This document shows positions 1-64,000 of a stretch of 64,000 nucleotides of DNA, one piece after another. The DNA comes from Nitrospinota bacterium (GTDB taxonomy: Bacteria > Nitrospinota_A > UBA7883 > JACRLM01). Every line of letters starts with the position of its first letter. Position 1 is the stretch's first letter. The notes below the pieces were generated by a model that did no database searches, was not told the origin of the DNA, and saw nothing but the letters and a program-made list of their open reading frames with translations. Location: positions 313,834 to 377,833 of the forward strand of contig JACQXA010000001.1 of the NCBI GenBank assembly GCA_016208975.1. Direction: 5' to 3'. The position numbers and the translations under genes are program-made.

Positions 1-6
1 TTAGAG

Positions 7-348
7 ATGACGGCTATTGAGTTTGTAGAGAAGCATTACCTGAAAGAGAGCACTACCGAATTCCGCATAGGGGACACGGTTCGTGTGCATATAAAAGTTG
101 TGGAAGGCGAGAAAGAGCGCATCCAGATATTCGAAGGCGTGGTGATAGCAAAAAAGAACCACGGCCTCAAAGAGACCTTTACGGTGCGCAAAGTATCTTC
201 AGGCGTTGGCGTGGAGCGCATATTCCCGGTACACTCCCCCCGGGTGGAGAAGCTGGAGGTTGTGCGGTCTGGCAAGGTGCGCAGGGCGAAACTGTATTAC
301 CTGCGCGAGCTGAAAGGCAAAGCCGCCAGGCTGGCCGAGCGGTTCTAG
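7..348 (+). CDS. rplS: 50S ribosomal protein L19
   Basis: This 113-residue basic protein matches bacterial L19, a large-subunit protein at the 30S/50S interface. Length is normal for the family (about 115 residues). Recognisable segments are the N-terminal [10 protein letters not shown] strand, the central [10 protein letters not shown] and [21 protein letters not shown] block, and the basic C-terminal [18 protein letters not shown]. The ATG lies only 6 bases into the window, so upstream neighbours cannot be seen; in many genomes rplS follows rimM and trmD. A GC-rich hairpin lies just downstream, so it is probably the last gene of its operon. Identity is secure. Confidence 0.97.
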
Positions 349-356
349 GCATATCT

Positions 357-377
357 GCCCCGGTATATTGCCGGGGC
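357..377 (+). terminator. Hairpin after rplS, probable weak terminator
   Basis: GCCCCGG (357-363) pairs with CCGGGGC (371-377) around a 7-base loop, 8 bases after the rplS stop. It is followed by TAATTAAT rather than a clean T run, so termination may be partial or factor-assisted. Confidence 0.45.
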
Positions 378-433
378 TAATTAATACCACGCGGGCCTAA
401 AAACCACAGTCCGCTTTTCCCCTCGTATAGAAT

Positions 434-3400
434 ATGAACGAAGGGCCGCTGAACGAAAAGGATTCTGGGCCCAGCCAACAGCCGGAAAACGCCCCTGCCT
501 CCGGCTGGATATCCCTTAAAAAATGCCACTCTTTCATAAAACACCCGGCTTGCGCCGTTTCGGCGCTCATTGTGTATATCGCCGTCATGTTGGGCGCGTT
601 TCTATATGTGGCCCCGCTTTTCATCAACATCGAAAAGTTCCGCCCCTTCTTCCAGAACCTTATCTCCGAAAAGCTGAAAGCCGAAACCCGGTTTGACCGG
701 CTGGACATGACCATTACCGGCTGGGGGCCTGCGGTGGAGTTGTCCAACGTGGTGATGGAGGTGGACGGAAAACCCGTGGTGTCCATCAAGAACCTCAAGG
801 CCAGGATGAGCGTTATAAGCGCCTTGAGCGGCCATATAACCTTTGACGAGTTCACGGCGGAGGAGCCGGTGGCCAGGATATGGCGAAAGAATGATGGAAC
901 GTTCAACATTCCGTTGCTAAACGTCAAACCCGATGAGAAGGTCGAGATATCTGACATCATCAAAACGGCCATGTCCACATTCAAATCCGCCTCCATCACC
1001 GGGGGGAACATCAGGTGGAAGGATTCCCTTGCCGCCACCCTCCCCGTCCGGGCCAATGTTTACAGCATAAACGCAAGTTTCTCCCGGGGCGGCGTTGCCA
1101 AACCCGGCTGGATAAACTTTTCAGCGCTGATGAGAAACCGGGGAGCCTCGCCGGCCAGGTTGTTGCTGGCGGGCAGGGTTTCCAACGACCCTCTGAAAGG
1201 TTTGATAGAGGATTTGGAGGGGAACGATGGCCCGGGTTTTATAGGGGCTGTCTCCCTTTCCAACCTGGATATGGAGCGGTTCTGGCCATACCTGCGCCCG
1301 TTCGCCCCTTTCGACAATTTCACCGGCGCCCTCTCCTGGAGCGGCTCGCTGGCCACCGATTTTGAAAGGGGGCTGGTGTCCAAAGGCAGGATAGGGCTTT
1401 CCTCCATCGAGGCCGGGTTCAAAGGCGTTCCCGATTTCGTAGCCCGCCCCCAAAGGGCCACGTTAGCCTACGACGTGGCCGGATGGAACAACAACCTCCA
1501 TATTAAAAAGGCCCGGGCGGATTTGGACGGCTTGATGGCCGAACTGACCGGGAAGATAGAAGGCCTTTCCCTGGAAGATCCTTCCATCATTTTCTCGCTG
1601 AACACCGGGGCCATAAACCTGGAAAACGTGAAAAAATACGTTCCGGGCACGGCCCTTACCCCTCAGCAGGTTTCTTTCCTTAAACAAAGCGTCAAAAAGG
1701 GAAAACTGTACCTGAACGATTTCACCTATTCCGGCAGTGTGGAACAGCTTCGGTCATCGGCGGAACAATACTCTTTAAAACTCTTCTCCGGCCGGTTGAG
1801 GGTGGAAGGTCTTTCGGCGCAGATTCCCGAGATGGCCCTGCCATTCGACGATATGAATGGAATTTTCGAGCTTGAGGGGGACAAGTTGCGGCTTGTGAAC
1901 CTGGCTGGAAGGTATGGTAACAGCTCGGTGGAAGAGATCTCCGGAGAGCTTACAGGGCTTGAAGGGTGGCCCAGCTTCAACGTTGCGGTAAAGGCCGATG
2001 TTAATCTGCCAGAGGCCGGGAAGCTCTTAAGTAGCAGGATGTCCTCGCCGGAATTTAAGCGAAGCCTCGAAAAAGTTACGTTCACAGGTGGGGCGGTACG
2101 GGTGGATTTGAACATCTCCGGATCCACCAGGGATCTGGTAAAAACCGTGGCGGCCAGGGGAAAGATCACCTTGGACAAGGTTGGGCTATCCCACGAATCT
2201 TTGGGCTTGCCCATACACGGCCTTTCCGGGGAGATAGCAGGCGATCTCAAGGAGATTAAGCTTACCGGCGTAAAGTGGCTGGCCGGAGCGTCATCGTTTG
2301 CGTTGAATGGCTCCTTAAAAGACACTCTAAAAAAGAAACCCGGTTTTGACATGAAGCTGGGCGGGGCCATCTCCCTGGAGGACATGGGCTCCATAAAATT
2401 CCTGGCTTACAACCGCATGCTATACCAGACCGGGCTTGGTCTTTTAGACATGGGCGTTAAAGGCCGGTTCGGCGATTTCAAGATGGACTACAAGCTGGAC
2501 TTGACCGGAGCCGAATACCGTCTTCTGGACGTGATCCACAAGTTCAAGGGCACTAAAAACGTTTACACTTTCACCGGCGCCATACGCAACGGGGAGAAGG
2601 TGACCATAGACCGGCTGAATGTGGACATCGGCGGCTCCCGGATAGTGGTGTCCGGAGGCATCGGTGAGTTCTTGCGGGGCCAGGGGATAGATTTGACCAT
2701 TGAAACCGATGGCGCCAGGCTGGATGACCTGGACAGGTTCTTCCTCTTCTTCGATGACATCCAGGGCGCCGGAGGGATAAAAGGCAAGTTCTCCATGCAG
2801 AGCGCCGAAGGCAAGCCCATCAAACTGGCTGGCTATGGGGTGTTTGAAGGGGCCGCTTTCAAGCTACCGGTGCTGGACGGTGTGATAAACCAAAGTCATG
2901 GCGAGTTTGAGCTGATAAACAACCGCATCTTCCTCAAGAATGCCGGAGGCAGGTTCAACGACGCGGTGTTCGACGTAACCGGACAGGGGCTTTTCGGCGA
3001 CAGGCCCGAGTTCACCCTGAACATAGAAGCCGACAACCTTAACTTGAGCGACTTTTTCGGCAAACCCCTGCCCGACGACGCCCCGGAGCCTCCTGCCAGG
3101 CAAGCCGCCCTCACCGAGCCCACGCCCACGCCGGACTGGATATGGAACCTGTACATAAAATCAAAAAAAGGCGGTATAGGCATACTAAATTACACCGGCC
3201 TGAACGTCCGCATAAAATATGACCGGGACACGTTCCATGTTAACCCCCTCACCTTCGACGCCCACGGCGGCCGGTGGCGGTGGAGCGGGGATATTTACCT
3301 GCCCAAGGAGCCAGGGATAACCTTCGATTCCCGGATAGACGTGGAAGACTTGAGTTTCGACCGGTTCCTGGCCGAATCGCTGGGCGCTGGAAAAGATATT

Positions 3401-3991
3401 ACCGGCAAGCTGAACCTGCGGGGTGATATTTCCGGCAAAGGCTCGTTGTGGCGGGAAATGAAACGTTCCTTAAGCGGCAGGCTGGAAGCCCGGGCTGGAG
3501 GCGGCGTCATACACCGGTTCAACGCATTGGCGAAAATTTTTTCTTTGCTTAACGTTCTGCAATATTTTAAACTCAAATTTCCGGATTTGGCTGTGGACGG
3601 CATGCCTTACAACAGCATGTCGGCGGACTTCGATGTGAAGGGAGGCGTGGCCAGGACGGAGAATTTGATGGTGGATTCGGAGGCAATGCGAATTTCGGCC
3701 ATCGGCGGTTACGACATCGGCGCAAACACTGTGGACGCGCAGATCGGCATAATGCCTTTCGTTACGGTGGACCGGGTATTAAGCTCCATACCGGTGGCCG
3801 GGTATATACTCACCGGTGAGAATAAGGGGTTTTTGGTCACCTATTTCGAGGCCAAAGGCCCCTTGGGCGATCCGGAGGTGAATGCCATTCCGATAGAATC
3901 ATTGGCTGGCGGTATCGCTGGCATATTTAAACGCCTTTTTGAGCTTCCGATGGATTTTCTAAAGGCGTTGAACGGTAAAAAGGCCGAGTAA
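434..3991 (+). CDS. Giant AsmA/YhdP-like envelope protein
   Basis: This 1185-residue protein has a short cytoplasmic N-terminus, one transmembrane segment at about residues 43-63 (SALIVYIAVMLGAFLYVAPL), then a very long periplasmic region of amphipathic beta strands. The organisation fits the AsmA-like superfamily (YhdP/TamB/AsmA), inner-membrane-anchored beta-groove proteins linked to lipid transport to the outer membrane. Near the C-terminus, VDAQIGIMPFVTVDRVLSSIPVAGYILTG and the following GPLGDPEVN resemble the AsmA-like C-terminal domain; the shorter motif GPLGDPEV is diagnostic. About residues 876-905 are a Pro/Ala-rich linker. It stands alone between rplS and a methyltransferase. Lipid substrate is not predictable. 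Family confident; exact orthology (yhdP versus another AsmA paralogue) is not. Confidence 0.8.
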   Translation: MNEGPLNEKDSGPSQQPENAPASGWISLKKCHSFIKHPACAVSALIVYIAVMLGAFLYVAPLFINIEKFRPFFQNLISEKLKAETRFDRLDMTITGWGPAVELSNVVMEVDGKPVVSIKNLKARMSVISALSGHITFDEFTAEEPVARIWRKNDGTFNIPLLNVKPDEKVEISDIIKTAMSTFKSASITGGNIRWKDSLAATLPVRANVYSINASFSRGGVAKPGWINFSALMRNRGASPARLLLAGRVSNDPLKGLIEDLEGNDGPGFIGAVSLSNLDMERFWPYLRPFAPFDNFTGALSWSGSLATDFERGLVSKGRIGLSSIEAGFKGVPDFVARPQRATLAYDVAGWNNNLHIKKARADLDGLMAELTGKIEGLSLEDPSIIFSLNTGAINLENVKKYVPGTALTPQQVSFLKQSVKKGKLYLNDFTYSGSVEQLRSSAEQYSLKLFSGRLRVEGLSAQIPEMALPFDDMNGIFELEGDKLRLVNLAGRYGNSSVEEISGELTGLEGWPSFNVAVKADVNLPEAGKLLSSRMSSPEFKRSLEKVTFTGGAVRVDLNISGSTRDLVKTVAARGKITLDKVGLSHESLGLPIHGLSGEIAGDLKEIKLTGVKWLAGASSFALNGSLKDTLKKKPGFDMKLGGAISLEDMGSIKFLAYNRMLYQTGLGLLDMGVKGRFGDFKMDYKLDLTGAEYRLLDVIHKFKGTKNVYTFTGAIRNGEKVTIDRLNVDIGGSRIVVSGGIGEFLRGQGIDLTIETDGARLDDLDRFFLFFDDIQGAGGIKGKFSMQSAEGKPIKLAGYGVFEGAAFKLPVLDGVINQSHGEFELINNRIFLKNAGGRFNDAVFDVTGQGLFGDRPEFTLNIEADNLNLSDFFGKPLPDDAPEPPARQAALTEPTPTPDWIWNLYIKSKKGGIGILNYTGLNVRIKYDRDTFHVNPLTFDAHGGRWRWSGDIYLPKEPGITFDSRIDVEDLSFDRFLAESLGAGKDITGKLNLRGDISGKGSLWREMKRSLSGRLEARAGGGVIHRFNALAKIFSLLNVLQYFKLKFPDLAVDGMPYNSMSADFDVKGGVARTENLMVDSEAMRISAIGGYDIGANTVDAQIGIMPFVTVDRVLSSIPVAGYILTGENKGFLVTYFEAKGPLGDPEVNAIPIESLAGGIAGIFKRLFELPMDFLKALNGKKAE

Positions 3992-4038
3992 AGATCCGGC
4001 GTGAATAATTAACTGGATCAGGTTTATCAGGAGAGGCG

Positions 4039-4677
4039 ATGGAATACGATAGCATTCAGAAGATATACAAAAACTATTCTTCTATTTACGATTTGCTATT
4101 CAAGGGCTTCTTCCACCCCCGGCAGAGGCTTGCCATAAGCAACCTCAACATCACGCCCGGCGCCCGTGTGCTGGACGTGGGCGTGGGCACCGGCCTTACG
4201 CTTCCGCTTTACCCCAGCCATTGCCAGGTCACAGGAATAGACATTTCCTCGCATATGCTCAAACAGGCCCGGAAAAAGGTTGAAAAAATGGGCCTCACCA
4301 ACGTGCAACTTATGGAGATGGACGCGTGCGACCTGGCTTTCGAGGAAAACACCTTCGATTTCGTGATAGCCACGCACATAATCAGCGTCGTTCCGGACCC
4401 GTTCAAGGTGATAGACGAGATGCGCAAGGTGGCCAAGCCAAACGGCCAGATAGTTATAGTGAACCATTTCGTCTCCTCCAATCCGGTCATCGCCAAAATG
4501 GAAAACTTCTGCGATCCGTTCTTCAGGAAGCTGGGCTGGAGGATGGACATGTCCCTGGAAGATCTGGTGGCGGCCACTAACCTGCAGGTATATCAAACCA
4601 GGAAACTTAAAAAGCTGGATTTGTGGCAGGTTGTGCATGCCTACAACAACAAGTACGCCGCCCAGGCCAGCAATTAG
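4039..4677 (+). CDS. SAM-dependent methyltransferase, PmtA-like
   Basis: This 212-residue class I methyltransferase has motif I VLDVGVGTGLTLPLYP (about residues 35-50), the acidic end of beta-2 in VTGIDIS, and the post-motif FDFVIATHIISVVPDP. The N-terminal YDSIQKIYKNYSSIYDLLF segment and the overall layout resemble bacterial phosphatidylethanolamine N-methyltransferases and UbiE-like enzymes. Phospholipid methylation is therefore plausible but not proven. AGGAG lies 5 bases before the ATG, which fixes the start. The 3' end overlaps the next gene if that gene starts at 4637, suggesting translational coupling. The enzyme should be cytoplasmic or peripherally membrane-bound. Confidence 0.8.
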   Translation: MEYDSIQKIYKNYSSIYDLLFKGFFHPRQRLAISNLNITPGARVLDVGVGTGLTLPLYPSHCQVTGIDISSHMLKQARKKVEKMGLTNVQLMEMDACDLAFEENTFDFVIATHIISVVPDPFKVIDEMRKVAKPNGQIVIVNHFVSSNPVIAKMENFCDPFFRKLGWRMDMSLEDLVAATNLQVYQTRKLKKLDLWQVVHAYNNKYAAQASN

Positions 4678-5599
4678 CCACAGCCGCCCGCGCTGGCGGG
4701 GCGCCGCGCTCTTGAAACGGGGCACAGCCTTTCTGGCGGCGCTGGCGCTAGCCTTCTCAACCTGGGGCGTGGCCCAGGAGCAAACAGAGCCCCCCTCCCC
4801 CGCCAAAAACCTTCCTTTCGACATCGGCGAGCGGCTCGTTTATGACGTATCCTGGATGGGCATAAAAGGGGGCGAGGCTTTCCTGTATATAAAAAACCAG
4901 CTTGAAATGGCGGACTCCACCGTTTTCGCCGTGAACCTCATCGCCCGCTCCACCGGCTGGTTGCGGACCTTTTACAAGGTGGACGATCATTCGTTCTCCT
5001 ATTTCGACGCGGTCAACATACGGAGCCTGGGGGTGGACATAAAGATTTCCGAGGGGGATTACAGGAAATCGAAAGTAATAGAGTTCGACCACAAGCGGAA
5101 CGTGGCCATTTACAAGGTGGATAACGATAAACCGGAGGAGTATCCCGCTTATCACAACAGCCACGACTCGTTCTCGGCCCTTTACGCCTTCCGCTCCATG
5201 AGGGACAAGATAAAGATCGGGGAAAGCGTGATGATCCCGGTGTTCGACGACAGGAAAAAATACGAGCTGGAGATAAAAACCCTGCGAAAGGAGCGCATAA
5301 CGCTGGATTCCGGCGCCATGATAGATACCGTGGTGGTGGAGCCTCAGCTAAAATCCGAGGGGATTTTCCAGCGGCGCGGCTCCATGACCGTATGGTTTTC
5401 GGACGACAAGGTTTTCGCCCCCGTGCAGGTAAAATCGAAAATAGTCATAGGCGCGTTCTATGCCCGGTTGAGGGAATGGCGCGGGGCTGATATAAACGTA
5501 ATCGCGCCGGCGGGGGCGGCCAATGCGGCTCAACCCGGCGGCGCGCCTTCAAACGCAAGGAAAGAGATTCATGATACGCCTGGCGCTGGCTCAAATTAA
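4637..5599 (+). CDS. Exported DUF3108 protein
   Basis: The product (about 320 residues) begins with a basic stretch followed by a hydrophobic core (GTAFLAALALAFSTWGVAQ), a likely Sec signal peptide. The mature part (FDIGERLVYDVSWMGIKGGEAFL near its start) is typical of DUF3108, a periplasmic or outer-membrane-associated family of unknown function. A short repeat of YD/YxxDD and beta-rich segments follows, then an Ala/Pro/Gly-rich tail. Two starts are possible: ATG 4637, with GGCAGG upstream and 41 bases of overlap with the methyltransferase, or TTG 4712, which gives a shorter and more standard signal peptide. The 3' end overlaps nadE by 29 bases, so the three genes look co-transcribed. No enzymatic motif was recognised. 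Confidence 0.72.
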   Translation: MPTTTSTPPRPAISHSRPRWRGAALLKRGTAFLAALALAFSTWGVAQEQTEPPSPAKNLPFDIGERLVYDVSWMGIKGGEAFLYIKNQLEMADSTVFAVNLIARSTGWLRTFYKVDDHSFSYFDAVNIRSLGVDIKISEGDYRKSKVIEFDHKRNVAIYKVDNDKPEEYPAYHNSHDSFSALYAFRSMRDKIKIGESVMIPVFDDRKKYELEIKTLRKERITLDSGAMIDTVVVEPQLKSEGIFQRRGSMTVWFSDDKVFAPVQVKSKIVIGAFYARLREWRGADINVIAPAGAANAAQPGGAPSNARKEIHDTPGAGSN

Positions 5600-7211
5600 C
5601 CCGCTGGTGGGGGACATACCCGGCAACGTCCGGCTCATCGGCGATTATATGGCCCGCGCCGCCCGGATGGGCGCTGACGTGGTGGCGTTCCCGGAGCTGG
5701 CGCTGTGCGGTTACCCCCCGGAAGACCTGCTGGTGAAAAAGTCGTTCATAAAAAACTGCGCGGAAGCTCTTGCCTCCCTGGCGGCAATTACTCCAAAGGA
5801 TTTGACGGTGATAGTTGGCGCCCCCACCGGAAAACCGGGCGCGCTATATAACAGCGCCTGCGCGCTGTCCGGAGGGGAGTGGATTGCAACCATCCACAAA
5901 ACCGAATTGCCCAACTATGGGGTGTTCGACGAACGCCGCTATTTCCTGCCGGGGAAGAACGGCCCACTGGTGAAAAGGGGTAGTGTGGCTATCGGCGTAT
6001 CCGTATGTGAAGACATCTGGGTTGAGAACGACATTCTCATAAATCAGGCCCGGGATGGGGCGGATCTTTTAATAAACATTTCAGGTTCCCCTTACAGACA
6101 CAACGCTTTCAACCTGCGCCGGGATCTGGTGCGCGGAGCATCGCGGAGCTTGGGCATGCCCATGGCGTATTGCAACCAGACCGGTGGGCAGGACGAACTG
6201 GTTTTTGACGGCAGGTCTTTTATTTGCGGTTCTGATGGGGAAATAACCGCCGAGGCGATGGCTTTCGCCGAGGACTTGCTGGTGGTGGACGTGGGGCCGG
6301 TAGCTCCGGGGGAAGCCGCCAAACCTCCCCTGCCCCCGGTGGAGCGTCATATTATCCGGGACGAGGACGAGGAGATTTATACGGCGCTCGCTACAGGCCT
6401 GCGGGATTATGTAAATAAAAACGGGTTCAAGACGGTGGTTGTCGCCCTTTCAGGCGGAATAGACTCGGCGCTTACGGCCACCATCGCCGTGGACGCCCTG
6501 GGGCCCGGGCGGGTGAAAGGCGTGTCTCTACCCTCCCCCCATTCCTCCAAAGGCTCGGTGGACGACGCGGCCCATCTGGCGGCTAACCTGGGGATAGAAA
6601 TGCTATCGCTCCCCATAGGGGAACTGATGAAATCATTTGACGGCGTTCTCGCCGAAGCATTTACCGGACGCGAGCCGGACATTACCGAGGAGAACATCCA
6701 GGCCCGGATCCGGGGCGGGATTATGATGGCCCTGTCCAACAAGTTCGGGTGGCTGGTGTTGACCACCGGCAACAAGAGCGAGACCGCCGTGGGGTACTGC
6801 ACCCTGTACGGAGACACCGCCGGAGGCCTGGCGGTGATCAAGGATGTATTCAAGACCCGGGTTTACTCCCTTTCCCTGTGGCGCAACAGAAAAGCCGGTA
6901 GAGAGCTTATTCCAAGAGAGTCCATAGAAAAGGAGCCCTCCGCCGAATTGCGGCCCGGCCAGAAGGACACAGACAGCCTTCCGCCATATGATGTTCTGGA
7001 CCCTATCCTGAGGGAATACATTGAACACGATAAGCCTATTGATGAGATTATAAAATTGGGTTACAGTAAAACACTTGTTTCGAGGGTCGCACGGATGGTG
7101 GACTTGAACGAATACAAGCGGCGGCAGAGCCCTATGGGGATCAAAATAACCGCAAAGGCGTTCGGGCGCGACAGAAGGCTTCCGATAACGTGCAGGTTTC
7201 ATGAACAATAG
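5571..7211 (+). CDS. nadE: Glutamine-dependent NAD+ synthetase
   Basis: This 546-residue two-domain enzyme makes NAD+ from deamido-NAD+ with ATP and glutamine. The N-terminal nitrilase-like glutaminase domain (residues 1 to about 260) has the catalytic triad E42 (FPEL), K110 (IHKTELPNYG) and C146 (SVCEDIW). The C-terminal ATP-pyrophosphatase domain carries the P-loop SGGIDS at residues 294-299 and a GLAVIKDVFKT segment. The start at ATG 5571 follows GGAAAGAG and begins with the family-typical MIRLALAQINPLVGD; a longer in-frame start at 5523 would add residues without homology. Length is typical. It overlaps the DUF3108 gene by 29 bases. Confidence 0.95.
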   Translation: MIRLALAQINPLVGDIPGNVRLIGDYMARAARMGADVVAFPELALCGYPPEDLLVKKSFIKNCAEALASLAAITPKDLTVIVGAPTGKPGALYNSACALSGGEWIATIHKTELPNYGVFDERRYFLPGKNGPLVKRGSVAIGVSVCEDIWVENDILINQARDGADLLINISGSPYRHNAFNLRRDLVRGASRSLGMPMAYCNQTGGQDELVFDGRSFICGSDGEITAEAMAFAEDLLVVDVGPVAPGEAAKPPLPPVERHIIRDEDEEIYTALATGLRDYVNKNGFKTVVVALSGGIDSALTATIAVDALGPGRVKGVSLPSPHSSKGSVDDAAHLAANLGIEMLSLPIGELMKSFDGVLAEAFTGREPDITEENIQARIRGGIMMALSNKFGWLVLTTGNKSETAVGYCTLYGDTAGGLAVIKDVFKTRVYSLSLWRNRKAGRELIPRESIEKEPSAELRPGQKDTDSLPPYDVLDPILREYIEHDKPIDEIIKLGYSKTLVSRVARMVDLNEYKRRQSPMGIKITAKAFGRDRRLPITCRFHEQ

Positions 7212-7248
7212 CCGGTAAAACGGCGCAGTCTAGGAGATGATAGCTAAG

Positions 7249-7791
7249 ATGGACCTGGTTCCCAAAAAAGTGTTTTTCACTAACGGCGTTGGTACCCATA
7301 AAGAGGAACTGCGCTCCTTCGAGTTGGCCCTGCGCGACGCTGGGGTGGAAAAATGCAACTTGGTGTACGTTTCGTCCATCCTGCCACCCCACTGCAAGAT
7401 TATTTCGCGCAAAGAGGGGGTGAAGCTGTTAAAACCGGGCGCAATCACCTTCTGCGTCATGGCGCGGATCGGTAGCAACGAGCCGCACAGGCTTTTGTCC
7501 TCATCGGTGGGTTGCGCCATCCCTACGGACAAGGGTAGCTACGGCTACCTGAGCGAACATCACGCCTATGGGCAGACCGACAAGGTGGCTGGCGACTACG
7601 CCGAAGACCTGGCGGCGGCCATGCTGGCATCCACCCTGGGTGTGGAGTTCGACGAGAACCAGTCCTGGGACATGAAAAAAGAGGTTTTCAAGATATCCAA
7701 CCAGATAGTGAAAACCAGGAACATCACGCAGTCTGCCATCGTTAAAACCGGATACACCACGGTGGTGGCGGCGGCCATTTTCCTGTTCTGA
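7249..7791 (+). CDS. pdaD: Pyruvoyl-dependent arginine decarboxylase
   Basis: This is a PvlArgDC-family proenzyme of about 180 residues. It converts arginine to agmatine, the first step of one putrescine route, using a pyruvoyl group made by self-cleavage. The cleavage site is in YVSSILPP (S42-S43 counting from ATG 7249); S43 becomes the pyruvoyl group. [18 protein letters not shown] and the [21 protein letters not shown] region match the family core. ATG 7237 sits directly against AGGAG with no spacing, so ATG 7249, giving the typical [11 protein letters not shown] start, is preferred. No agmatinase or agmatine deiminase gene is visible nearby. It is followed by a strong terminator. Confidence 0.92.
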
Positions 7792-7811
7792 CCTGACGCA
7801 AGTTTATATAC

Positions 7812-7847
7812 CGGGCGGGGGCTTCTAAAACCTCCGCCCGTTTTTTT
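7812..7847 (+). terminator. Rho-independent terminator after pdaD
   Basis: CGGGCGGGGG pairs with CCTCCGCCCG (one G-U wobble) around an 8-9 base loop and is followed by seven T residues. It closes the transcription unit ending with the arginine decarboxylase. Confidence 0.88.
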
Positions 7848-7874
7848 GTCAAAACCGGTTCGTCCGAAAAACTT

Positions 7875-8378
7875 ATGAAAAATGGCTGGTTAGCGCTGGC
7901 GGCGGCACTGGCGGTGGTGGCTGTGGATCTGGCCACCAAGCTTGGCATAGAGTCCGCCTTCACTCTCCACGAGAGCAAAACGGTGATACCGGGCCTTTTC
8001 AATATCGTTTATATAAAGAACAAAGGCGCCGCTTTCGGGTTTTTATCCCAAATAAACGGCGATTGGGTTTCTTACGCCTTCATGGCCATAGCTGTAACGG
8101 CCCTGGTGGTGATTGCGTTACTCTACCGCTCGGCCCCGGCGGATGACTGGATTTCCCGGGCGGCTTATGTCCTTATCGGTTCGGGCGCGTTAGGGAACCT
8201 GATAGACAGGATACGCTCCGGCGCTGTTACCGATTTCCTGCTTTTTTATATTGGAGAGTATCAGTGGCCCGCTTTTAACGTGGCCGACTCTTGCATAACC
8301 GTGGGGATAATTCTGCTGGGATATGTGATGGCTTTCAATAACTCAAAGCCCGGCTCCATGCCTGTTGACAGGGTTTGA
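7875..8378 (+). CDS. lspA: Lipoprotein signal peptidase (signal peptidase II)
   Basis: This 167-residue inner-membrane aspartyl protease removes signal peptides from diacylated prolipoproteins. Four hydrophobic segments are visible. The two catalytic aspartates are D120 in GNLIDRIRSGAVTDF and D138 in PAFNVADSCITVG, both in the family's conserved contexts. NKGAAFGFL (about residues 49-57) is also conserved. Length is normal. It lies 27 bases after the terminator and so has its own promoter, which I could not place with confidence. At least one probable substrate, the lipobox protein at 20353-21366, is in this window. Confidence 0.96.
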   Translation: MKNGWLALAAALAVVAVDLATKLGIESAFTLHESKTVIPGLFNIVYIKNKGAAFGFLSQINGDWVSYAFMAIAVTALVVIALLYRSAPADDWISRAAYVLIGSGALGNLIDRIRSGAVTDFLLFYIGEYQWPAFNVADSCITVGIILLGYVMAFNNSKPGSMPVDRV

Positions 8379-8413
8379 CAGGTTTCTATTGACGCCAGGC
8401 CTCCACCAGCGCC

Positions 8414-8530
8414 TCATAGGGCTAGCGTTGTGACGAGGGCCAACATGTAGCCGCCAACCAGGGCCACAAACCCGCCGATAAAAGCCACCAGGTACTTGCT
8501 GTCTTCGATTCCATGAACCGTGTTGTACAT
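8414..8530 (-). CDS. Possible 38-residue single-span membrane protein
   Basis: On the minus strand, AAGGAG sits 8 bases before ATG 8530 and opens a short frame. It encodes a polar N-terminus (MYNTVHGIEDSKY) and one hydrophobic helix (LVAFIGGFVALVGGYMLALV). The strong ribosome-binding site and a clean single-span profile support a real small membrane protein. An upstream in-frame ATG at 8629 lacks a good site. I do not recognise the family; small respiratory or transporter accessory subunits look like this. It converges on lspA with 35 bases between stops. Confidence 0.5.
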   Translation of the reverse strand: MYNTVHGIEDSKYLVAFIGGFVALVGGYMLALVTTLAL

Positions 8531-8815
8531 CTCCGCTTCTCCTTCCCTCTTTCCGTCTTTCGTTTCCGCCGCGTCCATCACGGCCATACTCTTCATAAAA
8601 GCAATAGCTGTACCATTCGTGTTATTCATTATTTTTCAGCGCGTTATCCCGCATCGCCAAAACTGGCCGATTAACCGGTGTACTGAAGCGCTCCATGGAA
8701 CGCGTCCCGATTAACGACACACCTGTCGCAACAAGGCTCGCCACATGTCCGGCTTTCTATTAATAGACCAAATAATGAGAACAACCATCTCCGGCCGATA
8801 AAGAAGATGGCGCGT

Positions 8816-9025
8816 AACGCTTGGGTAGTGTCCCAGTTTGAAAGTACAAGGGAGATTCTTCCCTTACGCCCAGAATGACAATATAAATGCCGTTGATAAC
8901 ATTGCCATCCCGGGCGAAGCGCAAGCGAAGTGAAGGATCTGTCTATGTCATCCTGAGCGAAGCGCAAGCGAAGTGAAGGATCTGTCTGTTATTTGATATT
9001 CAAACTGGGACACCACCAACGCTTG
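8816..9025. mobile_element. MITE-like element, copy 1, with 8-bp target duplication
   Basis: The element proper is 8824-9017 (194 bp). Its ends are inverted repeats: GGTAGTGTCCCAGTTTGAA on the left, and the reverse complement of the right end reads GGTGGTGTCCCAGTTTGAA. It is flanked by exact direct repeats AACGCTTG at 8816-8823 and 9018-9025, the signature of transposition with 8-bp duplication. It is far too short for a transposase and has no coding frame, so it is non-autonomous. A shorter copy lies at 63394-63544. Eight-base duplications and GG-starting ends occur in some insertion-sequence families (IS1595 is one to test), but the parent is not in this window. Confidence 0.85.
8904..8989. 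repeat. Tandem pair of 43-bp units inside MITE copy 1
   Basis: Two consecutive 43-base units (8904-8946 and 8947-8989) share the core GCGAAGCGCAAGCGAAGTGA followed by AGGATCTGTCT. The second MITE copy has a single unit at 63474-63516, which fully accounts for the size difference between copies (194 versus 151 bases). Confidence 0.85.
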
Positions 9026-9199
9026 AGTGGAAGCCATGCGAAGCGTGAAGGGTGATATACTTCAGTAATATAAATCAGCTTTGCGGTAAATCTCTTTGGG
9101 TGTGAAGCTCACCTTGCCATGCGAAATGCCTTTAACCAGCTTCATCCCATAAAAATATCAGGCTGGATGTACCGCTAATTTGGGGGAGATGGGCAGTTT

Positions 9200-10255
9200 A
9201 TGGACGCCGCGAAAAAAAGCATGGCGCTTTTCCGCAAAACCAAACCCCCAACCCGCCCCGCTTTCAAACCGCTAATTACAATCCAGGTGTTGCTTCTCTC
9301 GTTCTGCATCACGCTACCCCTTTCCCCCGCGCAAGCGGCTGAAGCTCTGGCGGGTGAATCCGGCCGTGTCCACTCTCAAGCTCTTGCGATTAGCGGCCAG
9401 TTGGAACTGATCAGGGCCAAGTTGGGAAAACCAAAACCCCCTGTTGTGGATATTCTGGTAACGAAAGCCTCATCCCTCGATATATATTTCCAGTCACTCA
9501 TATTGTTCGACAAAATAAACACCCTTTCTTTCGAGCGAACCAGGACAATTTATCCTGATCCGTCAGCGCCCAAAGCTGATCCATCGTTAATTGACGTTTT
9601 GAGAGTTCTTGACGCTATTCTGGAGTTAACAAACAAGCTGGCCAAGGAACTGGGCGCGGCTCCAGCCGCCTCCATTCAGCCGGGGGCCATTAAGCAATCC
9701 GGTACGGAAGGGGATATTTTCCTTCTGTTGGCCAACTCCAGCCGCCAGGCAGGGGCGCTATTGGAAACAAAGGCGGAGCTTGCGGATGTTTTCCTGAAGG
9801 TTACCGGAGCCGTGGGGTACGCCGCCAGAACGCTGGAAATTTATCCAGATGTTTTACGTCTTATACCCTCTGTCCGGAGCGCAGTAACCAATCCTAAACC
9901 AGCCGATGTTTACATGAAGCTGGTCAACTGTCTGGACCTGATGGGCGACATGGCTCCGCCGCTTGGGCTTATACCATTAAGGATATCTGTGGAACAGGCT
10001 TCCCTGGAAATTATATCCACCGGCGATCTATTAGACATGGCTTCCCTTGTCCGCCTGAAAACCGGATTTTTGCATTCCCTCTCAAAAGAGGCCAAACCCG
10101 AATTTCAGGCCCATCACCCCGGGCCAAGAAGCTTGCGGGAGCTTTTTGAGCGGGTTTTAACACTGGAGACCCAGTTGGCGGAACTTGAAAAACAGGTGGA
10201 CGCCCATCCGGAGCGCCTGCTCAAGACCGCCCCGCCGCCAGGACGAAAGCGATGA
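9200..10255 (+). CDS. Exported helical protein of unknown function, paired with a histidine kinase
   Basis: This 351-residue product has a basic N-terminus and a signal peptide (ITIQVLLLSFCITLPLSPAQAA, cleaved near residue 47). The mature part is mostly alpha-helical with no motif I can assign. The last 40 residues include a short coiled-coil-like stretch (LRELFERVLTLETQLAELEKQV). GGGGGAG lies 11 bases before the ATG. The stop overlaps the next start as ATGA at 10252-10255, so the protein is translationally coupled to a membrane histidine kinase. By inference it may be a periplasmic ligand-binding or modulating partner for that kinase's extracytoplasmic domain. Family unknown. Confidence 0.75.
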   Translation: MDAAKKSMALFRKTKPPTRPAFKPLITIQVLLLSFCITLPLSPAQAAEALAGESGRVHSQALAISGQLELIRAKLGKPKPPVVDILVTKASSLDIYFQSLILFDKINTLSFERTRTIYPDPSAPKADPSLIDVLRVLDAILELTNKLAKELGAAPAASIQPGAIKQSGTEGDIFLLLANSSRQAGALLETKAELADVFLKVTGAVGYAARTLEIYPDVLRLIPSVRSAVTNPKPADVYMKLVNCLDLMGDMAPPLGLIPLRISVEQASLEIISTGDLLDMASLVRLKTGFLHSLSKEAKPEFQAHHPGPRSLRELFERVLTLETQLAELEKQVDAHPERLLKTAPPPGRKR

Positions 10256-12156
10256 AAGACCTGCGGGAACATGTACGGGAGTTTTTATCCCCCAAGGATT
10301 TGAAGGGGAAGCTTCTGCTGTCCCACCTTTCGGTGACGGTGATAGGCCTTGCGGGTCTTTTAATAGCTTTCATAGGGCTTATGGTGTTGCGGGGCGCCTT
10401 AACGGAATTCTCCGGGGAAACTGCGCCTAAAGCCCAAGCGGCCATGACGGCTCTTTCAGGGGTAAACCGCTCGTTGGGCGGCCTTCGGCTATCCGTGACG
10501 GAGGAAGGACTCAGACAGGACAGGCTTGATGCCTGGGAGAAGGACATCTGGCCCTCGATGCTCAAGTTGCGCTCCATGAGTTCCGGCGAAGAAGCGGAGC
10601 TGGTGGGAAAGATTATCAGCGCCTTAAGGGAGTTGGAGGCAACCCAATGGTGGCTGGAGGACCTGGCCCACACACCGGGAAATGAACCTGCGGCGATGAT
10701 CCTTGCCAGTCGTGTTAAACCCATTTATGAAACCGCTCTTTCCTCCATCACCGGCATGGATAATCAGGGCGGCGCAAGACTCCGTGGCAGGCTTTTGGAA
10801 TTAAAAGCGGCGCTACGGGATAGTTTCCTGGAGCTTCACGATTTCGCCGCCACCGGGGACGAGGCCGTTGGGGCCGAAATCTCGATACGCATAAAGAAGG
10901 CGCTGGATTTGACGGATGAAACGCTGACCGCTGAATCCAGCGGAGGATTTTCCACCGCTTTAGACCGGTTGAAAAGAGATGTGGAGGCTTATGCCCGTTT
11001 CGCCGGTGAAACGATGACAGAGCGCAGGAAGCCCGGCTGGAACCTGGCCCGGGAGCTTATGACCCTCAAGGTGTTCCCCCAAACCAGCGTCACCGCCAAA
11101 GAGTTAAGTAACCTGGTGGCCGCTTACCAGGGTGAGATGGAAACAAAAGCCAGGATAGCCTCTATCATGGGGAACGTGGTCATTGTCATCCTTGCCCTGA
11201 TAATAGCGGGTATGACGATGGTCGCAATCAGGCTGTCCCGCCATAACGCCAGCCGGATTACCCGGCCGGTTGCGGCCCTGTTATCGGCCACGCAAAACTT
11301 TTCGGCAGGCATGGCGGAAGAAGACCTGCCCATATCAGGAGACGATGAGATATCTGAATTGACCGCCGCCTTCAACGAAATGCGCCACACTTTCCGCGCA
11401 AAGGAAAAAGCCCTCACGGAACGCACCGCGGAACTGGAGAAAGCTGGCAGGGAAATGGAGTCTTTCATCTACTCGGTCTCGCACGACTTGAAAGTGCCAA
11501 TGATTACGATAAACGGGATGACCAGCCTTATTCAAAAAGAACTGGGCGAAAACGCTTCCGGCGACATCAAGTTGTTCTTCGGGCATATTCACGACGCCGC
11601 CACGATGATGGCCAGACTGCTGGAGGACCTGGCGGAGATATCCCGCGTGGGAAGGATGGACACCCGCCCCGAGCTTGTGAATATAGACAGGATTGTGACC
11701 CAGGTTATGGCCGAGGCCACGGCCCTGGCCCGGGAGCGGAAGATAAATTTCCGGATACCTTCCGGCATCCCGCCAGCCTGGGCCAATGGGAAAAGGGTTT
11801 ACCAGATATTTTCAAACCTGGTCTCCAACGCAGTGAAATTCATGCCGCCCGCCGAGGCTAACCCGGTGGTGGAAATAGGCGTTTCGGGAGCCCTGGAAGG
11901 CTATACCGGATATTTCGTGAGGGACAATGGCGAAGGTATAGACCCGAAACATCACGAGAAGATATTCATGCTGTTCCAGCGCCTCCATGGCAGACAGATA
12001 GAGGGCACTGGCATGGGACTGGCCTTTGTTAAAAAGGCTGTGGAGAACATGGGCGGCCATGTGCGGCTGGAATCCGCCCCCGGCATGGGGGCCACGTTTT
12101 ATTTCACCCTCCCCTCGGCAAGCCAGGAAGCGGAGAGGGACAAATCGGATATATAA
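10252..12156 (+). CDS. Membrane-bound sensor histidine kinase with HAMP domain
   Basis: This 634-residue kinase is organised as TM1 (LLLSHLSVTVIGLAGLLIAFIG, about residues 17-40), a periplasmic helical sensor region of about 270 residues, TM2 (NVVIVILALIIAGMTMVAI, about 305-325), HAMP, a short coiled coil, a HisKA domain with the phospho-acceptor in SVSHDLKVPM, and HATPase with the N box NLVSNAVKF and glycine boxes DNGEGI and GTGMGL. It phosphorylates a receiver that is not fused to it; the downstream hybrid protein at 12251 starts with a receiver and is the obvious candidate. The ATG overlaps the upstream stop by 4 bases. Confidence 0.9.
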   Translation: MKDLREHVREFLSPKDLKGKLLLSHLSVTVIGLAGLLIAFIGLMVLRGALTEFSGETAPKAQAAMTALSGVNRSLGGLRLSVTEEGLRQDRLDAWEKDIWPSMLKLRSMSSGEEAELVGKIISALRELEATQWWLEDLAHTPGNEPAAMILASRVKPIYETALSSITGMDNQGGARLRGRLLELKAALRDSFLELHDFAATGDEAVGAEISIRIKKALDLTDETLTAESSGGFSTALDRLKRDVEAYARFAGETMTERRKPGWNLARELMTLKVFPQTSVTAKELSNLVAAYQGEMETKARIASIMGNVVIVILALIIAGMTMVAIRLSRHNASRITRPVAALLSATQNFSAGMAEEDLPISGDDEISELTAAFNEMRHTFRAKEKALTERTAELEKAGREMESFIYSVSHDLKVPMITINGMTSLIQKELGENASGDIKLFFGHIHDAATMMARLLEDLAEISRVGRMDTRPELVNIDRIVTQVMAEATALARERKINFRIPSGIPPAWANGKRVYQIFSNLVSNAVKFMPPAEANPVVEIGVSGALEGYTGYFVRDNGEGIDPKHHEKIFMLFQRLHGRQIEGTGMGLAFVKKAVENMGGHVRLESAPGMGATFYFTLPSASQEAERDKSDI

Positions 12157-12250
12157 TGAAGACGGTTTTCTTGAGGTAGTTTCAATATTCTTTGAAACTG
12201 AAGAGCGTGAAAACCATCACAATAACGAAGCCAATTCATCGGCGGCGGTC

Positions 12251-14131
12251 ATGAGCATTGATGAAACCGGCAATCCTCTGAACATCCTCATGGTGGAGGA
12301 CGAGCCTGCTATCGCCATCCTGCAAAAAGTGGCGGCGGAGGATGCGGGCCATCGGGTGGTTGTGGCCGAAAACCGGGCCACCGCCATGAGCGTTTTGGAC
12401 CGGGGCGGGATTGACCTTATAACCCTGGATCATAAACTGCCGGACGCCTCTGGCGAGGACCTTCTGGTGGAGATCATCGAAAAACACCCTACCACACCGG
12501 TGATCCTTGTGACCGGCCACGGTGACGAGGCGCTGGCGGCAAGGGTTATAAAGCTTGGCGCCCGGGACTATCTGGTAAAAGACGCCGGACTTGGATACAT
12601 AAAGTCGCTCCCGGATATAATCAACCGCGCCTGGCGCGACGCCCAGCGGGAAGCCCGCTCCAAAAAGCTCCAGAGCCAGCTTTTGGAGAGCGAGGAACGG
12701 TTCCGCACCATGGCGGACACTGCCCCCGTAATGATATGGATAGCCGGGCCGGATTCCCGCCACATCTATTTCAACAAACCCTGGATAGATTTCACCGGCA
12801 AGACCCTGGAGCAGGAACTGGGCGAGGGATGGGCGGGAAATGTCCATACGGACGACCAGCAACGCCGCCTTGGAACCTACCTTCAGGCGTTCAATGGCCG
12901 GTCAGCCTTCACGCTGGAATACAGGCTTCTCAGGCATGACGGAAAATACCGGTGGATTTTGGACAACGGCATTCCAAGATTTTTGCCAGACGGCTCCTTC
13001 GCGGGTTATATAGGTTCCTGCGTGGACATAACGGAACGCAAAGAAGCCGAAGACGCCCTGCGCCAGGCAAAGGAGAAGGCCGAAGAGGCCACCAGGCTGA
13101 AAGACCGGTTCGTCTCCATGGTCACATACGACCTTAAATCACCCCTAACCTCCATCACCGGTCTGCTAAAAGTACTGGTCGGCGGCTGGGGGCAATACAA
13201 AGACGATGAAAAAATCAAAGTGATCAAGAACGTCGCAGAGATAGGCGACCACATGGGGCTGGTGATTGAAGAGCTTTTAAACATAAGCAGGCTGAAGACC
13301 GGCCAGATAAAACCCCGCCCCATGTTCCTGGATGGAAGGACCATAGCCGACCTGGCCCTGGAGCGGGTAAGCGGCCTGGCCAGGGAAAAAGGGATAGAAC
13401 TGGTCAATGACACCCCCGCAGGCCTGAGATTGTACGCCGACATAAACCTTTTCTCGGAGGTGGTTTACAACCTGGTATCCAACGCCGTTAAATTCTCCGA
13501 CCGGGGCGGAAATGTGGTGGTGTTCGCTCCGGATGGGCGCGGGTCGGCCATAGCCGTGAAAGATTCCGGCGTCGGGGTGCCGCCAGAAGTCCTGCCAAAG
13601 ATATTCAGCCATGAAACCCGGGTTAGCACCGAGGGAACCGCCGGGGAGAAAGGCACGGGCTTTGGGCTTCCTTACAGTCACGACATAATGGAGGCCCACG
13701 GCGGGCAGATAACCGCCGAATCAATTATGGGCCAGGGAAGCGTTTTCACCGCCAGGCTTCCATATGTGCGGCCAAGAATCCTCATTGTGGATGACGAGAA
13801 AAGCATCAGGTTCATGCTTACAACATATCTTGCGGCTATGGAAGTGGACATACTGGAAGCGGCCAACGGCGAGGAGGCCATGAGGAGAATAGACGAAATC
13901 CCGCCTCACCTGATAGTGTCGGACATCTACATGCCGGACATGGACGGTTTCCGTCTGCTGGAAAGGGTGAGAAAAGACCCGGCCATCGGCAACCTGCCGT
14001 TCATTGTGCTAACGGCGGACAGTCATCAGGAAACACGGGACAAGGCGTTCAGGCTGGGCGCCAGCGATTTTGTTACCAAACCGGTGCAAAAAGAGGAGTT
14101 CATGCCCCGGGTGCGGCGGTTTGTTTTCTAA
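12251..14131 (+). CDS. Hybrid kinase-like protein, REC-PAS-HisKA-HATPase-REC, lacking the phospho-acceptor His
   Basis: About 626 residues: an N-terminal receiver (NILMVEDEP, phospho-Asp in LITLDHKLPDASG), a PAS domain (SEERFRTMADTAPVMIWI onward, ending in VDITERKEAE), a coiled linker, a HisKA-like helix, HATPase (N box NLVSNAVKF; DSGVGV; GTGFGL) and a C-terminal receiver (ILIVDDEKS, Asp in IVSDIYMPDMDG). The HisKA motif reads FVSMVTYDLKSP: residue 293 is Tyr (TAC, 13127-13129) where His is expected. The ATPase boxes are intact. The open frame extends upstream to 12026, inside the previous gene, but homology begins just after ATG 12251. Its 3' end converges on a paralogue 15 bases away. Confidence 0.88.
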   Translation: MSIDETGNPLNILMVEDEPAIAILQKVAAEDAGHRVVVAENRATAMSVLDRGGIDLITLDHKLPDASGEDLLVEIIEKHPTTPVILVTGHGDEALAARVIKLGARDYLVKDAGLGYIKSLPDIINRAWRDAQREARSKKLQSQLLESEERFRTMADTAPVMIWIAGPDSRHIYFNKPWIDFTGKTLEQELGEGWAGNVHTDDQQRRLGTYLQAFNGRSAFTLEYRLLRHDGKYRWILDNGIPRFLPDGSFAGYIGSCVDITERKEAEDALRQAKEKAEEATRLKDRFVSMVTYDLKSPLTSITGLLKVLVGGWGQYKDDEKIKVIKNVAEIGDHMGLVIEELLNISRLKTGQIKPRPMFLDGRTIADLALERVSGLAREKGIELVNDTPAGLRLYADINLFSEVVYNLVSNAVKFSDRGGNVVVFAPDGRGSAIAVKDSGVGVPPEVLPKIFSHETRVSTEGTAGEKGTGFGLPYSHDIMEAHGGQITAESIMGQGSVFTARLPYVRPRILIVDDEKSIRFMLTTYLAAMEVDILEAANGEEAMRRIDEIPPHLIVSDIYMPDMDGFRLLERVRKDPAIGNLPFIVLTADSHQETRDKAFRLGASDFVTKPVQKEEFMPRVRRFVF

Positions 14132-14146
14132 ACCCCTACCCGTTTA

Positions 14147-15772
14147 TCAGGAAACGAACCGGCCCACCCTCGGTATGAAATCCCGGTCCGAAATCGGCGT
14201 GGTGAAGAAATCGTCGGCCCCGTTACGGATAGCTTTCTCCCTGGTCTCAAACTCCATGTTGGAGGTCACCACCACAATAGGCAATTTGGCGGTGGCGGGA
14301 TTGGCCCGCACTTTCTGAAGAAGGTGGAAACCGTCCATCACCGGCATGTCCAGATCGGTGATCAGAAGATGTGGAGCCTCTTTGTTTATTATTTCCAGCG
14401 CGGCGCCGCCATTGTCCGCCTCTATAACCTCGGCGTCCAGTTTCTGGATGTAACTCCGAAGGATGAACCGCATATCCTCCTTGTCGTCCACTATCATCAC
14501 CTTCGGCTTTACCGTCTGGAAGCTTACATAGAAAACGCTCCCCGTTTCGACGTTGGTTTCCACCCATATCCGGCCACCGTGGGCGTCCATTATGTCTTTA
14601 CATAGAGGCAGACCCAGGCCCGAACCCCGCTCGCCCATGGTTCCTTTGAGCGATGTTTTCATGTCGTGCCTGAAAAGGTTTGGCAGGATGTCTTCGCTGA
14701 CACCTACACCAGTGTCTTTCACCGCTATCATGGATAACGACCCTTCCGGGGTGAATACCGTGACGGTATCGTCCCTGCGTGAGAATTTTATGGCGTTGGA
14801 GATCAGGTTCTGCAAAACCTCGAAGAACAGCTCCCTGTCGGCGAAAAGCCTGTTTTTGGAGTTTACTTCGCATACCAGCTTGATGCCCTTTTTCTCGGCC
14901 AGGAACGAAAGGCTGTCCAGCACCGAGTTCACCACGGTAGCCGATTCGAAGAACCGGTAATGGGGCTTTAACGAACCGGTCTTAAGTCTGCTTATGTTAA
15001 GAAGCTGGTCAATCATGTTGATAAGGTCATGGCAACTGACAGCCGCTTTTCTTATTATCTCCCGCCGCCATTCGTCTGAGACTTCCAGGGTGTTCCCGTC
15101 CATCACTTTCAACATGCCCAGGATGGATGCCAGCGGGGAACGCAGATCGTGAGAAACCAGCGAAACGAACTTGTCTTTAAGCCTGGTTTCTTCCTCCGCC
15201 TTTTCCTTGGCCTTTTTCAGGTCTTCCTCGGCCTTCCACCGCTCGGTTATTTCCTGGACCTGGGCGCGGACGCGCTCTTCCAATAGCACGTTCTGCTCCT
15301 CCAGGCTCCGGCGGTACTGTATTTCCATATCCCTCAAGCGTTTCTTTTCAAGATAGGAGCTGACGCGGGCTTTCAGGATGACAGGGTCGAACGGTTTGCT
15401 AAGATAGTCGTCCGCCCCCATACGGATGCACTTTACGGCGGAATCCACCGAATCGTTACCGGTAATGGCTATTACGGGAATGTGGCTGAGGTCCCTGTCG
15501 CTTTTGACCTCCTTGAGCACCTCGTACCCGTTCATGATGGGCATGAAAATGTCCAGAAGCACAAGGTCGAACGAACGTTCCCTTAGAAGCTCCAAGGCAC
15601 GCTGGCCGTTTTCGGCGCCAACCCACTGGAAACCCTGGGAGGAGAACAGCTTTCCCATGATCTCCATGCTCTGGGAACAGTCTTCCACTATCAATACAAG
15701 GTACGGCTCCGTTTGAGACGCATCGGCTTCCAAGGAAGTCCTAAAACCCGGATTGATGGTGGTTATATCCAT
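14147..15772 (-). CDS. Hybrid histidine kinase, REC-HisKA-HATPase-REC
   Basis: This 541-residue soluble hybrid kinase has an N-terminal receiver (YLVLIVEDCSQSM; Asp in LVLLDIFMPIMNG), a coiled coil (residues about 150-220), HisKA with an intact FVSLVSHDLRSPL, HATPase (NLISNAIKFS; DTGVGV; GSGLGL) and a C-terminal receiver (VMIVDDKED; Asp in LITDLDMPVMDG). Its kinase and C-terminal receiver parts are clearly paralogous to the facing gene at 12251-14131, which has a PAS domain and no acceptor His. ATG 15772 follows GAGGGGG at good spacing; a TTG at 15802 is also in frame. A consensus-like sigma-70 promoter precedes it. Confidence 0.92.
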   Translation of the reverse strand: MDITTINPGFRTSLEADASQTEPYLVLIVEDCSQSMEIMGKLFSSQGFQWVGAENGQRALELLRERSFDLVLLDIFMPIMNGYEVLKEVKSDRDLSHIPVIAITGNDSVDSAVKCIRMGADDYLSKPFDPVILKARVSSYLEKKRLRDMEIQYRRSLEEQNVLLEERVRAQVQEITERWKAEEDLKKAKEKAEEETRLKDKFVSLVSHDLRSPLASILGMLKVMDGNTLEVSDEWRREIIRKAAVSCHDLINMIDQLLNISRLKTGSLKPHYRFFESATVVNSVLDSLSFLAEKKGIKLVCEVNSKNRLFADRELFFEVLQNLISNAIKFSRRDDTVTVFTPEGSLSMIAVKDTGVGVSEDILPNLFRHDMKTSLKGTMGERGSGLGLPLCKDIMDAHGGRIWVETNVETGSVFYVSFQTVKPKVMIVDDKEDMRFILRSYIQKLDAEVIEADNGGAALEIINKEAPHLLITDLDMPVMDGFHLLQKVRANPATAKLPIVVVTSNMEFETREKAIRNGADDFFTTPISDRDFIPRVGRFVS

Positions 15773-15801
15773 CAGAGCATCCCCCTCAGTTTGACACAAC
15801 A

Positions 15802-15830
15802 ATTATAGTTATATTATGGAGTCTTGTAAA
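15802..15830 (-). promoter_or_regulatory. Sigma-70 promoter for the hybrid kinase at 15772
   Basis: On the minus strand, TTTACA (15825-15830) and TATAAT (15802-15807) are separated by exactly 17 bases, about 30 bases before the kinase ATG. The rest of the 301-base gap to 16074 is AT-rich. TATAAT at about 16032-16037 on the plus strand could serve the Ser/Thr kinase but lacks a convincing -35 box. Confidence 0.7.
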
Positions 15831-16073
15831 TTCAAACATTAACATGCTCATGTATCAATTAGTCACACATACTTTGGACGCGCCATTGGCCGGTTTCCCC
15901 GTCAAATTCCCGGAAACAAGCGAATAGGCGCCGGGCTGGTTTACAAGAACCTTAAACGATGGATATAAGGATAAAATACACCATTATCAATATGATTGCC
16001 AACTCCATGGGTTTGGCTTGATGTATAATCCTTAACTTGGCGCATTCAAATTGGGGCCTGGGCGGAAAGAATA

Positions 16074-17414
16074 ATGGACATTCCGGAATATCTTGGACGC
16101 TACCGCATAAAAGAACAGATAGGCAAAGGCGGCATGGCCACCATATTCCGGGCCACCGACGAGCTTATCGGCCGTGACGTGGCGGTAAAGGTCACCGACA
16201 CATCCCATGCGGACAAAGAAGTGACGGCCGAGTCCGTCATGCGGCAGTTCTCCATAGAAATGCAGATTTCCGGCCAGATGTCCCACCATAACTTCGTCAC
16301 CACCTACGACGCCGGGATGGAAGGCCAGTTCTGCTATCTGGTGATGGAGCTTCTGGACGGCGTATCCATGGACAGCGTGATAAGCGGCGCCGCCCGCTCC
16401 ATGGAGATGAAACAGAAGCTCGACGCGCTGGTGCAGGTGGCCAGGGCGCTCCATTTCGCCCATCAGCGGGGCGTGTATCACCGGGACATCAAGCCCTCCA
16501 ACATAATGGTGCTTACCAACGGGCAGGCCAAGGTGATGGATTTCGGCGTGGCCAGCATCGGCGAGGGGTCGGGCATAAAGCTTACGGTGAAACCCATGCC
16601 AGGCGTGGGTGGTACGCCTTATTACATGTCACCGGAACAGATAAACAAGGCGCCGCTGGATGGCAGGAGCGACCTTTTTTCACTGGCGGTGGTCACTTAT
16701 GAACTGCTTACGGGCAAGCGCCCATTCATGGCCGACAACCTTTTTACCCTGTACGACAGGATTTTGCGGGTTAACCCCACCCCGCCACAGGATTTGGATC
16801 CCGCCATACCAGACCGCGTGGCGGCCATAATCTCCATCTGTCTCAATAAAGACCCTAACCTGCGTCTGCCCTCCTGCCAGGCTTTCGCGGAGCAATTGGA
16901 CGAGATAATAAACGAGAGCTTTTTCGAAAGCGACGGCGGTGTAATCTCCCAGGAGACCCTGAGCATATTGAGGAAGTACCGGGCCAGTTTCGGCTTCTTT
17001 TACGACCTGGACAACTCCCAGCTATACCGGCTGTTGCAGGTGTGCCAGGTGAAGAAATATTCCGCCGGGGAGGTTATTTTCCAGGAAGGGGAAGTGGCGC
17101 GGGACATGTATCTTGTTATGTCCGGCAAGGTGCGGATATGCCGGGGGCCATCGGTGGAAAAGTCTGTGGTGATCCTGACACTAAAACGGGGCGACATTTT
17201 CGGCGAGATGGGCATTATAGACGGCGGGCCCCGCTCCGCCACCGCCATCGCGGAGACCGACTGCCAGGTGATGGCCATACACCAAGTATCGTTACTGCGG
17301 TGCGACGCGAATACGTCCGGGAAGCTATACCGTAACCTGGCGCAGATTCTTTCACAAAAGCTGAGGGTCACCTCCGGAAAACTGTCCGAGTTCTTCCAGC
17401 AGACGAATATTTAA
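16074..17414 (+). CDS. Ser/Thr protein kinase with C-terminal cyclic-nucleotide-binding domain
   Basis: This 446-residue soluble protein has a Hanks-type kinase domain (residues 10 to about 280): glycine loop IGKGGMATIF, ATP-binding K39 in DVAVKV, catalytic loop YHRDIKPSN (H136-D138) and DFG in VMDFGVAS. Residues about 315-430 form a cNMP-binding (CAP-ED) domain: KKYSAGEVIFQEGE, MYLVMSGKVRICRG, GDIFGEMGIIDGGPRSATA. The phosphate-binding-cassette-like FGEMGIIDGGPRSA is well kept, so cAMP or cGMP binding is likely by family knowledge. No transmembrane segment is seen. It resembles a bacterial analogue of cyclic-nucleotide-regulated kinases. Its 3' end converges on manC with 7 bases between. Confidence 0.93.
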   Translation: MDIPEYLGRYRIKEQIGKGGMATIFRATDELIGRDVAVKVTDTSHADKEVTAESVMRQFSIEMQISGQMSHHNFVTTYDAGMEGQFCYLVMELLDGVSMDSVISGAARSMEMKQKLDALVQVARALHFAHQRGVYHRDIKPSNIMVLTNGQAKVMDFGVASIGEGSGIKLTVKPMPGVGGTPYYMSPEQINKAPLDGRSDLFSLAVVTYELLTGKRPFMADNLFTLYDRILRVNPTPPQDLDPAIPDRVAAIISICLNKDPNLRLPSCQAFAEQLDEIINESFFESDGGVISQETLSILRKYRASFGFFYDLDNSQLYRLLQVCQVKKYSAGEVIFQEGEVARDMYLVMSGKVRICRGPSVEKSVVILTLKRGDIFGEMGIIDGGPRSATAIAETDCQVMAIHQVSLLRCDANTSGKLYRNLAQILSQKLRVTSGKLSEFFQQTNI

Positions 17415-17421
17415 AGCCCGG

Positions 17422-18495
17422 TCACAAATACCGCTCTAACCCTTCTTTTTTCAGCTTCTCCGTCACCTGGCGCACGTCCTGGGCCCGATCCTTGTGGCAT
17501 ACAAGTATAGCGTCATCGGTCTCTATCACCACCACGTCATCCACCCCCACCAGGGCTACAAGCCGCTTGCTGTTGTGGACTAGGGCGCCGGTGGAATCCA
17601 CCGCTACCAGTTTCCCCCGGGCCCGGTTACCCTGGGCGTCGGCGGGCATAAGGTCGTACAGCGAACGCCATGAACCCACGTCGTTCCAGCCAGGGTCCGC
17701 CACGGCGCAAATCACCTTTCCCTCGGCCCCGGCTTTTTCCATGACTGCGTAGTCTATGGATATGTTTTCCAGGGTGGGGTACACCTCTTTGATTTTGTCG
17801 CCGAATCCCGGAGTCCTGAAAAGGTCGGCCAAACCTTCCACGGCGGGCCGGAGGCTGGGCAGGCGTTTTTCTATCTCGTTTAGCGCCGTATCCACCCGGA
17901 GGAAAAACATGCCCGCGTTCCAAAGATATTGCCCCGATTCCACATACATTTGAGCGGTGGCGTTATCCGGCTTTTCCAGAAAACCGTCCGCCTTGTAAAC
18001 CTGGGATGTTATATGCGCGCCTATCTTTATGTAACCGTAACCCGTTTCAGGATATGAGGGTTTGATTCCCACTATCCCGATAAGCTCCGGGCTGAACTCC
18101 AGCGCCCCCACAAGAGCCTTTACGGCCGAATCAAGAGCGGCTGGATTGGTAATCACATGGTCGGAGGGGAACACGGCCATTATTCCCCTGGGGTCTTTAC
18201 GCCGGATAATGGCCGCCGCCAGCGCCACACATGGGGCGGTGTTGCGCCCCACCGGCTCCACCACTATATTTTCCGGCGGCAGTTCGGGCAGTTGAAGCCT
18301 TATCTCATCCGCGTGGGACGCGCCGGTGATGATGTAAATGTTCTCGTGGGATGCGGTTGCGCCGACCCGGTCAACGGTCTGCTGGATAAGGGTGCGCTCC
18401 CCGGCCACGGCCAGAAGCTGTTTTGGGTGCTTCTCGCGGGAAAGCGGCCAAAACCTGGTCCCTTTGCCACCGGCCATTATCACCACATGAATCAT
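17422..18495 (-). CDS. manC: Mannose-1-phosphate guanylyltransferase
   Basis: This 357-residue nucleotidyltransferase makes GDP-mannose from mannose-1-phosphate and GTP for surface polysaccharides. The start carries the signature MAGGKGTRFWPLSREKHPKQ. VFPSDHVI (metal- and nucleotide-binding region) and GYGYIKIG with FLEKPDN follow, and WNAGMFFLR is typical of the family. It ends near residue 357 without the C-terminal cupin isomerase domain of bifunctional AlgA/ManC, so it should be the monofunctional type. It stands alone on the minus strand; a polysaccharide glycosylphosphotransferase lies 16 kb away. Confidence 0.93.
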   Translation of the reverse strand: MIHVVIMAGGKGTRFWPLSREKHPKQLLAVAGERTLIQQTVDRVGATASHENIYIITGASHADEIRLQLPELPPENIVVEPVGRNTAPCVALAAAIIRRKDPRGIMAVFPSDHVITNPAALDSAVKALVGALEFSPELIGIVGIKPSYPETGYGYIKIGAHITSQVYKADGFLEKPDNATAQMYVESGQYLWNAGMFFLRVDTALNEIEKRLPSLRPAVEGLADLFRTPGFGDKIKEVYPTLENISIDYAVMEKAGAEGKVICAVADPGWNDVGSWRSLYDLMPADAQGNRARGKLVAVDSTGALVHNSKRLVALVGVDDVVVIETDDAILVCHKDRAQDVRQVTEKLKKEGLERYL

Positions 18496-18722
18496 GTTGG
18501 AAAAATCCCCAAAGAAAAAGTTGAGTGGAAAAGAGGGATTAGTTTATCAAAACGACAGGCGATTGAACAATGCGGTTTACCTGATTATAGGAAGGGGAAA
18601 GAGATTAACTGATTTTAAGGGGTCATTAGAAATGGGGCTAATCATACTTCGGACTTCGGGCGTATTTGGGCGAGACTTACCCCAACCGCTCAACCCTCCC
18701 GCACGGTAGCGCCCTCAACCGT

Positions 18723-18986
18723 TTAAGCCGCATGTTTCTCGTGGTCAATACAATTGGCGCATTGATGGTTCATATCCCTGCCGCACATTACACATGCCGC
18801 CGAGCCATCAGGATCGTATTTCAACAAGCCGCCGCAATGGTAACACCTGGTGCGGGTGGAATGTTTCGGGCTTCTATTGTCTTCCCTTTTATTCATGCCA
18901 AACACCGGCCCGCTCCGTTTAATGGCGTTGGCTACCGATTTGCGCGATTTTCTGCCACCAGCCGCTTCCTTGATTCTAGTTCTCAT
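18723..18986 (-). CDS. Small basic zinc-ribbon protein
   Basis: This 87-residue protein has a basic N-terminal half (MRTRIKEAAGGRKSRKS) and a C-terminal cysteine cluster: CYHCGG, CVMC and a further CANC. The arrangement of C-x2-C pairs about 14 residues apart looks like a treble-clef or zinc-ribbon fold. AAAGGAG lies 7 bases before the ATG, strongly supporting translation. The function is not known; nucleic-acid or ribosome binding is possible given the basic N-terminus. The 227 bases between it and manC contain nothing I can assign. Confidence 0.7.
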   Translation of the reverse strand: MRTRIKEAAGGRKSRKSVANAIKRSGPVFGMNKREDNRSPKHSTRTRCYHCGGLLKYDPDGSAACVMCGRDMNHQCANCIDHEKHAA

Positions 18987-19127
18987 AATCGCTCTCCTTT
19001 TAGCCTCAGCCTAAAGATGGGCTTTTGCTCTAAAGGATTCCAACTTTTTGTCGTACCTTTTTCTATATATAATATAGGCCTAAACGCGCCAACCGGCCTG
19101 AAAAAACAAATTAAATGGAGCTTATAA

Positions 19128-19379
19128 GTGTCTGTTTTAACATTATATTCCGCTTCGTGGTGCCCGGACTGCCTGGCGGCCATAAGAACGCTGGAAGATA
19201 GGGGGATAAAATACAACCTGGTGGACATAGAATCCCAGCCGGAAGCTGTTGATATTATTATAGCCGCCCGGGGGAAAAGGGTTGTCCCCACTTTGGAGTT
19301 CAAAGGGAGGTTCATGGACGGCAACAGGTTTAACAGGGTGAGGTTCGAGCAGGAACTAGACGTTTTGTTACAGGCGTAA
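19128..19379 (+). CDS. Glutaredoxin-like thiol-disulfide oxidoreductase
   Basis: This 83-residue protein shows the thioredoxin fold of glutaredoxins: strand VLTLYSASWCPDCLAA with the active site C-P-D-C at about residues 12-15, the cis-Pro motif VVPTLEF and a short C-terminal helix. CPDC differs from the classical CPYC and is seen in mycoredoxin- and NrdH-like groups. The start is GTG 19128, with GGAG 7 bases upstream. AT-rich sequence at 19048-19073, including TATAAT, may be its promoter. It is divergent from the zinc-ribbon gene. Confidence 0.85.
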   Translation: MSVLTLYSASWCPDCLAAIRTLEDRGIKYNLVDIESQPEAVDIIIAARGKRVVPTLEFKGRFMDGNRFNRVRFEQELDVLLQA

Positions 19380-19405
19380 GTCAGAAATAATTGCTATTTA
19401 GCCAC

Positions 19406-20356
19406 CTATCCGCCGGTCCGCCGGGAGCCGGCAGACTCACCGCTGGCCAGTTTTTGATCCCGTTCAGCCACCTTCATGTCCCGGAACTTCTTTATCCCAT
19501 ACAGCGTAAGGGGTTTTAGAACGTTCTTCTGGATAGCCCTGTTCGCCACCGGCACGTTATACCCCTCCGGAAAAATGTAAACCTGCGTCCCCTTCTCCGC
19601 AAACCGGCCCAGCTCCATAATATGGAAATCGTTCACCTGCACACAGCCTTTGGTGGGTTTGGTTTTGTCCCCCATGCCCGAACCGTGGATCCAGATGCCA
19701 TATCCCGATTTGCCCTGTTTCATATCCACATCATTGGGATAGTTAAGCACGAACGCCCTGGGGCCATATTCCGACAACAGCTCGGCGTCTTCCTTGATAC
19801 CCACTATTTGATAAATCCCCTCCGGGGTCCGTTTATCCCCGGTAACCTGTTTATCGCCACGTTCGGCGCCTATGGAGATGGGGTATTGCTCCACGATCCG
19901 GTAATTGTCCTGCGTCTCCTCCAGGACGTAAAGCGCATGGTTCGTTTTATCCACCGCCAGGGTATAAATGGCGCTGGTTTCCTGCGCTGGAATATCGAAA
20001 TCCGGCAGGGGAAGGGCCGCCAGATCAGGGATATTCAAGGCAATAGCCTCAACCTCTTCAGGGGTGGGCAGAGTGGGGCTTAAGGCCGATGTGGTTAAGG
20101 CGCTGTCTTGCGCCACTCCAGGGTTTGAGTATTTCCCCACCGCCACGGAGCCCATGGGGCCGGTAACCGCCCAGCTGATCACAGAAAAAGCCACGATGCC
20201 AGTACCGGCGAAAACGGCCACTTTCTTAAACGATGGGGACTCGCCATGAAAATTGAAAGCCTGGGTAACCTCCAGGTTCTGACGGCGCACGCTGAACGAA
20301 ACCCTGGCTTGATACATCATCAGCCTGGCCCTGCCCAGCATGTTGTCTTTTATCAT
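19406..20356 (-). CDS. L,D-transpeptidase (YkuD family)
   Basis: This 316-residue protein has a cytoplasmic basic N-terminus, one transmembrane segment (about residues 48-68, VAVFAGTGIVAFSVISWAV) and a periplasmic YkuD domain (residues about 150-275). The catalytic motif is IWIHGSG followed by PTKGCVQV, with nucleophile C238. The family makes 3-3 peptidoglycan crosslinks or attaches proteins to peptidoglycan. GDKQVTGDKRTPEGIYQI, just after the start of the domain, is also typical. Its start overlaps the upstream AMIN/NTF2-like lipoprotein gene by 4 bases (ATGA), so the two are coupled. Which of the LDT reactions it performs cannot be told from sequence. Confidence 0.9.
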   Translation of the reverse strand: MIKDNMLGRARLMMYQARVSFSVRRQNLEVTQAFNFHGESPSFKKVAVFAGTGIVAFSVISWAVTGPMGSVAVGKYSNPGVAQDSALTTSALSPTLPTPEEVEAIALNIPDLAALPLPDFDIPAQETSAIYTLAVDKTNHALYVLEETQDNYRIVEQYPISIGAERGDKQVTGDKRTPEGIYQIVGIKEDAELLSEYGPRAFVLNYPNDVDMKQGKSGYGIWIHGSGMGDKTKPTKGCVQVNDFHIMELGRFAEKGTQVYIFPEGYNVPVANRAIQKNVLKPLTLYGIKKFRDMKVAERDQKLASGESAGSRRTGG

Positions 20357-21366
20357 CTGCCTATCGGTCTCCAGTCTTCCGATTCTATCTTCCAGCCATC
20401 GTGGGTTTTTACCATGGTCATGTTTTTCAGGCCGGAATCTGTATGCCTGCCCGATGAGTAGCGCTGGATGAACCGCACATGGGCGGTTTCACCAATCACG
20501 TCTATCTCCACATCCGAGATGGATATTTTAATATCTTTGGCCTTGGATATTTTCTTTTGTTTTTCGGCCAGCCATTCCGCCCTGCCCAGCCCGTCACCCT
20601 GGAACGTTTCCGCGTAATGGAAGCTGTACCGGCCAAAATCCCTGGCGCTCCAGCCGTCTTTCCAGCCGATGAGCGATGCCATAACGCCAAGCCTGGGGTC
20701 TTCCGCTTCCGCGGGCCCGGCTTTTGGCTCGTCTTTTTGAGGGGATGGCTCCACTGCCGCTTCCACCGGCGTTTCCTGTGGATTATCCGGTTCCAGCGGC
20801 GGCTGGGCGGGTGTAGTGCCGGAGGTAAGGATCAACCTGAGCTTTTCTATCTCCTCGGTAAGCTGGGTGATGGTTTTCTTTGCCTCAAATAACATGGCCG
20901 TGTCTGAAGTGGTGTCTTGCCTTATGGTTATGTATAAAGATGCCCCATCTTTTTCCATATCGCAGGTGTAGGGCTGTTTCATCAGGATTTCGGCCCGGGT
21001 CTTCCCCGCCTTCTCGAAACTGAATACGCTAACTTTCTCCACCAGGGCGTCATTTACTATCACCAGCGGCGACGCCAGCGAAAACCCCATGTTATCCATC
21101 TCCACCGCCAGGCGGATAGGATTGTCCATCCGGTAAGCGTAATACTTGATTGGCGTCTCGCCGGTGAACCGGATCATGGTCTTATCCTGGCTGGTGAAGG
21201 ATTTAACGTCCGTCAGATAATTCCTCCGGGCGGAAAACCAGCTTCCGCCGAATCCATTTTTGGAATTGGATGTGTCCGGCGTAGCGCAAGCTCCGGAAAA
21301 CACGGCTAGTATCGAAAACAGGGCCAACGCCTTTACCATGCGCCGTCCTGATCCGGGTTTTGTCAT
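20353..21366 (-). CDS. Lipoprotein with AMIN-like and NTF2-like domains, partner of the L,D-transpeptidase
   Basis: This 337-residue protein starts with a lipoprotein signal peptide (ALALFSILAVFSGAC, lipobox SGAC), so it should be anchored by its acyl chains. Residues about 55-145 (IRFTGETPIKYYAYRMDNP and following) resemble an AMIN domain, which targets periplasmic proteins to the cell wall or septum. A Pro/Glu-rich linker follows. Residues about 225-337 (LIGWKDGWSARDFGRYSFHY; WKIESEDW) look like the NTF2-like domain often found beside or fused to L,D-transpeptidases. It is translationally coupled to the YkuD gene. By inference it recruits or regulates that enzyme at the wall. Confidence 0.78.
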   Translation of the reverse strand: MTKPGSGRRMVKALALFSILAVFSGACATPDTSNSKNGFGGSWFSARRNYLTDVKSFTSQDKTMIRFTGETPIKYYAYRMDNPIRLAVEMDNMGFSLASPLVIVNDALVEKVSVFSFEKAGKTRAEILMKQPYTCDMEKDGASLYITIRQDTTSDTAMLFEAKKTITQLTEEIEKLRLILTSGTTPAQPPLEPDNPQETPVEAAVEPSPQKDEPKAGPAEAEDPRLGVMASLIGWKDGWSARDFGRYSFHYAETFQGDGLGRAEWLAEKQKKISKAKDIKISISDVEIDVIGETAHVRFIQRYSSGRHTDSGLKNMTMVKTHDGWKIESEDWRPIGR

Positions 21367-21496
21367 CCTGTCTATTTTATGGATAAGATTTCTGGCGATA
21401 GAAAAACCCCGAGTCGATTATGTTTACCAGTTTGGGGCCTAGCCGTCAAGGACGGTTTGGGCGCTATAAAACCCGCGCCCGGCCCCAGAAGGAAAA

Positions 21497-22033
21497 CTAC
21501 TTTCGAATGAGGGGTTTTGGGGCCGGATTAAGGTTTCGCGCCTCGGTTATAGGGTCATACAGAAAGAGGATAAATGGGAAACTGTCCCCTTTCCCGGCGA
21601 TGGTAAGCTCGAATTGTAGCCGCCTGATTTTCCCCACTGGTTTGCCCCACACCGCGTGCGCGCGCCACATGTCCCGCCCGCTATAATCCGGCCTGCCATA
21701 TTTTTGAACCAGCTTTTGAAATATCATGAATGGGTCTGGCGGATCTTTGAAAATCTCCCTTTTCTCGATGTAGTACAGTAATGACCCGTTCGATGGCCCG
21801 GTAAACCGCAAATGAAGCCCCCCACCCTCACCGCGTATTGCTGTCAGGGCATCCCCCTCGCGGTGAAGCTCTTCATATTTTAAGGCGGGTTTTACCGACT
21901 TCACCTGCTCCAGTGTCATCCCCAGCCTTAACCCTTCGATCTCGAACATGGACACGTCCGCCAATGGGAAAGCGGGCTCCACCAAGCATAGGCTAATGAC
22001 AATGAGGGCTGAAACCGTTTTATAAAATGACAA
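21497..22033 (-). CDS. Exported protein of unknown function, last gene of the respiratory operon
   Basis: The frame encodes a signal peptide (YKTVSALIVISLCLVEPAFPLA) and about 150 mature residues with EGLRLGMTLEQVKSVKP, a motif typical of small secreted proteins that precede a calcium-free beta fold, and FQKLVQKYGRPDYSGRDMW. No family assignment was possible. TTG 22033, with GGAG 4 bases upstream, gives a normal signal peptide and a 14-base overlap with the upstream gene. An ATG at 22126 is also in frame and would add 31 residues and a 107-base overlap. It belongs by spacing to the eight-gene minus-strand operon. Confidence 0.65.
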   Translation of the reverse strand: MSFYKTVSALIVISLCLVEPAFPLADVSMFEIEGLRLGMTLEQVKSVKPALKYEELHREGDALTAIRGEGGGLHLRFTGPSNGSLLYYIEKREIFKDPPDPFMIFQKLVQKYGRPDYSGRDMWRAHAVWGKPVGKIRRLQFELTIAGKGDSFPFILFLYDPITEARNLNPAPKPLIRK

Positions 22034-22544
22034 AAGACTCCTTCCCGGACTCAAAACTGATGACCACAGCCCTCCGCGCCTGGCCGTTGACCGTGGTCTT
22101 ATATTCATAATCATACTCATCGCCATCCCCCACCGAATCTTTCATGGCCACTTTAATTTCATGCTCCCCCGCGGGCAGAATGAACCTTCGATAAACATAA
22201 CATGCGCCGTCCCGCCTTATGCCCGCCGGGATCACTTCCAGCTCCGCTTTCAGCGCGCCATCAATCCAAATTACAAGTTGTAACGGAACCCGTTCACGGC
22301 TTCCACATTCGGCGTTTGCCCGGCGCATGTGTTTCAGCCTTTTCTCCGCCTGGGCGTGGAATTCCGCCAGCTCTTTTTCATCACACAGATGAACCCGGTC
22401 CGTCACCTTCTTGAATGACACGATGACCCCCATGGTATCTTCGGCGTTGAACCTGTACCCGGGCCAGTCCGAGAATACCCCCACCGCCAGGGCTGGCGCC
22501 ATGAGGATTATCAACCCTATTATATTGAGCCGTGCGCCACTCAT
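22020..22544 (-). CDS. Membrane-anchored or exported protein of unknown function in the respiratory operon
   Basis: This 174-residue protein has an N-terminal hydrophobic segment (LNIIGLIILMAPALAVGVF), probably an uncleaved anchor, and a soluble domain outside the cytoplasm. The domain includes a central Cys-containing region (LCDEKELAEF; RRANAECGSRER) and a beta-rich C-terminus (YVYRRFILPAGEHEIKVAM). The latter resembles a carbohydrate- or immunoglobulin-like sandwich seen in some PEGA-like domains, but the match is weak. The start overlaps the stop of the cytochrome b fusion as ATGA (22541-22544), so it is coupled to it and may be an accessory subunit. Confidence 0.7.
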   Translation of the reverse strand: MSGARLNIIGLIILMAPALAVGVFSDWPGYRFNAEDTMGVIVSFKKVTDRVHLCDEKELAEFHAQAEKRLKHMRRANAECGSRERVPLQLVIWIDGALKAELEVIPAGIRRDGACYVYRRFILPAGEHEIKVAMKDSVGDGDEYDYEYKTTVNGQARRAVVISFESGKESFVIL

Positions 22545-24166
22545 TTATCCCCCCCTGTTTTTGAGCCGTCGAAAAACCCCGTAAGGTTTTTTTTCAGTTC
22601 ATCCACTTCATAAGGGGACACGTGAAACACTTGCACCCTGAAATCTTTCATCTCCTCCACCACGAAATGTTTGGGGAACTGGACGGTTTGGTCCTTGATG
22701 CGCCGCCGGGTTTCGCGGTAATGGCAGTCCAGCGCCCTGCACCCGGCCACCGCCACACAGGAAGCCCCGGCCGTAAAGCAATGCTCCACCATCAACGGGC
22801 TTATAACTCCTATACACGGCGTGATGACCAGCGCCGACGAAGGATGGAACGTAAGAGTCGCGTCTTTTTCCGAGGTAAATCCGGACAAATCGCAACACCT
22901 CTCGCAGATGAACGTTACGGATGGCTCGCCATTCCGCCGGGCTTCGCCGATGGCTTTATCTATGGCGGCCTGGAAATCGCTTTTCGTATGCCCGGCCATG
23001 GCCACCGCGTCAAACTCGCAGGAGGTCACGCAAAATCCGCATTCGGCGCACCGGTCCGTATCCACGGTCACATACGCCCGCGTCTCGCCGTTCACCAGTT
23101 TCTCCACTATGTTCACGGCTTCGAATGGACACGCCTGGAAACACAACGCGCATCCCACGCATTTTTCCAGATCCACCGTGATGGCCCCCTGGGGCGCCAT
23201 GGTTTCCGCGCCGGGTTTTCGCGCCGGGCTACGGATTATCCAGGGCATGGCGGTAAACAGGCCGAACAGCGCCGCGCCCCACGCCCATACTGCCAAAGGT
23301 GGGATGGAGTATTTATGGATCAGCGGATAGGGCCAGAAATAAAACCAGTCCATCTCCACTTCGCCAAGTATCTTTGACAGGTCCGCCGGGGCCATGCTTA
23401 ACGCCGGTTTCACGAGGGAAACAGCCAGTAGAGATATGATTATGGCCCACCCCACAGGTTTCGGCGGCAATATGTTGGGCCGCGCCACCCGCATGCAATG
23501 GAGCCAGAGAAGCCCCATTATTAAAAAAGGTATCGTGATGTGCAGATACGTTATTACAAAAAAGAGCAGGAAATGCACCGAGCCGCCGGTAAGGAAGTTG
23601 CGGGAAAGCGGTTCGGCGCTCAGCGGCAACGGGTCTAACAGTTCCGCCGTAAGCTGTGCTATCATCCGCCCCTTCTCGTCCCACACAAGAAAATAGCCGG
23701 TGACGCCGTCAAACCATGCGGGGAATAACACAGCCGCTCCGGACACCCACGCCACCCAACGGTTCTTCCGGAACCTGTCCGAAAAGAACACCTGCAATAT
23801 GTGGATGGCGATGACTATCAATAATCCGTCCGCGGCGTACCTGTGAAGCGAACGGATTATCCCCCCATAATAACGCTGGTTTTCGGTGATGTATTGGACA
23901 GACTCATACGCGTTCGTAGCGCTAATCTTGTAAAAGAGGAACAGGTAAAGCCCCGTTGCGATCAGTATCCAGAAAAACAGGAACGTTATTCCACCAAGAA
24001 GGTATAGAGGATTAAGGGATGGGGTGAATACCTTGTTCAAGGTTTCCTGGACAAACACCAGCAGCGCGTTGCCCGGGCGCAGTATCATCGGGATTTGCTG
24101 TTTGCGCTCCCCGCCCGCCCTGGCGCCGGGGAGCGGCCCAGCCGGGTCTTTCAACTTCCCTTCCAT
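22541..24166 (-). CDS. Fusion of cytochrome b, 2x[4Fe-4S] ferredoxin and an MvhD-like domain
   Basis: This 541-residue protein has three modules. Residues about 25-310 form a cytochrome b6-type membrane domain with His pairs in RSLHRYAADGLLIVIAIHIL and in the HFLLFFVITYLHI and LLWLHCM helices, so two haems b are expected. Residues about 330-405 hold two ferredoxin clusters, CVGCALCFQACP and CAECGFCVTSCE. The C-terminal 130 residues resemble the MvhD/FlpD iron-sulfur subunit, with paired CC in FICERCCD and VAGCRALDCHYRETRRR. ATG 24166 shares a base with the upstream stop (TGATG). By inference it passes electrons between a quinone pool, a soluble low-potential donor and the operon's haem-copper enzyme. 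No Rieske protein or cytochrome c gene is visible nearby. Confidence 0.85.
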   Translation of the reverse strand: MEGKLKDPAGPLPGARAGGERKQQIPMILRPGNALLVFVQETLNKVFTPSLNPLYLLGGITFLFFWILIATGLYLFLFYKISATNAYESVQYITENQRYYGGIIRSLHRYAADGLLIVIAIHILQVFFSDRFRKNRWVAWVSGAAVLFPAWFDGVTGYFLVWDEKGRMIAQLTAELLDPLPLSAEPLSRNFLTGGSVHFLLFFVITYLHITIPFLIMGLLWLHCMRVARPNILPPKPVGWAIIISLLAVSLVKPALSMAPADLSKILGEVEMDWFYFWPYPLIHKYSIPPLAVWAWGAALFGLFTAMPWIIRSPARKPGAETMAPQGAITVDLEKCVGCALCFQACPFEAVNIVEKLVNGETRAYVTVDTDRCAECGFCVTSCEFDAVAMAGHTKSDFQAAIDKAIGEARRNGEPSVTFICERCCDLSGFTSEKDATLTFHPSSALVITPCIGVISPLMVEHCFTAGASCVAVAGCRALDCHYRETRRRIKDQTVQFPKHFVVEEMKDFRVQVFHVSPYEVDELKKNLTGFFDGSKTGGDK

Positions 24167-24999
24167 CACGCCGCCCGGCAAAGCCTGAGAACCGAGGCGG
24201 TGAACCTGCCTATCCTCCCCCTGAAAATGTATATCAGCGTAGCCATTACCAGAAGATACTGGATCCCCCAGGACACTATCAGAAACGGATTTACCCGGTA
24301 GGTTTTTGTGGCCGGATCGTAGGTGGAGCAGAACAACGTCAGCGAGTTCACAGCGCGGGAGATACTGCCTGTCACACCGGCGCTTTGCGACGCCTTTATG
24401 GCCGCCTCCACCTCGCCCACGTCGTAATCCACCCCATAGAAGTGGCGTATTACTTTTCCTTCGGAGTTTAATAGCGTAAGACGGTTGAGATGCTCGTACC
24501 CGCCACCCTTCTTCTCGTAGAAAAATCCCAGGTCCAAAACCAGTTCGTCTATGGTTTCCCTTTCCGCCGTGGCGAATATCCAGTTGTCCAGACCGGTTGA
24601 GAACTGCGCCCCGTATTCTTTCAATTTGGAAGGCGAATCGTTCTGGGAATCCAGGCTGACGGATAACACGGTGACGCTACCGGCCACCGCGGGATCCATT
24701 TTATGTAGAAGGTTTTTTATGCTCTGGTTGATGAGATGACATGGGCCGTTGCAGTCTATATACATGAAGCTTATCAGCGCGGGGGCGCCCTTCAGTTTGT
24801 AAAGGGGCATCTGTTCCCCATCCTGGGTGAGCAGGCGGAAATTCCTGGGCGTTTGGCCTGTTACAAATTCTGACCGGGCCAGGCGAGGCTCGAATCCTCC
24901 CGGCCCGGTCTCCCCAGCATAAGCGGGAGCGGCGTTAAGGCGCAGGAGGAAAAATAACGCCACCCCAGCCCTGAGAATAAATAAGTAACCGTTTTTCAT
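24166..24999 (-). CDS. SCO1/SenC-like thioredoxin-fold copper protein with C-terminal membrane anchor
   Basis: This 277-residue product has a signal peptide (LFILRAGVALFFLLRLNAAPAYA) and a thioredoxin-fold domain with the SCO copper motif C-N-G-P-C (C-x3-C) and a distal His in EHLNRLTLLN. SCO proteins deliver copper to the CuA site of cytochrome oxidase subunit II, which is encoded two genes upstream. Unusually, a transmembrane helix lies near the C-terminus (FLIVSWGIQYLLVMATLIYIF), after an extra 30 residues. GGGAG lies 5 bases before ATG 24999; the open frame extends upstream but lacks homology there. It is coupled to the cytochrome b fusion gene. Confidence 0.88.
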   Translation of the reverse strand: MKNGYLFILRAGVALFFLLRLNAAPAYAGETGPGGFEPRLARSEFVTGQTPRNFRLLTQDGEQMPLYKLKGAPALISFMYIDCNGPCHLINQSIKNLLHKMDPAVAGSVTVLSVSLDSQNDSPSKLKEYGAQFSTGLDNWIFATAERETIDELVLDLGFFYEKKGGGYEHLNRLTLLNSEGKVIRHFYGVDYDVGEVEAAIKASQSAGVTGSISRAVNSLTLFCSTYDPATKTYRVNPFLIVSWGIQYLLVMATLIYIFRGRIGRFTASVLRLCRAA

Positions 25000-25036
25000 T
25001 ACCGCTCCCAACAAACAACAAGCGGTGGAAAACCGT

Positions 25037-25171
25037 TTAACCGGTCTTCCACACCTCCGCCAGGAACATCCAGTTGAGCAGGTAATACACAAGGAACGTC
25101 ACGAAAAAGATCATGATAAGGACAAACGATCCTTTCGGATGGTGTTCTTCCCTTTCAAACTCTTGCGACAT
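25037..25171 (-). CDS. Tiny oxidase subunit, subunit IIa-like (44 residues)
   Basis: A 44-codon frame lies between the SCO-like gene and subunit I and is preceded by a strong AGGAGGG ribosome-binding site. The product has a charged N-terminus (MSQEFEREEHHPKGS) and one hydrophobic helix (FVLIMIFFVTFLVYYLLNW). Position, size and the H-P-K-G motif before the helix resemble subunit IIa of ba3-type oxidases, a single-span stabilising subunit. By that analogy it should sit next to subunit I. It is short enough to be missed by automatic callers. Confidence 0.75.
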   Translation of the reverse strand: MSQEFEREEHHPKGSFVLIMIFFVTFLVYYLLNWMFLAEVWKTG

Positions 25172-25199
25172 GGGTGTTAGCCCTCCTTCCCAAAAACGC

Positions 25200-26720
25200 T
25201 CAGGCGTTTATCTTTTTACCCACCAGCAAAGTGCCAACGGCAACCAGCACATACATGGCCCCGCCTACAACGCACAGCACGCCGGAGATGCCCACCACGG
25301 CCATGGTAAGGTCCACCACCGGGCCGAAGTTAACCTGGAACGGGGCGTCCACGCCGGTCATGTCCCACTGTCTGCGCGACACGCCGAACCCACCGGCGAA
25401 CATCATGGCGGTGCAGAACGCGTACAGGCTTAATCCATAAACATAAGGTTGCCATTTGGCTATCCCCTTGAACGCCACCTCACGCCGGAAAATCAGCGGA
25501 AGCACATAATAGGTAACGCCCATGAAGGCCAGCGTTGTGCCCGCCACAACCGTGGCGTGGAAATGGCCCGGTATGCGAAGGGTGTTGTGGGAGATGATGT
25601 TCAACTGCTCGGTGCCGTACACAACCCCGGAGATGCCGCCCAGAAAGCCGAAGCCGACCAAAGACAACGCCAGCGATGAAAACGCCGGGTCGCCCCATGG
25701 GGCTTTCTTGAGCCATTCGAACAACCCCTTGGTGTAACCCTTCTTGCGCAGGGCCACCTCCACCGCCGCCGGAACCGAATAGGCGTGGATCATGGAAGCC
25801 AGAACGGCAAGGTGCATGAAGTAGCCGGTGTTCCAGGTTTTATGGGCCGCGCTCAACCCCGGATCCACCAGCAGATGGTGCTCCGACGCGATGCAGATGA
25901 ACAGGATATAAAGCGCGAAGGCGCTTCGGGAAACCTTTTCGTTGATGGGTTTGGAGCCGGTGGTAAGCGTGCCCAGCAGGTACCACACCGAGACCATGGC
26001 GCACACGTTTATCTGTTGCGAGGAATGCCCGAATCCCCAGAACAATAAACGGTACACCTCCGCGTCCATCATGGGTATCAGCCCCAGCGCCCACAGCCAG
26101 GTGGGAACGAACGTGATGGCCCCGTGGGCCAGGGTGATTATGGCGATTATCGCCGCCGCCGCCGCGCCGAAAGTAACCAGCGGGACGGAGCCCTCATAGG
26201 TCTTCTCGTGTTTTGCCACCATCAGCGTGGCGAAGAACACCACGCACCCCACAATGGCGCCAACGGCGAACAGTATGATGCCTAGGTAATACCAGTGGCT
26301 GGCCGCCAGCGGCACGTATGATGTGAACATCACGTCGGCCCGGCCCATGAGCACCTCCACCGTAACGATGGCTCCGCCAACGAGCATCAACACATATTGA
26401 ACCCAGCCAGCCCACGGCGCCGCGAGCCTGCTGTTGAGCAGTATGGCCGAGGCGAAATATAGTATGGCCATTTCGAAGAAGATTATCCAGGCCACCAGCA
26501 TGGCGATGCCGTGGAGCGTGAGAAGACGGTAGAACCACTCCTCATTGAGAAGATGCACCGTCTGCCAGCGGGTCAACGCCATGAAAAGCCCCATTATGCC
26601 CCCCACCAGCAGGAACACAATGGCGGTGACGGCGTTGATCTGTATCAGCACCTCGGCTGGCCTGTGTACTTTCAGGCCGGTGGTCGGGCATGTCCTAAAA
26701 GCAAGAGTATCGGCGTTCAT
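25200..26720 (-). CDS. Haem-copper oxidase-superfamily subunit I, active-site Tyr replaced by Gln
   Basis: This 506-residue protein has about 12-14 membrane helices. Metal ligands are present: H70 (LTLHG, low-spin haem), H232 (WGFGH, CuB), H281 and H282 (SEHHLLVDPG, CuB), and H386/H388 (PGHFHATVVAG, the two haems). The last two motifs resemble B-type (ba3) oxidases. Oxidases have G-H-P-x-x-Y at the first CuB ligand; here it is G-H-S-S-Q-Q, so residue 236 is Gln and the cross-linked Tyr needed for O2 reduction is absent. Loss of that Tyr is known in NO reductases of the superfamily. GGAGG lies 8 bases before ATG 26720. The function inferred is NO reductase or another non-O2 reductase. Confidence 0.88.
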   Translation of the reverse strand: MNADTLAFRTCPTTGLKVHRPAEVLIQINAVTAIVFLLVGGIMGLFMALTRWQTVHLLNEEWFYRLLTLHGIAMLVAWIIFFEMAILYFASAILLNSRLAAPWAGWVQYVLMLVGGAIVTVEVLMGRADVMFTSYVPLAASHWYYLGIILFAVGAIVGCVVFFATLMVAKHEKTYEGSVPLVTFGAAAAAIIAIITLAHGAITFVPTWLWALGLIPMMDAEVYRLLFWGFGHSSQQINVCAMVSVWYLLGTLTTGSKPINEKVSRSAFALYILFICIASEHHLLVDPGLSAAHKTWNTGYFMHLAVLASMIHAYSVPAAVEVALRKKGYTKGLFEWLKKAPWGDPAFSSLALSLVGFGFLGGISGVVYGTEQLNIISHNTLRIPGHFHATVVAGTTLAFMGVTYYVLPLIFRREVAFKGIAKWQPYVYGLSLYAFCTAMMFAGGFGVSRRQWDMTGVDAPFQVNFGPVVDLTMAVVGISGVLCVVGGAMYVLVAVGTLLVGKKINA

Positions 26721-26734
26721 ATCCTCATCCTCCT

Positions 26735-27265
26735 TCAGGATTCCACGTAGATCTTGCCGATCATCGTGTGATGCCCGATGCCGCAAAACTCGTTACAGAT
26801 TATGGTGTACTCTCCCGCCTTGGTGGGCGTGACCACCAGAAGGTTGTCCCATCCGGGGACCACCTCGAAATTGATGTTGATGGGAAACACGGAGAACCCG
26901 TGGTTCACATCACCCGAGGAAAGATGGAGCTTGTATGAGCTGTTTGCTTTCAGTTTCAGGATGGGGTCCCACGAAAACTGCCGGGCCCTCAGGTAAATGT
27001 CGCTATCGGCTGGTGGAGCCACTACGGGCGTCCCCTGCTCTTCCCCCACCTTATACTTGTCTATGAACCTGTCCGTGGCCTTGTCAAATTCCACGGCGGT
27101 CATTTTTGAGTAGGCCTGCGACGTGTTCTGCTCCCCTGTCACGTGCCACCAGGGCATGGCCAGGGTGAGAAGTATGCTCCAGGTGAGGGCCAGGATAATC
27201 CACAATCTTTCTTCCTTGTGGACCGGGGTGTCCCACCAGTTTCTGTCCGGCGATGAGATGCTCAT
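26735..27265 (-). CDS. CuA-binding subunit II of the haem-copper enzyme
   Basis: This 176-residue protein has one N-terminal transmembrane helix (LWIILALTWSILLTLAMPWW) and a periplasmic cupredoxin domain. The CuA ligands are complete: H in DVNHGFSV, then C-N-E-F-C-G-I-G-H-H-T-M near the C-terminus (C-x3-C-x3-H-x2-M). It should therefore receive electrons from a periplasmic donor and pass them to subunit I. The single N-terminal helix and short length resemble ba3-type subunit II. It lies 14 bases upstream of subunit I and 21 bases downstream of the first small subunit. Confidence 0.92.
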   Translation of the reverse strand: MSISSPDRNWWDTPVHKEERLWIILALTWSILLTLAMPWWHVTGEQNTSQAYSKMTAVEFDKATDRFIDKYKVGEEQGTPVVAPPADSDIYLRARQFSWDPILKLKANSSYKLHLSSGDVNHGFSVFPININFEVVPGWDNLLVVTPTKAGEYTIICNEFCGIGHHTMIGKIYVES

Positions 27266-27286
27266 GGTTTTTAATCCCCCAAAATG

Positions 27287-27457
27287 TCAATTTACCGCCT
27301 GGGTAAAGCCCACTGTGCCCAACTCCACAAGCCCCCACACGGTATAGCTTATGAAAGTGATGGCCACTCCGAGGAAGAACAGGAGGAAGATGTCGTCCAG
27401 AAACACTTGCCAGAACGAGATGGGTTTTTGCTGATCGGGAGATTTTTCCTGCGCCAT
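27287..27457 (-). CDS. Small single-span membrane subunit (56 residues), first gene of the respiratory operon
   Basis: This 56-codon frame begins with AAGGGG 7 bases before ATG 27457. The product has a polar N-terminus (MAQEKSPDQQKPISFW) and one helix (VFLDDIFLLFFLGVAITFISY), then a short tail ending FTQAVN. It sits immediately before the CuA subunit gene, so it is likely a structural subunit of the same complex. I do not recognise a named family. Like the 44-residue gene in the same operon, it is easily missed. Confidence 0.72.
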   Translation of the reverse strand: MAQEKSPDQQKPISFWQVFLDDIFLLFFLGVAITFISYTVWGLVELGTVGFTQAVN

Positions 27458-27587
27458 ACGTTGTCCCCTTTCAAGAAGGTTTGCCTTAAAGCACAGTTGA
27501 CCCGGCCATGAAACCAGCGGCCCGCAGGGAAATGCAAGGAGGGAAGGGCCTGTTTCACGCCGTTACGAACGCATTATCCCTCCACCT

Positions 27588-27621
27588 AAAAAGCGCCGGA
27601 TATGATAAAAGTCATCCGGCG
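27588..27621 (-). terminator. Hairpin with T run, in the leader of the respiratory operon
   Basis: Read on the minus strand, CGCCGGAT (27621-27614) pairs with ATCCGGCG (27601-27594) around a 12-base loop and is followed after one base by TTTTT. It lies between flgE (stop at 27700) and the operon's first ATG (27457). It is also downstream of the promoter at 27643-27671, so it may act either as the flgE terminator or as an attenuator in the operon leader. Confidence 0.65.
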
Positions 27622-27642
27622 TTAATAAATATATGTAAAATA

Positions 27643-27671
27643 TATATATATATCCGCACGGAGATTGTCAA
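27643..27671 (-). promoter_or_regulatory. Sigma-70 promoter for the respiratory operon
   Basis: On the minus strand, TTGACA (27671-27666), a perfect -35 box, is followed after 17 bases by TATATA (27648-27643) in a run of alternating A and T. The expected transcript would start near 27636 and have a leader of about 180 bases carrying the hairpin at 27588-27621. Confidence 0.65.
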
Positions 27672-27699
27672 ATGGGCGGGGTGTACCGGGGTACGGAAA

Positions 27700-28881
27700 C
27701 TAGGCTTTTATATCCAGCAGATAACCGGCCATTTCATCGGCGGCCTGGATCATTTTGGTTTGGGCGGTAAATCCGTATTTCGCCTGGATAAGGTTCACCA
27801 TCTCGCTCCCCAAATCCACGCCGGAAGCTTCCAGGGAGCCGGGGACTATCTCCCCAAATGAGCCGCTGGCGGCTACTCCGGCTATGGGCTGGCCCGAAGC
27901 GGCGGTTTCAAAATAAAGGTTGTTCCCGCCCCTCGATAGCCCGCCCGGGTTGGCGAAGTTATAAAGCTCCACCTGGGCCACCGGCTGGCTTTGCCCGTTT
28001 ATCATGGCCGACACGGTTCCATCGCTCCCAACCGACAGGCCGGAAATTTGCCCGCCGGGCGCTCCGTCCTGGGTGACGGCGGTGACTGTGGAGGCGGAAG
28101 CATACGATTTAACGCCACCGGCGGAGTTTAAATCCCAACTCATGGTCATGGGATCCGCTCCCGATGGAAAACCGGTTATGGTAAGGGATGGATTCGACGC
28201 TGGCGATGCAAGGTTCCCCGCCGAATCGAACGAAAGGGTTCCCGCCGCGCCGGAGCCGCTCAAGGTGGTTCCAGCCGGGCCGGTGGCGGAATAATCCCAC
28301 GTCCCGGCGCCGGTTTTGGTGAACGAATATGTGATGGGTACGCTCTCCCCCAGCGAGTTGTACGCGCTTACGGTAGTGGAAAAATTTTCCCCCACGGGAG
28401 CCTGGGCGTCCAGGTTCATCCCAAAACTGAAGGAACTGCTACCCTTTGGGGAGCCTTGCGCGTTAGATATATAGATATCCCCCGCCTGGGAGCTTCTAAC
28501 GAGAGCGCCCGAAGAATCCCTGGTGTAGGAATAACCCTGGATGAGGTTTCCGTTGGAGTCGGCAAGCCTGCCCCGGCTATCAATCTTGAAATCCCCGCCC
28601 CTGGTATAACCCGTTTGGCCATTGGGGCCTACGGCCTTGAAATAGCCGGAGCCGCTGATGGCCATATCCAGCGAGGCGCCTGTATAAGTGATTGCGCCTT
28701 GGGAATGCACGGTTTGCGTGGAGGCGGTGTAAACCCCCATCCCGCCCGGCAAAGACTGGTTTACAGTCCGGGATGGGCTGAATGCCGTGGTGTTTAGGTT
28801 TGCGATATTGTTGGCCGTAACCCTGGTGTTGTTCACATAGGCCCTCAGGCCAGACAGGGCGGAACCGAGACCTTCTATCAT
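27700..28881 (-). CDS. flgE: Flagellar hook protein
   Basis: This 393-residue protein is a FlgE-family hook or hook-basal-body protein. The N-terminal rod motif (GLRAYVNNTRVTANNIANLNT), the mid-protein FlgE/F/G-type DMAISGSGYFKAV followed by GYTRGGDFKI, and the C-terminal GVDLGSEMVNLIQAKYGFTA are all present. The central region is Ser/Gly/Thr-rich, as in hook proteins. Length is typical of FlgE (about 400). It stands apart from other rod and hook genes, with flagellin divergent beside it, and a sigma-28-like promoter lies upstream. A hook-like paralogue rather than the main hook protein cannot be excluded. Confidence 0.88.
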   Translation of the reverse strand: MIEGLGSALSGLRAYVNNTRVTANNIANLNTTAFSPSRTVNQSLPGGMGVYTASTQTVHSQGAITYTGASLDMAISGSGYFKAVGPNGQTGYTRGGDFKIDSRGRLADSNGNLIQGYSYTRDSSGALVRSSQAGDIYISNAQGSPKGSSSFSFGMNLDAQAPVGENFSTTVSAYNSLGESVPITYSFTKTGAGTWDYSATGPAGTTLSGSGAAGTLSFDSAGNLASPASNPSLTITGFPSGADPMTMSWDLNSAGGVKSYASASTVTAVTQDGAPGGQISGLSVGSDGTVSAMINGQSQPVAQVELYNFANPGGLSRGGNNLYFETAASGQPIAGVAASGSFGEIVPGSLEASGVDLGSEMVNLIQAKYGFTAQTKMIQAADEMAGYLLDIKA

Positions 28882-28968
28882 CAGGCGTCACCGAAAAAAC
28901 CAGCTATCTATATAATACAGCGCGCCAATAAGCGGTAACCATACCCCGCCAAGACTAATCCTTTTTCC

Positions 28969-28996
28969 TTATCGGCGCCCGCAAACAATTTCTTTA
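28969..28996 (-). promoter_or_regulatory. Sigma-28 (FliA) promoter for flgE
   Basis: On the minus strand, TAAAGAAA (28996-28989) is followed after 12 bases by GCCGATAA (28976-28969). The -10 element is a perfect match to the FliA consensus, and the -35 starts with the conserved TAAA. Spacing is one base longer than the usual 11. It lies about 90 bases before the hook gene start. Confidence 0.68.
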
Positions 28997-29066
28997 GTCC
29001 ATTTTAGCCCTTTTTTCATTAATGCAGATTTTTCCCGTATAGGGGAAATTTTTTCCACCTTCCGCT

Positions 29067-29092
29067 TAAGAAAAGTCCGGGCCTTCCGAAAA
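29067..29092 (+). promoter_or_regulatory. Possible sigma-28 promoter for flagellin
   Basis: TAAGAAAA (29067-29074) and TCCGAAAA (29085-29092) resemble the FliA -35 and -10 elements with 10 bases between. The match is weaker than that of the flgE promoter. The leader to the flagellin ATG would be about 140 bases; the rest of the 357-base gap shows only a GCCGG inverted repeat near 29119-29140. Confidence 0.35.
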
Positions 29093-29238
29093 GATGATTA
29101 GGCGATATATAAACCGGCAACGGTAAGGTCGCCGGAAGAAAGAACTGGAAGTTTTTAAGAAAGCCTTCACCACCAGATTTAATGGAAGAGCTGGCGGGGC
29201 GGCAGGGAAGCTAAACCCAATCATGGAGGAACCTAGTC

Positions 29239-30087
29239 ATGGCACTGCGAGTCTATAACAACCTTTATTCAGTGACCGCCCAGCGACACTTGGGCAACAA
29301 CAGCGGCGCTCTTCAGAAATCTCTGGAAAGGCTATCTTCAGGTTTGAGGGTCAACCGCGGCGCGGACGACGCGGCCGGCCTGGCCATATCTGAAGCTCTG
29401 CGGGGTGACATCCGCTCCCTTCAGCAGGCGTCCAGAAACGCTTCCGACGGCGTGAGCATGATAAACACCGCGGAAGGCGCCCTCTCCGAGCAGTCTTCAA
29501 TCCTTGTTCGTATGCGGGAACTGGCCTCCCAGGCCGCCACTGGCACTGTAGGCTCCACCGAGCGGCAGACCATCAACCGTGAGTTCAACGCGCTCCGCAA
29601 CGAAATAGACAGGATTTCGGCGGTTACAGAGTTCAACGGGCAGAAGCTTATAGACGGCTCTCTGCGTTCCGGCGGCTCAAGCGTGGTTATCCATGTGGGT
29701 ATGCAGGCCACCAGCAACGACCGCATCAACCTCAATACCTCCGTGGATCTGACCGCCATAGACTCCACCGGTTTGAACATCACCAACATATCGGTGACCC
29801 ATGTCCAGTCGGCCCTGGATTCGATGACCAGGCTTGATTCGGCCATCTCGACCGTTACGGAAGGCCGCGGTAAACTGGGCGCGGTGCAGAACCGGCTGGT
29901 GCACACCATCAACAACCTGGCGGTGAGCGCCGAGAACCTGCAGGCCGCCGAATCGCAGATCCGCGACGCCGACTACGCCAGTGAAATATCGCAGTTCACC
30001 AGGAACCAGATACTGGTGCAGGCTTCCACCGCGATATTGGCCCAGGCCAACCTGGTGCCGCAGACGGTGTTACAGCTCTTAGGGTAA
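29239..30087 (+). CDS. fliC: Flagellin
   Basis: This 282-residue flagellin has conserved N-terminal D0/D1 (RHLGNNSGALQKSLERLSSG, then INRGADDAAGLAISE-like RVNRGADDAAGLAISEALRG) and C-terminal D1/D0 (GAVQNRLVHTINNL; NILVQASTAILAQANLVPQ-like end). The surface-exposed centre is short (about 100 residues), so the filament has only a small variable domain. GGAGG lies 9 bases before the ATG. A strong terminator follows. It is divergent from the hook gene. No flagellin glycosylation or export genes are visible in the window. Confidence 0.95.
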   Translation: MALRVYNNLYSVTAQRHLGNNSGALQKSLERLSSGLRVNRGADDAAGLAISEALRGDIRSLQQASRNASDGVSMINTAEGALSEQSSILVRMRELASQAATGTVGSTERQTINREFNALRNEIDRISAVTEFNGQKLIDGSLRSGGSSVVIHVGMQATSNDRINLNTSVDLTAIDSTGLNITNISVTHVQSALDSMTRLDSAISTVTEGRGKLGAVQNRLVHTINNLAVSAENLQAAESQIRDADYASEISQFTRNQILVQASTAILAQANLVPQTVLQLLG

Positions 30088-30118
30088 CAACCGGCTTGGG
30101 AAACCAGGCCTGAAAAGG

Positions 30119-30147
30119 GGCGGCGGGCAAAACCCGCCGCCTTTTTT
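30119..30147 (+). terminator. Rho-independent terminator after flagellin
   Basis: GGCGGCGGG (30119-30127) pairs perfectly with CCCGCCGCC (30133-30141) around a 5-base loop and is followed by six T residues. Confidence 0.92.
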
Positions 30148-30212
30148 ATTTTCGTCGGGAGGTATTTGGAACTTGTATATCATGGCTGGTGGCCTTGGCG
30201 GGCTGTCATAGT

Positions 30213-30304
30213 GAGACTGCCGAGCCATGACAATCAATCTATTGTCACACCTCGACAAGCCCGGGGTGACAGGGAGGGTGTCAGGCTGAGCCTGCCGAAG
30301 CCTG
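30213..30304. repeat. Intergenic repeat of the TCAGGCTGAGCCTG type
   Basis: The gap between flagellin and kdsA holds GTCATAGTGAG followed by further segments with GTCACACCTCGACAAGC and TCAGGCTGAGCCTGCCGAAG. Short sequences of this kind recur in intergenic regions of many bacterial genomes, by general knowledge. Only this one example is in the window, so the call rests on sequence resemblance. Confidence 0.4.
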
Positions 30305-30312
30305 ATTATTTT

Positions 30313-33473
<3,161 letters not shown>

Positions 33474-33484
<11 letters not shown>

Positions 33485-34094
33485 GTGGTTTTTCGAGCGT
33501 TGTTAGGCGTATCTCTTCAGCGGTCTTCACATCCATACCTTTGTTCCGGGCAACCAGCTTTTCTATCAACATATTCCTGACTTCAAGGGGAAGATTTTGA
33601 GCGAATTTTTGCTTCACGTCAACCCGCTCCGGAGTTACGCGGAACACGGCCGTGTTTGAAAGCTCTTTTGCGTACAATGGCGCGATGGCGCTTATGGGCG
33701 CATGCCCCCCTTCCGGCTGGTATTTTGCCATTAACAACCCTAACGCGAGAGCCTTTTCTTCGGCATCGGTTATAACATCCCCCCACCCTTTCATAAGGAC
33801 CGATTTGAACAGCATGGTGGCCGGGCAGGCGAATTCCGACGAGCGCCAGTAAGACGGAATGTAAGAGTATGGGATATACGCGAGGAAGGTGACTTTAGCC
33901 CCGTTTTTCAGCGCGTGATACTTTGCGCCGTCCACAGCGCCGTGGAAGAATATTTTCCCGCCGGAGAAAGCAAAATTGACTGGAAGCGTCATCGGCCATC
34001 CGTCGCCGTCCACAAAGCCCAATTGCCCCACTTCTATGGCTGAAAAAAGCTCCTGGGCATCTGTCGCGTCCACCTCAAACTCACTGCGTCTCAT
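33474..34094 (-). CDS. Pyridoxamine 5'-phosphate oxidase-like FMN-binding protein
   Basis: This 206-residue protein has a split-barrel flavin-binding fold typical of the PPOX/Nim-like family: MRRSEFEVDATDAQELFSAI at the start, GQLGFVDGDGWPMTLPVNFAF and KIFFHGAVDGAKYHALKNGAKVTF. About 75 C-terminal residues extend the core domain. Members bind FMN or F420 or act as haem-degrading-like proteins, so the reaction is not assignable. ATG 34094 is preferred over the TTG two codons upstream. It overlaps kdsB, but a role in Kdo synthesis is not implied. Confidence 0.82.
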
Positions 34095-34115
34095 CGGCAA
34101 ACCGTCCCGTGGCCG

Positions 34116-35519
34116 TTAATACGCATGTTTGTTCACAAACCCGCGCCAAACCGTGAGCCACAATATTTTCAGGTCAAAAAGCATGGACCAGTTTTCGATG
34201 TAATGGAGGTCGTACTCTATCCTTTTCTCCAGCGAGGTGTTCCCCCGGAACCCGTTCACCTGGGCCCAGCCTGTCATGCCCGCCTTCATCTTGTGCCTCA
34301 GCATGTACATGGGTATGTTCTTGCTGAAATCCTCCACGAACACCGGGCGTTCGGGCCGGGGGCCCACAAGGCTCATATCCCCCTTCAACACATTAAAAAG
34401 CTGGGGCAGTTCGTCCAGGCTGGTCCTTCTTATAAACTCCCCGACCTTTGTCTTGCGGCTGTCGTCCTTGCTGGCCCAAACGGCGCCGGTTTGTTTCTCC
34501 GCGCCTTCCACCATGGAGCGAAACTTGTATATGTGGAACCGGCCGCCGCCAAGGCTCATCCGCTCTTGCCGGAAAAGGACCGGCCCGCGAGACTCCAGCT
34601 TGATGAGCGCCGCTATGGCGAGCATAACCGGCGACCAGATGACGATGAACAACATGGAGAAGATGATGTCGAACAGGCGTTTTAGCACCAGGTTCCAGCC
34701 ATACAGCGGGCTTTCGGAGAGGGACACTATGGGAATGCCGTCGAAATCCTCCACCCCGGCGTTAAGCCGCATGAACTGGAGAATGTCCGGCGCCAGTTTG
34801 ACGTCCACCATCTCATCCCCCAAAAGGCTCAAGGTCTTGTCCAGAAGGTCGTTGGCCTGCCGGGGAAGGGCCATGAATATCTGGTCCACCCCTCTTTGGC
34901 TAATCAGTCTTTTGATGTCGCCAACGGTCCCTATCACTTCATATCCGTGATATGACTTGCCGGTTTCATTTTCGTCCTGCGCCAGCATGCCCACAACTTT
35001 CAGCCCCGATTCCGGATGGCGGGCGAAGGTGGCCGCCAATGTTTGGCCCAGCTCGCCGGTTCCCACTATCAGGACATACCGGAGGTTGTACCCCTTGCTC
35101 CGCATGATCCGGAGGATGGTCCTGACAGAAGTGTGCGAAACCATGAGCCCCACCACGCTTATCCCCCAGAACAGGGCCATAACGGCGCGGGAATAAGAAT
35201 ACTCGCGGAAAAAGAAGGTGGCGGCCATCATGAAGATTGTGGCCACGGTGGCGGTGCGGAAAATGCGGTAGTACTCGTGAAACCGCGAGTCCGACCGCAT
35301 GGGGGTGTAAAGGCCGCTGAACCGGAGCGAGAAGAACCAGGTAACCATGATGATCGGGACGAAGATAAGGTAATCCCATAGAGGGGGAACACCCTTGTCA
35401 ACCTCGATCACCTCCAGGCTGAACCGGACGTAATAGGCCAATAGCCAAGACACCGCCGCAACCAGCGTGTCTGCGGCCAGCATTATGGTAAGGAACAGCT
35501 GGTTATGTTTCTTTAACAT
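34116..35519 (-). CDS. Undecaprenyl-phosphate sugar-1-phosphate transferase (polyprenyl glycosylphosphotransferase)
   Basis: This 467-residue membrane protein has four or five N-terminal helices, a CoA-binding-like Rossmann region (YVLIVGTGELGQTLA, about residues 150-165) and a C-terminal bacterial sugar transferase domain. The latter has the membrane re-entrant helix (LFDIIFSMLFIVIWSPVMLAIAA), FRQERMSLGGGRFHIYKFRSM, RRTSLDELPQLFNVLKGDMS and VGPRPERPVF. It belongs to the WbaP/ExoY-type family that starts surface polysaccharide repeat units on undecaprenyl phosphate. The first sugar is not predictable. manC in the same window could supply GDP-mannose for later steps. Confidence 0.93.
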   Translation of the reverse strand: MLKKHNQLFLTIMLAADTLVAAVSWLLAYYVRFSLEVIEVDKGVPPLWDYLIFVPIIMVTWFFSLRFSGLYTPMRSDSRFHEYYRIFRTATVATIFMMAATFFFREYSYSRAVMALFWGISVVGLMVSHTSVRTILRIMRSKGYNLRYVLIVGTGELGQTLAATFARHPESGLKVVGMLAQDENETGKSYHGYEVIGTVGDIKRLISQRGVDQIFMALPRQANDLLDKTLSLLGDEMVDVKLAPDILQFMRLNAGVEDFDGIPIVSLSESPLYGWNLVLKRLFDIIFSMLFIVIWSPVMLAIAALIKLESRGPVLFRQERMSLGGGRFHIYKFRSMVEGAEKQTGAVWASKDDSRKTKVGEFIRRTSLDELPQLFNVLKGDMSLVGPRPERPVFVEDFSKNIPMYMLRHKMKAGMTGWAQVNGFRGNTSLEKRIEYDLHYIENWSMLFDLKILWLTVWRGFVNKHAY

Positions 35520-35702
35520 TATCCGAATCCAAAGAACGTCGCCAATGGCGCAAGACGCTGAAAATTATAACCCATCCGGCCATGGTTTGGGTAGGCGCCC
35601 GGTACGTCTATTTGACGTGGACTGAATTGCAAATAAAACACCGGCCTGCGTGAAAGCCCTCAAGCATCACCCCGCCCATCCCCAGGGTGTAAAATAATAT
35701 CC

Positions 35703-37427
35703 ATGATAATTCACCGGTATGGCCCATGGGAGGAGCCGCCAAAACCTCCTTTCACTTTGGAAGACGTTGTCCGCGCCGCAACGGAGCTGGTGATGCGCTA
35801 CCACATAAGCTTCAACGAGGCGTTGCGCTATCTTCTGGAGCAGGGCCTGCCCGTAAACGAGTTCCTCCGCAACGACGGGTTCGACACCCTGCTGGAGGAG
35901 TACATTCAAAAAGTGGACTCCATGCAGGAAGAGTTGCGCGGGAAATACGACATCAAGGGGCTGTCCAGAAAATCCGCCCGCAGGTTCAAGACCGCCGCCA
36001 GCAAGGCCCGGGAGCTTGCCCGGAATGACGATAGCCTTGCGCGCCAGATAGAAAAAGCCGCCAGGGATAAAAGCGCCTCGGCGCTCCATGAGGCCCGGTG
36101 GATCCTGCGCCGCGCAGATAAGGACAGTGTGGAGCTGGAAGAAGAGCTTTTCAAAGCCATGGCCCACGCGGAAACGCTTGCCGACACCGAAAAGTTCCTT
36201 GAACGGTTCGGCGACGTTTTCCATGGCAAACGCGAACCTTCGCCTCATGAAGCCAGGGACGTTTTCAAACAATACGAAACCCTGGAAGACTTGCGCCGCC
36301 AGCTGGAAAACGCAAAGGAAAGGGGCGACCTGTTCGGGGTGGACGAACAAAACCTTAAAAACATCATGGGCGACGAGGCTTACGAGAAGTTTAACAAGGC
36401 CCGGGAAGATACCATGAACCAGCTGGCCGAGGCTTTGAAAACCACGGGCCTTGTGGAGCGGGACGACGATGGCGTGTTCAAGCTTACCCCTTCGGCGGCG
36501 CGCAAAGTTGGCTCCCGGGCGCTTTCGGAAATTTTCGAGCAGTTGAAAATGGACGGCTCCGGCGTCCATCTTGTGGAGATGAAGGGCGAAGGAGCCGTGG
36601 AAACCGCCCGCACAAGACCCTATGAGTATGGCGACCCTCTCACTGGGCTGGACGTGGCCGCAAGCCTTTTAAACGCCATGGTGCGCGAGGGATCCACCAA
36701 GGCCCGCCTGCGCCGGGAAGATATGGAAGTGGCCCAAACCGCGGGGACAGCCCACGCCAACATAGTGGTCATGCTGGACATGAGCGGCTCCATGAGCCGT
36801 TACGGCCGGTTCCACAACGCGAAAAAAATGGCCCTGGCGCTGGATGCGCTCACCCGCGCCTATTATCCCCAGGACTCGGTGAGTTTCATAGGGTTTGCCA
36901 CCTTCGCCAAACGCGCGGCGTTGGGGGATATCATGAACCTGGCTCCGGAGCCGGTGACTTTCGCAGGAGGCGCGGTGAACATGCGGGTGGATTTTTCCCG
37001 GATAAGAGACCCCAAGGCGGAACTGGCCCATGTGCCGCGATATTTCACCAACATGCAAAAAGGGTTCGAACTGGCGCGGAGCATCCTGCAATCGCAACAA
37101 GGGACCAACAAGGAGATAATCCTTATTACAGACGGCGCCCCAACTGCATATTACAAAGGCTCCATGTTGTATCTAACTTACCCACCGGGCCAACCGGCTT
37201 TCGAGGCCACGTTGAACGAGGTGCGGGCGCTGACCGGCGAGGGTATCAGGATAAACGCGTTCCTGCTGGGCTCCGATTTCGACTCCGGCTATTTCGGCGA
37301 GGACGAATTTATCCAGTCCATGCTGAAAATAAACCGGGGCAGGCTTTACCAGCCGGAGCCGGACAGCCTTACCCGCTACGCCATTGTGGACTACATAACC
37401 CACCGTCGCATGACCATGGAGACTTAG
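35703..37427 (+). CDS. VWA-domain protein with long helical N-terminal region
   Basis: This 574-residue cytoplasmic protein has a helical N-terminal half (residues 1 to about 330) and a von Willebrand factor A domain (about 345-555). The MIDAS metal-binding motif is intact: VVMLDMSGSMSRYG (D-x-S-x-S), later YYPQDSVSFIGFATFA and ILITDGAPTAYY. Such proteins often work with MoxR-type AAA ATPases, but none lies next to it here. The function is unknown. It is followed 3 bases later by a GTG-started membrane protein, suggesting co-transcription. Confidence 0.83.
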   Translation: MIIHRYGPWEEPPKPPFTLEDVVRAATELVMRYHISFNEALRYLLEQGLPVNEFLRNDGFDTLLEEYIQKVDSMQEELRGKYDIKGLSRKSARRFKTAASKARELARNDDSLARQIEKAARDKSASALHEARWILRRADKDSVELEEELFKAMAHAETLADTEKFLERFGDVFHGKREPSPHEARDVFKQYETLEDLRRQLENAKERGDLFGVDEQNLKNIMGDEAYEKFNKAREDTMNQLAEALKTTGLVERDDDGVFKLTPSAARKVGSRALSEIFEQLKMDGSGVHLVEMKGEGAVETARTRPYEYGDPLTGLDVAASLLNAMVREGSTKARLRREDMEVAQTAGTAHANIVVMLDMSGSMSRYGRFHNAKKMALALDALTRAYYPQDSVSFIGFATFAKRAALGDIMNLAPEPVTFAGGAVNMRVDFSRIRDPKAELAHVPRYFTNMQKGFELARSILQSQQGTNKEIILITDGAPTAYYKGSMLYLTYPPGQPAFEATLNEVRALTGEGIRINAFLLGSDFDSGYFGEDEFIQSMLKINRGRLYQPEPDSLTRYAIVDYITHRRMTMET

Positions 37428-37430
37428 CCG

Positions 37431-37982
37431 GTGCCTACCCCAATCGGCCACTGCCTCATTGGTCTTGCGGTGGGGGAGTTTTACAGCAAGCGCAAGCCCG
37501 GTGAAAAACATGCGTGGATCACAAGCCTTTACTTCACCGCCGTGGCCTGCATGGCGGACCTGGATTTCATATCCTGGGACGGCGATGGATTAAACATCTC
37601 ATCCTTGGGGCACCATGGGATCACCCACTCTTTGGGGTTTGCGGTGATAGCGTCGGCGCTTGCCGGAGCCGTGGCGGTATTTTTGGACTCGCCGAATTGG
37701 TTCAGGCTTTCATTTCTTACCGGGCTGGCCTACACAAGCCACATCATGGCGGACATCATATGCGTGGACGAGTTCCCGCAAAACGGCATTGGCCTTCCGG
37801 CCCTGTGGCCTTTGAGCGGCGATTATTACATCATCCCGCTATTACCCGGCGTGGACAGAAGCCATGTGTTCACGATGGCCAACGCCGTGAACCTGTCGCT
37901 GGAGATTGCGCTTTTCGGCGGTGTGTATCTTGCGGCGCAATGGTTGATGAAGGCCAAGAATCCACAGCGGCAATTTCAATAA
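37431..37982 (+). CDS. DUF457-type inner-membrane metal-dependent hydrolase-like protein
   Basis: This 183-residue membrane protein starts with GTG 37431 (MPTPIGHCLIGLAVG). It contains HHGITHSLGF and YTSHIMADIIC, His motifs typical of the YdjM/YbcI (DUF457) family, which are predicted metal-dependent membrane hydrolases. Three to four hydrophobic helices are visible. A loop (FPQNGIGLPALWPLS) precedes the last helix. The biochemical function of the family is not established. The ribosome-binding site is weak, and translation may depend on coupling to the VWA gene. Confidence 0.8.
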   Translation: MPTPIGHCLIGLAVGEFYSKRKPGEKHAWITSLYFTAVACMADLDFISWDGDGLNISSLGHHGITHSLGFAVIASALAGAVAVFLDSPNWFRLSFLTGLAYTSHIMADIICVDEFPQNGIGLPALWPLSGDYYIIPLLPGVDRSHVFTMANAVNLSLEIALFGGVYLAAQWLMKAKNPQRQFQ

Positions 37983-38076
37983 CCGCCGCAACAGCGCGTC
38001 CGCGCATATAAGCCATCTACCTTTTACCGCCTGATTAGAGTGATAGAATGTAGCAAAAGATCGTCAGGTAAAGCGA

Positions 38077-39423
38077 ATGTTAAAAGCCAAGGGGGGCAAT
38101 AGGGCGGGCGCCGCTATCGAACGGACGTTCGACACGGTGAACGCCTTCATTGAGAGCGTAATCCGGCACGAGACCACCTCCGGTGTCGTTCTGCTGATAT
38201 CTACGGCGCTGGCCCTTCTTATCATGAACTCCGGGCTGTCCTCGGCATATCTGAATTTCATCAACACCGTCATCGGCGTGAACATCGGCGGATGGGGTCT
38301 CACCGAGCCGCTCAAGCTTTGGGTGAATGACGGGCTGATGGCCATTTTCTTCCTGATGGTGGGGCTGGAGATAAAACGCGAGGTGTTGATCGGCGAGCTT
38401 GCCACGCCAAAAAAGGCTCTACTGCCCATCATCGCCGCCATCGGCGGTATGGTTATGCCCGCCTTCATATATTTCATGTTCAACCCCGGCCCGCCGGAGC
38501 TTTATGGATGGGGCATACCCATGGCCACGGATATAGCCTTCGCCATGGGCATACTGGCGGCGGCTGGAAAAAAGGCTCCCCGCTCGCTTTACGTGTTTCT
38601 CATAGCGCTTGCGATAGTGGACGACCTGGGCGCCGTGATGGTGATCGCCATTTTTTACACCAAGTACCTGGCGGCGGAATATCTCGGCGCGGCGATGCTG
38701 GTATGGGCGCTCATGTTCATCCTCAACCTGGGCGGAGTGAAAAGCCTGCTTCCTTATTATGTGCTGGCCATATTCGTATGGTTCGCCATGCTACACTCGG
38801 GAATACACGCCACACTGGCCGGAGTAATGACCGCCATGGCCATACCGTTAAGCGGCAAACTGCCCGAAAGCTCGCTGGATCTTTGCGAATTGAGCCACGG
38901 CCAGGACCGTACGGAAAAACACCACACGGTGAACAACTCCGGAAAGACTCTGATGGAGGCGAAAAAAAGGATATTCCTGGTCGAATCCCCGGTGGACAGG
39001 GCGCTGGCCGACCTGCACCTTCCCGTGGCCTACATAGTGATGCCAGTGTTCGCCTTCGTGAACGCCGGCATTCCGCTGAGCCTGGAGCTTGCCGGAAAGA
39101 TATTCACCCACCCGGTGGCCCATGGCGTGATTCTTGGGCTTTGCATAGGCAAGTTCGCCGGGATAACATTAAGCTCCCTGGCGGCCGTAAAACTTGGCGC
39201 GGCGCGCCTTCCGGACGGAATGAGCGTGGCGCATCTGGCCGGAGGCGGGCTTATTGGCGGGGTGGGATTCACCATGTCCATCTTTATCGCGGCCTTGGGT
39301 TTCAGGAACGAGCCGGAGCTTCTGCTGACGGCCAAAACGGCCATACTTTTCGGCTCCACGCTTTCCGCCATTCTGGGATTCGCCACGCTGTCGCTTGTTT
39401 CATCGCGCCGCCGCGGCGGATGA
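38077..39423 (+). CDS. nhaA: Na+/H+ antiporter NhaA
   Basis: This 448-residue membrane protein exports Na+ in exchange for H+ at the inner membrane. The double-Asp ion site is intact in ALAIVDDLGAVMVIAIFYT, and WVNDGLMAIFFLMVGLEIKRE, PMATDIAFAMGILA and GGVGFTMSIFIAALGF are family hallmarks. Length is within the NhaA range (about 390-450). A longer-than-usual loop (about residues 266-300) faces the cytoplasm between helices. It lies between DUF457 and epimerase genes, each about 50-95 bases away. Confidence 0.96.
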   Translation: MLKAKGGNRAGAAIERTFDTVNAFIESVIRHETTSGVVLLISTALALLIMNSGLSSAYLNFINTVIGVNIGGWGLTEPLKLWVNDGLMAIFFLMVGLEIKREVLIGELATPKKALLPIIAAIGGMVMPAFIYFMFNPGPPELYGWGIPMATDIAFAMGILAAAGKKAPRSLYVFLIALAIVDDLGAVMVIAIFYTKYLAAEYLGAAMLVWALMFILNLGGVKSLLPYYVLAIFVWFAMLHSGIHATLAGVMTAMAIPLSGKLPESSLDLCELSHGQDRTEKHHTVNNSGKTLMEAKKRIFLVESPVDRALADLHLPVAYIVMPVFAFVNAGIPLSLELAGKIFTHPVAHGVILGLCIGKFAGITLSSLAAVKLGAARLPDGMSVAHLAGGGLIGGVGFTMSIFIAALGFRNEPELLLTAKTAILFGSTLSAILGFATLSLVSSRRRGG

Positions 39424-39471
39424 ACGCGCAGGACAAATGTTAAACCGCTTTATTGCCTTTTGGAGAATTTG

Positions 39472-40479
39472 ATGAGCGAGCCTTCCATACAATCCGGAAG
39501 TTTGGCGGTTACCGGAGCCGGGGGTTTTATTGGATGGGCCGTATGCGCGGAGCTTCTCCGGCGCGGCTACAAGGTAAGGGCGCTACTCCGCAAAGCTCCA
39601 GCCGGAAACGAGCTGGAATCCATGGGCGCCCAGGTTATTACCGGCGACATGGGGGAGGAAACCATTTACGACAACTTGCTGGACGGGGTGACCGGCGTAT
39701 TGAATTTCGCCGGGATACTGGCCAAATGGGGTGTTTACGACTCCCATTACTGGGAAGCCAACGTGACCAACCTCAAGAAACTGCTAAAGGCATGCACACG
39801 CCATGGGGTCTCAAAATTCACCCACTGTTCTACAACAAGCGTCAACGGCAATATCAAAAATCCTCCGGCCAATGAAGACGCCACGCTGGATTGCCAGGAT
39901 ACTTACGACGTGACCAAGTCACACGGGGAGCTGGCGGCGCTGGCCTCCAACGGGGTGAAAGGCATGGCCGTCACGGTTATCCGTCCGGCGGTGGTTTACG
40001 GCCCGCGCGACATGCGCAGGCTGTCGTTTTTCAAGGGAGCGGCCAGCGGCGGCCTGACGATTTACGGTAATGGAGCCACTCTGATACACCCCGTGTATAT
40101 AGATGATCTTGTCAACGGCGCCCTGCTGGCCCATTTTTCGGAAAGGTCTGCGGGCCGGGTTTACATCATCGGCGGCGCTGAATATGTGACCGTGGAAAAA
40201 TGGGCGGAAACCATTGCGGACACGGCTGGCGCGCCCCGCAACTTCCGCCATTCGCCTATCCTTCCCGCAAAGGTGATGATCGCCGTCATGGAAAAGATTT
40301 TCACCGCTTTCCAGGTGGAGCCGCCGCTTATCAGGCGCAAGCTGGGCTTCTTCATCAAGAACAGGGCTTACGATATCTCGAGGGCCAGAGCGGAACTGGG
40401 GTTCAATCCATCCGTCTCCCTGGAGGATGGCGCCGGAAAAACGCTGGAATGGTACAGGAGCGCGGGATACATACCGTGA
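39472..40479 (+). CDS. NAD(P)-dependent epimerase/dehydratase-like SDR
   Basis: This 335-residue extended short-chain dehydrogenase has the nucleotide-binding motif VTGAGGFIGWAV near the N-terminus, an acidic residue pattern consistent with NAD(P) binding, a catalytic Ser in CSTTSVNG, and the YxxxK motif in YDVTKSHGE. RPAVVYGPRD and the C-terminal AELGFNPSVSLEDG match sugar-nucleotide epimerase and 3-beta-HSD-like members. The substrate is unknown. GGAG lies 6 bases before ATG 39472; a TTG at 39460 is less likely. No clear pathway neighbours are present. Confidence 0.88.
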   Translation: MSEPSIQSGSLAVTGAGGFIGWAVCAELLRRGYKVRALLRKAPAGNELESMGAQVITGDMGEETIYDNLLDGVTGVLNFAGILAKWGVYDSHYWEANVTNLKKLLKACTRHGVSKFTHCSTTSVNGNIKNPPANEDATLDCQDTYDVTKSHGELAALASNGVKGMAVTVIRPAVVYGPRDMRRLSFFKGAASGGLTIYGNGATLIHPVYIDDLVNGALLAHFSERSAGRVYIIGGAEYVTVEKWAETIADTAGAPRNFRHSPILPAKVMIAVMEKIFTAFQVEPPLIRRKLGFFIKNRAYDISRARAELGFNPSVSLEDGAGKTLEWYRSAGYIP

Positions 40480-40501
40480 GCCGCTTTCGGAGCCCTGAAC
40501 G

Positions 40502-41605
40502 CTAAGCGCCCTTCTCCAGTTTGGCCAGCCATTCTATCGGCTCTTTCATTTTTGGATCCAGCGTGTGGGCTTTCTTGAAACTTTCCACGGCTTTTGTCAC
40601 CTCACCTTTGCGGTAGAAGGTCATGCCGATATTAAAATGCACTCCAGCGTCGCTGTCGTCCATTTCCAGCGCCCGGCTATACATCTCCAGCGCCTTGTCG
40701 AACCGCCCGGCGCGGGACTGGGCTATGCCGATACGGTTATACACGTGGATAAGCTGGGGGTCTATGTTGTGGGCCATTTCAAAATAGCCTATGGCTTCGT
40801 CTATCCAGCCTTTGTTCAGCGCCAGGTTGCCCATTTCAATAATGAACATAAGGTCGTTCTTCCGGCGGGACACGCAAAGGTCCATCACGCGAAGGGCTTT
40901 TTCCTTCTCCATGGTCTCGCAGGCCACCATCGCCTTTATCATCAGCGCGCGGGGGTGGTCCGGCTGTAACTGGTCGGCCTTTTGCAAAACCCGCAGGGCC
41001 GCGTCGTAATCCTCCAGCTCGAAAAGGGTTTCGGCCATTTTCAGATACGCCTCGAAAAAATCCGGGCTCTCCTTCAGCGTCTGCCTAAGCTCTTCCTTGG
41101 CCTCTTCAAAATCGCCATTCTCAAAAGCGTCTATCCCCTTGTTGTAATGTTCCAGGGCTTTGGACTCGTCCAGCACCCGGTTCTTTTCCACGGCGCCTTT
41201 TTTGAGTATCTCGATCAGCGCCTGCTCCACCTTGTACCCGTTTATGGGCGTTTCGGCCCAGTATATGAGCGCATCGGCGTTGGTGTAATGTTTCGGATGC
41301 TCCTTGGGCTTGTTGGTGAACAACAGTAATGGAGTGTGCTTGAACCGGGTGGACTCTATCAGTTGCTTTAAAAAATCCAGCCCATCCTGATGGTCCACCG
41401 GAAACACAAGCAGGCTGGTGGTGGAAAGCTTTAGCTTCTCCCAAGCCTCTTTGCAGTCGTCAAACTCCGAAATGTCGGAAAAACCATCGTCACGCAAAAC
41501 ATTCTTAACCTGTTTGCGTTCGTTCCGGTTGTCCATGACTATGGATATCCGGCGTTTTCCGTATTTGTCGAACAAGGCTTTTAGAGCTTTGTCGGTTTGC
41601 GGCAT
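40502..41605 (-). CDS. TPR protein with an N-terminal degenerate receiver-like domain
   Basis: This 367-residue cytoplasmic protein has an N-terminal alpha/beta domain (residues about 15-130) shaped like a response-regulator receiver. The strand TTSLLVFPVDHQDGLDFL lacks the expected phospho-Asp position, so it is a pseudo-receiver. From about residue 145 to the end there are five or six tetratricopeptide repeats (for example GDFEEAKEELRQTLKESPDF, then AGRFDKALEMYSRALEMDDS). TPRs mediate protein-protein contacts. Partners are unknown. A promoter with a short inverted repeat lies upstream. Confidence 0.83.
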   Translation of the reverse strand: MPQTDKALKALFDKYGKRRISIVMDNRNERKQVKNVLRDDGFSDISEFDDCKEAWEKLKLSTTSLLVFPVDHQDGLDFLKQLIESTRFKHTPLLLFTNKPKEHPKHYTNADALIYWAETPINGYKVEQALIEILKKGAVEKNRVLDESKALEHYNKGIDAFENGDFEEAKEELRQTLKESPDFFEAYLKMAETLFELEDYDAALRVLQKADQLQPDHPRALMIKAMVACETMEKEKALRVMDLCVSRRKNDLMFIIEMGNLALNKGWIDEAIGYFEMAHNIDPQLIHVYNRIGIAQSRAGRFDKALEMYSRALEMDDSDAGVHFNIGMTFYRKGEVTKAVESFKKAHTLDPKMKEPIEWLAKLEKGA

Positions 41606-41649
41606 AAATGATTGTAAATTAATTTAAAAAGATTGCTAATTGTTTGTTA

Positions 41650-41679
41650 ATTATATCATCATTTGATGAAATAACACAA
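41650..41679 (-). promoter_or_regulatory. Promoter and inverted repeat upstream of the TPR gene
   Basis: On the minus strand, TATAAT (41655-41650) is preceded by 18 bases and a weak TTGTGT -35 box (41679-41674). Within the spacer, TCATCA and TGATGA form an inverted repeat with a 2-base gap (41656-41669), which could be an operator. The surrounding 90 bases are AT-rich compared with the rest of the window. Confidence 0.4.
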
Positions 41680-41751
41680 TCCCTTTCGAGACAGGAACGA
41701 TTCGTTACATTTTGAAAATATCTCTATGGGTTGCAAGGAAGCGGAACAAAT

Positions 41752-41786
41752 AAAAAAACCCGGCGTTCGAAAACCTTCGCCGGGCC
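41752..41786 (-). terminator. Rho-independent terminator for the tsaB-DUF465 unit
   Basis: On the minus strand, CCCGGCG (41784-41778) pairs with CGCCGGG (41765-41759) around a 12-base loop and is followed by a run of seven T. It lies 27 bases after the DUF465 stop. Confidence 0.88.
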
Positions 41787-41812
41787 TTAGGCTGATGAAT
41801 GTCGGGCGTGAA

Positions 41813-42058
41813 CTACCCCGTCACACCCCGCAAGACCTTCCTGGCTTCACTCAGTATTTTTTCCATCCGGTCTTTACCCAGGAGTTTCAGTTTTTTAAGA
41901 CGGGTAAGTTCCATCTCCTCTTCGGGGGTGAGCGTTTTTTTCCTGACCAGCTCGTTCACGTCCCTCTCCATCCTGAAATGCTCTTCATGGAGAGTCCTGA
42001 ACTCGTCGTTCTCCTCGATCAGCCTGCTTGCCAAGTCGTTCATGGTAGCTGTGCTCAT
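41813..42058 (-). CDS. DUF465 (YdcH-like) small helical protein
   Basis: This 81-residue protein has the DUF465 pattern: LIEENDEFRTLHEEHFRMERDV at the start, then LTPEEEMELTRLKKLKLLGKDRMEKIL. It is two helices forming a coiled coil; the function in bacteria is unknown. AAAGGAGGAG lies at suitable spacing before the ATG, a strong ribosome-binding site. It is probably co-transcribed with tsaB, whose stop lies 21 bases upstream, and is followed by a terminator. Confidence 0.88.
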   Translation of the reverse strand: MSTATMNDLASRLIEENDEFRTLHEEHFRMERDVNELVRKKTLTPEEEMELTRLKKLKLLGKDRMEKILSEARKVLRGVTG

Positions 42059-42079
42059 GGGCGCTCCTCCTTTTAAAGA

Positions 42080-42766
42080 TTAATTGATATGGAGTTTTTC
42101 CCAGTTCAGTTCCGCCTGGGAGCGGCCTACGTACTTTAATACCGGGCGATTGTCTTTGGCGACTCCGGCTATTAGCTGTTCCCCGGCAATAAGAGCCACC
42201 GGCACGGCCAACGGATGGGCCGGCCACGAAGTCCACAACACCGGTCCATCCAGCGCTTCGTTGAAAATTTCCGCGTATGGCTCAAACCCGTCGCCGATAA
42301 ATTGAGCCGGGCCATGGATGGATCTGGCCAGTTTTTCAGGCTCGATAGCCACATCTTCGGCAAGCCTTTGACCGGTGGAGGAGAAAAACGCGGCGTAAAC
42401 TTCCCCTTTCCGAGCGTTGAGCAGGGGAACCACCATTCCCGCCTCCGCGGAGCCGCGGCAAGAACGGGCCAAAGCCTCCAGCGTTCCCACTCCCACCACG
42501 GGTTTGCCGGTGACATCCGCCAGGCCCACGGCGGTTGACAAGCCTATCCGCAGGCCGGTAAAAGAGCCTGGGCCGGAAGATACGGCGAAACAGTCCACAT
42601 CTTCAAGTTGCAGTTGGTTTTCATCAAGAATGGCCCTGGCCAGCGCAAGAACATTTCGGGAATGGGACAAGCCGCGCTTGTCCTCAATAACTGCTTTTAT
42701 CTCCCCATCCACGGCCAAAGCGGCGCTTGCGGATTTAGTGGACGTGTCAATAGCCAGTATATGCAT
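42080..42766 (-). CDS. tsaB: tRNA threonylcarbamoyladenosine biosynthesis protein TsaB
   Basis: This 228-residue actin-like ATPase-fold protein assists TsaD, TsaE and TsaC in making t6A37 on tRNAs that read ANN codons. The start MHILAIDTSTKSASAALAVDG and the segments RGLSHSRNVLALARAIL, VDCFAVSSGPGSFTGLRIGLSTAVGLA and KPVVGVGTLEALA are characteristic. The C-terminal half is more divergent, which is normal for TsaB. ATG 42766, after GGAAGG, is preferred over the in-frame TTG at 42784. Confidence 0.94.
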   Translation of the reverse strand: MHILAIDTSTKSASAALAVDGEIKAVIEDKRGLSHSRNVLALARAILDENQLQLEDVDCFAVSSGPGSFTGLRIGLSTAVGLADVTGKPVVGVGTLEALARSCRGSAEAGMVVPLLNARKGEVYAAFFSSTGQRLAEDVAIEPEKLARSIHGPAQFIGDGFEPYAEIFNEALDGPVLWTSWPAHPLAVPVALIAGEQLIAGVAKDNRPVLKYVGRSQAELNWEKLHIN

Positions 42767-42988
42767 GTTGAGGGGGCCTTCCAAAAGTGGGTCGTTTGGT
42801 AAAGGCTCTAACTATTTCTTAACAGAATGGCGGGCTGGAAGCAACCGCTGTTTTCAACTTTTTTCTCCCGCCCCGTCCCCTTTTTACCGATCCCTTCGCA
42901 ACCCATTAAAACTAAAAGCCGCGCATGCCTCGGCCGGCGGTAAATCCCGTGGCGCGGAGGGCGATTATATGGTAGTTTTTGAAATATT

Positions 42989-45301
42989 ATGATCGCAAAC
43001 GATTCCGAAGGGCCTCTACTTCCGCCAGGCGCCAAACCCCGGGCGGTTATCCTTCTGCCGGAGAAAGACGCTTACCTGGCTGGGATCTATTTCAACCTTC
43101 TGGAGCGGGCCGGGTTTTTACCCCGGCTGGCCACGGGGGAAGACAGCCTGGACGGGGACGACCTTACCCTGATGGGGTTTCAGATGGCCGCCGCCAATCC
43201 AAAACTGGCGCAATCCATACCCGCCCACCGCCTGTTGATAGATTTCCATTTCAAGAAGGACTACGAGCAGAACCCCACGGCGTATCCGTTCCATCTTCTG
43301 GACCATCTGACGGTCATCGTCCACGACCATGAGGCGGAACGGTTCCTGCTCAAAAGCATCCGCGCCATGAACTGCAAAACGGCGTTGTTCCCATATAAAT
43401 CCCAGGTCAACGCCTGCGCCATCGGCCCGGGGGAACGGAAGATATTCTCACCGGCTGAATTCAAGGGGCACCCGTGGCTTGCCGGAATGGAGGTGGAATA
43501 CATCTCTCCGCCGTTTCCGCCCATGGCTCCGGCGGGTTCTTTCATTGTGGCGCCGGAGTACGACCCGGCCATATGGCCAACCCTTTTCTGGGGGGCCGAA
43601 GGAGGGTTACCTGCGGTTTTGCCCGCTAACGAGTCTTTCTCCTCATGGTTCTTTTACGGCGCCCTGCTTTTCGACCCTTCATCGCAAGAGGATTTCAATT
43701 TCAAAACCTCCATGCTCAGCCGCCCTGCCCCTGCCGGAACGAAACCGGAAGGCGTAAAGCGCAAGATAGGCATTGTGGCCCCCCGGCATGGAAGAAACGC
43801 TCCCGGCGGCGCCGAAACCCTGGCGGACAACCTGGCCCGCAACCTGCGTACAGCGGGGCACGACGCGGAGATAATCACCACCTGCACCGACAGCATGATC
43901 AAATGGAACAACCATCTGTCCGAGGGGCTGTCCAACGATGAAGGGCTTCCCGTCCGCCGGTTCGCCATAGATAAAACGGACCAGACCGGGTTTCACAGCA
44001 TCGGCCACAAGATAAACAAACGGGAGCCTGTCAGCTGGACCGAGGAAACCGAATGGCTCCGCCTATCCATCCGGTCCCGGGCCATGGAGGCGTACCTTAA
44101 GGCCCATGAAGCGGATTACGACCATTTGTTCTTCGTCCCATATTTATATGGGACCGCCTACTGGCCCAGCCAGATAGCGCCGGAGAAAAGCTATCTCATC
44201 CCCTGCTATCACCGCGAGGCCCCGGCATACACCCGGGCTTTGCGGCAGAACGCCATGTGGGTGTCGGGCATATCGTTCAACACGCTGGCGGAAAAGAGGC
44301 TGGCCGAAACCGAGCTTAAGATAAGAAACGAGAACACGGAAGTTATCGGGCTGGGGGTGGACACGCGGATTAAAGGCGACCCCGCCCGGTTCCGCGCCAA
44401 AACCGGGGTGGATTACGATTTCCTTCTGTACGTGGGGCGGCTCCAGCGGGAGAAAAACGTCCCGCAATTACTGGACTATTTCCATTCCGGAGCCGGGCAG
44501 ATAAAAAGCGGCCTCTTGCTGGCTGGCATGGGGGATGTGAGGGTGAAAGACGACCCGTCCATCCGCCTGAAAAGCCTTGGTTTCGTGCCCGAGCAGGAAA
44601 AGATAGACGCTTATTCCGCCTGTCTTGCCTTCGTATTGCCATCCACCCAGGAAAGCTTCTCGATTGTGATGATGGAGTCCTGGCTCCAGGGCCGCCCGGT
44701 GATTGCCAACGCCGCGTGCAACGTGGCGCGGGAGCATATTTATACTTGTGGCGGCGGGCTTCTTTATAGCGACGCCGCCGAGTTCGCCCAAGCGGTAAGA
44801 AAACTGGAGCAAGACAAAGCCTACGCAGACGAGCTGGGCCAAAAAGGGCGTGAATACGCGCTGGCGAATTTCCAGTGGGAAAACATAATCGCCCGGCTGG
44901 ACAAATTCCTGAACGGCGCCCCGCCCCGCCCATTATGGGAGCGGCTGGGGGAAGCCGCCCGGAGAAGCTCTTACGCCCTTTCGGAAGGCAGGGAGGGCCC
45001 CATGACGCACATGCTGTCGGAGATCAGGCGCAACCTGATGGGGGGCGAGGTGGCTTACGAAACCCCGTTGCTGGAGGCCCTTGCAAACGTAGATGAACAA
45101 TCCCATATCCACCCTGAATACCGGGAGTTCTCCGACAGGCCGGTAATAGGCCCGCTATTAAGCAAAATACGGGGATTGATGACGAACCACTTGCGGAAGA
45201 ACTACCTGGAGATACTCGAAAGCAAACAAACGCGGTTCAACAGCGAAACGGTGAAGATAATAAGACGGCTGTTCGAGGATATCAGGAAGCTTGGCGGGTG
45301 A
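42989..45301 (+). CDS. Large glycosyltransferase with C-terminal GT4-type domain
   Basis: This 770-residue protein has an N-terminal region of about 250 residues of unknown type (HRLLIDFHFKKDYEQNP; LLDHLTVIVHDHEAERFLLK) and a GT-B glycosyltransferase from about residue 256 (KIGIVAPRHGRNAPGGAETLADNLARNL) to about 650. The donor-binding half has DFLLYVGRLQREKNVPQLLDYF, GLLLAGMGD and the E-x7-E region TQESFSIVMMESWLQGRPVIAN, as in family GT4. A helical tail of about 120 residues ends the protein. The sugar and acceptor are unknown. It is likely involved in surface polysaccharide synthesis. Confidence 0.85.
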   Translation: MIANDSEGPLLPPGAKPRAVILLPEKDAYLAGIYFNLLERAGFLPRLATGEDSLDGDDLTLMGFQMAAANPKLAQSIPAHRLLIDFHFKKDYEQNPTAYPFHLLDHLTVIVHDHEAERFLLKSIRAMNCKTALFPYKSQVNACAIGPGERKIFSPAEFKGHPWLAGMEVEYISPPFPPMAPAGSFIVAPEYDPAIWPTLFWGAEGGLPAVLPANESFSSWFFYGALLFDPSSQEDFNFKTSMLSRPAPAGTKPEGVKRKIGIVAPRHGRNAPGGAETLADNLARNLRTAGHDAEIITTCTDSMIKWNNHLSEGLSNDEGLPVRRFAIDKTDQTGFHSIGHKINKREPVSWTEETEWLRLSIRSRAMEAYLKAHEADYDHLFFVPYLYGTAYWPSQIAPEKSYLIPCYHREAPAYTRALRQNAMWVSGISFNTLAEKRLAETELKIRNENTEVIGLGVDTRIKGDPARFRAKTGVDYDFLLYVGRLQREKNVPQLLDYFHSGAGQIKSGLLLAGMGDVRVKDDPSIRLKSLGFVPEQEKIDAYSACLAFVLPSTQESFSIVMMESWLQGRPVIANAACNVAREHIYTCGGGLLYSDAAEFAQAVRKLEQDKAYADELGQKGREYALANFQWENIIARLDKFLNGAPPRPLWERLGEAARRSSYALSEGREGPMTHMLSEIRRNLMGGEVAYETPLLEALANVDEQSHIHPEYREFSDRPVIGPLLSKIRGLMTNHLRKNYLEILESKQTRFNSETVKIIRRLFEDIRKLGG

Positions 45302-45444
45302 CATCTAAACCGTTTAAAATCAAGCGCCGTTTGCCCGGTTTATAGCCTATAATTGACCCGAAGCGCCCGGGGCATGTCGGGGGAATGTTTAAGGCGGCTC
45401 CCCCACAGCGGCGCGCAAGGTTTCGCTCCTTTTTGGGGATGATA

Positions 45445-46977
45445 ATGTCCGCAAAGGTAAGTTTAACTGTTGTCCGGGGCAAACTGGCAGGCCAGGTGTA
45501 CACCTTCGACAGCCGCGAAACCTGCGTCATCGGCAGAGGGCTGGACTGTAATCCCCGCCTCCCCGATGATGAAGCCCACAGGACCATATCCCGCCATCAT
45601 TGTCTGCTGGACATCAATCCGCCGGATGCGCGGATAAGGGATTTCGGAAGTCTCAACGGCACCTTCGTAAACGAACAGAAGATAGGCCAGCGCCCGGGGG
45701 AAAAACAGGCTGGGGAAACGGCCTCCGCCGAGTTCCCCGAATATGACTTAAAGGACGGGGATGAAATAAGGCTGGGCGACACGGTGCTCCGCGTGGGGAT
45801 AGAAATTCCCGTATTCTGCGCCGACTGTTCCGCGGAAATACCGAATGAGGAAAAAGAAGCCTGCTTTGTAAAAGAAGGGGTTTATGTTTGCCACGATTGC
45901 CGGGCCTCGTCTAACGTGGTGGCCAATACCGCCCTGCATGTTACCCCAGGCAAGGAATGCGCCGAATGCGGCAGGAATGTGGCCGACGAGTTTGAGCCAG
46001 GCAGGAACGGCGAGTATCTGTGCTCCGATTGCAGGAATGACCCGTTCCGTGTGGTGAAAGACCTGCTCAACAAGGCCAACTCCGGCGAGGAGGCTTTGCA
46101 TGGGGTGAAGGGATACTCCATCATGCGGGAGTTGGGTAAAGGAGGCATGGGCGCGGTTTACCTTGCCCGGCACGACACCACCAAAGGCCAGGTGGCCATG
46201 AAAATAATGCTACCCCAGGTGGCGGCGGACGAACGCTCCAAAGAGATGTTCCTGCGCGAGATGGAAAACGCCAAAGTCCTCAACCATCCCAATGTGGTGC
46301 GTTTGCTGGATTCCGGTTACGCCGACGGGGTGTTCTTCTTCACCATGGAGTTTTGCGACGGCGGCGGGCTGGACAGGCATTTGCGGCTTGAAGGCGGCAA
46401 GCTTACGGTGGACAAGGCGCTTAAATTGATCCTGCCACTGCTGGACGGGCTGGAGCATATCCATACCGTGGAGTTGCCCGCGGTGAAACTGTCCGATGGA
46501 AACATCGTGTCGGCCAAGGGGCTTGTGCACAGGGATTTAAAACCGGCCAATGTGTTCCTGATGGGCAATGGCGCCAACGTTATCCCGAAAATCGCCGACG
46601 TGGGGCTGGGCAAGGCTTTCGACATCGCCGGGCTTTCCGGGCAGACCATGACCGGAGTAACGGCTGGCACCCCGCTGTTCATGCCGCGCCAGCAGATAAT
46701 AAACTTTAAATACGCCAAGCCGGATGTGGACGTTTGGGCCATGGCGGCCACGTTTTACTTCATGCTCACCGGAAAAACGCCCAGGGATTTCCCTAGGGGC
46801 AAAGACCCGTGGCAGACTGTCCTGCAAACCAAGGCCGTGCCCATCCGCCAGCGGGAGCCGTACATTCCCGAAAAACTGGCGGCGGTCATAGACTCCGCGC
46901 TTACGGACCAGCCGGAGATAACTTTCAAATCCGCGGCGCAACTTAAAAAAGCCATCGAGGAGGCGGTTAGGGAATGA
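45445..46977 (+). CDS. FHA-zinc-finger-Ser/Thr kinase with DVG in place of DFG
   Basis: This protein of about 510 residues has an FHA phosphothreonine-binding domain (residues 20-120; CVIGRGLDCNPRLPD, SRHHCLLD, DFGSLNGTFVN), four C-x2-C knuckles (CADC, CHDC, CAEC, CSDC; about 130-210) and a kinase domain from about 230. The kinase has the loop LGKGGMGAVYLAR and catalytic HRDLKPAN (H362-D364). The metal-binding motif reads D385-V-G instead of DFG, and an insert of roughly 15 residues precedes HRD. The start is ATG 45445, after GGGG. The stop overlaps the PP2C start (ATGA), so kinase and phosphatase are co-translated. It is cytoplasmic. Confidence 0.9.
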   Translation: MSAKVSLTVVRGKLAGQVYTFDSRETCVIGRGLDCNPRLPDDEAHRTISRHHCLLDINPPDARIRDFGSLNGTFVNEQKIGQRPGEKQAGETASAEFPEYDLKDGDEIRLGDTVLRVGIEIPVFCADCSAEIPNEEKEACFVKEGVYVCHDCRASSNVVANTALHVTPGKECAECGRNVADEFEPGRNGEYLCSDCRNDPFRVVKDLLNKANSGEEALHGVKGYSIMRELGKGGMGAVYLARHDTTKGQVAMKIMLPQVAADERSKEMFLREMENAKVLNHPNVVRLLDSGYADGVFFFTMEFCDGGGLDRHLRLEGGKLTVDKALKLILPLLDGLEHIHTVELPAVKLSDGNIVSAKGLVHRDLKPANVFLMGNGANVIPKIADVGLGKAFDIAGLSGQTMTGVTAGTPLFMPRQQIINFKYAKPDVDVWAMAATFYFMLTGKTPRDFPRGKDPWQTVLQTKAVPIRQREPYIPEKLAAVIDSALTDQPEITFKSAAQLKKAIEEAVRE

Positions 46978-47801
46978 CATCCCACTCACCAATAAACTAC
47001 GCGGGATTCACCGACATGGGAAAGGTGCGCAAACGCAACGAAGACGCGCTGTTCGCCGATCCCATAAACGGTTTGTTCATAGTGGCCGACGGCATGGGGG
47101 GCCACGCCTCGGGCAACCTGGCTTCCAAAATAGTGGTGGAGACGCTTCCCACCGTCCTGTTGTCAAGGCTGGACGGCATTTTCAATTTGTCGGACCCTTC
47201 GGCGGCGCAAAAAACATGTCAGGCCATTAAAGAGCTTTCAGACCGTGTCCGTTCGGAGAGCGAGGGCAAGCCGGGATTCTCCGGCATGGGCTCCACCGTG
47301 GTATTGGCATTGGCGCGGAACGGGTTGGCGCTGGTGGCCCATTTGGGAGACAGCCGTGCGTATCTTTTCCGCAACGGCAGGCTCCAGAAACTCACCCGGG
47401 ACCATTCTGTGGTGCAGATATTGTTCGACGCCGGGGAGCTTACCCAGGCGGAGATGGAAACCCACCCCGCAAAAAACCAGATCACGCGGTTCGTGGGAAT
47501 GAGAGGAGACGCCCAGCCGGAAGCCAGGGTTGTTGAACTGGCCCATGGAGACAGGCTCCTGTTATGTTCCGACGGGCTCACCGGCATGGTGGACGAAACC
47601 GCCATATCCAAAAAACTCCTCGAAGAGGCGGATACGGAAAGCGCGTGCCAGGCCCTGGTGAAAATGGCCAACGACGCAGGAGGCAAAGACAACATCACCG
47701 TTGCGTTAATGGACTGGCGCGGCCCGCAAACCGCCAGGCCAGACCCGGACCTTTACAAGACAACCGTAAAAGTCCCCATTCACAAGAACCCGAAAGGATA
47801 G
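46974..47801 (+). CDS. PP2C-type Ser/Thr protein phosphatase
   Basis: This 275-residue phosphatase has the PPM/PP2C motifs: KRNEDALF (Asp ligand), VADGMGGHASG, GMGSTVVLAL, HLGDSRAYLF, LTRDHSVVQ, LLLCSDGLTGMVD and AGGKDNITVAL. Metal-coordinating aspartates are all in place, so Mn2+/Mg2+-dependent dephosphorylation is expected. It sits between two Ser/Thr kinases, overlapping the FHA kinase by 4 bases and lying 3 bases before the WD40 kinase. It most likely reverses their autophosphorylation or that of shared substrates. Confidence 0.94.
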   Translation: MTSHSPINYAGFTDMGKVRKRNEDALFADPINGLFIVADGMGGHASGNLASKIVVETLPTVLLSRLDGIFNLSDPSAAQKTCQAIKELSDRVRSESEGKPGFSGMGSTVVLALARNGLALVAHLGDSRAYLFRNGRLQKLTRDHSVVQILFDAGELTQAEMETHPAKNQITRFVGMRGDAQPEARVVELAHGDRLLLCSDGLTGMVDETAISKKLLEEADTESACQALVKMANDAGGKDNITVALMDWRGPQTARPDPDLYKTTVKVPIHKNPKG

Positions 47802-47804
47802 TAG

Positions 47805-50800
47805 ATGGAGAAGGAACCGGCGGCCAAATGCCCCAATTGCGGCGCGAAATATACGCATTTAAAGCCGGAGCATCTGGGCAAATCCATCAAGTGCGTCAAA
47901 TGCGGCCAATCTTTCCGGCTGGAGCCTGAAGGGGCTACCGGACCGGCGCAGACAATTATGTTCAACGCGCCCAACCCCCCCGCCGAACCGGCCACCACCG
48001 TCCTGTACGACGAGGCTCCGCCCGCACCCGCCCAAACCACGATTTACGACAACGAACAACAAAATGAGCCTTCAGCCACCATCATCCACGAGCAGTCTCC
48101 GCTGGAGACCGTCATGGAGGAAACCGGGCCCGCCATAACCATCACCGCCCCTGCGCTGGAAGAGGATGTAGCCGAAGCACCGGAAAGCGCCGAAGCGGAA
48201 AACGTTCCGCTGGACTGGACACCGGGTGACAACATCCTGAACCTGTACCAGGTGGAAAGCCTGCTGGGCGAGGGCGGCATGGGCAAGGTGTATAAAGTGC
48301 GCCATCTGGGGTGGGACACCACCCTGGCCGTAAAATGCCCAAGGCCCGAAGAGCTTAAAAGGGCGGGCGGGGCCGAGAATTTCGAGCGGGAGGCGGAGAC
48401 TTGGGTGAACCTGGGGCTCCATCCCAACATCGTAAGCTGTTATTACGTAAGAAGGCTTGGCGGCCTGCCCCGGGTATTCGCGGAATTTATCGACGGCGGA
48501 AGCATGCAGGAGTGGATCCGCAAGGGACAGCTGAAAGACCTGGGCGCCATGCTGGACGTATCCATCCAGTTCGCCTGGGGGTTGCATTATTCGCACGAGC
48601 TGGGCATCGTCCATCAGGACATAAAACCGGCCAACGTTATGATGACCGCCAACGGCGTGGCCAAAGTGACCGACTTCGGCCTGGCCCGGGCATGGGGCGG
48701 CGGCGCTGGGGAAAGCTCCGGCGCCGTGGCGGCGGGCGGGATGACGCTGGCCTATTGCTCGCCGGAACAGGCGGAAAGAAAACCTTTGTCCCGAAGGAGC
48801 GACATCTGGTCGTGGGCGGTTTCGATACTGGAGATGTTCACCGGCGAGGTTACATGGATGTCCGGCGCCGTGGCGGACGCGGCGCTTGAAGATTTCCTTG
48901 CCCGCAAGGCCACGGCAACCGCCATGCCCAAGGCGCTGGCGGAGCTTTTGAAATGGTGTCTGGCCCAGGAGCCTTCCGGCAGGCCCGCCACCATGATGGA
49001 CGTGGCCCGGGTGCTGGTGGAAATATACAAGAAGGAAACAGGCATCCCCTACCCCCGGCGGGAACCGAAGACCAGCAAGGCCATGGCCGACAGCTTAAAC
49101 AACCGGGCCGTGTCACTTCTCGACTTGGGCCGGGCGCAGGAGGCCACCAATCTCTGGGAAGAGGCTTTGAAAACCCAGCCTCACCATCCCGAGGCCACGT
49201 TCAACTGGAGCATGGCACAGTGGCGCGCGGGACATCTTACCGACCTGGACACTACCCACAGCCTTGCGGAAGCGTTCAAGTCCCACCCGGAAAGCTGGGT
49301 GTGTCCGTATCTGGCGGGGCTTGCCCATATGGAGCGGGACGATTACGCCACGGCGGTGGAGATACTCGCAAGCGCCGTCCAGCTTGAGGGGCCGAAGGAA
49401 GTTGAAACCGCCATCGTCGCCTCCAAAGAGCGGTTGGAAAAATCCCGCAGGCTCATCAATTCGCTACTGGCCCACCCCAAGGGAGTGAACGGGGTGGATA
49501 TATCCTCTGGCCCCTCGCCTTTGCTCATCACCGGCGGGGACGACCGGGTGGCTATCATATGGAACGCGCAGACCGGCGCCATGGTGAAAGAGTTGGCGCA
49601 AGGCCACTCATCCATCAACCGGGTGGCCATATCCGACGACGGCAAGCTGGCCGTTACCGCCACTTACAAAACCCTCTTCTTCTGGAACCCGGCCAATGGC
49701 GTCCAGATCCGCTCCGTTGACGCGCACGAGGGCTGGATTGGCGCGGTGTCACTTTCCGCCGGCGGGTCGCGGTTGATAACCTCCGGGTGGGACGGATTGG
49801 TGAAGCTGATAAACACATCCACCGGCGAGACTGAACATTCGTTTGAAGACTGTTCCGGTGGAGCGGTGATAAGCGCCAACGGTAAAGTGGCCGCTTACGG
49901 CGCCGCCAGCAACAAGGTGAATGTGATTAACGCCCATACCGGCGCGAAGGTGATGGAGATAGTCACAGACCCTGGCCCCATAAGCCTCTCCGCCGACGGC
50001 GCCCTGCTGGCCTGCGCGTCGCTGGACAACACTATAAAGGTGTTCGAATCCGCCACGGGCCGTTTGCTAAAAACCCTCACGGGGCTTAGCGAATGTATAA
50101 CCTCCGTACATATCTCCAGCGACGGCAAACAGGTTTTGGGCGGCGGGTACGACGGTTCCGTGCGGTTATGGAACGTAAGGAGCGGCAGGTTGATCCGGAC
50201 CTTTGAGGGCCATAGCGATGTGGTCAACTGCGTAAAACTCAACGCCGAGGGTACGCTGGCCGTCTCCTGCGGTATGGATGGCGCTGTGAAGCTGTGGGCC
50301 GTCACCGCCCAGGAGCCTTTCCGCGCCCCCATGGCCCTGTGCAGGATAACCGACAGCGAAACGGCCCTCTCCGCCGGTGTGGAATATGAAACGCGCCTGT
50401 CCGAGGCGCGGGAGGCCATTTCAGCCAACGATCTTCCTTTAGCTGTGGGCAAGATCCGCGAGGCCCGCTCCCAGAAGGGTTATAGCCGTGGCGCCGAGGC
50501 TTTAGGTTTGCTGGGCTCGCTTTATTTGCGATTGCCGCGCCAAATACTATTGGGCGGTTGGGAAGGGGCCGCCCTGACCGGCCACGGCGCCGACGTTACC
50601 GCCGTGGACATAAGTTTGGACGGCGGCATGGCCCTGTCCGCCTGCGCCGACAGGCGCATAAGGCTGTGGGCCGTGGAAACCGGCGCGCTTATAAAAGACC
50701 TTGAGGGGCATACCGACAGGGTGAACACCGCACGCATAAGCAGAGACGGCGGCTACGTTTTGTCCGGCTCCGGCGACTGGAAAGTGAAACTGTGGGACAC

Positions 50801-51896
50801 CGGAACGGGCGCATGTTTGAAAACCTTTGAAGGGCATGGCGGGCCGGTGAACAGCGTGGCGTTCAGCGGCGACGGCGTATTCGGCGTGTCTGGCGGCGGC
50901 GACGGCATGGTGTACCTGTGGGGGATTAACTCCGGCCGGGCGGCCCGCCGGTTCGCGGGGCATGGCGGGGCGGTGAACAGCGTGGACATCACAGGAGACG
51001 CGCGTTTCATAATCTCCGGCGGCGACGATAAAGACCTGCGCCTGTGGGACACGGTGAGCGGCGACATGATAACCGTTTTGCGCGGGCATACCCGCTCCGT
51101 CCATTCCGTGGCGTTCAGTTTCGACGGCTCGCAGGCCGTGTCCGGCGGGGCGGACGGCGCCATAAGGTTGTGGAACATCGCTACCGGCGAGCTTTTAAGG
51201 GTTATAGAAGACGGCGGAGAGATTATGTCCGTGTCCATCAGCGTGGATGGCGGGCGGATAATATCCGGCGGGGCGGAGGGCGCCATAAAACTTTGGGACA
51301 CCGCAACGGGCCAGCTTATCCGGTCGTTCAAGGGGCATTCATCGGCGGTGAGTTCCGCAAGGCTTGGGTGGGACGGGCGATACGCCGTGTCCGGCTCCGC
51401 CGACAGGGCGTTAAAAGTGTGGATACTGGATTGGGAGCTGGACGGGAAAACCCCGGGGTTGTGGGACGAAAAAGCCCTCACCTACCTCTCCGGTTTTCTC
51501 ATGGAGAAAGCCCCGTACGCCGGAGCGTTGCCCGAAGGCAGAGACCCGTTTGAAAACGAAATAACCGCATCGCTCACCCGCAAAGGCAAACCCGCCTGGG
51601 ACGAGGAAGATATAGAGAACCTGTTCTTCACCCTGGGATGCGCCGGATTCGGATGGCTGGAACGGGCCGGGGTGGAACGGCGGTTAAAGGAGCTGGCCGC
51701 AAACTGGGCCCCGCCTCCTCCGCCGGACAGGACCATCTACACCAAAACAAGGCAGATCGTGGAAGGCATCTACGACAAGGAAATGGAAGAGAAAGGAGCG
51801 GTGCTGATCACGGAAGGCGAATCCGCCGCGCCAAAAGCGCCGGAGAAAAAACCGTCATTCTTCGCCAGGCTGTTCGGGAGAGGCGGGAAGAAGTAA
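47805..51896 (+). CDS. Ser/Thr kinase with N-terminal zinc ribbon, TPR region and two WD40 propellers
   Basis: This 1363-residue protein starts with a zinc ribbon (CPNCGAKYTHLKPEHLG, then CVKCGQSF), a Pro/Ala/Glu linker and a kinase domain (about 146-405; LLGEGGMGKVYKV, VKCPRP). The catalytic loop reads HQDIKPANV (H270-D272), with Gln where Arg is usual; DFGLA is intact. A TPR-like region (about 430-545) precedes fourteen WD40-type repeats in two groups of seven (about 553-850 and 920-1215). Many end in the RLW, KLW or RVWN-type strand. A C-terminal domain of about 140 residues is unassigned. It is likely a signalling scaffold, coupled to the PP2C gene. Confidence 0.9.
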   Translation: MEKEPAAKCPNCGAKYTHLKPEHLGKSIKCVKCGQSFRLEPEGATGPAQTIMFNAPNPPAEPATTVLYDEAPPAPAQTTIYDNEQQNEPSATIIHEQSPLETVMEETGPAITITAPALEEDVAEAPESAEAENVPLDWTPGDNILNLYQVESLLGEGGMGKVYKVRHLGWDTTLAVKCPRPEELKRAGGAENFEREAETWVNLGLHPNIVSCYYVRRLGGLPRVFAEFIDGGSMQEWIRKGQLKDLGAMLDVSIQFAWGLHYSHELGIVHQDIKPANVMMTANGVAKVTDFGLARAWGGGAGESSGAVAAGGMTLAYCSPEQAERKPLSRRSDIWSWAVSILEMFTGEVTWMSGAVADAALEDFLARKATATAMPKALAELLKWCLAQEPSGRPATMMDVARVLVEIYKKETGIPYPRREPKTSKAMADSLNNRAVSLLDLGRAQEATNLWEEALKTQPHHPEATFNWSMAQWRAGHLTDLDTTHSLAEAFKSHPESWVCPYLAGLAHMERDDYATAVEILASAVQLEGPKEVETAIVASKERLEKSRRLINSLLAHPKGVNGVDISSGPSPLLITGGDDRVAIIWNAQTGAMVKELAQGHSSINRVAISDDGKLAVTATYKTLFFWNPANGVQIRSVDAHEGWIGAVSLSAGGSRLITSGWDGLVKLINTSTGETEHSFEDCSGGAVISANGKVAAYGAASNKVNVINAHTGAKVMEIVTDPGPISLSADGALLACASLDNTIKVFESATGRLLKTLTGLSECITSVHISSDGKQVLGGGYDGSVRLWNVRSGRLIRTFEGHSDVVNCVKLNAEGTLAVSCGMDGAVKLWAVTAQEPFRAPMALCRITDSETALSAGVEYETRLSEAREAISANDLPLAVGKIREARSQKGYSRGAEALGLLGSLYLRLPRQILLGGWEGAALTGHGADVTAVDISLDGGMALSACADRRIRLWAVETGALIKDLEGHTDRVNTARISRDGGYVLSGSGDWKVKLWDTGTGACLKTFEGHGGPVNSVAFSGDGVFGVSGGGDGMVYLWGINSGRAARRFAGHGGAVNSVDITGDARFIISGGDDKDLRLWDTVSGDMITVLRGHTRSVHSVAFSFDGSQAVSGGADGAIRLWNIATGELLRVIEDGGEIMSVSISVDGGRIISGGAEGAIKLWDTATGQLIRSFKGHSSAVSSARLGWDGRYAVSGSADRALKVWILDWELDGKTPGLWDEKALTYLSGFLMEKAPYAGALPEGRDPFENEITASLTRKGKPAWDEEDIENLFFTLGCAGFGWLERAGVERRLKELAANWAPPPPPDRTIYTKTRQIVEGIYDKEMEEKGAVLITEGESAAPKAPEKKPSFFARLFGRGGKK

Positions 51897-51914
51897 TTTG
51901 GCGTAGAAATCCGT

Positions 51915-51941
51915 TTGAGCGTTCCGATTATCTTTTATACT
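51915..51941 (+). promoter_or_regulatory. Possible promoter for the porin and cobalt transport genes
   Basis: TTGAGC (51915-51920) and TATACT (51936-51941) are separated by 15 bases, slightly short of the optimum. The leader to the porin ATG at 52078 would be about 130 bases. I looked for a cobalamin or NiCo riboswitch in it and found no convincing core. Confidence 0.4.
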
Positions 51942-52077
51942 CGTATGGAGCCGGGATTGGAATTGCGCCGGTCCTTTCCTGAATACCGGATGTCATTCTG
52001 CGGCGCCAGCGGCTGTAAGCCTGGCGGGTAAACAACAAACGTTTTGAGGTGAATTCCATCGTGAAGGGGAGATTGTG

Positions 52078-53211
52078 ATGAATTCAACGGTTTTAAGATT
52101 GTTCATGGCGTTAACGGCCCTTGCCGCTTTACCTTTCCCTGCCTTTGCCGGGGAGGGCGAGGAAAAACAACCCAGGTGGTACGAGTCCCTCAACGCCGCC
52201 GCGGGAATAACCACCGTTATCCAGGGAACATCCGGCAACGATTACGGCGATTACAAGGACAGGACCGATTACGCATACTCCGCCGATGTGGAGCTTTCCA
52301 CCGAGATAAAGCCCGGCCACGGCTTTTTCATCGTCTTTGAAACCGGCGACGGTGACGGCGCCAACGACAACCTGGGTTCCCGCTCCATTCCAAACTACGA
52401 CGCATTCATCGCCATTGTGGAGGGCGAGCAAAGGCTTAACGTCAGCCAGGCTTATTACGAGGGGGCTTTCGCCGGTGGGGCCGTTACTCTGGACATCGGC
52501 AAGATGGACCATCACGCCATCACCGACACCAACGCATACGCCAACGACGAGACAGCCCAGTTCGTGAACGGGCTTTTCGTGCGCTCGGCGGGGGTGGTGT
52601 TCCCGGAGCATGAAAACTATTACGCATACACCATAGCCCTCACCCTGCGGCCGGTTGATTTTGTCTCGCTGATCATCGCTTACGCCAAGCATGAAACAGA
52701 GGATATATTCAACAAAGGCATGACCGTGGCGGAGCTGGGCCTGCACCCTGTTATCAGCGGGTCGCAGGGCAATTACCGCATCGTCTATCTAAACCACGAT
52801 AACGGATACACCGATTACAGGACCGGGGAGTCCAAAAGCGGAACCGGATTCGTGATAAGCGCCGACCAGGCCTTGGGCGATTACCTGGGCGTGTTCGCCC
52901 GCTACGCCCAGGCGGACGACACCATTGAACAGTTCCAGGTGAAATCCGCAATCAGCGGCGGCGCGCAGGTTAACGGCTCCGCATGGGGGCTGGAGGCGGA
53001 CGCGCTGGGCATAGCCTATGGAAAGCTGGAGCTGAATAAGGATCTTGTTACGGAGAACAATGATGGAGAATCGGTGGCGGAGGTATATTACCGCCATCAG
53101 GTGGCCGAAAACTTCGGACTCACCGCCGACGGGCAGTTTTTCTCCAACCTGGAGCGCCCGGAGAAACGGAACGTGTCGGTGTTCAGCCTGAGGGCCCAGG
53201 CGGATTTTTAG
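52078..53211 (+). CDS. Outer-membrane beta-barrel porin, possibly OprB-like
   Basis: This 377-residue protein has a signal peptide (VLRLFMALTALAALPFPAFAG) and an alternating-hydrophobic beta-strand pattern through the mature part. It ends in Phe (SLRAQADF), the usual C-terminal signal for barrel insertion. GTSGNDYGDYKDR, IVFETGDGDGANDN and ITDTNAYANDE are Asp/Asn-rich loops. The layout resembles carbohydrate-selective (OprB-like) or short-chain porins. GGGGAG lies 6 bases before ATG 52078. It directly precedes cbiM (94 bases), so a role in metal or chelate entry is possible by context only. Confidence 0.75.
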   Translation: MNSTVLRLFMALTALAALPFPAFAGEGEEKQPRWYESLNAAAGITTVIQGTSGNDYGDYKDRTDYAYSADVELSTEIKPGHGFFIVFETGDGDGANDNLGSRSIPNYDAFIAIVEGEQRLNVSQAYYEGAFAGGAVTLDIGKMDHHAITDTNAYANDETAQFVNGLFVRSAGVVFPEHENYYAYTIALTLRPVDFVSLIIAYAKHETEDIFNKGMTVAELGLHPVISGSQGNYRIVYLNHDNGYTDYRTGESKSGTGFVISADQALGDYLGVFARYAQADDTIEQFQVKSAISGGAQVNGSAWGLEADALGIAYGKLELNKDLVTENNDGESVAEVYYRHQVAENFGLTADGQFFSNLERPEKRNVSVFSLRAQADF

Positions 53212-53305
53212 ACCGCGAAGGGCCTTTGCCGCAAATAAAATTGTTCTCCGGCGCGCAAATTCCGGGAAAATGATATTTAGAGCGCAGTAGCTGGGAGTCT
53301 TGACA

Positions 53306-53971
53306 ATGCATTTGCCCGACGGATTTATAACCGGCGAGATAAACCTTCTGTCGGCGGCGGTGTCTGCCGCCGCGCTGGGGGTGGCGCTGAAAAAAAGCGG
53401 CGAGGAATTGGGCGACAGGCAGGCGCCCATGCTGGGGGTAACCTCCGCCTTCGTATTCGCCGCTCAAATGATAAATTTCCCCATCGCCGCTGGAACTTCC
53501 GGCCATTTTCTGGGCGCATCCTTTGCCGCCATCATGCTTGGGCCGTTCAACGCGCTCATCGTAATGGCGCTGGCGCTCACCCTCCAATGCCTTTTATTCG
53601 CCGACGGCGGGCTTACCACGCTGGGTACCAATTTCCTGAACATGGGCTTGATTGGCGGGTTCGGGGCGTATTGCGTTTTCATCGTACTCAAGGCGATTCT
53701 TCCACAAAGCAAGAGCGGAATGTTGACTGCCTCGGCTATCGCCTCGTGGTTCTCGGTATTCGCCAGCGGCGCCCTTTGCGGCGTTGAACTGGGGCTGTCG
53801 GGCGCGGCTCCGCTCCACCTGGCCGTTTCCGCCATGGGAGGGACCCACGCCATCATCGGCGTCGGCGAGGCGGTAATAACCTCCACGGTGCTTTCCTTGG
53901 CGCTGAACGCCCGGCCGGATATCGTTCGCGGCTTCCAATACGCCACTGTCCGGCGGGAGCCGCAACCATGA
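53306..53971 (+). CDS. cbiM: Cobalt/nickel ECF transporter substrate-binding membrane protein CbiM
   Basis: This 221-residue membrane protein begins MHLPDGF, where the N-terminal Met-His is known to coordinate Co2+ or Ni2+ in CbiM/NikM; this makes ATG 53306 the start. Six or seven hydrophobic helices follow, with MINFPIAAGTSGHFLGA, GGLTTLGTNFLNMG and HAIIGVGEAVITS typical of the family. GGGAG lies 8 bases upstream. It heads a cbiM-cbiN-cbiQ-cbiO run in which all four genes overlap by 4 bases. Whether Co2+ or Ni2+ is the physiological substrate cannot be read from sequence. Confidence 0.95.
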   Translation: MHLPDGFITGEINLLSAAVSAAALGVALKKSGEELGDRQAPMLGVTSAFVFAAQMINFPIAAGTSGHFLGASFAAIMLGPFNALIVMALALTLQCLLFADGGLTTLGTNFLNMGLIGGFGAYCVFIVLKAILPQSKSGMLTASAIASWFSVFASGALCGVELGLSGAAPLHLAVSAMGGTHAIIGVGEAVITSTVLSLALNARPDIVRGFQYATVRREPQP

Positions 53972-54276
53972 AAAGCCGCCGTACATTTTTCATGGCCGCC
54001 TTCGCCGTAAGCGTGATGATAGCCGCTATTGTCTCCCCCTTCGCCTCCACCGCGCCGGACGGGCTGGAACGGGTGGCGGAAGACCTGGGATTTTCCGCCA
54101 AGGCTTCCGATCCCTCTGTCAACGCGCCTCTGGCCGATTATTCAACGCCGGGGGTGGAATCTGAGTCTGTCTCCACCGGTGTCGCCGGTATCTCCGGGGT
54201 GATAATTGTGTTCGCCGCCGGAGCCGGGCTAGGGCTTATCCTTTCATGGCTGAGAGGCTCGAACGGCCGTAGATGA
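53968..54276 (+). CDS. cbiN: Cobalt/nickel transporter accessory protein CbiN/PDGLE domain
   Basis: This 102-residue protein has an N-terminal transmembrane helix (FFMAAFAVSVMIAAIVSPFA), the motif STAPDGLERVAED of the PDGLE/CbiN family and a second helix near the C-terminus (GISGVIIVFAAGAGLGLILSW). CbiN-like proteins are needed with CbiM for metal loading. It overlaps cbiM and cbiQ by ATGA at both ends. Confidence 0.9.
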   Translation: MKSRRTFFMAAFAVSVMIAAIVSPFASTAPDGLERVAEDLGFSAKASDPSVNAPLADYSTPGVESESVSTGVAGISGVIIVFAAGAGLGLILSWLRGSNGRR

Positions 54277-55037
54277 GCCACGCCTTTTTCGACAGGTACA
54301 CCACCCTTAAAACGCCGGTACACATGCTGGACGCCCGGATAAAAATAGCCGTGGCCCTCATTTTGATAGTCTCCACGGTCAGCCTTCCAAAATACTCATT
54401 CCCGGTTTACGCGGTGTATTTCGCGTTCATCATCGCCGTAACGGCGCTGGCGCGTGTCCCTTTCGGATACCTGTTCAAACGGTCTCTTGTGGTGGCTCCG
54501 TTCGCTTTGGCGGCGGCGGTGTTCATGCCTTTCACCATAAGTGGCTCCGGTGACGCTGTTTTTCAGGCCGGGCCCATTACAGCATATCACGCCGGGTTCA
54601 TGGCGTTTTTCAACGCTGTGTCCAAGTCTTACGTTGGTGTTCTAATGGTTATCGCCCTTACGGCGGTTACACCGTTTCCCAAACTTCTTGAAGGTCTGGA
54701 ACGGCTCCGCGTACCCGGAATGTTTGTTACGCTCACAGGTTTCACGTATCGTTACCTGTTCGTGCTGATAGAAGAGGTGAAACGGATGAAACGGGCGCGG
54801 GACTTGCGGTTTTACGGTGGCCGGTGGCTGTGGCAGGCTGGTACCGCCGGACAAATGGCCGGGTCGCTGTTCCTGCGAAGTTTCGAACGGGGCGAAAGGG
54901 TTTACAACGCCATGCTCTCCAGAGGTTTCGACGGCGTGTTCCGGGGCGGGAGCGGAAGGCCGTTGAACGGGATGGACTGGTCGGCGCTTATAATTTCCAC
55001 GGTGTTCATCACCGGCGCAAGGATGTTGCTTAAATGA
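54273..55037 (+). CDS. cbiQ: ECF transporter transmembrane protein CbiQ
   Basis: This 254-residue membrane protein is the T component, with helices around residues 25-55, 60-80 and 100-145 and the ATPase-coupling segments RARDLRFYGG and YNAMLSRGFDG (the conserved ARG-type motifs). TTLKTPVHMLDARIKI at the start is characteristic. It overlaps cbiN and cbiO by 4 bases each. It transmits ATP hydrolysis by CbiO to CbiM. Confidence 0.93.
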   Translation: MSHAFFDRYTTLKTPVHMLDARIKIAVALILIVSTVSLPKYSFPVYAVYFAFIIAVTALARVPFGYLFKRSLVVAPFALAAAVFMPFTISGSGDAVFQAGPITAYHAGFMAFFNAVSKSYVGVLMVIALTAVTPFPKLLEGLERLRVPGMFVTLTGFTYRYLFVLIEEVKRMKRARDLRFYGGRWLWQAGTAGQMAGSLFLRSFERGERVYNAMLSRGFDGVFRGGSGRPLNGMDWSALIISTVFITGARMLLK

Positions 55038-55741
55038 GCAATAACGCGGTTAGCTTACAGAACGTCTCCTACGTTTATCCCGATGGATACCACGCCCTGA
55101 CGGAGGTGTCTTTTACGGTGGAGCGGGGGGAACGGGTAGGCGTGGTGGGGGCCAACGGAGCCGGAAAATCCACACTACTTCTGGCGTTGGCCGGGGTTCT
55201 GCGCCCATCGGGTACGGTGGAGGTGGATGGAGTGAAGGTTGACGGCAAAAACCTGAAACAAGCGCGTAGGCGGATGGGCCTTGTGTTCCAGAACCCGGAC
55301 GACCAGCTTTTCTGCCCCACCTTGTACGACGATGTGGCTTTCGGCCCGCTGAACATGGGCATGCCGGAACATGAGGCGCGGCATAAAACACTTAACAGCA
55401 TAAAGTCCGTGGGGCTTGCGGGGCTGGAGGAGAAAAGCGCGTTCCATTTAAGCTATGGGCAGAAAAAACGCGCCGCCATCGCCACCGTGTTATCCATGGA
55501 CGTGTCCATCCTCGCCATGGACGAGCCGACGAGCAACCTTGATCCCAAGAGCAGGAAAGAGATAATCCACCTGCTGAAAGGGCTTGAACGCACGCAGATA
55601 ATCGCCACTCACGACTTCGGGCTGGTGAACGAGCTTTGCGGGCGGGTGGCGCTTTTGTCAGGCGGCCGCATCGCCGCCGAAGGCGCCCCGGCGGAGATAT
55701 TGGATGATCACGGCCTGTTAAAGGCCCACGGATTGGAGTAG
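55034..55741 (+). CDS. cbiO: ECF transporter ATP-binding protein CbiO
   Basis: This 235-residue ABC ATPase has Walker A GANGAGKSTLL, the Q-loop LVFQNPDDQLFCPT, signature LSYGQKKR, Walker B ILAMDEPTSNLD and the switch His in IIATHDFG. It closes the cbiMNQO operon; the stop is 2 bases from the convergent rbfA stop, with no room for a conventional terminator between them. Confidence 0.95.
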   Translation: MSNNAVSLQNVSYVYPDGYHALTEVSFTVERGERVGVVGANGAGKSTLLLALAGVLRPSGTVEVDGVKVDGKNLKQARRRMGLVFQNPDDQLFCPTLYDDVAFGPLNMGMPEHEARHKTLNSIKSVGLAGLEEKSAFHLSYGQKKRAAIATVLSMDVSILAMDEPTSNLDPKSRKEIIHLLKGLERTQIIATHDFGLVNELCGRVALLSGGRIAAEGAPAEILDDHGLLKAHGLE

Positions 55742-55742
55742 A

Positions 55743-56147
55743 TTACTCCGCCCCCTCCCCTTCGTTGCCCCCTTCGCCACCTTCAACGCCTCCAGTGCCG
55801 CCGGATGGCATGGCCTTGCGCAACAGCTCCTGTATCCTCGCGCCGCGTTCCATGCTGTCATCCAGCCTGAAAGTGAATTCCGGCGTCACCCGCATGGTAA
55901 GCCGTTTGCTGATAAGCGTGCGGATGAACCCCGCCCCGCTCTGCAAGGCTTTCATGGTTTTCGTTTTCTCGTCGTCGGAGCCTAAAACGGACACGAAAAT
56001 GTTCGCGTGCCGCAGGTCTTTGGCCACTTCCGCCCGGGTGACGGAGACGAACCCCAAGCGCGGATCTTTCATCTCCCGCTGGATAATGTGGGATATCTCC
56101 CGTACCAGTTCTTCGCCAACCCTGTCGGACCGGTGAAATCTTTTCAT
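55743..56147 (-). CDS. rbfA: Ribosome-binding factor A
   Basis: This 134-residue protein matches RbfA, a 30S maturation factor. It has FHRSDRVGEELVREISHIIQ, DPRLGFVSVTRAEVAKDLRHANIFVSV-type KH-like core and LRVTPEFTFRLDDSMERGARI-like end (here LTMRVTPEFTFRLDDS). A Gly/Glu-rich tail of about 20 residues is added at the C-terminus. It lies 12 bases after DUF503, a common pairing between infB and truB in other genomes, but infB is not next to it in this window. Confidence 0.95.
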   Translation of the reverse strand: MKRFHRSDRVGEELVREISHIIQREMKDPRLGFVSVTRAEVAKDLRHANIFVSVLGSDDEKTKTMKALQSGAGFIRTLISKRLTMRVTPEFTFRLDDSMERGARIQELLRKAMPSGGTGGVEGGEGGNEGEGAE

Positions 56148-56159
56148 AACGCCTCTAAA

Positions 56160-56441
56160 CTACCTTGAAACCAGCTCCGTGGAAACCTCCGCCACGTCGG
56201 CGATGGAGGTTATGAAGCTCAATATTGATTGTATCTGGCTGTCCGCATGGGCCGCGTCCGCCGCGACCACCGTAACACCCAGCGTTATCCTCTGCCAAAG
56301 GTCCTGATCCTCCACCTCCGCCACGGAAGCGTTGAACTTGGCCTTTACCCTGTCTTTTACGCTCCGGACCACCTGCCGCTTGTCTTTTAAAGACCTGGCA
56401 TGGCCTGCCCAGAGCGCGATTTTCATCATTCCCACAACCAT
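56160..56441 (-). CDS. DUF503 small protein upstream of rbfA
   Basis: This product of about 93 residues starts MVVGMMKIALWAGHARSLKDKRQVV, the shared pattern of DUF503 (YlxP-like) proteins, with SVAEVEDQDLWQRITLGVTVVAAD following. The family is found beside infB and rbfA and is thought to have a ribosome-related role, but the mechanism is unknown. The open frame continues 29 codons upstream without homology, so ATG 56441 is chosen although its ribosome-binding site is weak. Confidence 0.87.
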   Translation of the reverse strand: MVVGMMKIALWAGHARSLKDKRQVVRSVKDRVKAKFNASVAEVEDQDLWQRITLGVTVVAADAAHADSQIQSILSFITSIADVAEVSTELVSR

Positions 56442-56574
56442 AGGGAGCGCAAGGAAGATATGCCGCCGAAGCTTTATAAACAGGACGTTGCAAGACGCTG
56501 GCGCCCCGCGCTGGCGGCGGTTAAACACGCTTGACGCACTATGCTATACTTACGCGTTTGATGGGGGAAAATCA

Positions 56575-57486
56575 ATGAAAATCGTGATAGCCGGGGCTGG
56601 CGCCGTGGGCGCCTATTACGGGGCCGTTCTGGCCAGGGCCGGGCATGATGTGTTCTTCATAGCGCGGGGCGCCCAGCTGGCCGCCTTCCGCGAAAAAGGG
56701 GTGTCCGTAAAGAGCGTCAATGGCGATTTCCTCACTACGGTAAATTGCGGGGATGACTCTTCCACCTTCGGCGTTGCGGACCTGATACTGGTCTGCTTCA
56801 AATCCTACGACACCACCGCCACAACCGGGTTATACGCGACAAGCGTGGGGCTCAACACGTCCATAATCTCCCTCCAGAACGGAATAGACAACGAAGGGAT
56901 TTTGTCGGAACGGTTCGGGAAAGACAAAGTCCTGGGCGGGGTTTCGTTCATCGGCTCCAGAATGGAGGCGCCGGGGATAGTGGTTCACACAGCCGCCAGC
57001 AACATAACCATAGGCGAGCTTTCCGGCGGCGTGTCGGACAGGGCCGGGCGATTAGGCGAAATGTTCGAGTCGGCGAATATAAGATGCAAAGTCTCGGCGG
57101 ACATCCGGCGGGACATGTTCGCCAAGATGATATGGAACATCGGTTTCAACGCCATCTGCGCCATTCTCGACTGCTCCGCCCAAAAAGCGCTGGGTTTCGA
57201 GGAGACAAGAAACGTCATACTCTCCGCCATGCTCGAATGGGTGGCCGTGGCCCAGGCCGAAGGGGTGGCGCTAACAACCGAGATGGCCCACAAGAACATG
57301 GAAGGCACATTAAAGGCGGGCGGGATCTTCCCCTCCATGTTGCAGGACAGGCGCGCCGGAAGAAAGATGGAGATAGACATTTTCAATGCCCGCGCCGCGC
57401 AGATGGGCCAGAAACATGGCATCCCCACCCCCGTGAACGCCACATTGGCGGCGGTCATACGGTTCTGGAACGCGACAACCCATTAA
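56575..57486 (+). CDS. panE: 2-dehydropantoate 2-reductase
   Basis: This 303-residue enzyme reduces ketopantoate to pantoate with NADPH in CoA synthesis. It has the nucleotide-binding start IVIAGAGAVGAYYGAVLARAG, IISLQNGIDNEG and the catalytic Lys region MFAKMIWNIGFNAICAI. The C-terminal segment (AGRKMEIDIFNARAAQMGQK, then GIPTPVNATL) is typical of PanE and its ApbA-like relatives. GGGGG lies 7 bases before ATG 56575. Some family members act on other 2-keto acids, so the pathway assignment is likely but not certain. Confidence 0.9.
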   Translation: MKIVIAGAGAVGAYYGAVLARAGHDVFFIARGAQLAAFREKGVSVKSVNGDFLTTVNCGDDSSTFGVADLILVCFKSYDTTATTGLYATSVGLNTSIISLQNGIDNEGILSERFGKDKVLGGVSFIGSRMEAPGIVVHTAASNITIGELSGGVSDRAGRLGEMFESANIRCKVSADIRRDMFAKMIWNIGFNAICAILDCSAQKALGFEETRNVILSAMLEWVAVAQAEGVALTTEMAHKNMEGTLKAGGIFPSMLQDRRAGRKMEIDIFNARAAQMGQKHGIPTPVNATLAAVIRFWNATTH

Positions 57487-58385
57487 CCCCGCCGGGCTAT
57501 CCACCCGGTTTCTTCTTCCAACGTAATCTCGGACACGGGCTCCCACCCCGCTTTCTCCATGAACCGGGCAACGCTGGCCTTCTCCCTCCGCTCGATGGAG
57601 CGCCGTTTGGCCATGGCGGTGCGGGAACCTGTGATGACAACCAACTTGGCTGGTATCGTCATCAGCGTGTCCAATAGCGCCGGTTCCTGCCGTTCCACCA
57701 CCGGCGCCACTTTTAACAGGAAACCCAGGTCAAACAACGGCCCGCCCAGCGCCTCCAGCGCCCCGGCCCAGCCGTGGGAGATGTTCCACAACATGGGCTT
57801 GAGCCTGTCGTCGCCACGGAGCTTGGCGTAGGCGTTCAAGGTGGACACGGCCTTCTTGTCTTTATCCATGGCCACGTAGAGGCGTGTGGCTCTCCCCTCG
57901 CCGTCGAAGGGATACGCCAGCGGCTGGACGCCGCATCCGGCGTCTATCACCGTTCCCGGCGCTCCGGCGGCTTTGAAGACCGTTTCGTACAACAGCTTCA
58001 TGTCACGGATCCGTTCCCGGGCGCTCACATGGTTTTCCAGCTCGCGCCGGATGGCCATCTCCATCGTTGCGGCGTTCGAGCCCGATGGCAATGAAACCAA
58101 TCCGGCGGCTGGTTCCGCCACCGGCGCCTGGTACCGCCTCAACTGGTAATAGATCTTGCGTTTGGCCCGGGTGACGGCTTCCTTGTAATGCCTGCTCCGC
58201 TCTATCTTCGCCGGATCGGCCAGGTTCGCCGCCAGCAGGCGCAGTTTTGCGTCGCCGTTCAGCTCCGCTATCAGCTGGAGACGCGCCGGTTCGCGCTCTA
58301 TCTTGTACTCTTTTGCCATCTTGTCCGCCAGCCTGTTCACAATAGCTTCGAACGCCGCCGAGGCGGCCCATCCCGGCTCACTCAT
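57483..58385 (-). CDS. ArmA/RmtB-like 16S rRNA (guanine-N7) methyltransferase family protein
   Basis: This 300-residue protein resembles the aminoglycoside-resistance 16S rRNA m7G1405 methyltransferases (ArmA, RmtB, Sgm, FmrO). Its N-terminal third is helical (KEAVTRAKRKIYYQLRRYQ), as in that family. It then has SARERIRDMKLLYETVF, motif I VIDAGCGVQPLAYPF (D148-G152), the acidic VAMDKD and LGFLLKVAPVVERQE (compare ArmA's FLLKMLPVLKQQ). A later TGSRTAMAKR-REKASV segment aligns with the SFPIKSLSGKEKG region. ATG 58385 overlaps the TGT-like gene by 8 bases. Rather than resistance, a housekeeping or modification role with the TGT is possible. It should be cytoplasmic. Confidence 0.82.
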   Translation of the reverse strand: MSEPGWAASAAFEAIVNRLADKMAKEYKIEREPARLQLIAELNGDAKLRLLAANLADPAKIERSRHYKEAVTRAKRKIYYQLRRYQAPVAEPAAGLVSLPSGSNAATMEMAIRRELENHVSARERIRDMKLLYETVFKAAGAPGTVIDAGCGVQPLAYPFDGEGRATRLYVAMDKDKKAVSTLNAYAKLRGDDRLKPMLWNISHGWAGALEALGGPLFDLGFLLKVAPVVERQEPALLDTLMTIPAKLVVITGSRTAMAKRRSIERREKASVARFMEKAGWEPVSEITLEEETGWIARRG

Positions 58386-59445
58386 GGATGGCCCGCCACG
58401 AAGAGCCCAGCGCGCTGTTGGGGAACCAAGCTGTATGCCTCTCCAGAATATCTTCCAGCATGCTTTCCAGCCCGCCCCCGGACAGCGTGGCGCGGATTCT
58501 AAGAACCGTGTCGCAGATGGTCCAAAGGTTGTGAGCCGTAAGCTTTTCCACGTCGCCGAATATCTCATTAACATCCGCCGCCGCGCATATGGGGCATGGG
58601 CACGAAAATTCCCCGGCGATGACCGGCCCCGGCTCTTTTAACGCGCCGTAGGGGGTCATGTAGTAACCGTCGTTGGCGAAATGGCCGTAAGATGACGAGT
58701 CGAAAATGTCCGCCCCCAGCTGGGCCATGAATGGCAGTTCCAGCGGGTCTCCCGCGCCATACACATGCATGGGAAGTTTATCCCCAGCCGCATGGCGCGC
58801 GTCCCGGATTACATCGCCCACAAAGGTAAGGTCGTGGTTCCTGTTAAAAAACGGCACCAGGCTCCCGATGCCAAGGTATTGAACGCCCATCTCCACCAGC
58901 TCGCGGACGCTTCTCTGGCGAAGTTCCATGAACCGTCCACCCTGCTGGATGCCCGCCAGTATACTGCGCTGAACGATCTTGAGCCCATCGCGCACCCGTT
59001 TCTGGGTGGAATCCAGCTTCTTTTCCGCCACCGAGCGTTTGTCGCCGGGGGGCGTCACCAGATCCAAAGGCGCCACGATGTCCGCGCCGATCATGTCCTG
59101 GAACGCTATGATGGTCTTGTTGGATAGCAACAGCGTCCGCTCAAACCCCTGGAACGCGCCGGAGTCGGTGCATAACAAACCGTTGAATCCCACATACTCG
59201 GCCAGGGTAAGGCCGCTTTTGAACATGGCCTTTTTTTGCCGGTCTTTGTAGAGGAAAAAAGCGTTCACCATGCAGGCTTCAATTTTGGGTCCACCGCTCC
59301 ACGCGCCGAGGATGGATTGCTGGAACCCCGGCCTGTAAACCGGGATGAACAGCGGCAGGGGGAATGCGGCCCCCCGTTTCACCGATAGCGTCCGGCCGCT
59401 GTGCAAGTTGGCGGGGCTATCCGGATTATCTACCGGGCCGGGCAC
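58378..59445 (-). CDS. Archaeal-type tRNA-guanine transglycosylase family protein
   Basis: This 355-residue protein has a TGT barrel. LLCTDSGAFQGF includes D94, matching the base-binding Asp of TGTs. GADIVAPLDLVTPP and YLGIGSLVPF are of the archaeal rather than the bacterial type (bacterial TGT usually reads DECTP). LGADIFDSSSY carries D249 as predicted nucleophile, and FSCPCPICAAADVNE with H305 in LTAHNLW supplies the zinc ligands. Archaeal TGTs insert preQ0 in tRNA; related bacterial DpdA proteins modify DNA. GTG 59445 is the likely start. It overlaps the ArmA-like methyltransferase gene by 8 bases. No queC-queF or other dpd genes are in the window. Confidence 0.82.
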   Translation of the reverse strand: MPGPVDNPDSPANLHSGRTLSVKRGAAFPLPLFIPVYRPGFQQSILGAWSGGPKIEACMVNAFFLYKDRQKKAMFKSGLTLAEYVGFNGLLCTDSGAFQGFERTLLLSNKTIIAFQDMIGADIVAPLDLVTPPGDKRSVAEKKLDSTQKRVRDGLKIVQRSILAGIQQGGRFMELRQRSVRELVEMGVQYLGIGSLVPFFNRNHDLTFVGDVIRDARHAAGDKLPMHVYGAGDPLELPFMAQLGADIFDSSSYGHFANDGYYMTPYGALKEPGPVIAGEFSCPCPICAAADVNEIFGDVEKLTAHNLWTICDTVLRIRATLSGGGLESMLEDILERHTAWFPNSALGSSWRAIHE

Positions 59446-59469
59446 GGAAAGACAGCCGTTACAACGGCG

Positions 59470-60801
59470 CTACGACGGCTTGACATGGAAAACCATTGCG
59501 GTGTCCTCCATCCGCTCGATGTTCTTCAGAAGAGCGATGGTGGACTCTGTGAGAGCCTGTCCCTTGGACAGGTAGAAAATATTATTGGAAGAATAAAGGT
59601 CCCTTGAAAGTTTCATGCCCACTCTTAAACTGGCCGAGTCCAGGATAAGCTCGTGCAACGAGGTTTCCGAGGCGGAACTGCTTATGAGGCTGGCCATGAA
59701 AGCGTCCACCACCTCGGGGTCGTACTTCTTGTGGCTGTTCTCCAGGATAAACTCCACAGCCTGCTGGTGGCTGAGCTTTTCATTGAGAAGGTTGCCCGTC
59801 ATCAGCGCGTCATAGTCGTTGGCCACAAGGAGTATGCGGGAGCCTAAAGGTATGTCCTGCCCGGCCAGATGGTCCGGGAAGCCTTTTCCGTCATACTGCT
59901 CGTGATGGCTCCGGATGATGACACCGGCCTCGTTCAAAGGCTCCAGCGGCATCAGCGAGGCCTGCGCCACCGCGGGGTGTTTCATGTATTCCCCCCGCTC
60001 CTTCATGTTAAGCGACACTATGGGTTTCATCAGCAGTTCGTCCGGCCAGCCTATTTTGCCTATGTCGTGCAATAGCGCCGCCACCACTACCGTTTGCGCG
60101 TCGGTCTCTTTTAGCCCCATCCTCTGCGCCAGGTCCCTCGCCATGTTGGCCACCCTCCGGGAATGGCCCGCCATGCCCCCTTCCCGAAGCTCCACAAGGT
60201 TGGAGAACACCCTGATGGAGGTGAAGAAGGATTTTCGCAGTTCGGCGTGGGCCTCCCGCAGGTTCTGGTAGGACTGCTGGAGGTCTTTTGTCTGCTCGGC
60301 CACCTTGGCCTCAAGCGTGGCGTTGAGGTCCCGGAGCATGTCGTTCTGGACGCGGACCTTCTCCTCCAGAAGCCTTTTTTCCCTCTCCGCCTGCTTGCGC
60401 CCCAGTGCGTTGCGGATGACTATCAGCACCTCGTTGTCATCCCATGGTTTGGTGATGAACTGGTAAATGTGGCTCTTGTTTATGGATTCTATGGTCGCCT
60501 CGGTGTCCGCGTAGGCGGTAAGCAGTACCCGGAAAATCTCGGGCCATTTTTCTCGGACGGCGTTTAAAAAATCTATCCCGTTAACGCTGGGCATGCGAAG
60601 GTCGGATATTACAAGCTCCACCTTTTCCTTGCGAAGTATCTTGTACGCCTCCTCCGCCCCGGTGGCGGTGAACACCTCGTATCCGGCGTGCGAGAGCAGA
60701 CGGCGGAGCGCGGCCAATATTTTTTCTTCGTCGTCCACAAGGAGGATGGTGGATTTCTCCACCTCTATGTCCTTCGCTATGGCTGTCTTGGCTGAATCCA
60801 T
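59470..60801 (-). CDS. Response regulator with HD-GYP cyclic-di-GMP phosphodiesterase domain
   Basis: This 443-residue protein has a receiver (STILLVDDEEKILAAL; phospho-Asp in LVISDLRMPSVNG), a coiled-coil linker (about 150-205) and an HD-GYP domain (about 220-400). The latter has HSRRVANMARDLA, LLHDIGKIGWPDELL and HHEQYDGKGFPD, the third motif being the GYP variant GKGFP. Such RpfG-like proteins hydrolyse cyclic di-GMP. About 45 residues follow the domain. It lies immediately downstream of, and on the same strand as, the multi-PAS histidine kinase, which probably phosphorylates it. Confidence 0.93.
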   Translation of the reverse strand: MDSAKTAIAKDIEVEKSTILLVDDEEKILAALRRLLSHAGYEVFTATGAEEAYKILRKEKVELVISDLRMPSVNGIDFLNAVREKWPEIFRVLLTAYADTEATIESINKSHIYQFITKPWDDNEVLIVIRNALGRKQAEREKRLLEEKVRVQNDMLRDLNATLEAKVAEQTKDLQQSYQNLREAHAELRKSFFTSIRVFSNLVELREGGMAGHSRRVANMARDLAQRMGLKETDAQTVVVAALLHDIGKIGWPDELLMKPIVSLNMKERGEYMKHPAVAQASLMPLEPLNEAGVIIRSHHEQYDGKGFPDHLAGQDIPLGSRILLVANDYDALMTGNLLNEKLSHQQAVEFILENSHKKYDPEVVDAFMASLISSSASETSLHELILDSASLRVGMKLSRDLYSSNNIFYLSKGQALTESTIALLKNIERMEDTAMVFHVKPS

Positions 60802-60936
60802 AAGTTGTTCCCCGCTCCCAACCCCTTGTAACTTGCCGCCAGGCCGCCGTTGAAAGTTTGCCCGGGCTAGTAGAGATTCTACAATTTGGCGGCCCTAAAA
60901 TCCACTACTGCCAGCGCCATGGCCCGCTATAGCCGG

Positions 60937-63267
60937 TCAAGCCTGCTCCCGCCTGTTGAAAGGGAGGGTAATCCTGAATGTCGTTCCCTTGCCAACCTCG
61001 CTTTGGGCGGTTATGGAGCCATTGTGCTTTTGCACAATGCCGTACACTATGGATAAGCCAAGCCCCGTGCCCACCCCCTGGGGTTTGGTGGTGAAGAACG
61101 GCTCGAACACCCGGTTCAGCGTCTCCTGCGGCATTCCATTGCCGGTGTCGCTTATCTCCACGAACATGTTCTCCGCCTCCTCGCCTGTACGGATGGTTAT
61201 GGAGCCCCGCCCGTCCATGGCCTGGGCGGCGTTTATAAGGATGTTCAGGAACACCTGCCCCAGCTGGGCCGGGATGCATTCCACATGGGGCGAAACGGCG
61301 TTATATTCCTTAATCACCTCGGCCTTGTACTTTATCTCGTTGCGGGCGATGTTCAGCGACCCGTCCAGAATGGCGTGGATGTCGTAAACCTCCCACTGCT
61401 CTTCGGATATCCTGGTGAACGTCTTCAGGTCTTTTACTATGCCGATGACCCGTTTGGTGCCATCCTCCGACTCGTCGAGCATCTCAAGGCACTCGTTCTT
61501 GAGCTTTCTCAACTCACCGGACATATCGGCCACAGGATCTTCGCCCCTGCTCTCTTTTTCCACGATGGAAAATATCTTTTCCAGGTCCCGCCGCAGGTAT
61601 GAGTTGTTGGCGTTAACGTAGCTTATGGGGTTGTTTATCTCGTGGGCTATCCCGGCGGCCAGTTGGCCTATGGAGGCCATCTTCTCCGACTGGAGCAACA
61701 TCCGCTCCGACTGTTTGCGCGCCGTAATGTCCCGCACTATTCCCAACGCCCAAAGCTCACCGCGGATTTTCACCGACGACAGCGCCAGTTCACACGGGAA
61801 TACGGCCCCGTCCTTTTTTCGCGCGGGAACCTCCACAAGCTTGCCTATTAATGGCCCAATGCCCGTGCGCTGGTAGTTTTCCATGCCGGCCTCATGCTTG
61901 CCGCGCATGTCCGGCGGCACTATCAAATCCTCAATCTTGTTGCCCATGGCCTCGGCGGCCGTGTAACCGAACATCCTCTCCGCCGCGCCGTTCCAGGATG
62001 TAACCAGGCCGGCGCTGTTCATCATCACCACGGCGTCCTGGGCGGCTTCGTTTATCAGACGGAATTTCTCCTCGCTGGCCTTCAGCTCCTCCTCGGCGCG
62101 TTTGCGTTCGGACAGGTCCATGACGACACCCACAAACCCGGCGAACTTTCCGCTCTCGTCATAAATGGAGCCTATCGAAAGGTTCGCGTCCAGCTCGGCC
62201 CCGGATTTGGTGAGCGCCTTCGTCTCGATATTTATTATGGCTCCCCCGGCCCCCACCAGCTCCAGATGGGCCATGAAAGACTCCATCAGGTGCGGCGGCA
62301 ACGAAGGCGCCGGTTTGCCCAAAACTTCTTTCCCGCGCCAGCCGAAAAGGGTTTCCGCCGCCGGGTTCCACAAGGTTGTGTTCCCCTGGGCGTCCACCAC
62401 TATTATCGCCACCGGGGAGGAGGTCAAGATGGTCTCCAGCATGGCGCCCAGCTTGCGCCGGTCTTCGGCCATCCTTCTCCTGAAAATGAAATTCCCCAGG
62501 TGGGAGGCCACGGCGCCGATAAGCTCAACCTCTTCGGCCAGGAAAGGCCCCTCGCCCTCGCCGGGAGAGCTTTTGGTGTAAAAGACCTCAAACCTTCCCC
62601 TTGGTTCGCCCATAAGCCTGAGGTCCGTGGAGACGGACCATTCAGTTTCGTCGAAATTTTCCGTTTTGTATTCCACCCCGTCCAAAATAATCCTGCCGCA
62701 GGTTATCCTGGGGTATTGCATGGCGTCGCAAACGCGTTTTACCGCCATCCGCAATACCGTGTCCACATCCAACTCGTTGGAGGAAACCAGGTTGGCCACA
62801 TCGTACAGGCATTTGGACTCTTTTATGCGCAGGTTCAGGTTATGCACCAGCCTCTGCATTTCCTTCTCGGCCCTTCTTTGCGCGTTCCGCACGCTGGCGT
62901 TGGTAAGCTCCCGTTTGATGGCTGGCACAAGATGGATCAGATTGCCCTTGTTAACGAAATCATGGGCCCCGGCGCGCATCCCCTCCACAGCCGCTTTTTC
63001 GCTTATGATGCCTGAGACAATGATGAACGGCAGGTCGATGCCGGTGGATTTTAGCAGTTTAAGCGCCCTGAAAGAATCGAACCTGGGCATGGAATGGTCG
63101 CACAAAACAAGGTCCCACTCTTTTTCTTCGAGGGCATGGCGAAACCCCTCCTCGGTACACACATTGGTGTAATCCAGGTCATAACCGGAGTGAGTGAGGG
63201 TGTGGAGGAGCATCTTGACATCATCCTCCATATCCTCCACTATAATCACCCGCAGGCTTTCACCCAT
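60937..63267 (-). CDS. Sensor histidine kinase with N-terminal receiver, GAF-like and two PAS domains
   Basis: This 776-residue soluble kinase has an N-terminal receiver (VIIVEDMEDDVKML; Asp in LVLCDHSMPRFDS), a GAF-like region (about 150-275), two PAS domains (about 280-400, ILTSSPVAIIVVDAQGN; and about 405-525, INEAAQDAVVMMN, ending DITARKQSE) and a HisKA with the acceptor in LAAGIAHEINNPISY. HATPase motifs DTGNGM and GTGLGLSIV complete it. It probably signals to the HD-GYP regulator 135 bases downstream. Ligands of the PAS domains are unknown. Confidence 0.92.
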   Translation of the reverse strand: MGESLRVIIVEDMEDDVKMLLHTLTHSGYDLDYTNVCTEEGFRHALEEKEWDLVLCDHSMPRFDSFRALKLLKSTGIDLPFIIVSGIISEKAAVEGMRAGAHDFVNKGNLIHLVPAIKRELTNASVRNAQRRAEKEMQRLVHNLNLRIKESKCLYDVANLVSSNELDVDTVLRMAVKRVCDAMQYPRITCGRIILDGVEYKTENFDETEWSVSTDLRLMGEPRGRFEVFYTKSSPGEGEGPFLAEEVELIGAVASHLGNFIFRRRMAEDRRKLGAMLETILTSSPVAIIVVDAQGNTTLWNPAAETLFGWRGKEVLGKPAPSLPPHLMESFMAHLELVGAGGAIINIETKALTKSGAELDANLSIGSIYDESGKFAGFVGVVMDLSERKRAEEELKASEEKFRLINEAAQDAVVMMNSAGLVTSWNGAAERMFGYTAAEAMGNKIEDLIVPPDMRGKHEAGMENYQRTGIGPLIGKLVEVPARKKDGAVFPCELALSSVKIRGELWALGIVRDITARKQSERMLLQSEKMASIGQLAAGIAHEINNPISYVNANNSYLRRDLEKIFSIVEKESRGEDPVADMSGELRKLKNECLEMLDESEDGTKRVIGIVKDLKTFTRISEEQWEVYDIHAILDGSLNIARNEIKYKAEVIKEYNAVSPHVECIPAQLGQVFLNILINAAQAMDGRGSITIRTGEEAENMFVEISDTGNGMPQETLNRVFEPFFTTKPQGVGTGLGLSIVYGIVQKHNGSITAQSEVGKGTTFRITLPFNRREQA

Positions 63268-63707
63268 CTGCGATCACCTTTTAATAGTTCACGGAAGGCC
63301 CAGCCATGCACAGCTTCTTTATAGCGGCTTTTGAAGTTATCATATCAATATTTTACCAGTTAACCAACGCGGCATTTATTCAACCGGCGGACTGGTAGTG
63401 TCTCAGTTTAAAAGTACTGGGGAGGTACTTTACTTACGCCTGGAATGACAATATAAAAGCCGTTGATAACATTGTCATCCCGGGCGAAGCGCAAGCGAAG
63501 TGAAGGATCTGTCTATTATTTGGTATTCAAACTGGGACACCACCGGCAGTCTATTGGCATTAAAAATGATTCTGTTACAACATGTACTCTTTTATCCCAA
63601 TAATGGTGTATTATATGGATGTTTACAGGGTATGTTTTCCGGGAACCGGGGGCGCGCCACTGGATTGTGGCGCGGTTCTATGCCGATAGTGAGGGGATTA
63701 TTTGGCG
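63268..63707. other. Gap of 440 bp with MITE copy 2
   Basis: Apart from the 151-bp element at 63394-63544, this gap shows no gene or RNA that I can identify. GAGGGG at 63692-63697 is a plausible ribosome-binding site for the cyclase gene. Confidence 0.6.
63394..63544. mobile_element. MITE-like element, copy 2
   Basis: This 151-bp element matches copy 1 (8824-9017) along its length, with GGTAGTGTCTCAGTTT at the left end and AAACTGGGACACCACC at the right end. It has one internal 43-base unit instead of two. Flanks GGCGGACT (63386-63393) and GGCAGTCT (63545-63552) agree at 6 of 8 positions, consistent with an old, decayed target duplication. Confidence 0.8.
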
Positions 63708-64000
63708 ATGTCATCTGAAAATACTGGGGAGAACTTTGTCTCCTTAAACGCGGAAACTGACGACCTGGAGGCTTTCCTTGAGAACAAGGCCCGCATGGAG
63801 GCGCTGTTCAAGGAGAAGTTCACCAAGAACCTGGCCGTGATGTTCACCGACGTAAAAGACTCCACCTCCATCACCGAAACCGAGGGGGACCTTTCCGCCC
63901 GCATGCTCATCAAGCATCATAACGACATCCTTTTCGCCGCCATTAAGGAGCATGGCGGCACGCTGGTGAAAACCATCGGCGACGGGACAATGTCGTACTT
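63708..64000 (+). CDS. Class III adenylate/guanylate cyclase, cut by the window end
   Basis: The visible 97 residues begin with an acidic helical stretch and continue into the catalytic domain: LAVMFTDVKDSTSITE (metal-binding Asp and the first core strand), then a helix and VKTIGDGTMSY, with the second Asp in the IGDG motif. The 3' end lies beyond the window, so length and partner domains are unknown. GAGGGG lies 10 bases before ATG 63708. If it makes cAMP or cGMP, the product could act on the cNMP-binding kinase at 16074-17414. Confidence 0.85.
   Translation, partial: MSSENTGENFVSLNAETDDLEAFLENKARMEALFKEKFTKNLAVMFTDVKDSTSITETEGDLSARMLIKHHNDILFAAIKEHGGTLVKTIGDGTMSY

Follow-up and report, generated by a model that had tools for sequence, protein, structure and literature searches.

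A conserved cytochrome b-Fe-S-MvhD module accompanies a predicted eNOR-family nitric oxide reductase in Nitrospinota

Introduction

The closest described relatives of the locus analyzed here are the eNORs (ba3-a1 subtype), B-family heme-copper NO reductases that have, as here, a Gln active site, a CuA subunit II, and a small helix upstream of subunit II. Replacement of Tyr by Gln is the signature of the family (PMC8756737 Table A4), the published set of which includes a Thermus protein (PMC8756737), and NO reductase activity has been reported for it in later literature (PMC11388526, PMC8879329). A relative from Magnetospirilli is reported to have an SCO gene in its operon (PMC6431628). Databases label eNOR as cytochrome c oxidase, and members of the family are often mislabelled. 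The sNORs of ammonia oxidizers (norSY-senC-orf1) are likewise CuA-type NORs with SCO/SenC in the operon.

In a survey of Nitrospinota, norBC and nosZ were absent from all genomes analyzed, and nitrate reduction was described as stopping at nitrite or possibly NO (PMC10839748). Here we describe an eight-gene cluster from a Nitrospinota bacterium, found in a 64,000-nucleotide stretch of contig JACQXA010000001.1 (the window).

Results

Eight tightly spaced ORFs occupy positions 21497-27457 of the minus strand, all where they were originally predicted (Table 1), and Pfam searches confirmed COX1, COX2, SCO1, and Cytochrome_B + Fer4 + FlpD domains among their products. The arrangement is far beyond chance, as about 18 genomes of Nitrospinota share this gene order, which is found in other phyla as well. 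Several of the listed ORF starts are too long. For subunit I, ATG 26720, which has a good ribosome site, is a likelier start than TTG 26786, to which the ORF itself reaches, and for the SCO gene ATG 24999 is likelier than TTG 25092. The fusion gene, with an ORF reaching TTG 24181, can start at ATG 24166 with a one-base overlap with the SCO stop, and TTG 22033 is a possible start for the 209-aa gene. A search upstream of the operon for an FNR/NNR box found none.

Table 1. Genes of the cluster and the basis of each assignment
Gene	Predicted product	Position in window	Strand	Basis
A	56-aa one-helix membrane protein	27287..27457	-	Position of B-family subunit IIa
B	Subunit II, one helix + CuA cupredoxin domain (CNEFCGIGHHTM)	26735..27265	-	COX2, CoxB matches
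C	eNOR subunit I	25200..26720	-	COX1 match, active-site alignment, tree
D	44-aa helix, detached C-terminal helix of subunit I	25037..25171	-	HMM of D
E	SCO-like copper chaperone (CNGPC), signal peptide + C-terminal helix	24166..24999	-	SCO1-SenC match
F	Cytochrome b core + 2x[4Fe-4S] ferredoxin + MvhD/FlpD [2Fe-2S] domain	22541..24166	-	Pfam
G	174-aa partner of F, N-terminal helix + beta-sandwich	22020..22544	-	ATGA overlap with F, homologues, AlphaFold
H	209-aa ORF, exported protein, Nitrospinota-only accessory	21497..22126	-	Homologue distribution, AlphaFold

Subunit I matches COX1 (E=1.1e-60). The catalytic Tyr of oxygen reductases (GHPIVY in the ba3 enzyme of T. thermophilus) corresponds to Gln258 (GHSSQQ) in the window protein, which retains the CuB ligands H254, H303, and H304 and the heme ligands H92, H408, and H410 (window ORF numbering), and Gln occupies this position in all 106 of the eNOR-like sequences aligned. 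Subunit II matches COX2 (E=1.4e-7) and CoxB (E=2.7e-17), adjoins subunit I, and carries the CuA motif, as do 79/79 of its homologues, so the Tyr-less CuA heme-copper enzyme of the original prediction was borne out. The phylogenetic comparison proposed with it was realized in part: in a tree that included eNOR-like and Tyr-containing proteins and no sNOR, bNOR, gNOR, or nNOR references, 95 Gln sequences were separated from 6 Tyr sequences with 100% SH-aLRT, Thermus and Thermomicrobium sequences fell inside the Gln clade, and the window protein grouped with the Thermus homologues.

Gln258, the intact CuB and heme His ligands, the CuA subunit II, and the grouping with Thermus homologues together place subunit I in the eNOR family. 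Other classes differ at the same site. The ba3-type (B family) oxygen reductases have a Tyr cross-linked to a CuB His, sNOR and CuANOR/bNOR have an active-site Asn (PMC8756737 Table A4), and cNOR/qNOR have an active-site Glu with a c-type or fused second subunit, whereas Gln and a CuA subunit are found here. We considered sNOR first because of the SCO gene and small ORF, but rejected it since sNOR carries Asn and the window family carries Gln.

The original prediction included two tiny membrane proteins. In nearly all relatives the gene for the 56-aa protein A immediately precedes that for subunit II, and the matching position in ba3 operons is held by subunit IIa (cbaD; PMC3128077). An HMM of the 44-aa protein D matches the C-terminal ~35 residues of subunit I proteins from Proteobacteria and Gemmatimonadota (E 1e-10 to 1e-16) that are mostly 560-610 aa long. 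By this match D is the split-off last helix of subunit I rather than a separate kind of subunit, and we dropped it as a candidate novel subunit. Protein E matches SCO1-SenC (E=3.3e-13), and its CxxxC motif is kept in 58/58 homologues.

The fusion protein F joins a cytochrome b core, with b6-like as well as subunit-IV-like helices, to an arm that matches the C-terminal arm of HdrA2 (E=6e-28). Its heme ligands (H113, H127, H214, and H228) and the eight [4Fe-4S] Cys residues within C341-C388 are conserved in 25/25 sequences, as are C426 and C456, while C481 and C486 are conserved in 24/25; these make up conserved ligands for two hemes b, two [4Fe-4S] clusters, and one [2Fe-2S] cluster. Segment 235-320 has b6f subunit IV as its best match, and all of the matches listed are cytochrome b or subunit IV; among 15 family members, the strongest Cytochrom_B_C match has E=1.8e-4. 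Within the loop EMDWFY, DWFY stands where the PEWY quinol-site motif sits (family form DW(F/Y)Y; the Trp is lost in Gemmatimonadota), a quinol-site-like loop that agrees with the original suggestion of quinol as the likely donor. F thus has the two hemes and Qo loop of a bc1/b6f cytochrome b, with DW(F/Y)Y rather than PEWY, but no Rieske protein or cytochrome c1/f was identified among the eight genes or their recurrent neighbors. F has a Leu where b6 has the Cys that holds heme cn. Among NCBIfam models, ExtP scores highest for the cytochrome b part, at 115 bits against a cut-off of 290. In some Nitrospinota (loci L074 and L076) F is cut down to the cytochrome b part alone. Betaproteobacteria have, next to F or in its stead, a cytochrome b that bears an NAD(P)H-flavin arm and the same DWFY loop.

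Among eNOR loci with long flanks, F lies within 8 kb of eNOR at 41 of 43, and these loci span Nitrospinota, Proteobacteria, Gemmatimonadota, and Bdellovibrionota. In another, independent phylum, F adjoins eNOR in five of the six F-bearing genomes (p=9e-5). Shared synteny in several phyla excludes F as a chance neighbor, and the counts are the reverse of what would speak against the predicted functional link, namely neighbors limited to the oxidase part or a fusion gene found mostly elsewhere. The further claim that this composition was without a described match did not hold, as the core corresponds to a named family and the cluster as a whole occurs widely. Some eNORs do occur without F (in Thermus, on Thermomicrobium plasmids, and at loci L115 and L148), so NO reduction in itself does not require F.

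The genes for F and G are joined by an ATGA overlap, and G homologues, 53 of which were found in 80 loci, are fused to the C terminus of F in seven. G has one N-terminal helix and a beta-sandwich with two near-invariant Cys residues (C54 and C80). Its AlphaFold model (pLDDT 93.9) had no match in the PDB at E<=0.001. Having been described as simply exported, G is better regarded as membrane-anchored with a large domain that is probably periplasmic. Given F at 41/43 loci and the seven fusions, the genes for F and G are genuine partners in the cluster. Protein H is exported, as originally predicted, but it is an accessory confined to Nitrospinota, the one phylum with homologues, where its gene may instead lie upstream of that for A; the core of its AlphaFold model is confident and likewise had no match in the PDB at E<=0.001.

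NirS-type family genes lie near 9 eNOR loci, CRP/FNR regulators near 8, and hemerythrin near 18, and the Thermus homologues adjoin a DUF542 gene and an Rrf2-type regulator. The host genome encodes NirK, and searches of it for NosZ and NirS found neither. It also carries Qmo, with a QmoB-like protein that has a ferredoxin + MvhD arm. The host is related to sulfur oxidizers.

Discussion

Our preferred reading, which we hold to be reasonably probable, is that the cluster encodes an eNOR-family NO reductase (A, B, and C + D, with E for maturation) and, dedicated to it, a membrane electron module, F + G. CuA of subunit II would receive electrons on the periplasmic side and pass them through the low-spin heme to the heme/CuB(Gln) site, where 2 NO would be converted to N2O. 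F would be a two-heme cytochrome b with its quinol-site-like loop facing the periplasm and an HdrA2/QmoB-type arm, 2x[4Fe-4S]+[2Fe-2S], in the cytoplasm; G would be the docking partner of F on the periplasmic side. Most likely, quinol would be oxidized by F and the electrons passed to CuA, standing in for the Rieske/cytochrome-c branch, while the Fe-S arm would exchange electrons with a soluble carrier in the cytoplasm, which would be ferredoxin-like for the present cluster and NAD(P)H for the variant of Betaproteobacteria. Judged from sequence, F probably feeds eNOR; the case for quinol as donor is evenly balanced, as is that for the arm as a point of electron entry, and a role as an exit is less likely. 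F and eNOR may form one physical complex.

NO is very probably the substrate, as originally suggested, since the Gln active site is the eNOR signature and the literature gives the family this activity. The alternative view of subunit I, as an oxygen reductase that is degenerate and of low affinity, draws on automatic annotation of relatives as "cbb3-type" or "ba3-type" oxidases and on an earlier paper that left the function open ("degenerate B family oxidase"; PMC6431628). With the cross-linked Tyr missing from every family member aligned, NO reductase activity attributed to the family (PMC11388526, PMC8879329), and NirS, NirK, and CRP in the context of eNOR loci and the host, we regard it as highly improbable.

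Electron flow admits more than one reading. F and G could be a separate enzyme, co-regulated with eNOR, that links the quinone pool to ferredoxin or NAD(P)H as electron carrier in the cytoplasm, while ordinary cytochrome c feeds the reductase; cytochrome c has been given as the eNOR donor (PMC8879329). The eNORs without F fit such a division, as do F homologues in other contexts, such as a copy adjoining a Ser/Thr kinase in the host genome, but the very tight cross-phylum linkage, the overlapping genes, the SCO gene between C and F, and the fact that nearly all close F orthologues sit at eNOR loci make it unlikely. It is also conceivable, though rather doubtful, that F bifurcates quinol electrons, one going to CuA and eNOR and the other through the b hemes to the Fe-S/MvhD arm (FAD/NAD in the beta variant), so that low-potential reductant would be made in the cytoplasm at a cost to NO reduction. 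The Qo-like loop on a subunit-IV-like segment, the conserved n-side clusters, an exchangeable NAD(P)H arm that keeps the same DWFY loop, and a host that has Qmo and sulfur-oxidizing relatives are all consistent with this, and with menaquinol it is feasible by textbook midpoint potentials. More driving force would be needed in ubiquinone users, however; a Rieske-like first acceptor is absent, there is no sign of gating, and the sequence allows the opposite direction equally. Should it hold, which we consider rather doubtful too, the CuA subunit would substitute for Rieske as the high-potential acceptor, and NO reduction would drive quinol bifurcation with reduced cytoplasmic ferredoxin or NAD(P)H as product, so that one respiratory complex would both consume NO and make low-potential reductant for lithotrophs.

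For Nitrospinota, eNOR is carried by MAGs whose names match those of the survey (nNGHbin12, NC_59_16, NC_63_8, NC_41_11, and UBA7883). This points to a capacity for making nitrous oxide in marine and groundwater Nitrospinota that had been considered devoid of NO reduction. Because NirK and eNOR are present and NosZ is absent, such organisms are predicted N2O sources, and predictions for non-nitrifying Nitrospinota change to include NO reduction to N2O. Through the conserved module of cytochrome b, Fe-S, and MvhD parts, the question of the eNOR electron donor also becomes directly testable.

Compared with known systems, F shares with cytochrome b6f/bc1 the two bis-His hemes, the cd and ef loops, and a PEWY equivalent, but adds a cytoplasmic Fe-S/MvhD arm. 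That arm has the same module order as the C-terminal arm of HdrA2/QmoB, but is without the flavin HdrA core and is joined to a membrane cytochrome b. The ExtP/ExtQ b-type cytochrome of selenite/tellurite reduction operons consists of separate proteins in another context, and the named sNOR operon is without a cytochrome b-Fe-S gene. The published eNOR descriptions that we consulted give, in their running text, two subunits plus SCO and make no mention of a cytochrome b-2x[4Fe-4S]-MvhD protein or of G. The eNOR catalytic core is of a known kind, and the conserved membrane module F + G appears to wire it to quinols and cytoplasmic carriers.

Organization of the operon

The eight minus-strand open reading frames are those of the original prediction, and a domain scan confirmed their domains.

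Genes of the operon, in order from the upstream end, and flanking genes (window coordinates)
Gene	Product	Start or extent	Strand	Remarks
A	One-helix protein		minus	
B	CuA subunit II		minus	
C	Subunit I	ATG 26720 (refined)	minus	
D	One-helix protein		minus	
E	SCO	ATG 24999 (refined)	minus	
F	Cytochrome b-ferredoxin-FlpD fusion	ATG 24166 (possible)	minus	
G	174 aa		minus	ATGA overlap with F
H	Exported protein, 209 aa	21497-22033	minus	
Flank	Cell-envelope gene (L,D-transpeptidase-like)	19406-20356		
Flank	Flagellar hook/flagellin-like genes	27700-28881, 29239-30087		

If F starts at ATG 24166, it overlaps the stop of E by one base. Upstream of A, a hairpin and then a T run were read in the sequence by eye, which would be consistent with the end of a preceding gene there. 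A itself occupies the slot of subunit IIa in ba3 operons (IIa position, PMC3128077). Cell-envelope genes flank the operon on one side and flagellar hook/flagellin-like genes on the other, and no functional link to these genes was seen. In Nitrospinota, H switches between both operon ends (L104, L105, L107, L111, and L113); its AlphaFold model has no PDB match, though the core is confident.

Subunit I belongs to the eNOR family

In our alignment, Gln lies four residues past the first CuB His in all eNOR-like sequences (106/106), and Tyr takes its place in the ba3-type outgroups (6/6). Exactly this Gln is the published eNOR criterion, the same position carrying Asn in sNOR and CuANOR, Glu in cNOR/qNOR, and Asp in gNOR (PMC8756737). 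A tree from which long-branch relatives were left out separated 95 Gln sequences from six Tyr sequences with 100% SH-aLRT, and the Thermus and Thermomicrobium plasmid sequences fall among the 95. Among solved structures, ba3 oxidases come closest. On sequence grounds C is an eNOR, a family biochemically characterised as an NO reductase (PMC11388526). An HMM of D matches the C-terminal 35 residues of longer subunit I proteins (mostly 560-610 aa) from Proteobacteria and Gemmatimonadota, which identifies D as the last helix of subunit I, detached. In the three Thermus-type subunit I sequences (L087, L185, and L186), the conserved HxH aligns to GHFKG, with Lys in the place of its second His, a low-spin haem ligand in other members.

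F is a cytochrome b with an iron-sulfur arm

Residues 1-240 of F are b6-like. Across 25 diverse sequences, H113/H127, H214/H228, and the eight ferredoxin Cys never vary, and each of the four FlpD Cys is retained in 24-25. Pfam missed segment 235-320 in the window protein. With a profile of this segment (best E=0.0028), each of the 19 listed matches is b6f subunit IV or a C-terminal cytochrome b half, DWFY aligning with PEWY, and single F members match Cytochrom_B_C down to E=1.8e-4. The b6-like start and the subunit IV-like segment with its DWFY together make F a cytochrome b core with both halves and a quinol-site-like loop, followed by an arm that resembles the one at the C terminus of HdrA2 (E=6e-28). 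The arm is probably cytoplasmic, judging from the established topology of b6 and a prediction of six helices.

G has homologues in 53/80 eNOR loci and is joined to the C terminus of F at seven (L112, L117, L134, L135, L159, L162, and L175). It combines a single helix with a beta-sandwich that is modelled with confidence and holds two near-invariant Cys; no PDB match was obtained at E<=0.001. We take G for a putative periplasmic partner of the cytochrome b with a docking or structural role.

At least two genomes of Nitrospinota have a divergent cytochrome b-Fe-S-FlpD paralogue directly 3' of a gene for a Ser/Thr protein kinase (L093:8741-10588, host C4:668740; L092; L094; kinase confirmed in L093 and L094). 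In the host it is ~17 kb from the nirK locus.

F is conserved beside eNOR

The order A-B-C-D-E-F(-G) recurs in ~18 Nitrospinota genomes. We compared 80 named eNOR loci, the best out of at least 566; flanks of 4 kb or more upstream and 6 kb or more downstream are available for 43 of the 80. F is nearby in 41 of these 43, downstream on the same strand in 26 and divergently upstream in 14, and 40 of the 41 keep both [4Fe-4S] motifs. The phylum of genome G031 provided a sample independent of Nitrospinota. Here, five genomes hold F and eNOR together, always on one contig and within ~2.7 kb, one has F alone, two have eNOR alone, and 38 have neither (p=9e-5, related genomes not being independent). 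F is thus conserved beside eNOR across loci and phyla, and the original prediction of a single complex encounters neither an oxidase part conserved alone nor a fusion found mostly elsewhere. Two Nitrospinota genomes have F reduced to its cytochrome b part, and F is absent at the eNOR of Thermus and Thermomicrobium.

Near eNOR in several Betaproteobacteria lies an extra cytochrome b in which [2Fe-2S]-FAD-NAD(P) reductase domains replace [4Fe-4S]2-FlpD and the loop of F is kept (DWFY, or PDWYY in L173). Such loci occur in Betaproteobacteria and Steroidobacteraceae (L165, L173, L174, L153, L132, L168, and L179), the domains being confirmed by scan in L165 and assigned by sequence resemblance in the others. 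Because one set of domains is exchanged for the other, the cytoplasmic arm seems to communicate with a soluble carrier that would be either ferredoxin-like or NAD(P)H.

Neighbouring genes and host genome

With families named from one scanned representative per cluster, hemerythrin is found near 18 eNOR loci, a cytochrome cd1 nitrite reductase family near nine, and a CRP/FNR-type regulator family near eight. The Thermus homologues adjoin an Rrf2-type regulator and a DUF542 gene. Also recurrent in the vicinity of eNOR is a second haem-copper-like protein, which no NCBIfam model names. Its haem His and one CuB His (GH..Q, HYH) are retained, but the CuB His-His pair is missing, as is the Tyr. The protein is found in the host (L099:7913-9247, host C4:2141963) and at L082, L084, L086, L109, L112, L114, L115, L117, L119, L152, L159, L162, L168, L169, L173, L174, and L179.

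Within the named collection, the 2.97-Mb host genome is closest to a Nitrospinota MAG, nNGHbin12 (subunit I 86% identity), assigned to class UBA7883 (PMC10839748); on this basis the host probably falls in UBA7883 too. The host encodes a 335-aa NirK close to PDB 4kns, scoring under the NCBIfam cut-off; searches of this genome found no NirS and, for NosZ, nothing past cupredoxin-level matches. QmoA-, QmoB-, and QmoC-like genes (L197:6837-11479, host C4:1622836-1627478) are consistent with sulfur metabolism, and the QmoB-like protein bears the same ferredoxin-MvhD arm as F.

Proposed mechanism and relation to known systems

In the best supported scheme, quinol would be oxidised at F and electrons would pass to CuA and on to NO reduction, with the Fe-S arm as a second connection to the cytoplasm through which electrons may enter or exit. 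Quinol bifurcation by F/eNOR is possible, being feasible for menaquinol on textbook potentials.

A survey of Nitrospinota stated that NO reduction genes are absent, naming only norBC and nosZ as the missing genes (PMC10839748). The presence of eNOR runs against that absence, which likely stems from annotation, since databases name eNOR subunit I a cbb3- or ba3-type oxidase. In the literature covered, we found no description of the F-G module. The catalytic family is already known, both as eNOR and, from earlier work, as ba3-a1, whose operon includes SCO (PMC6431628).
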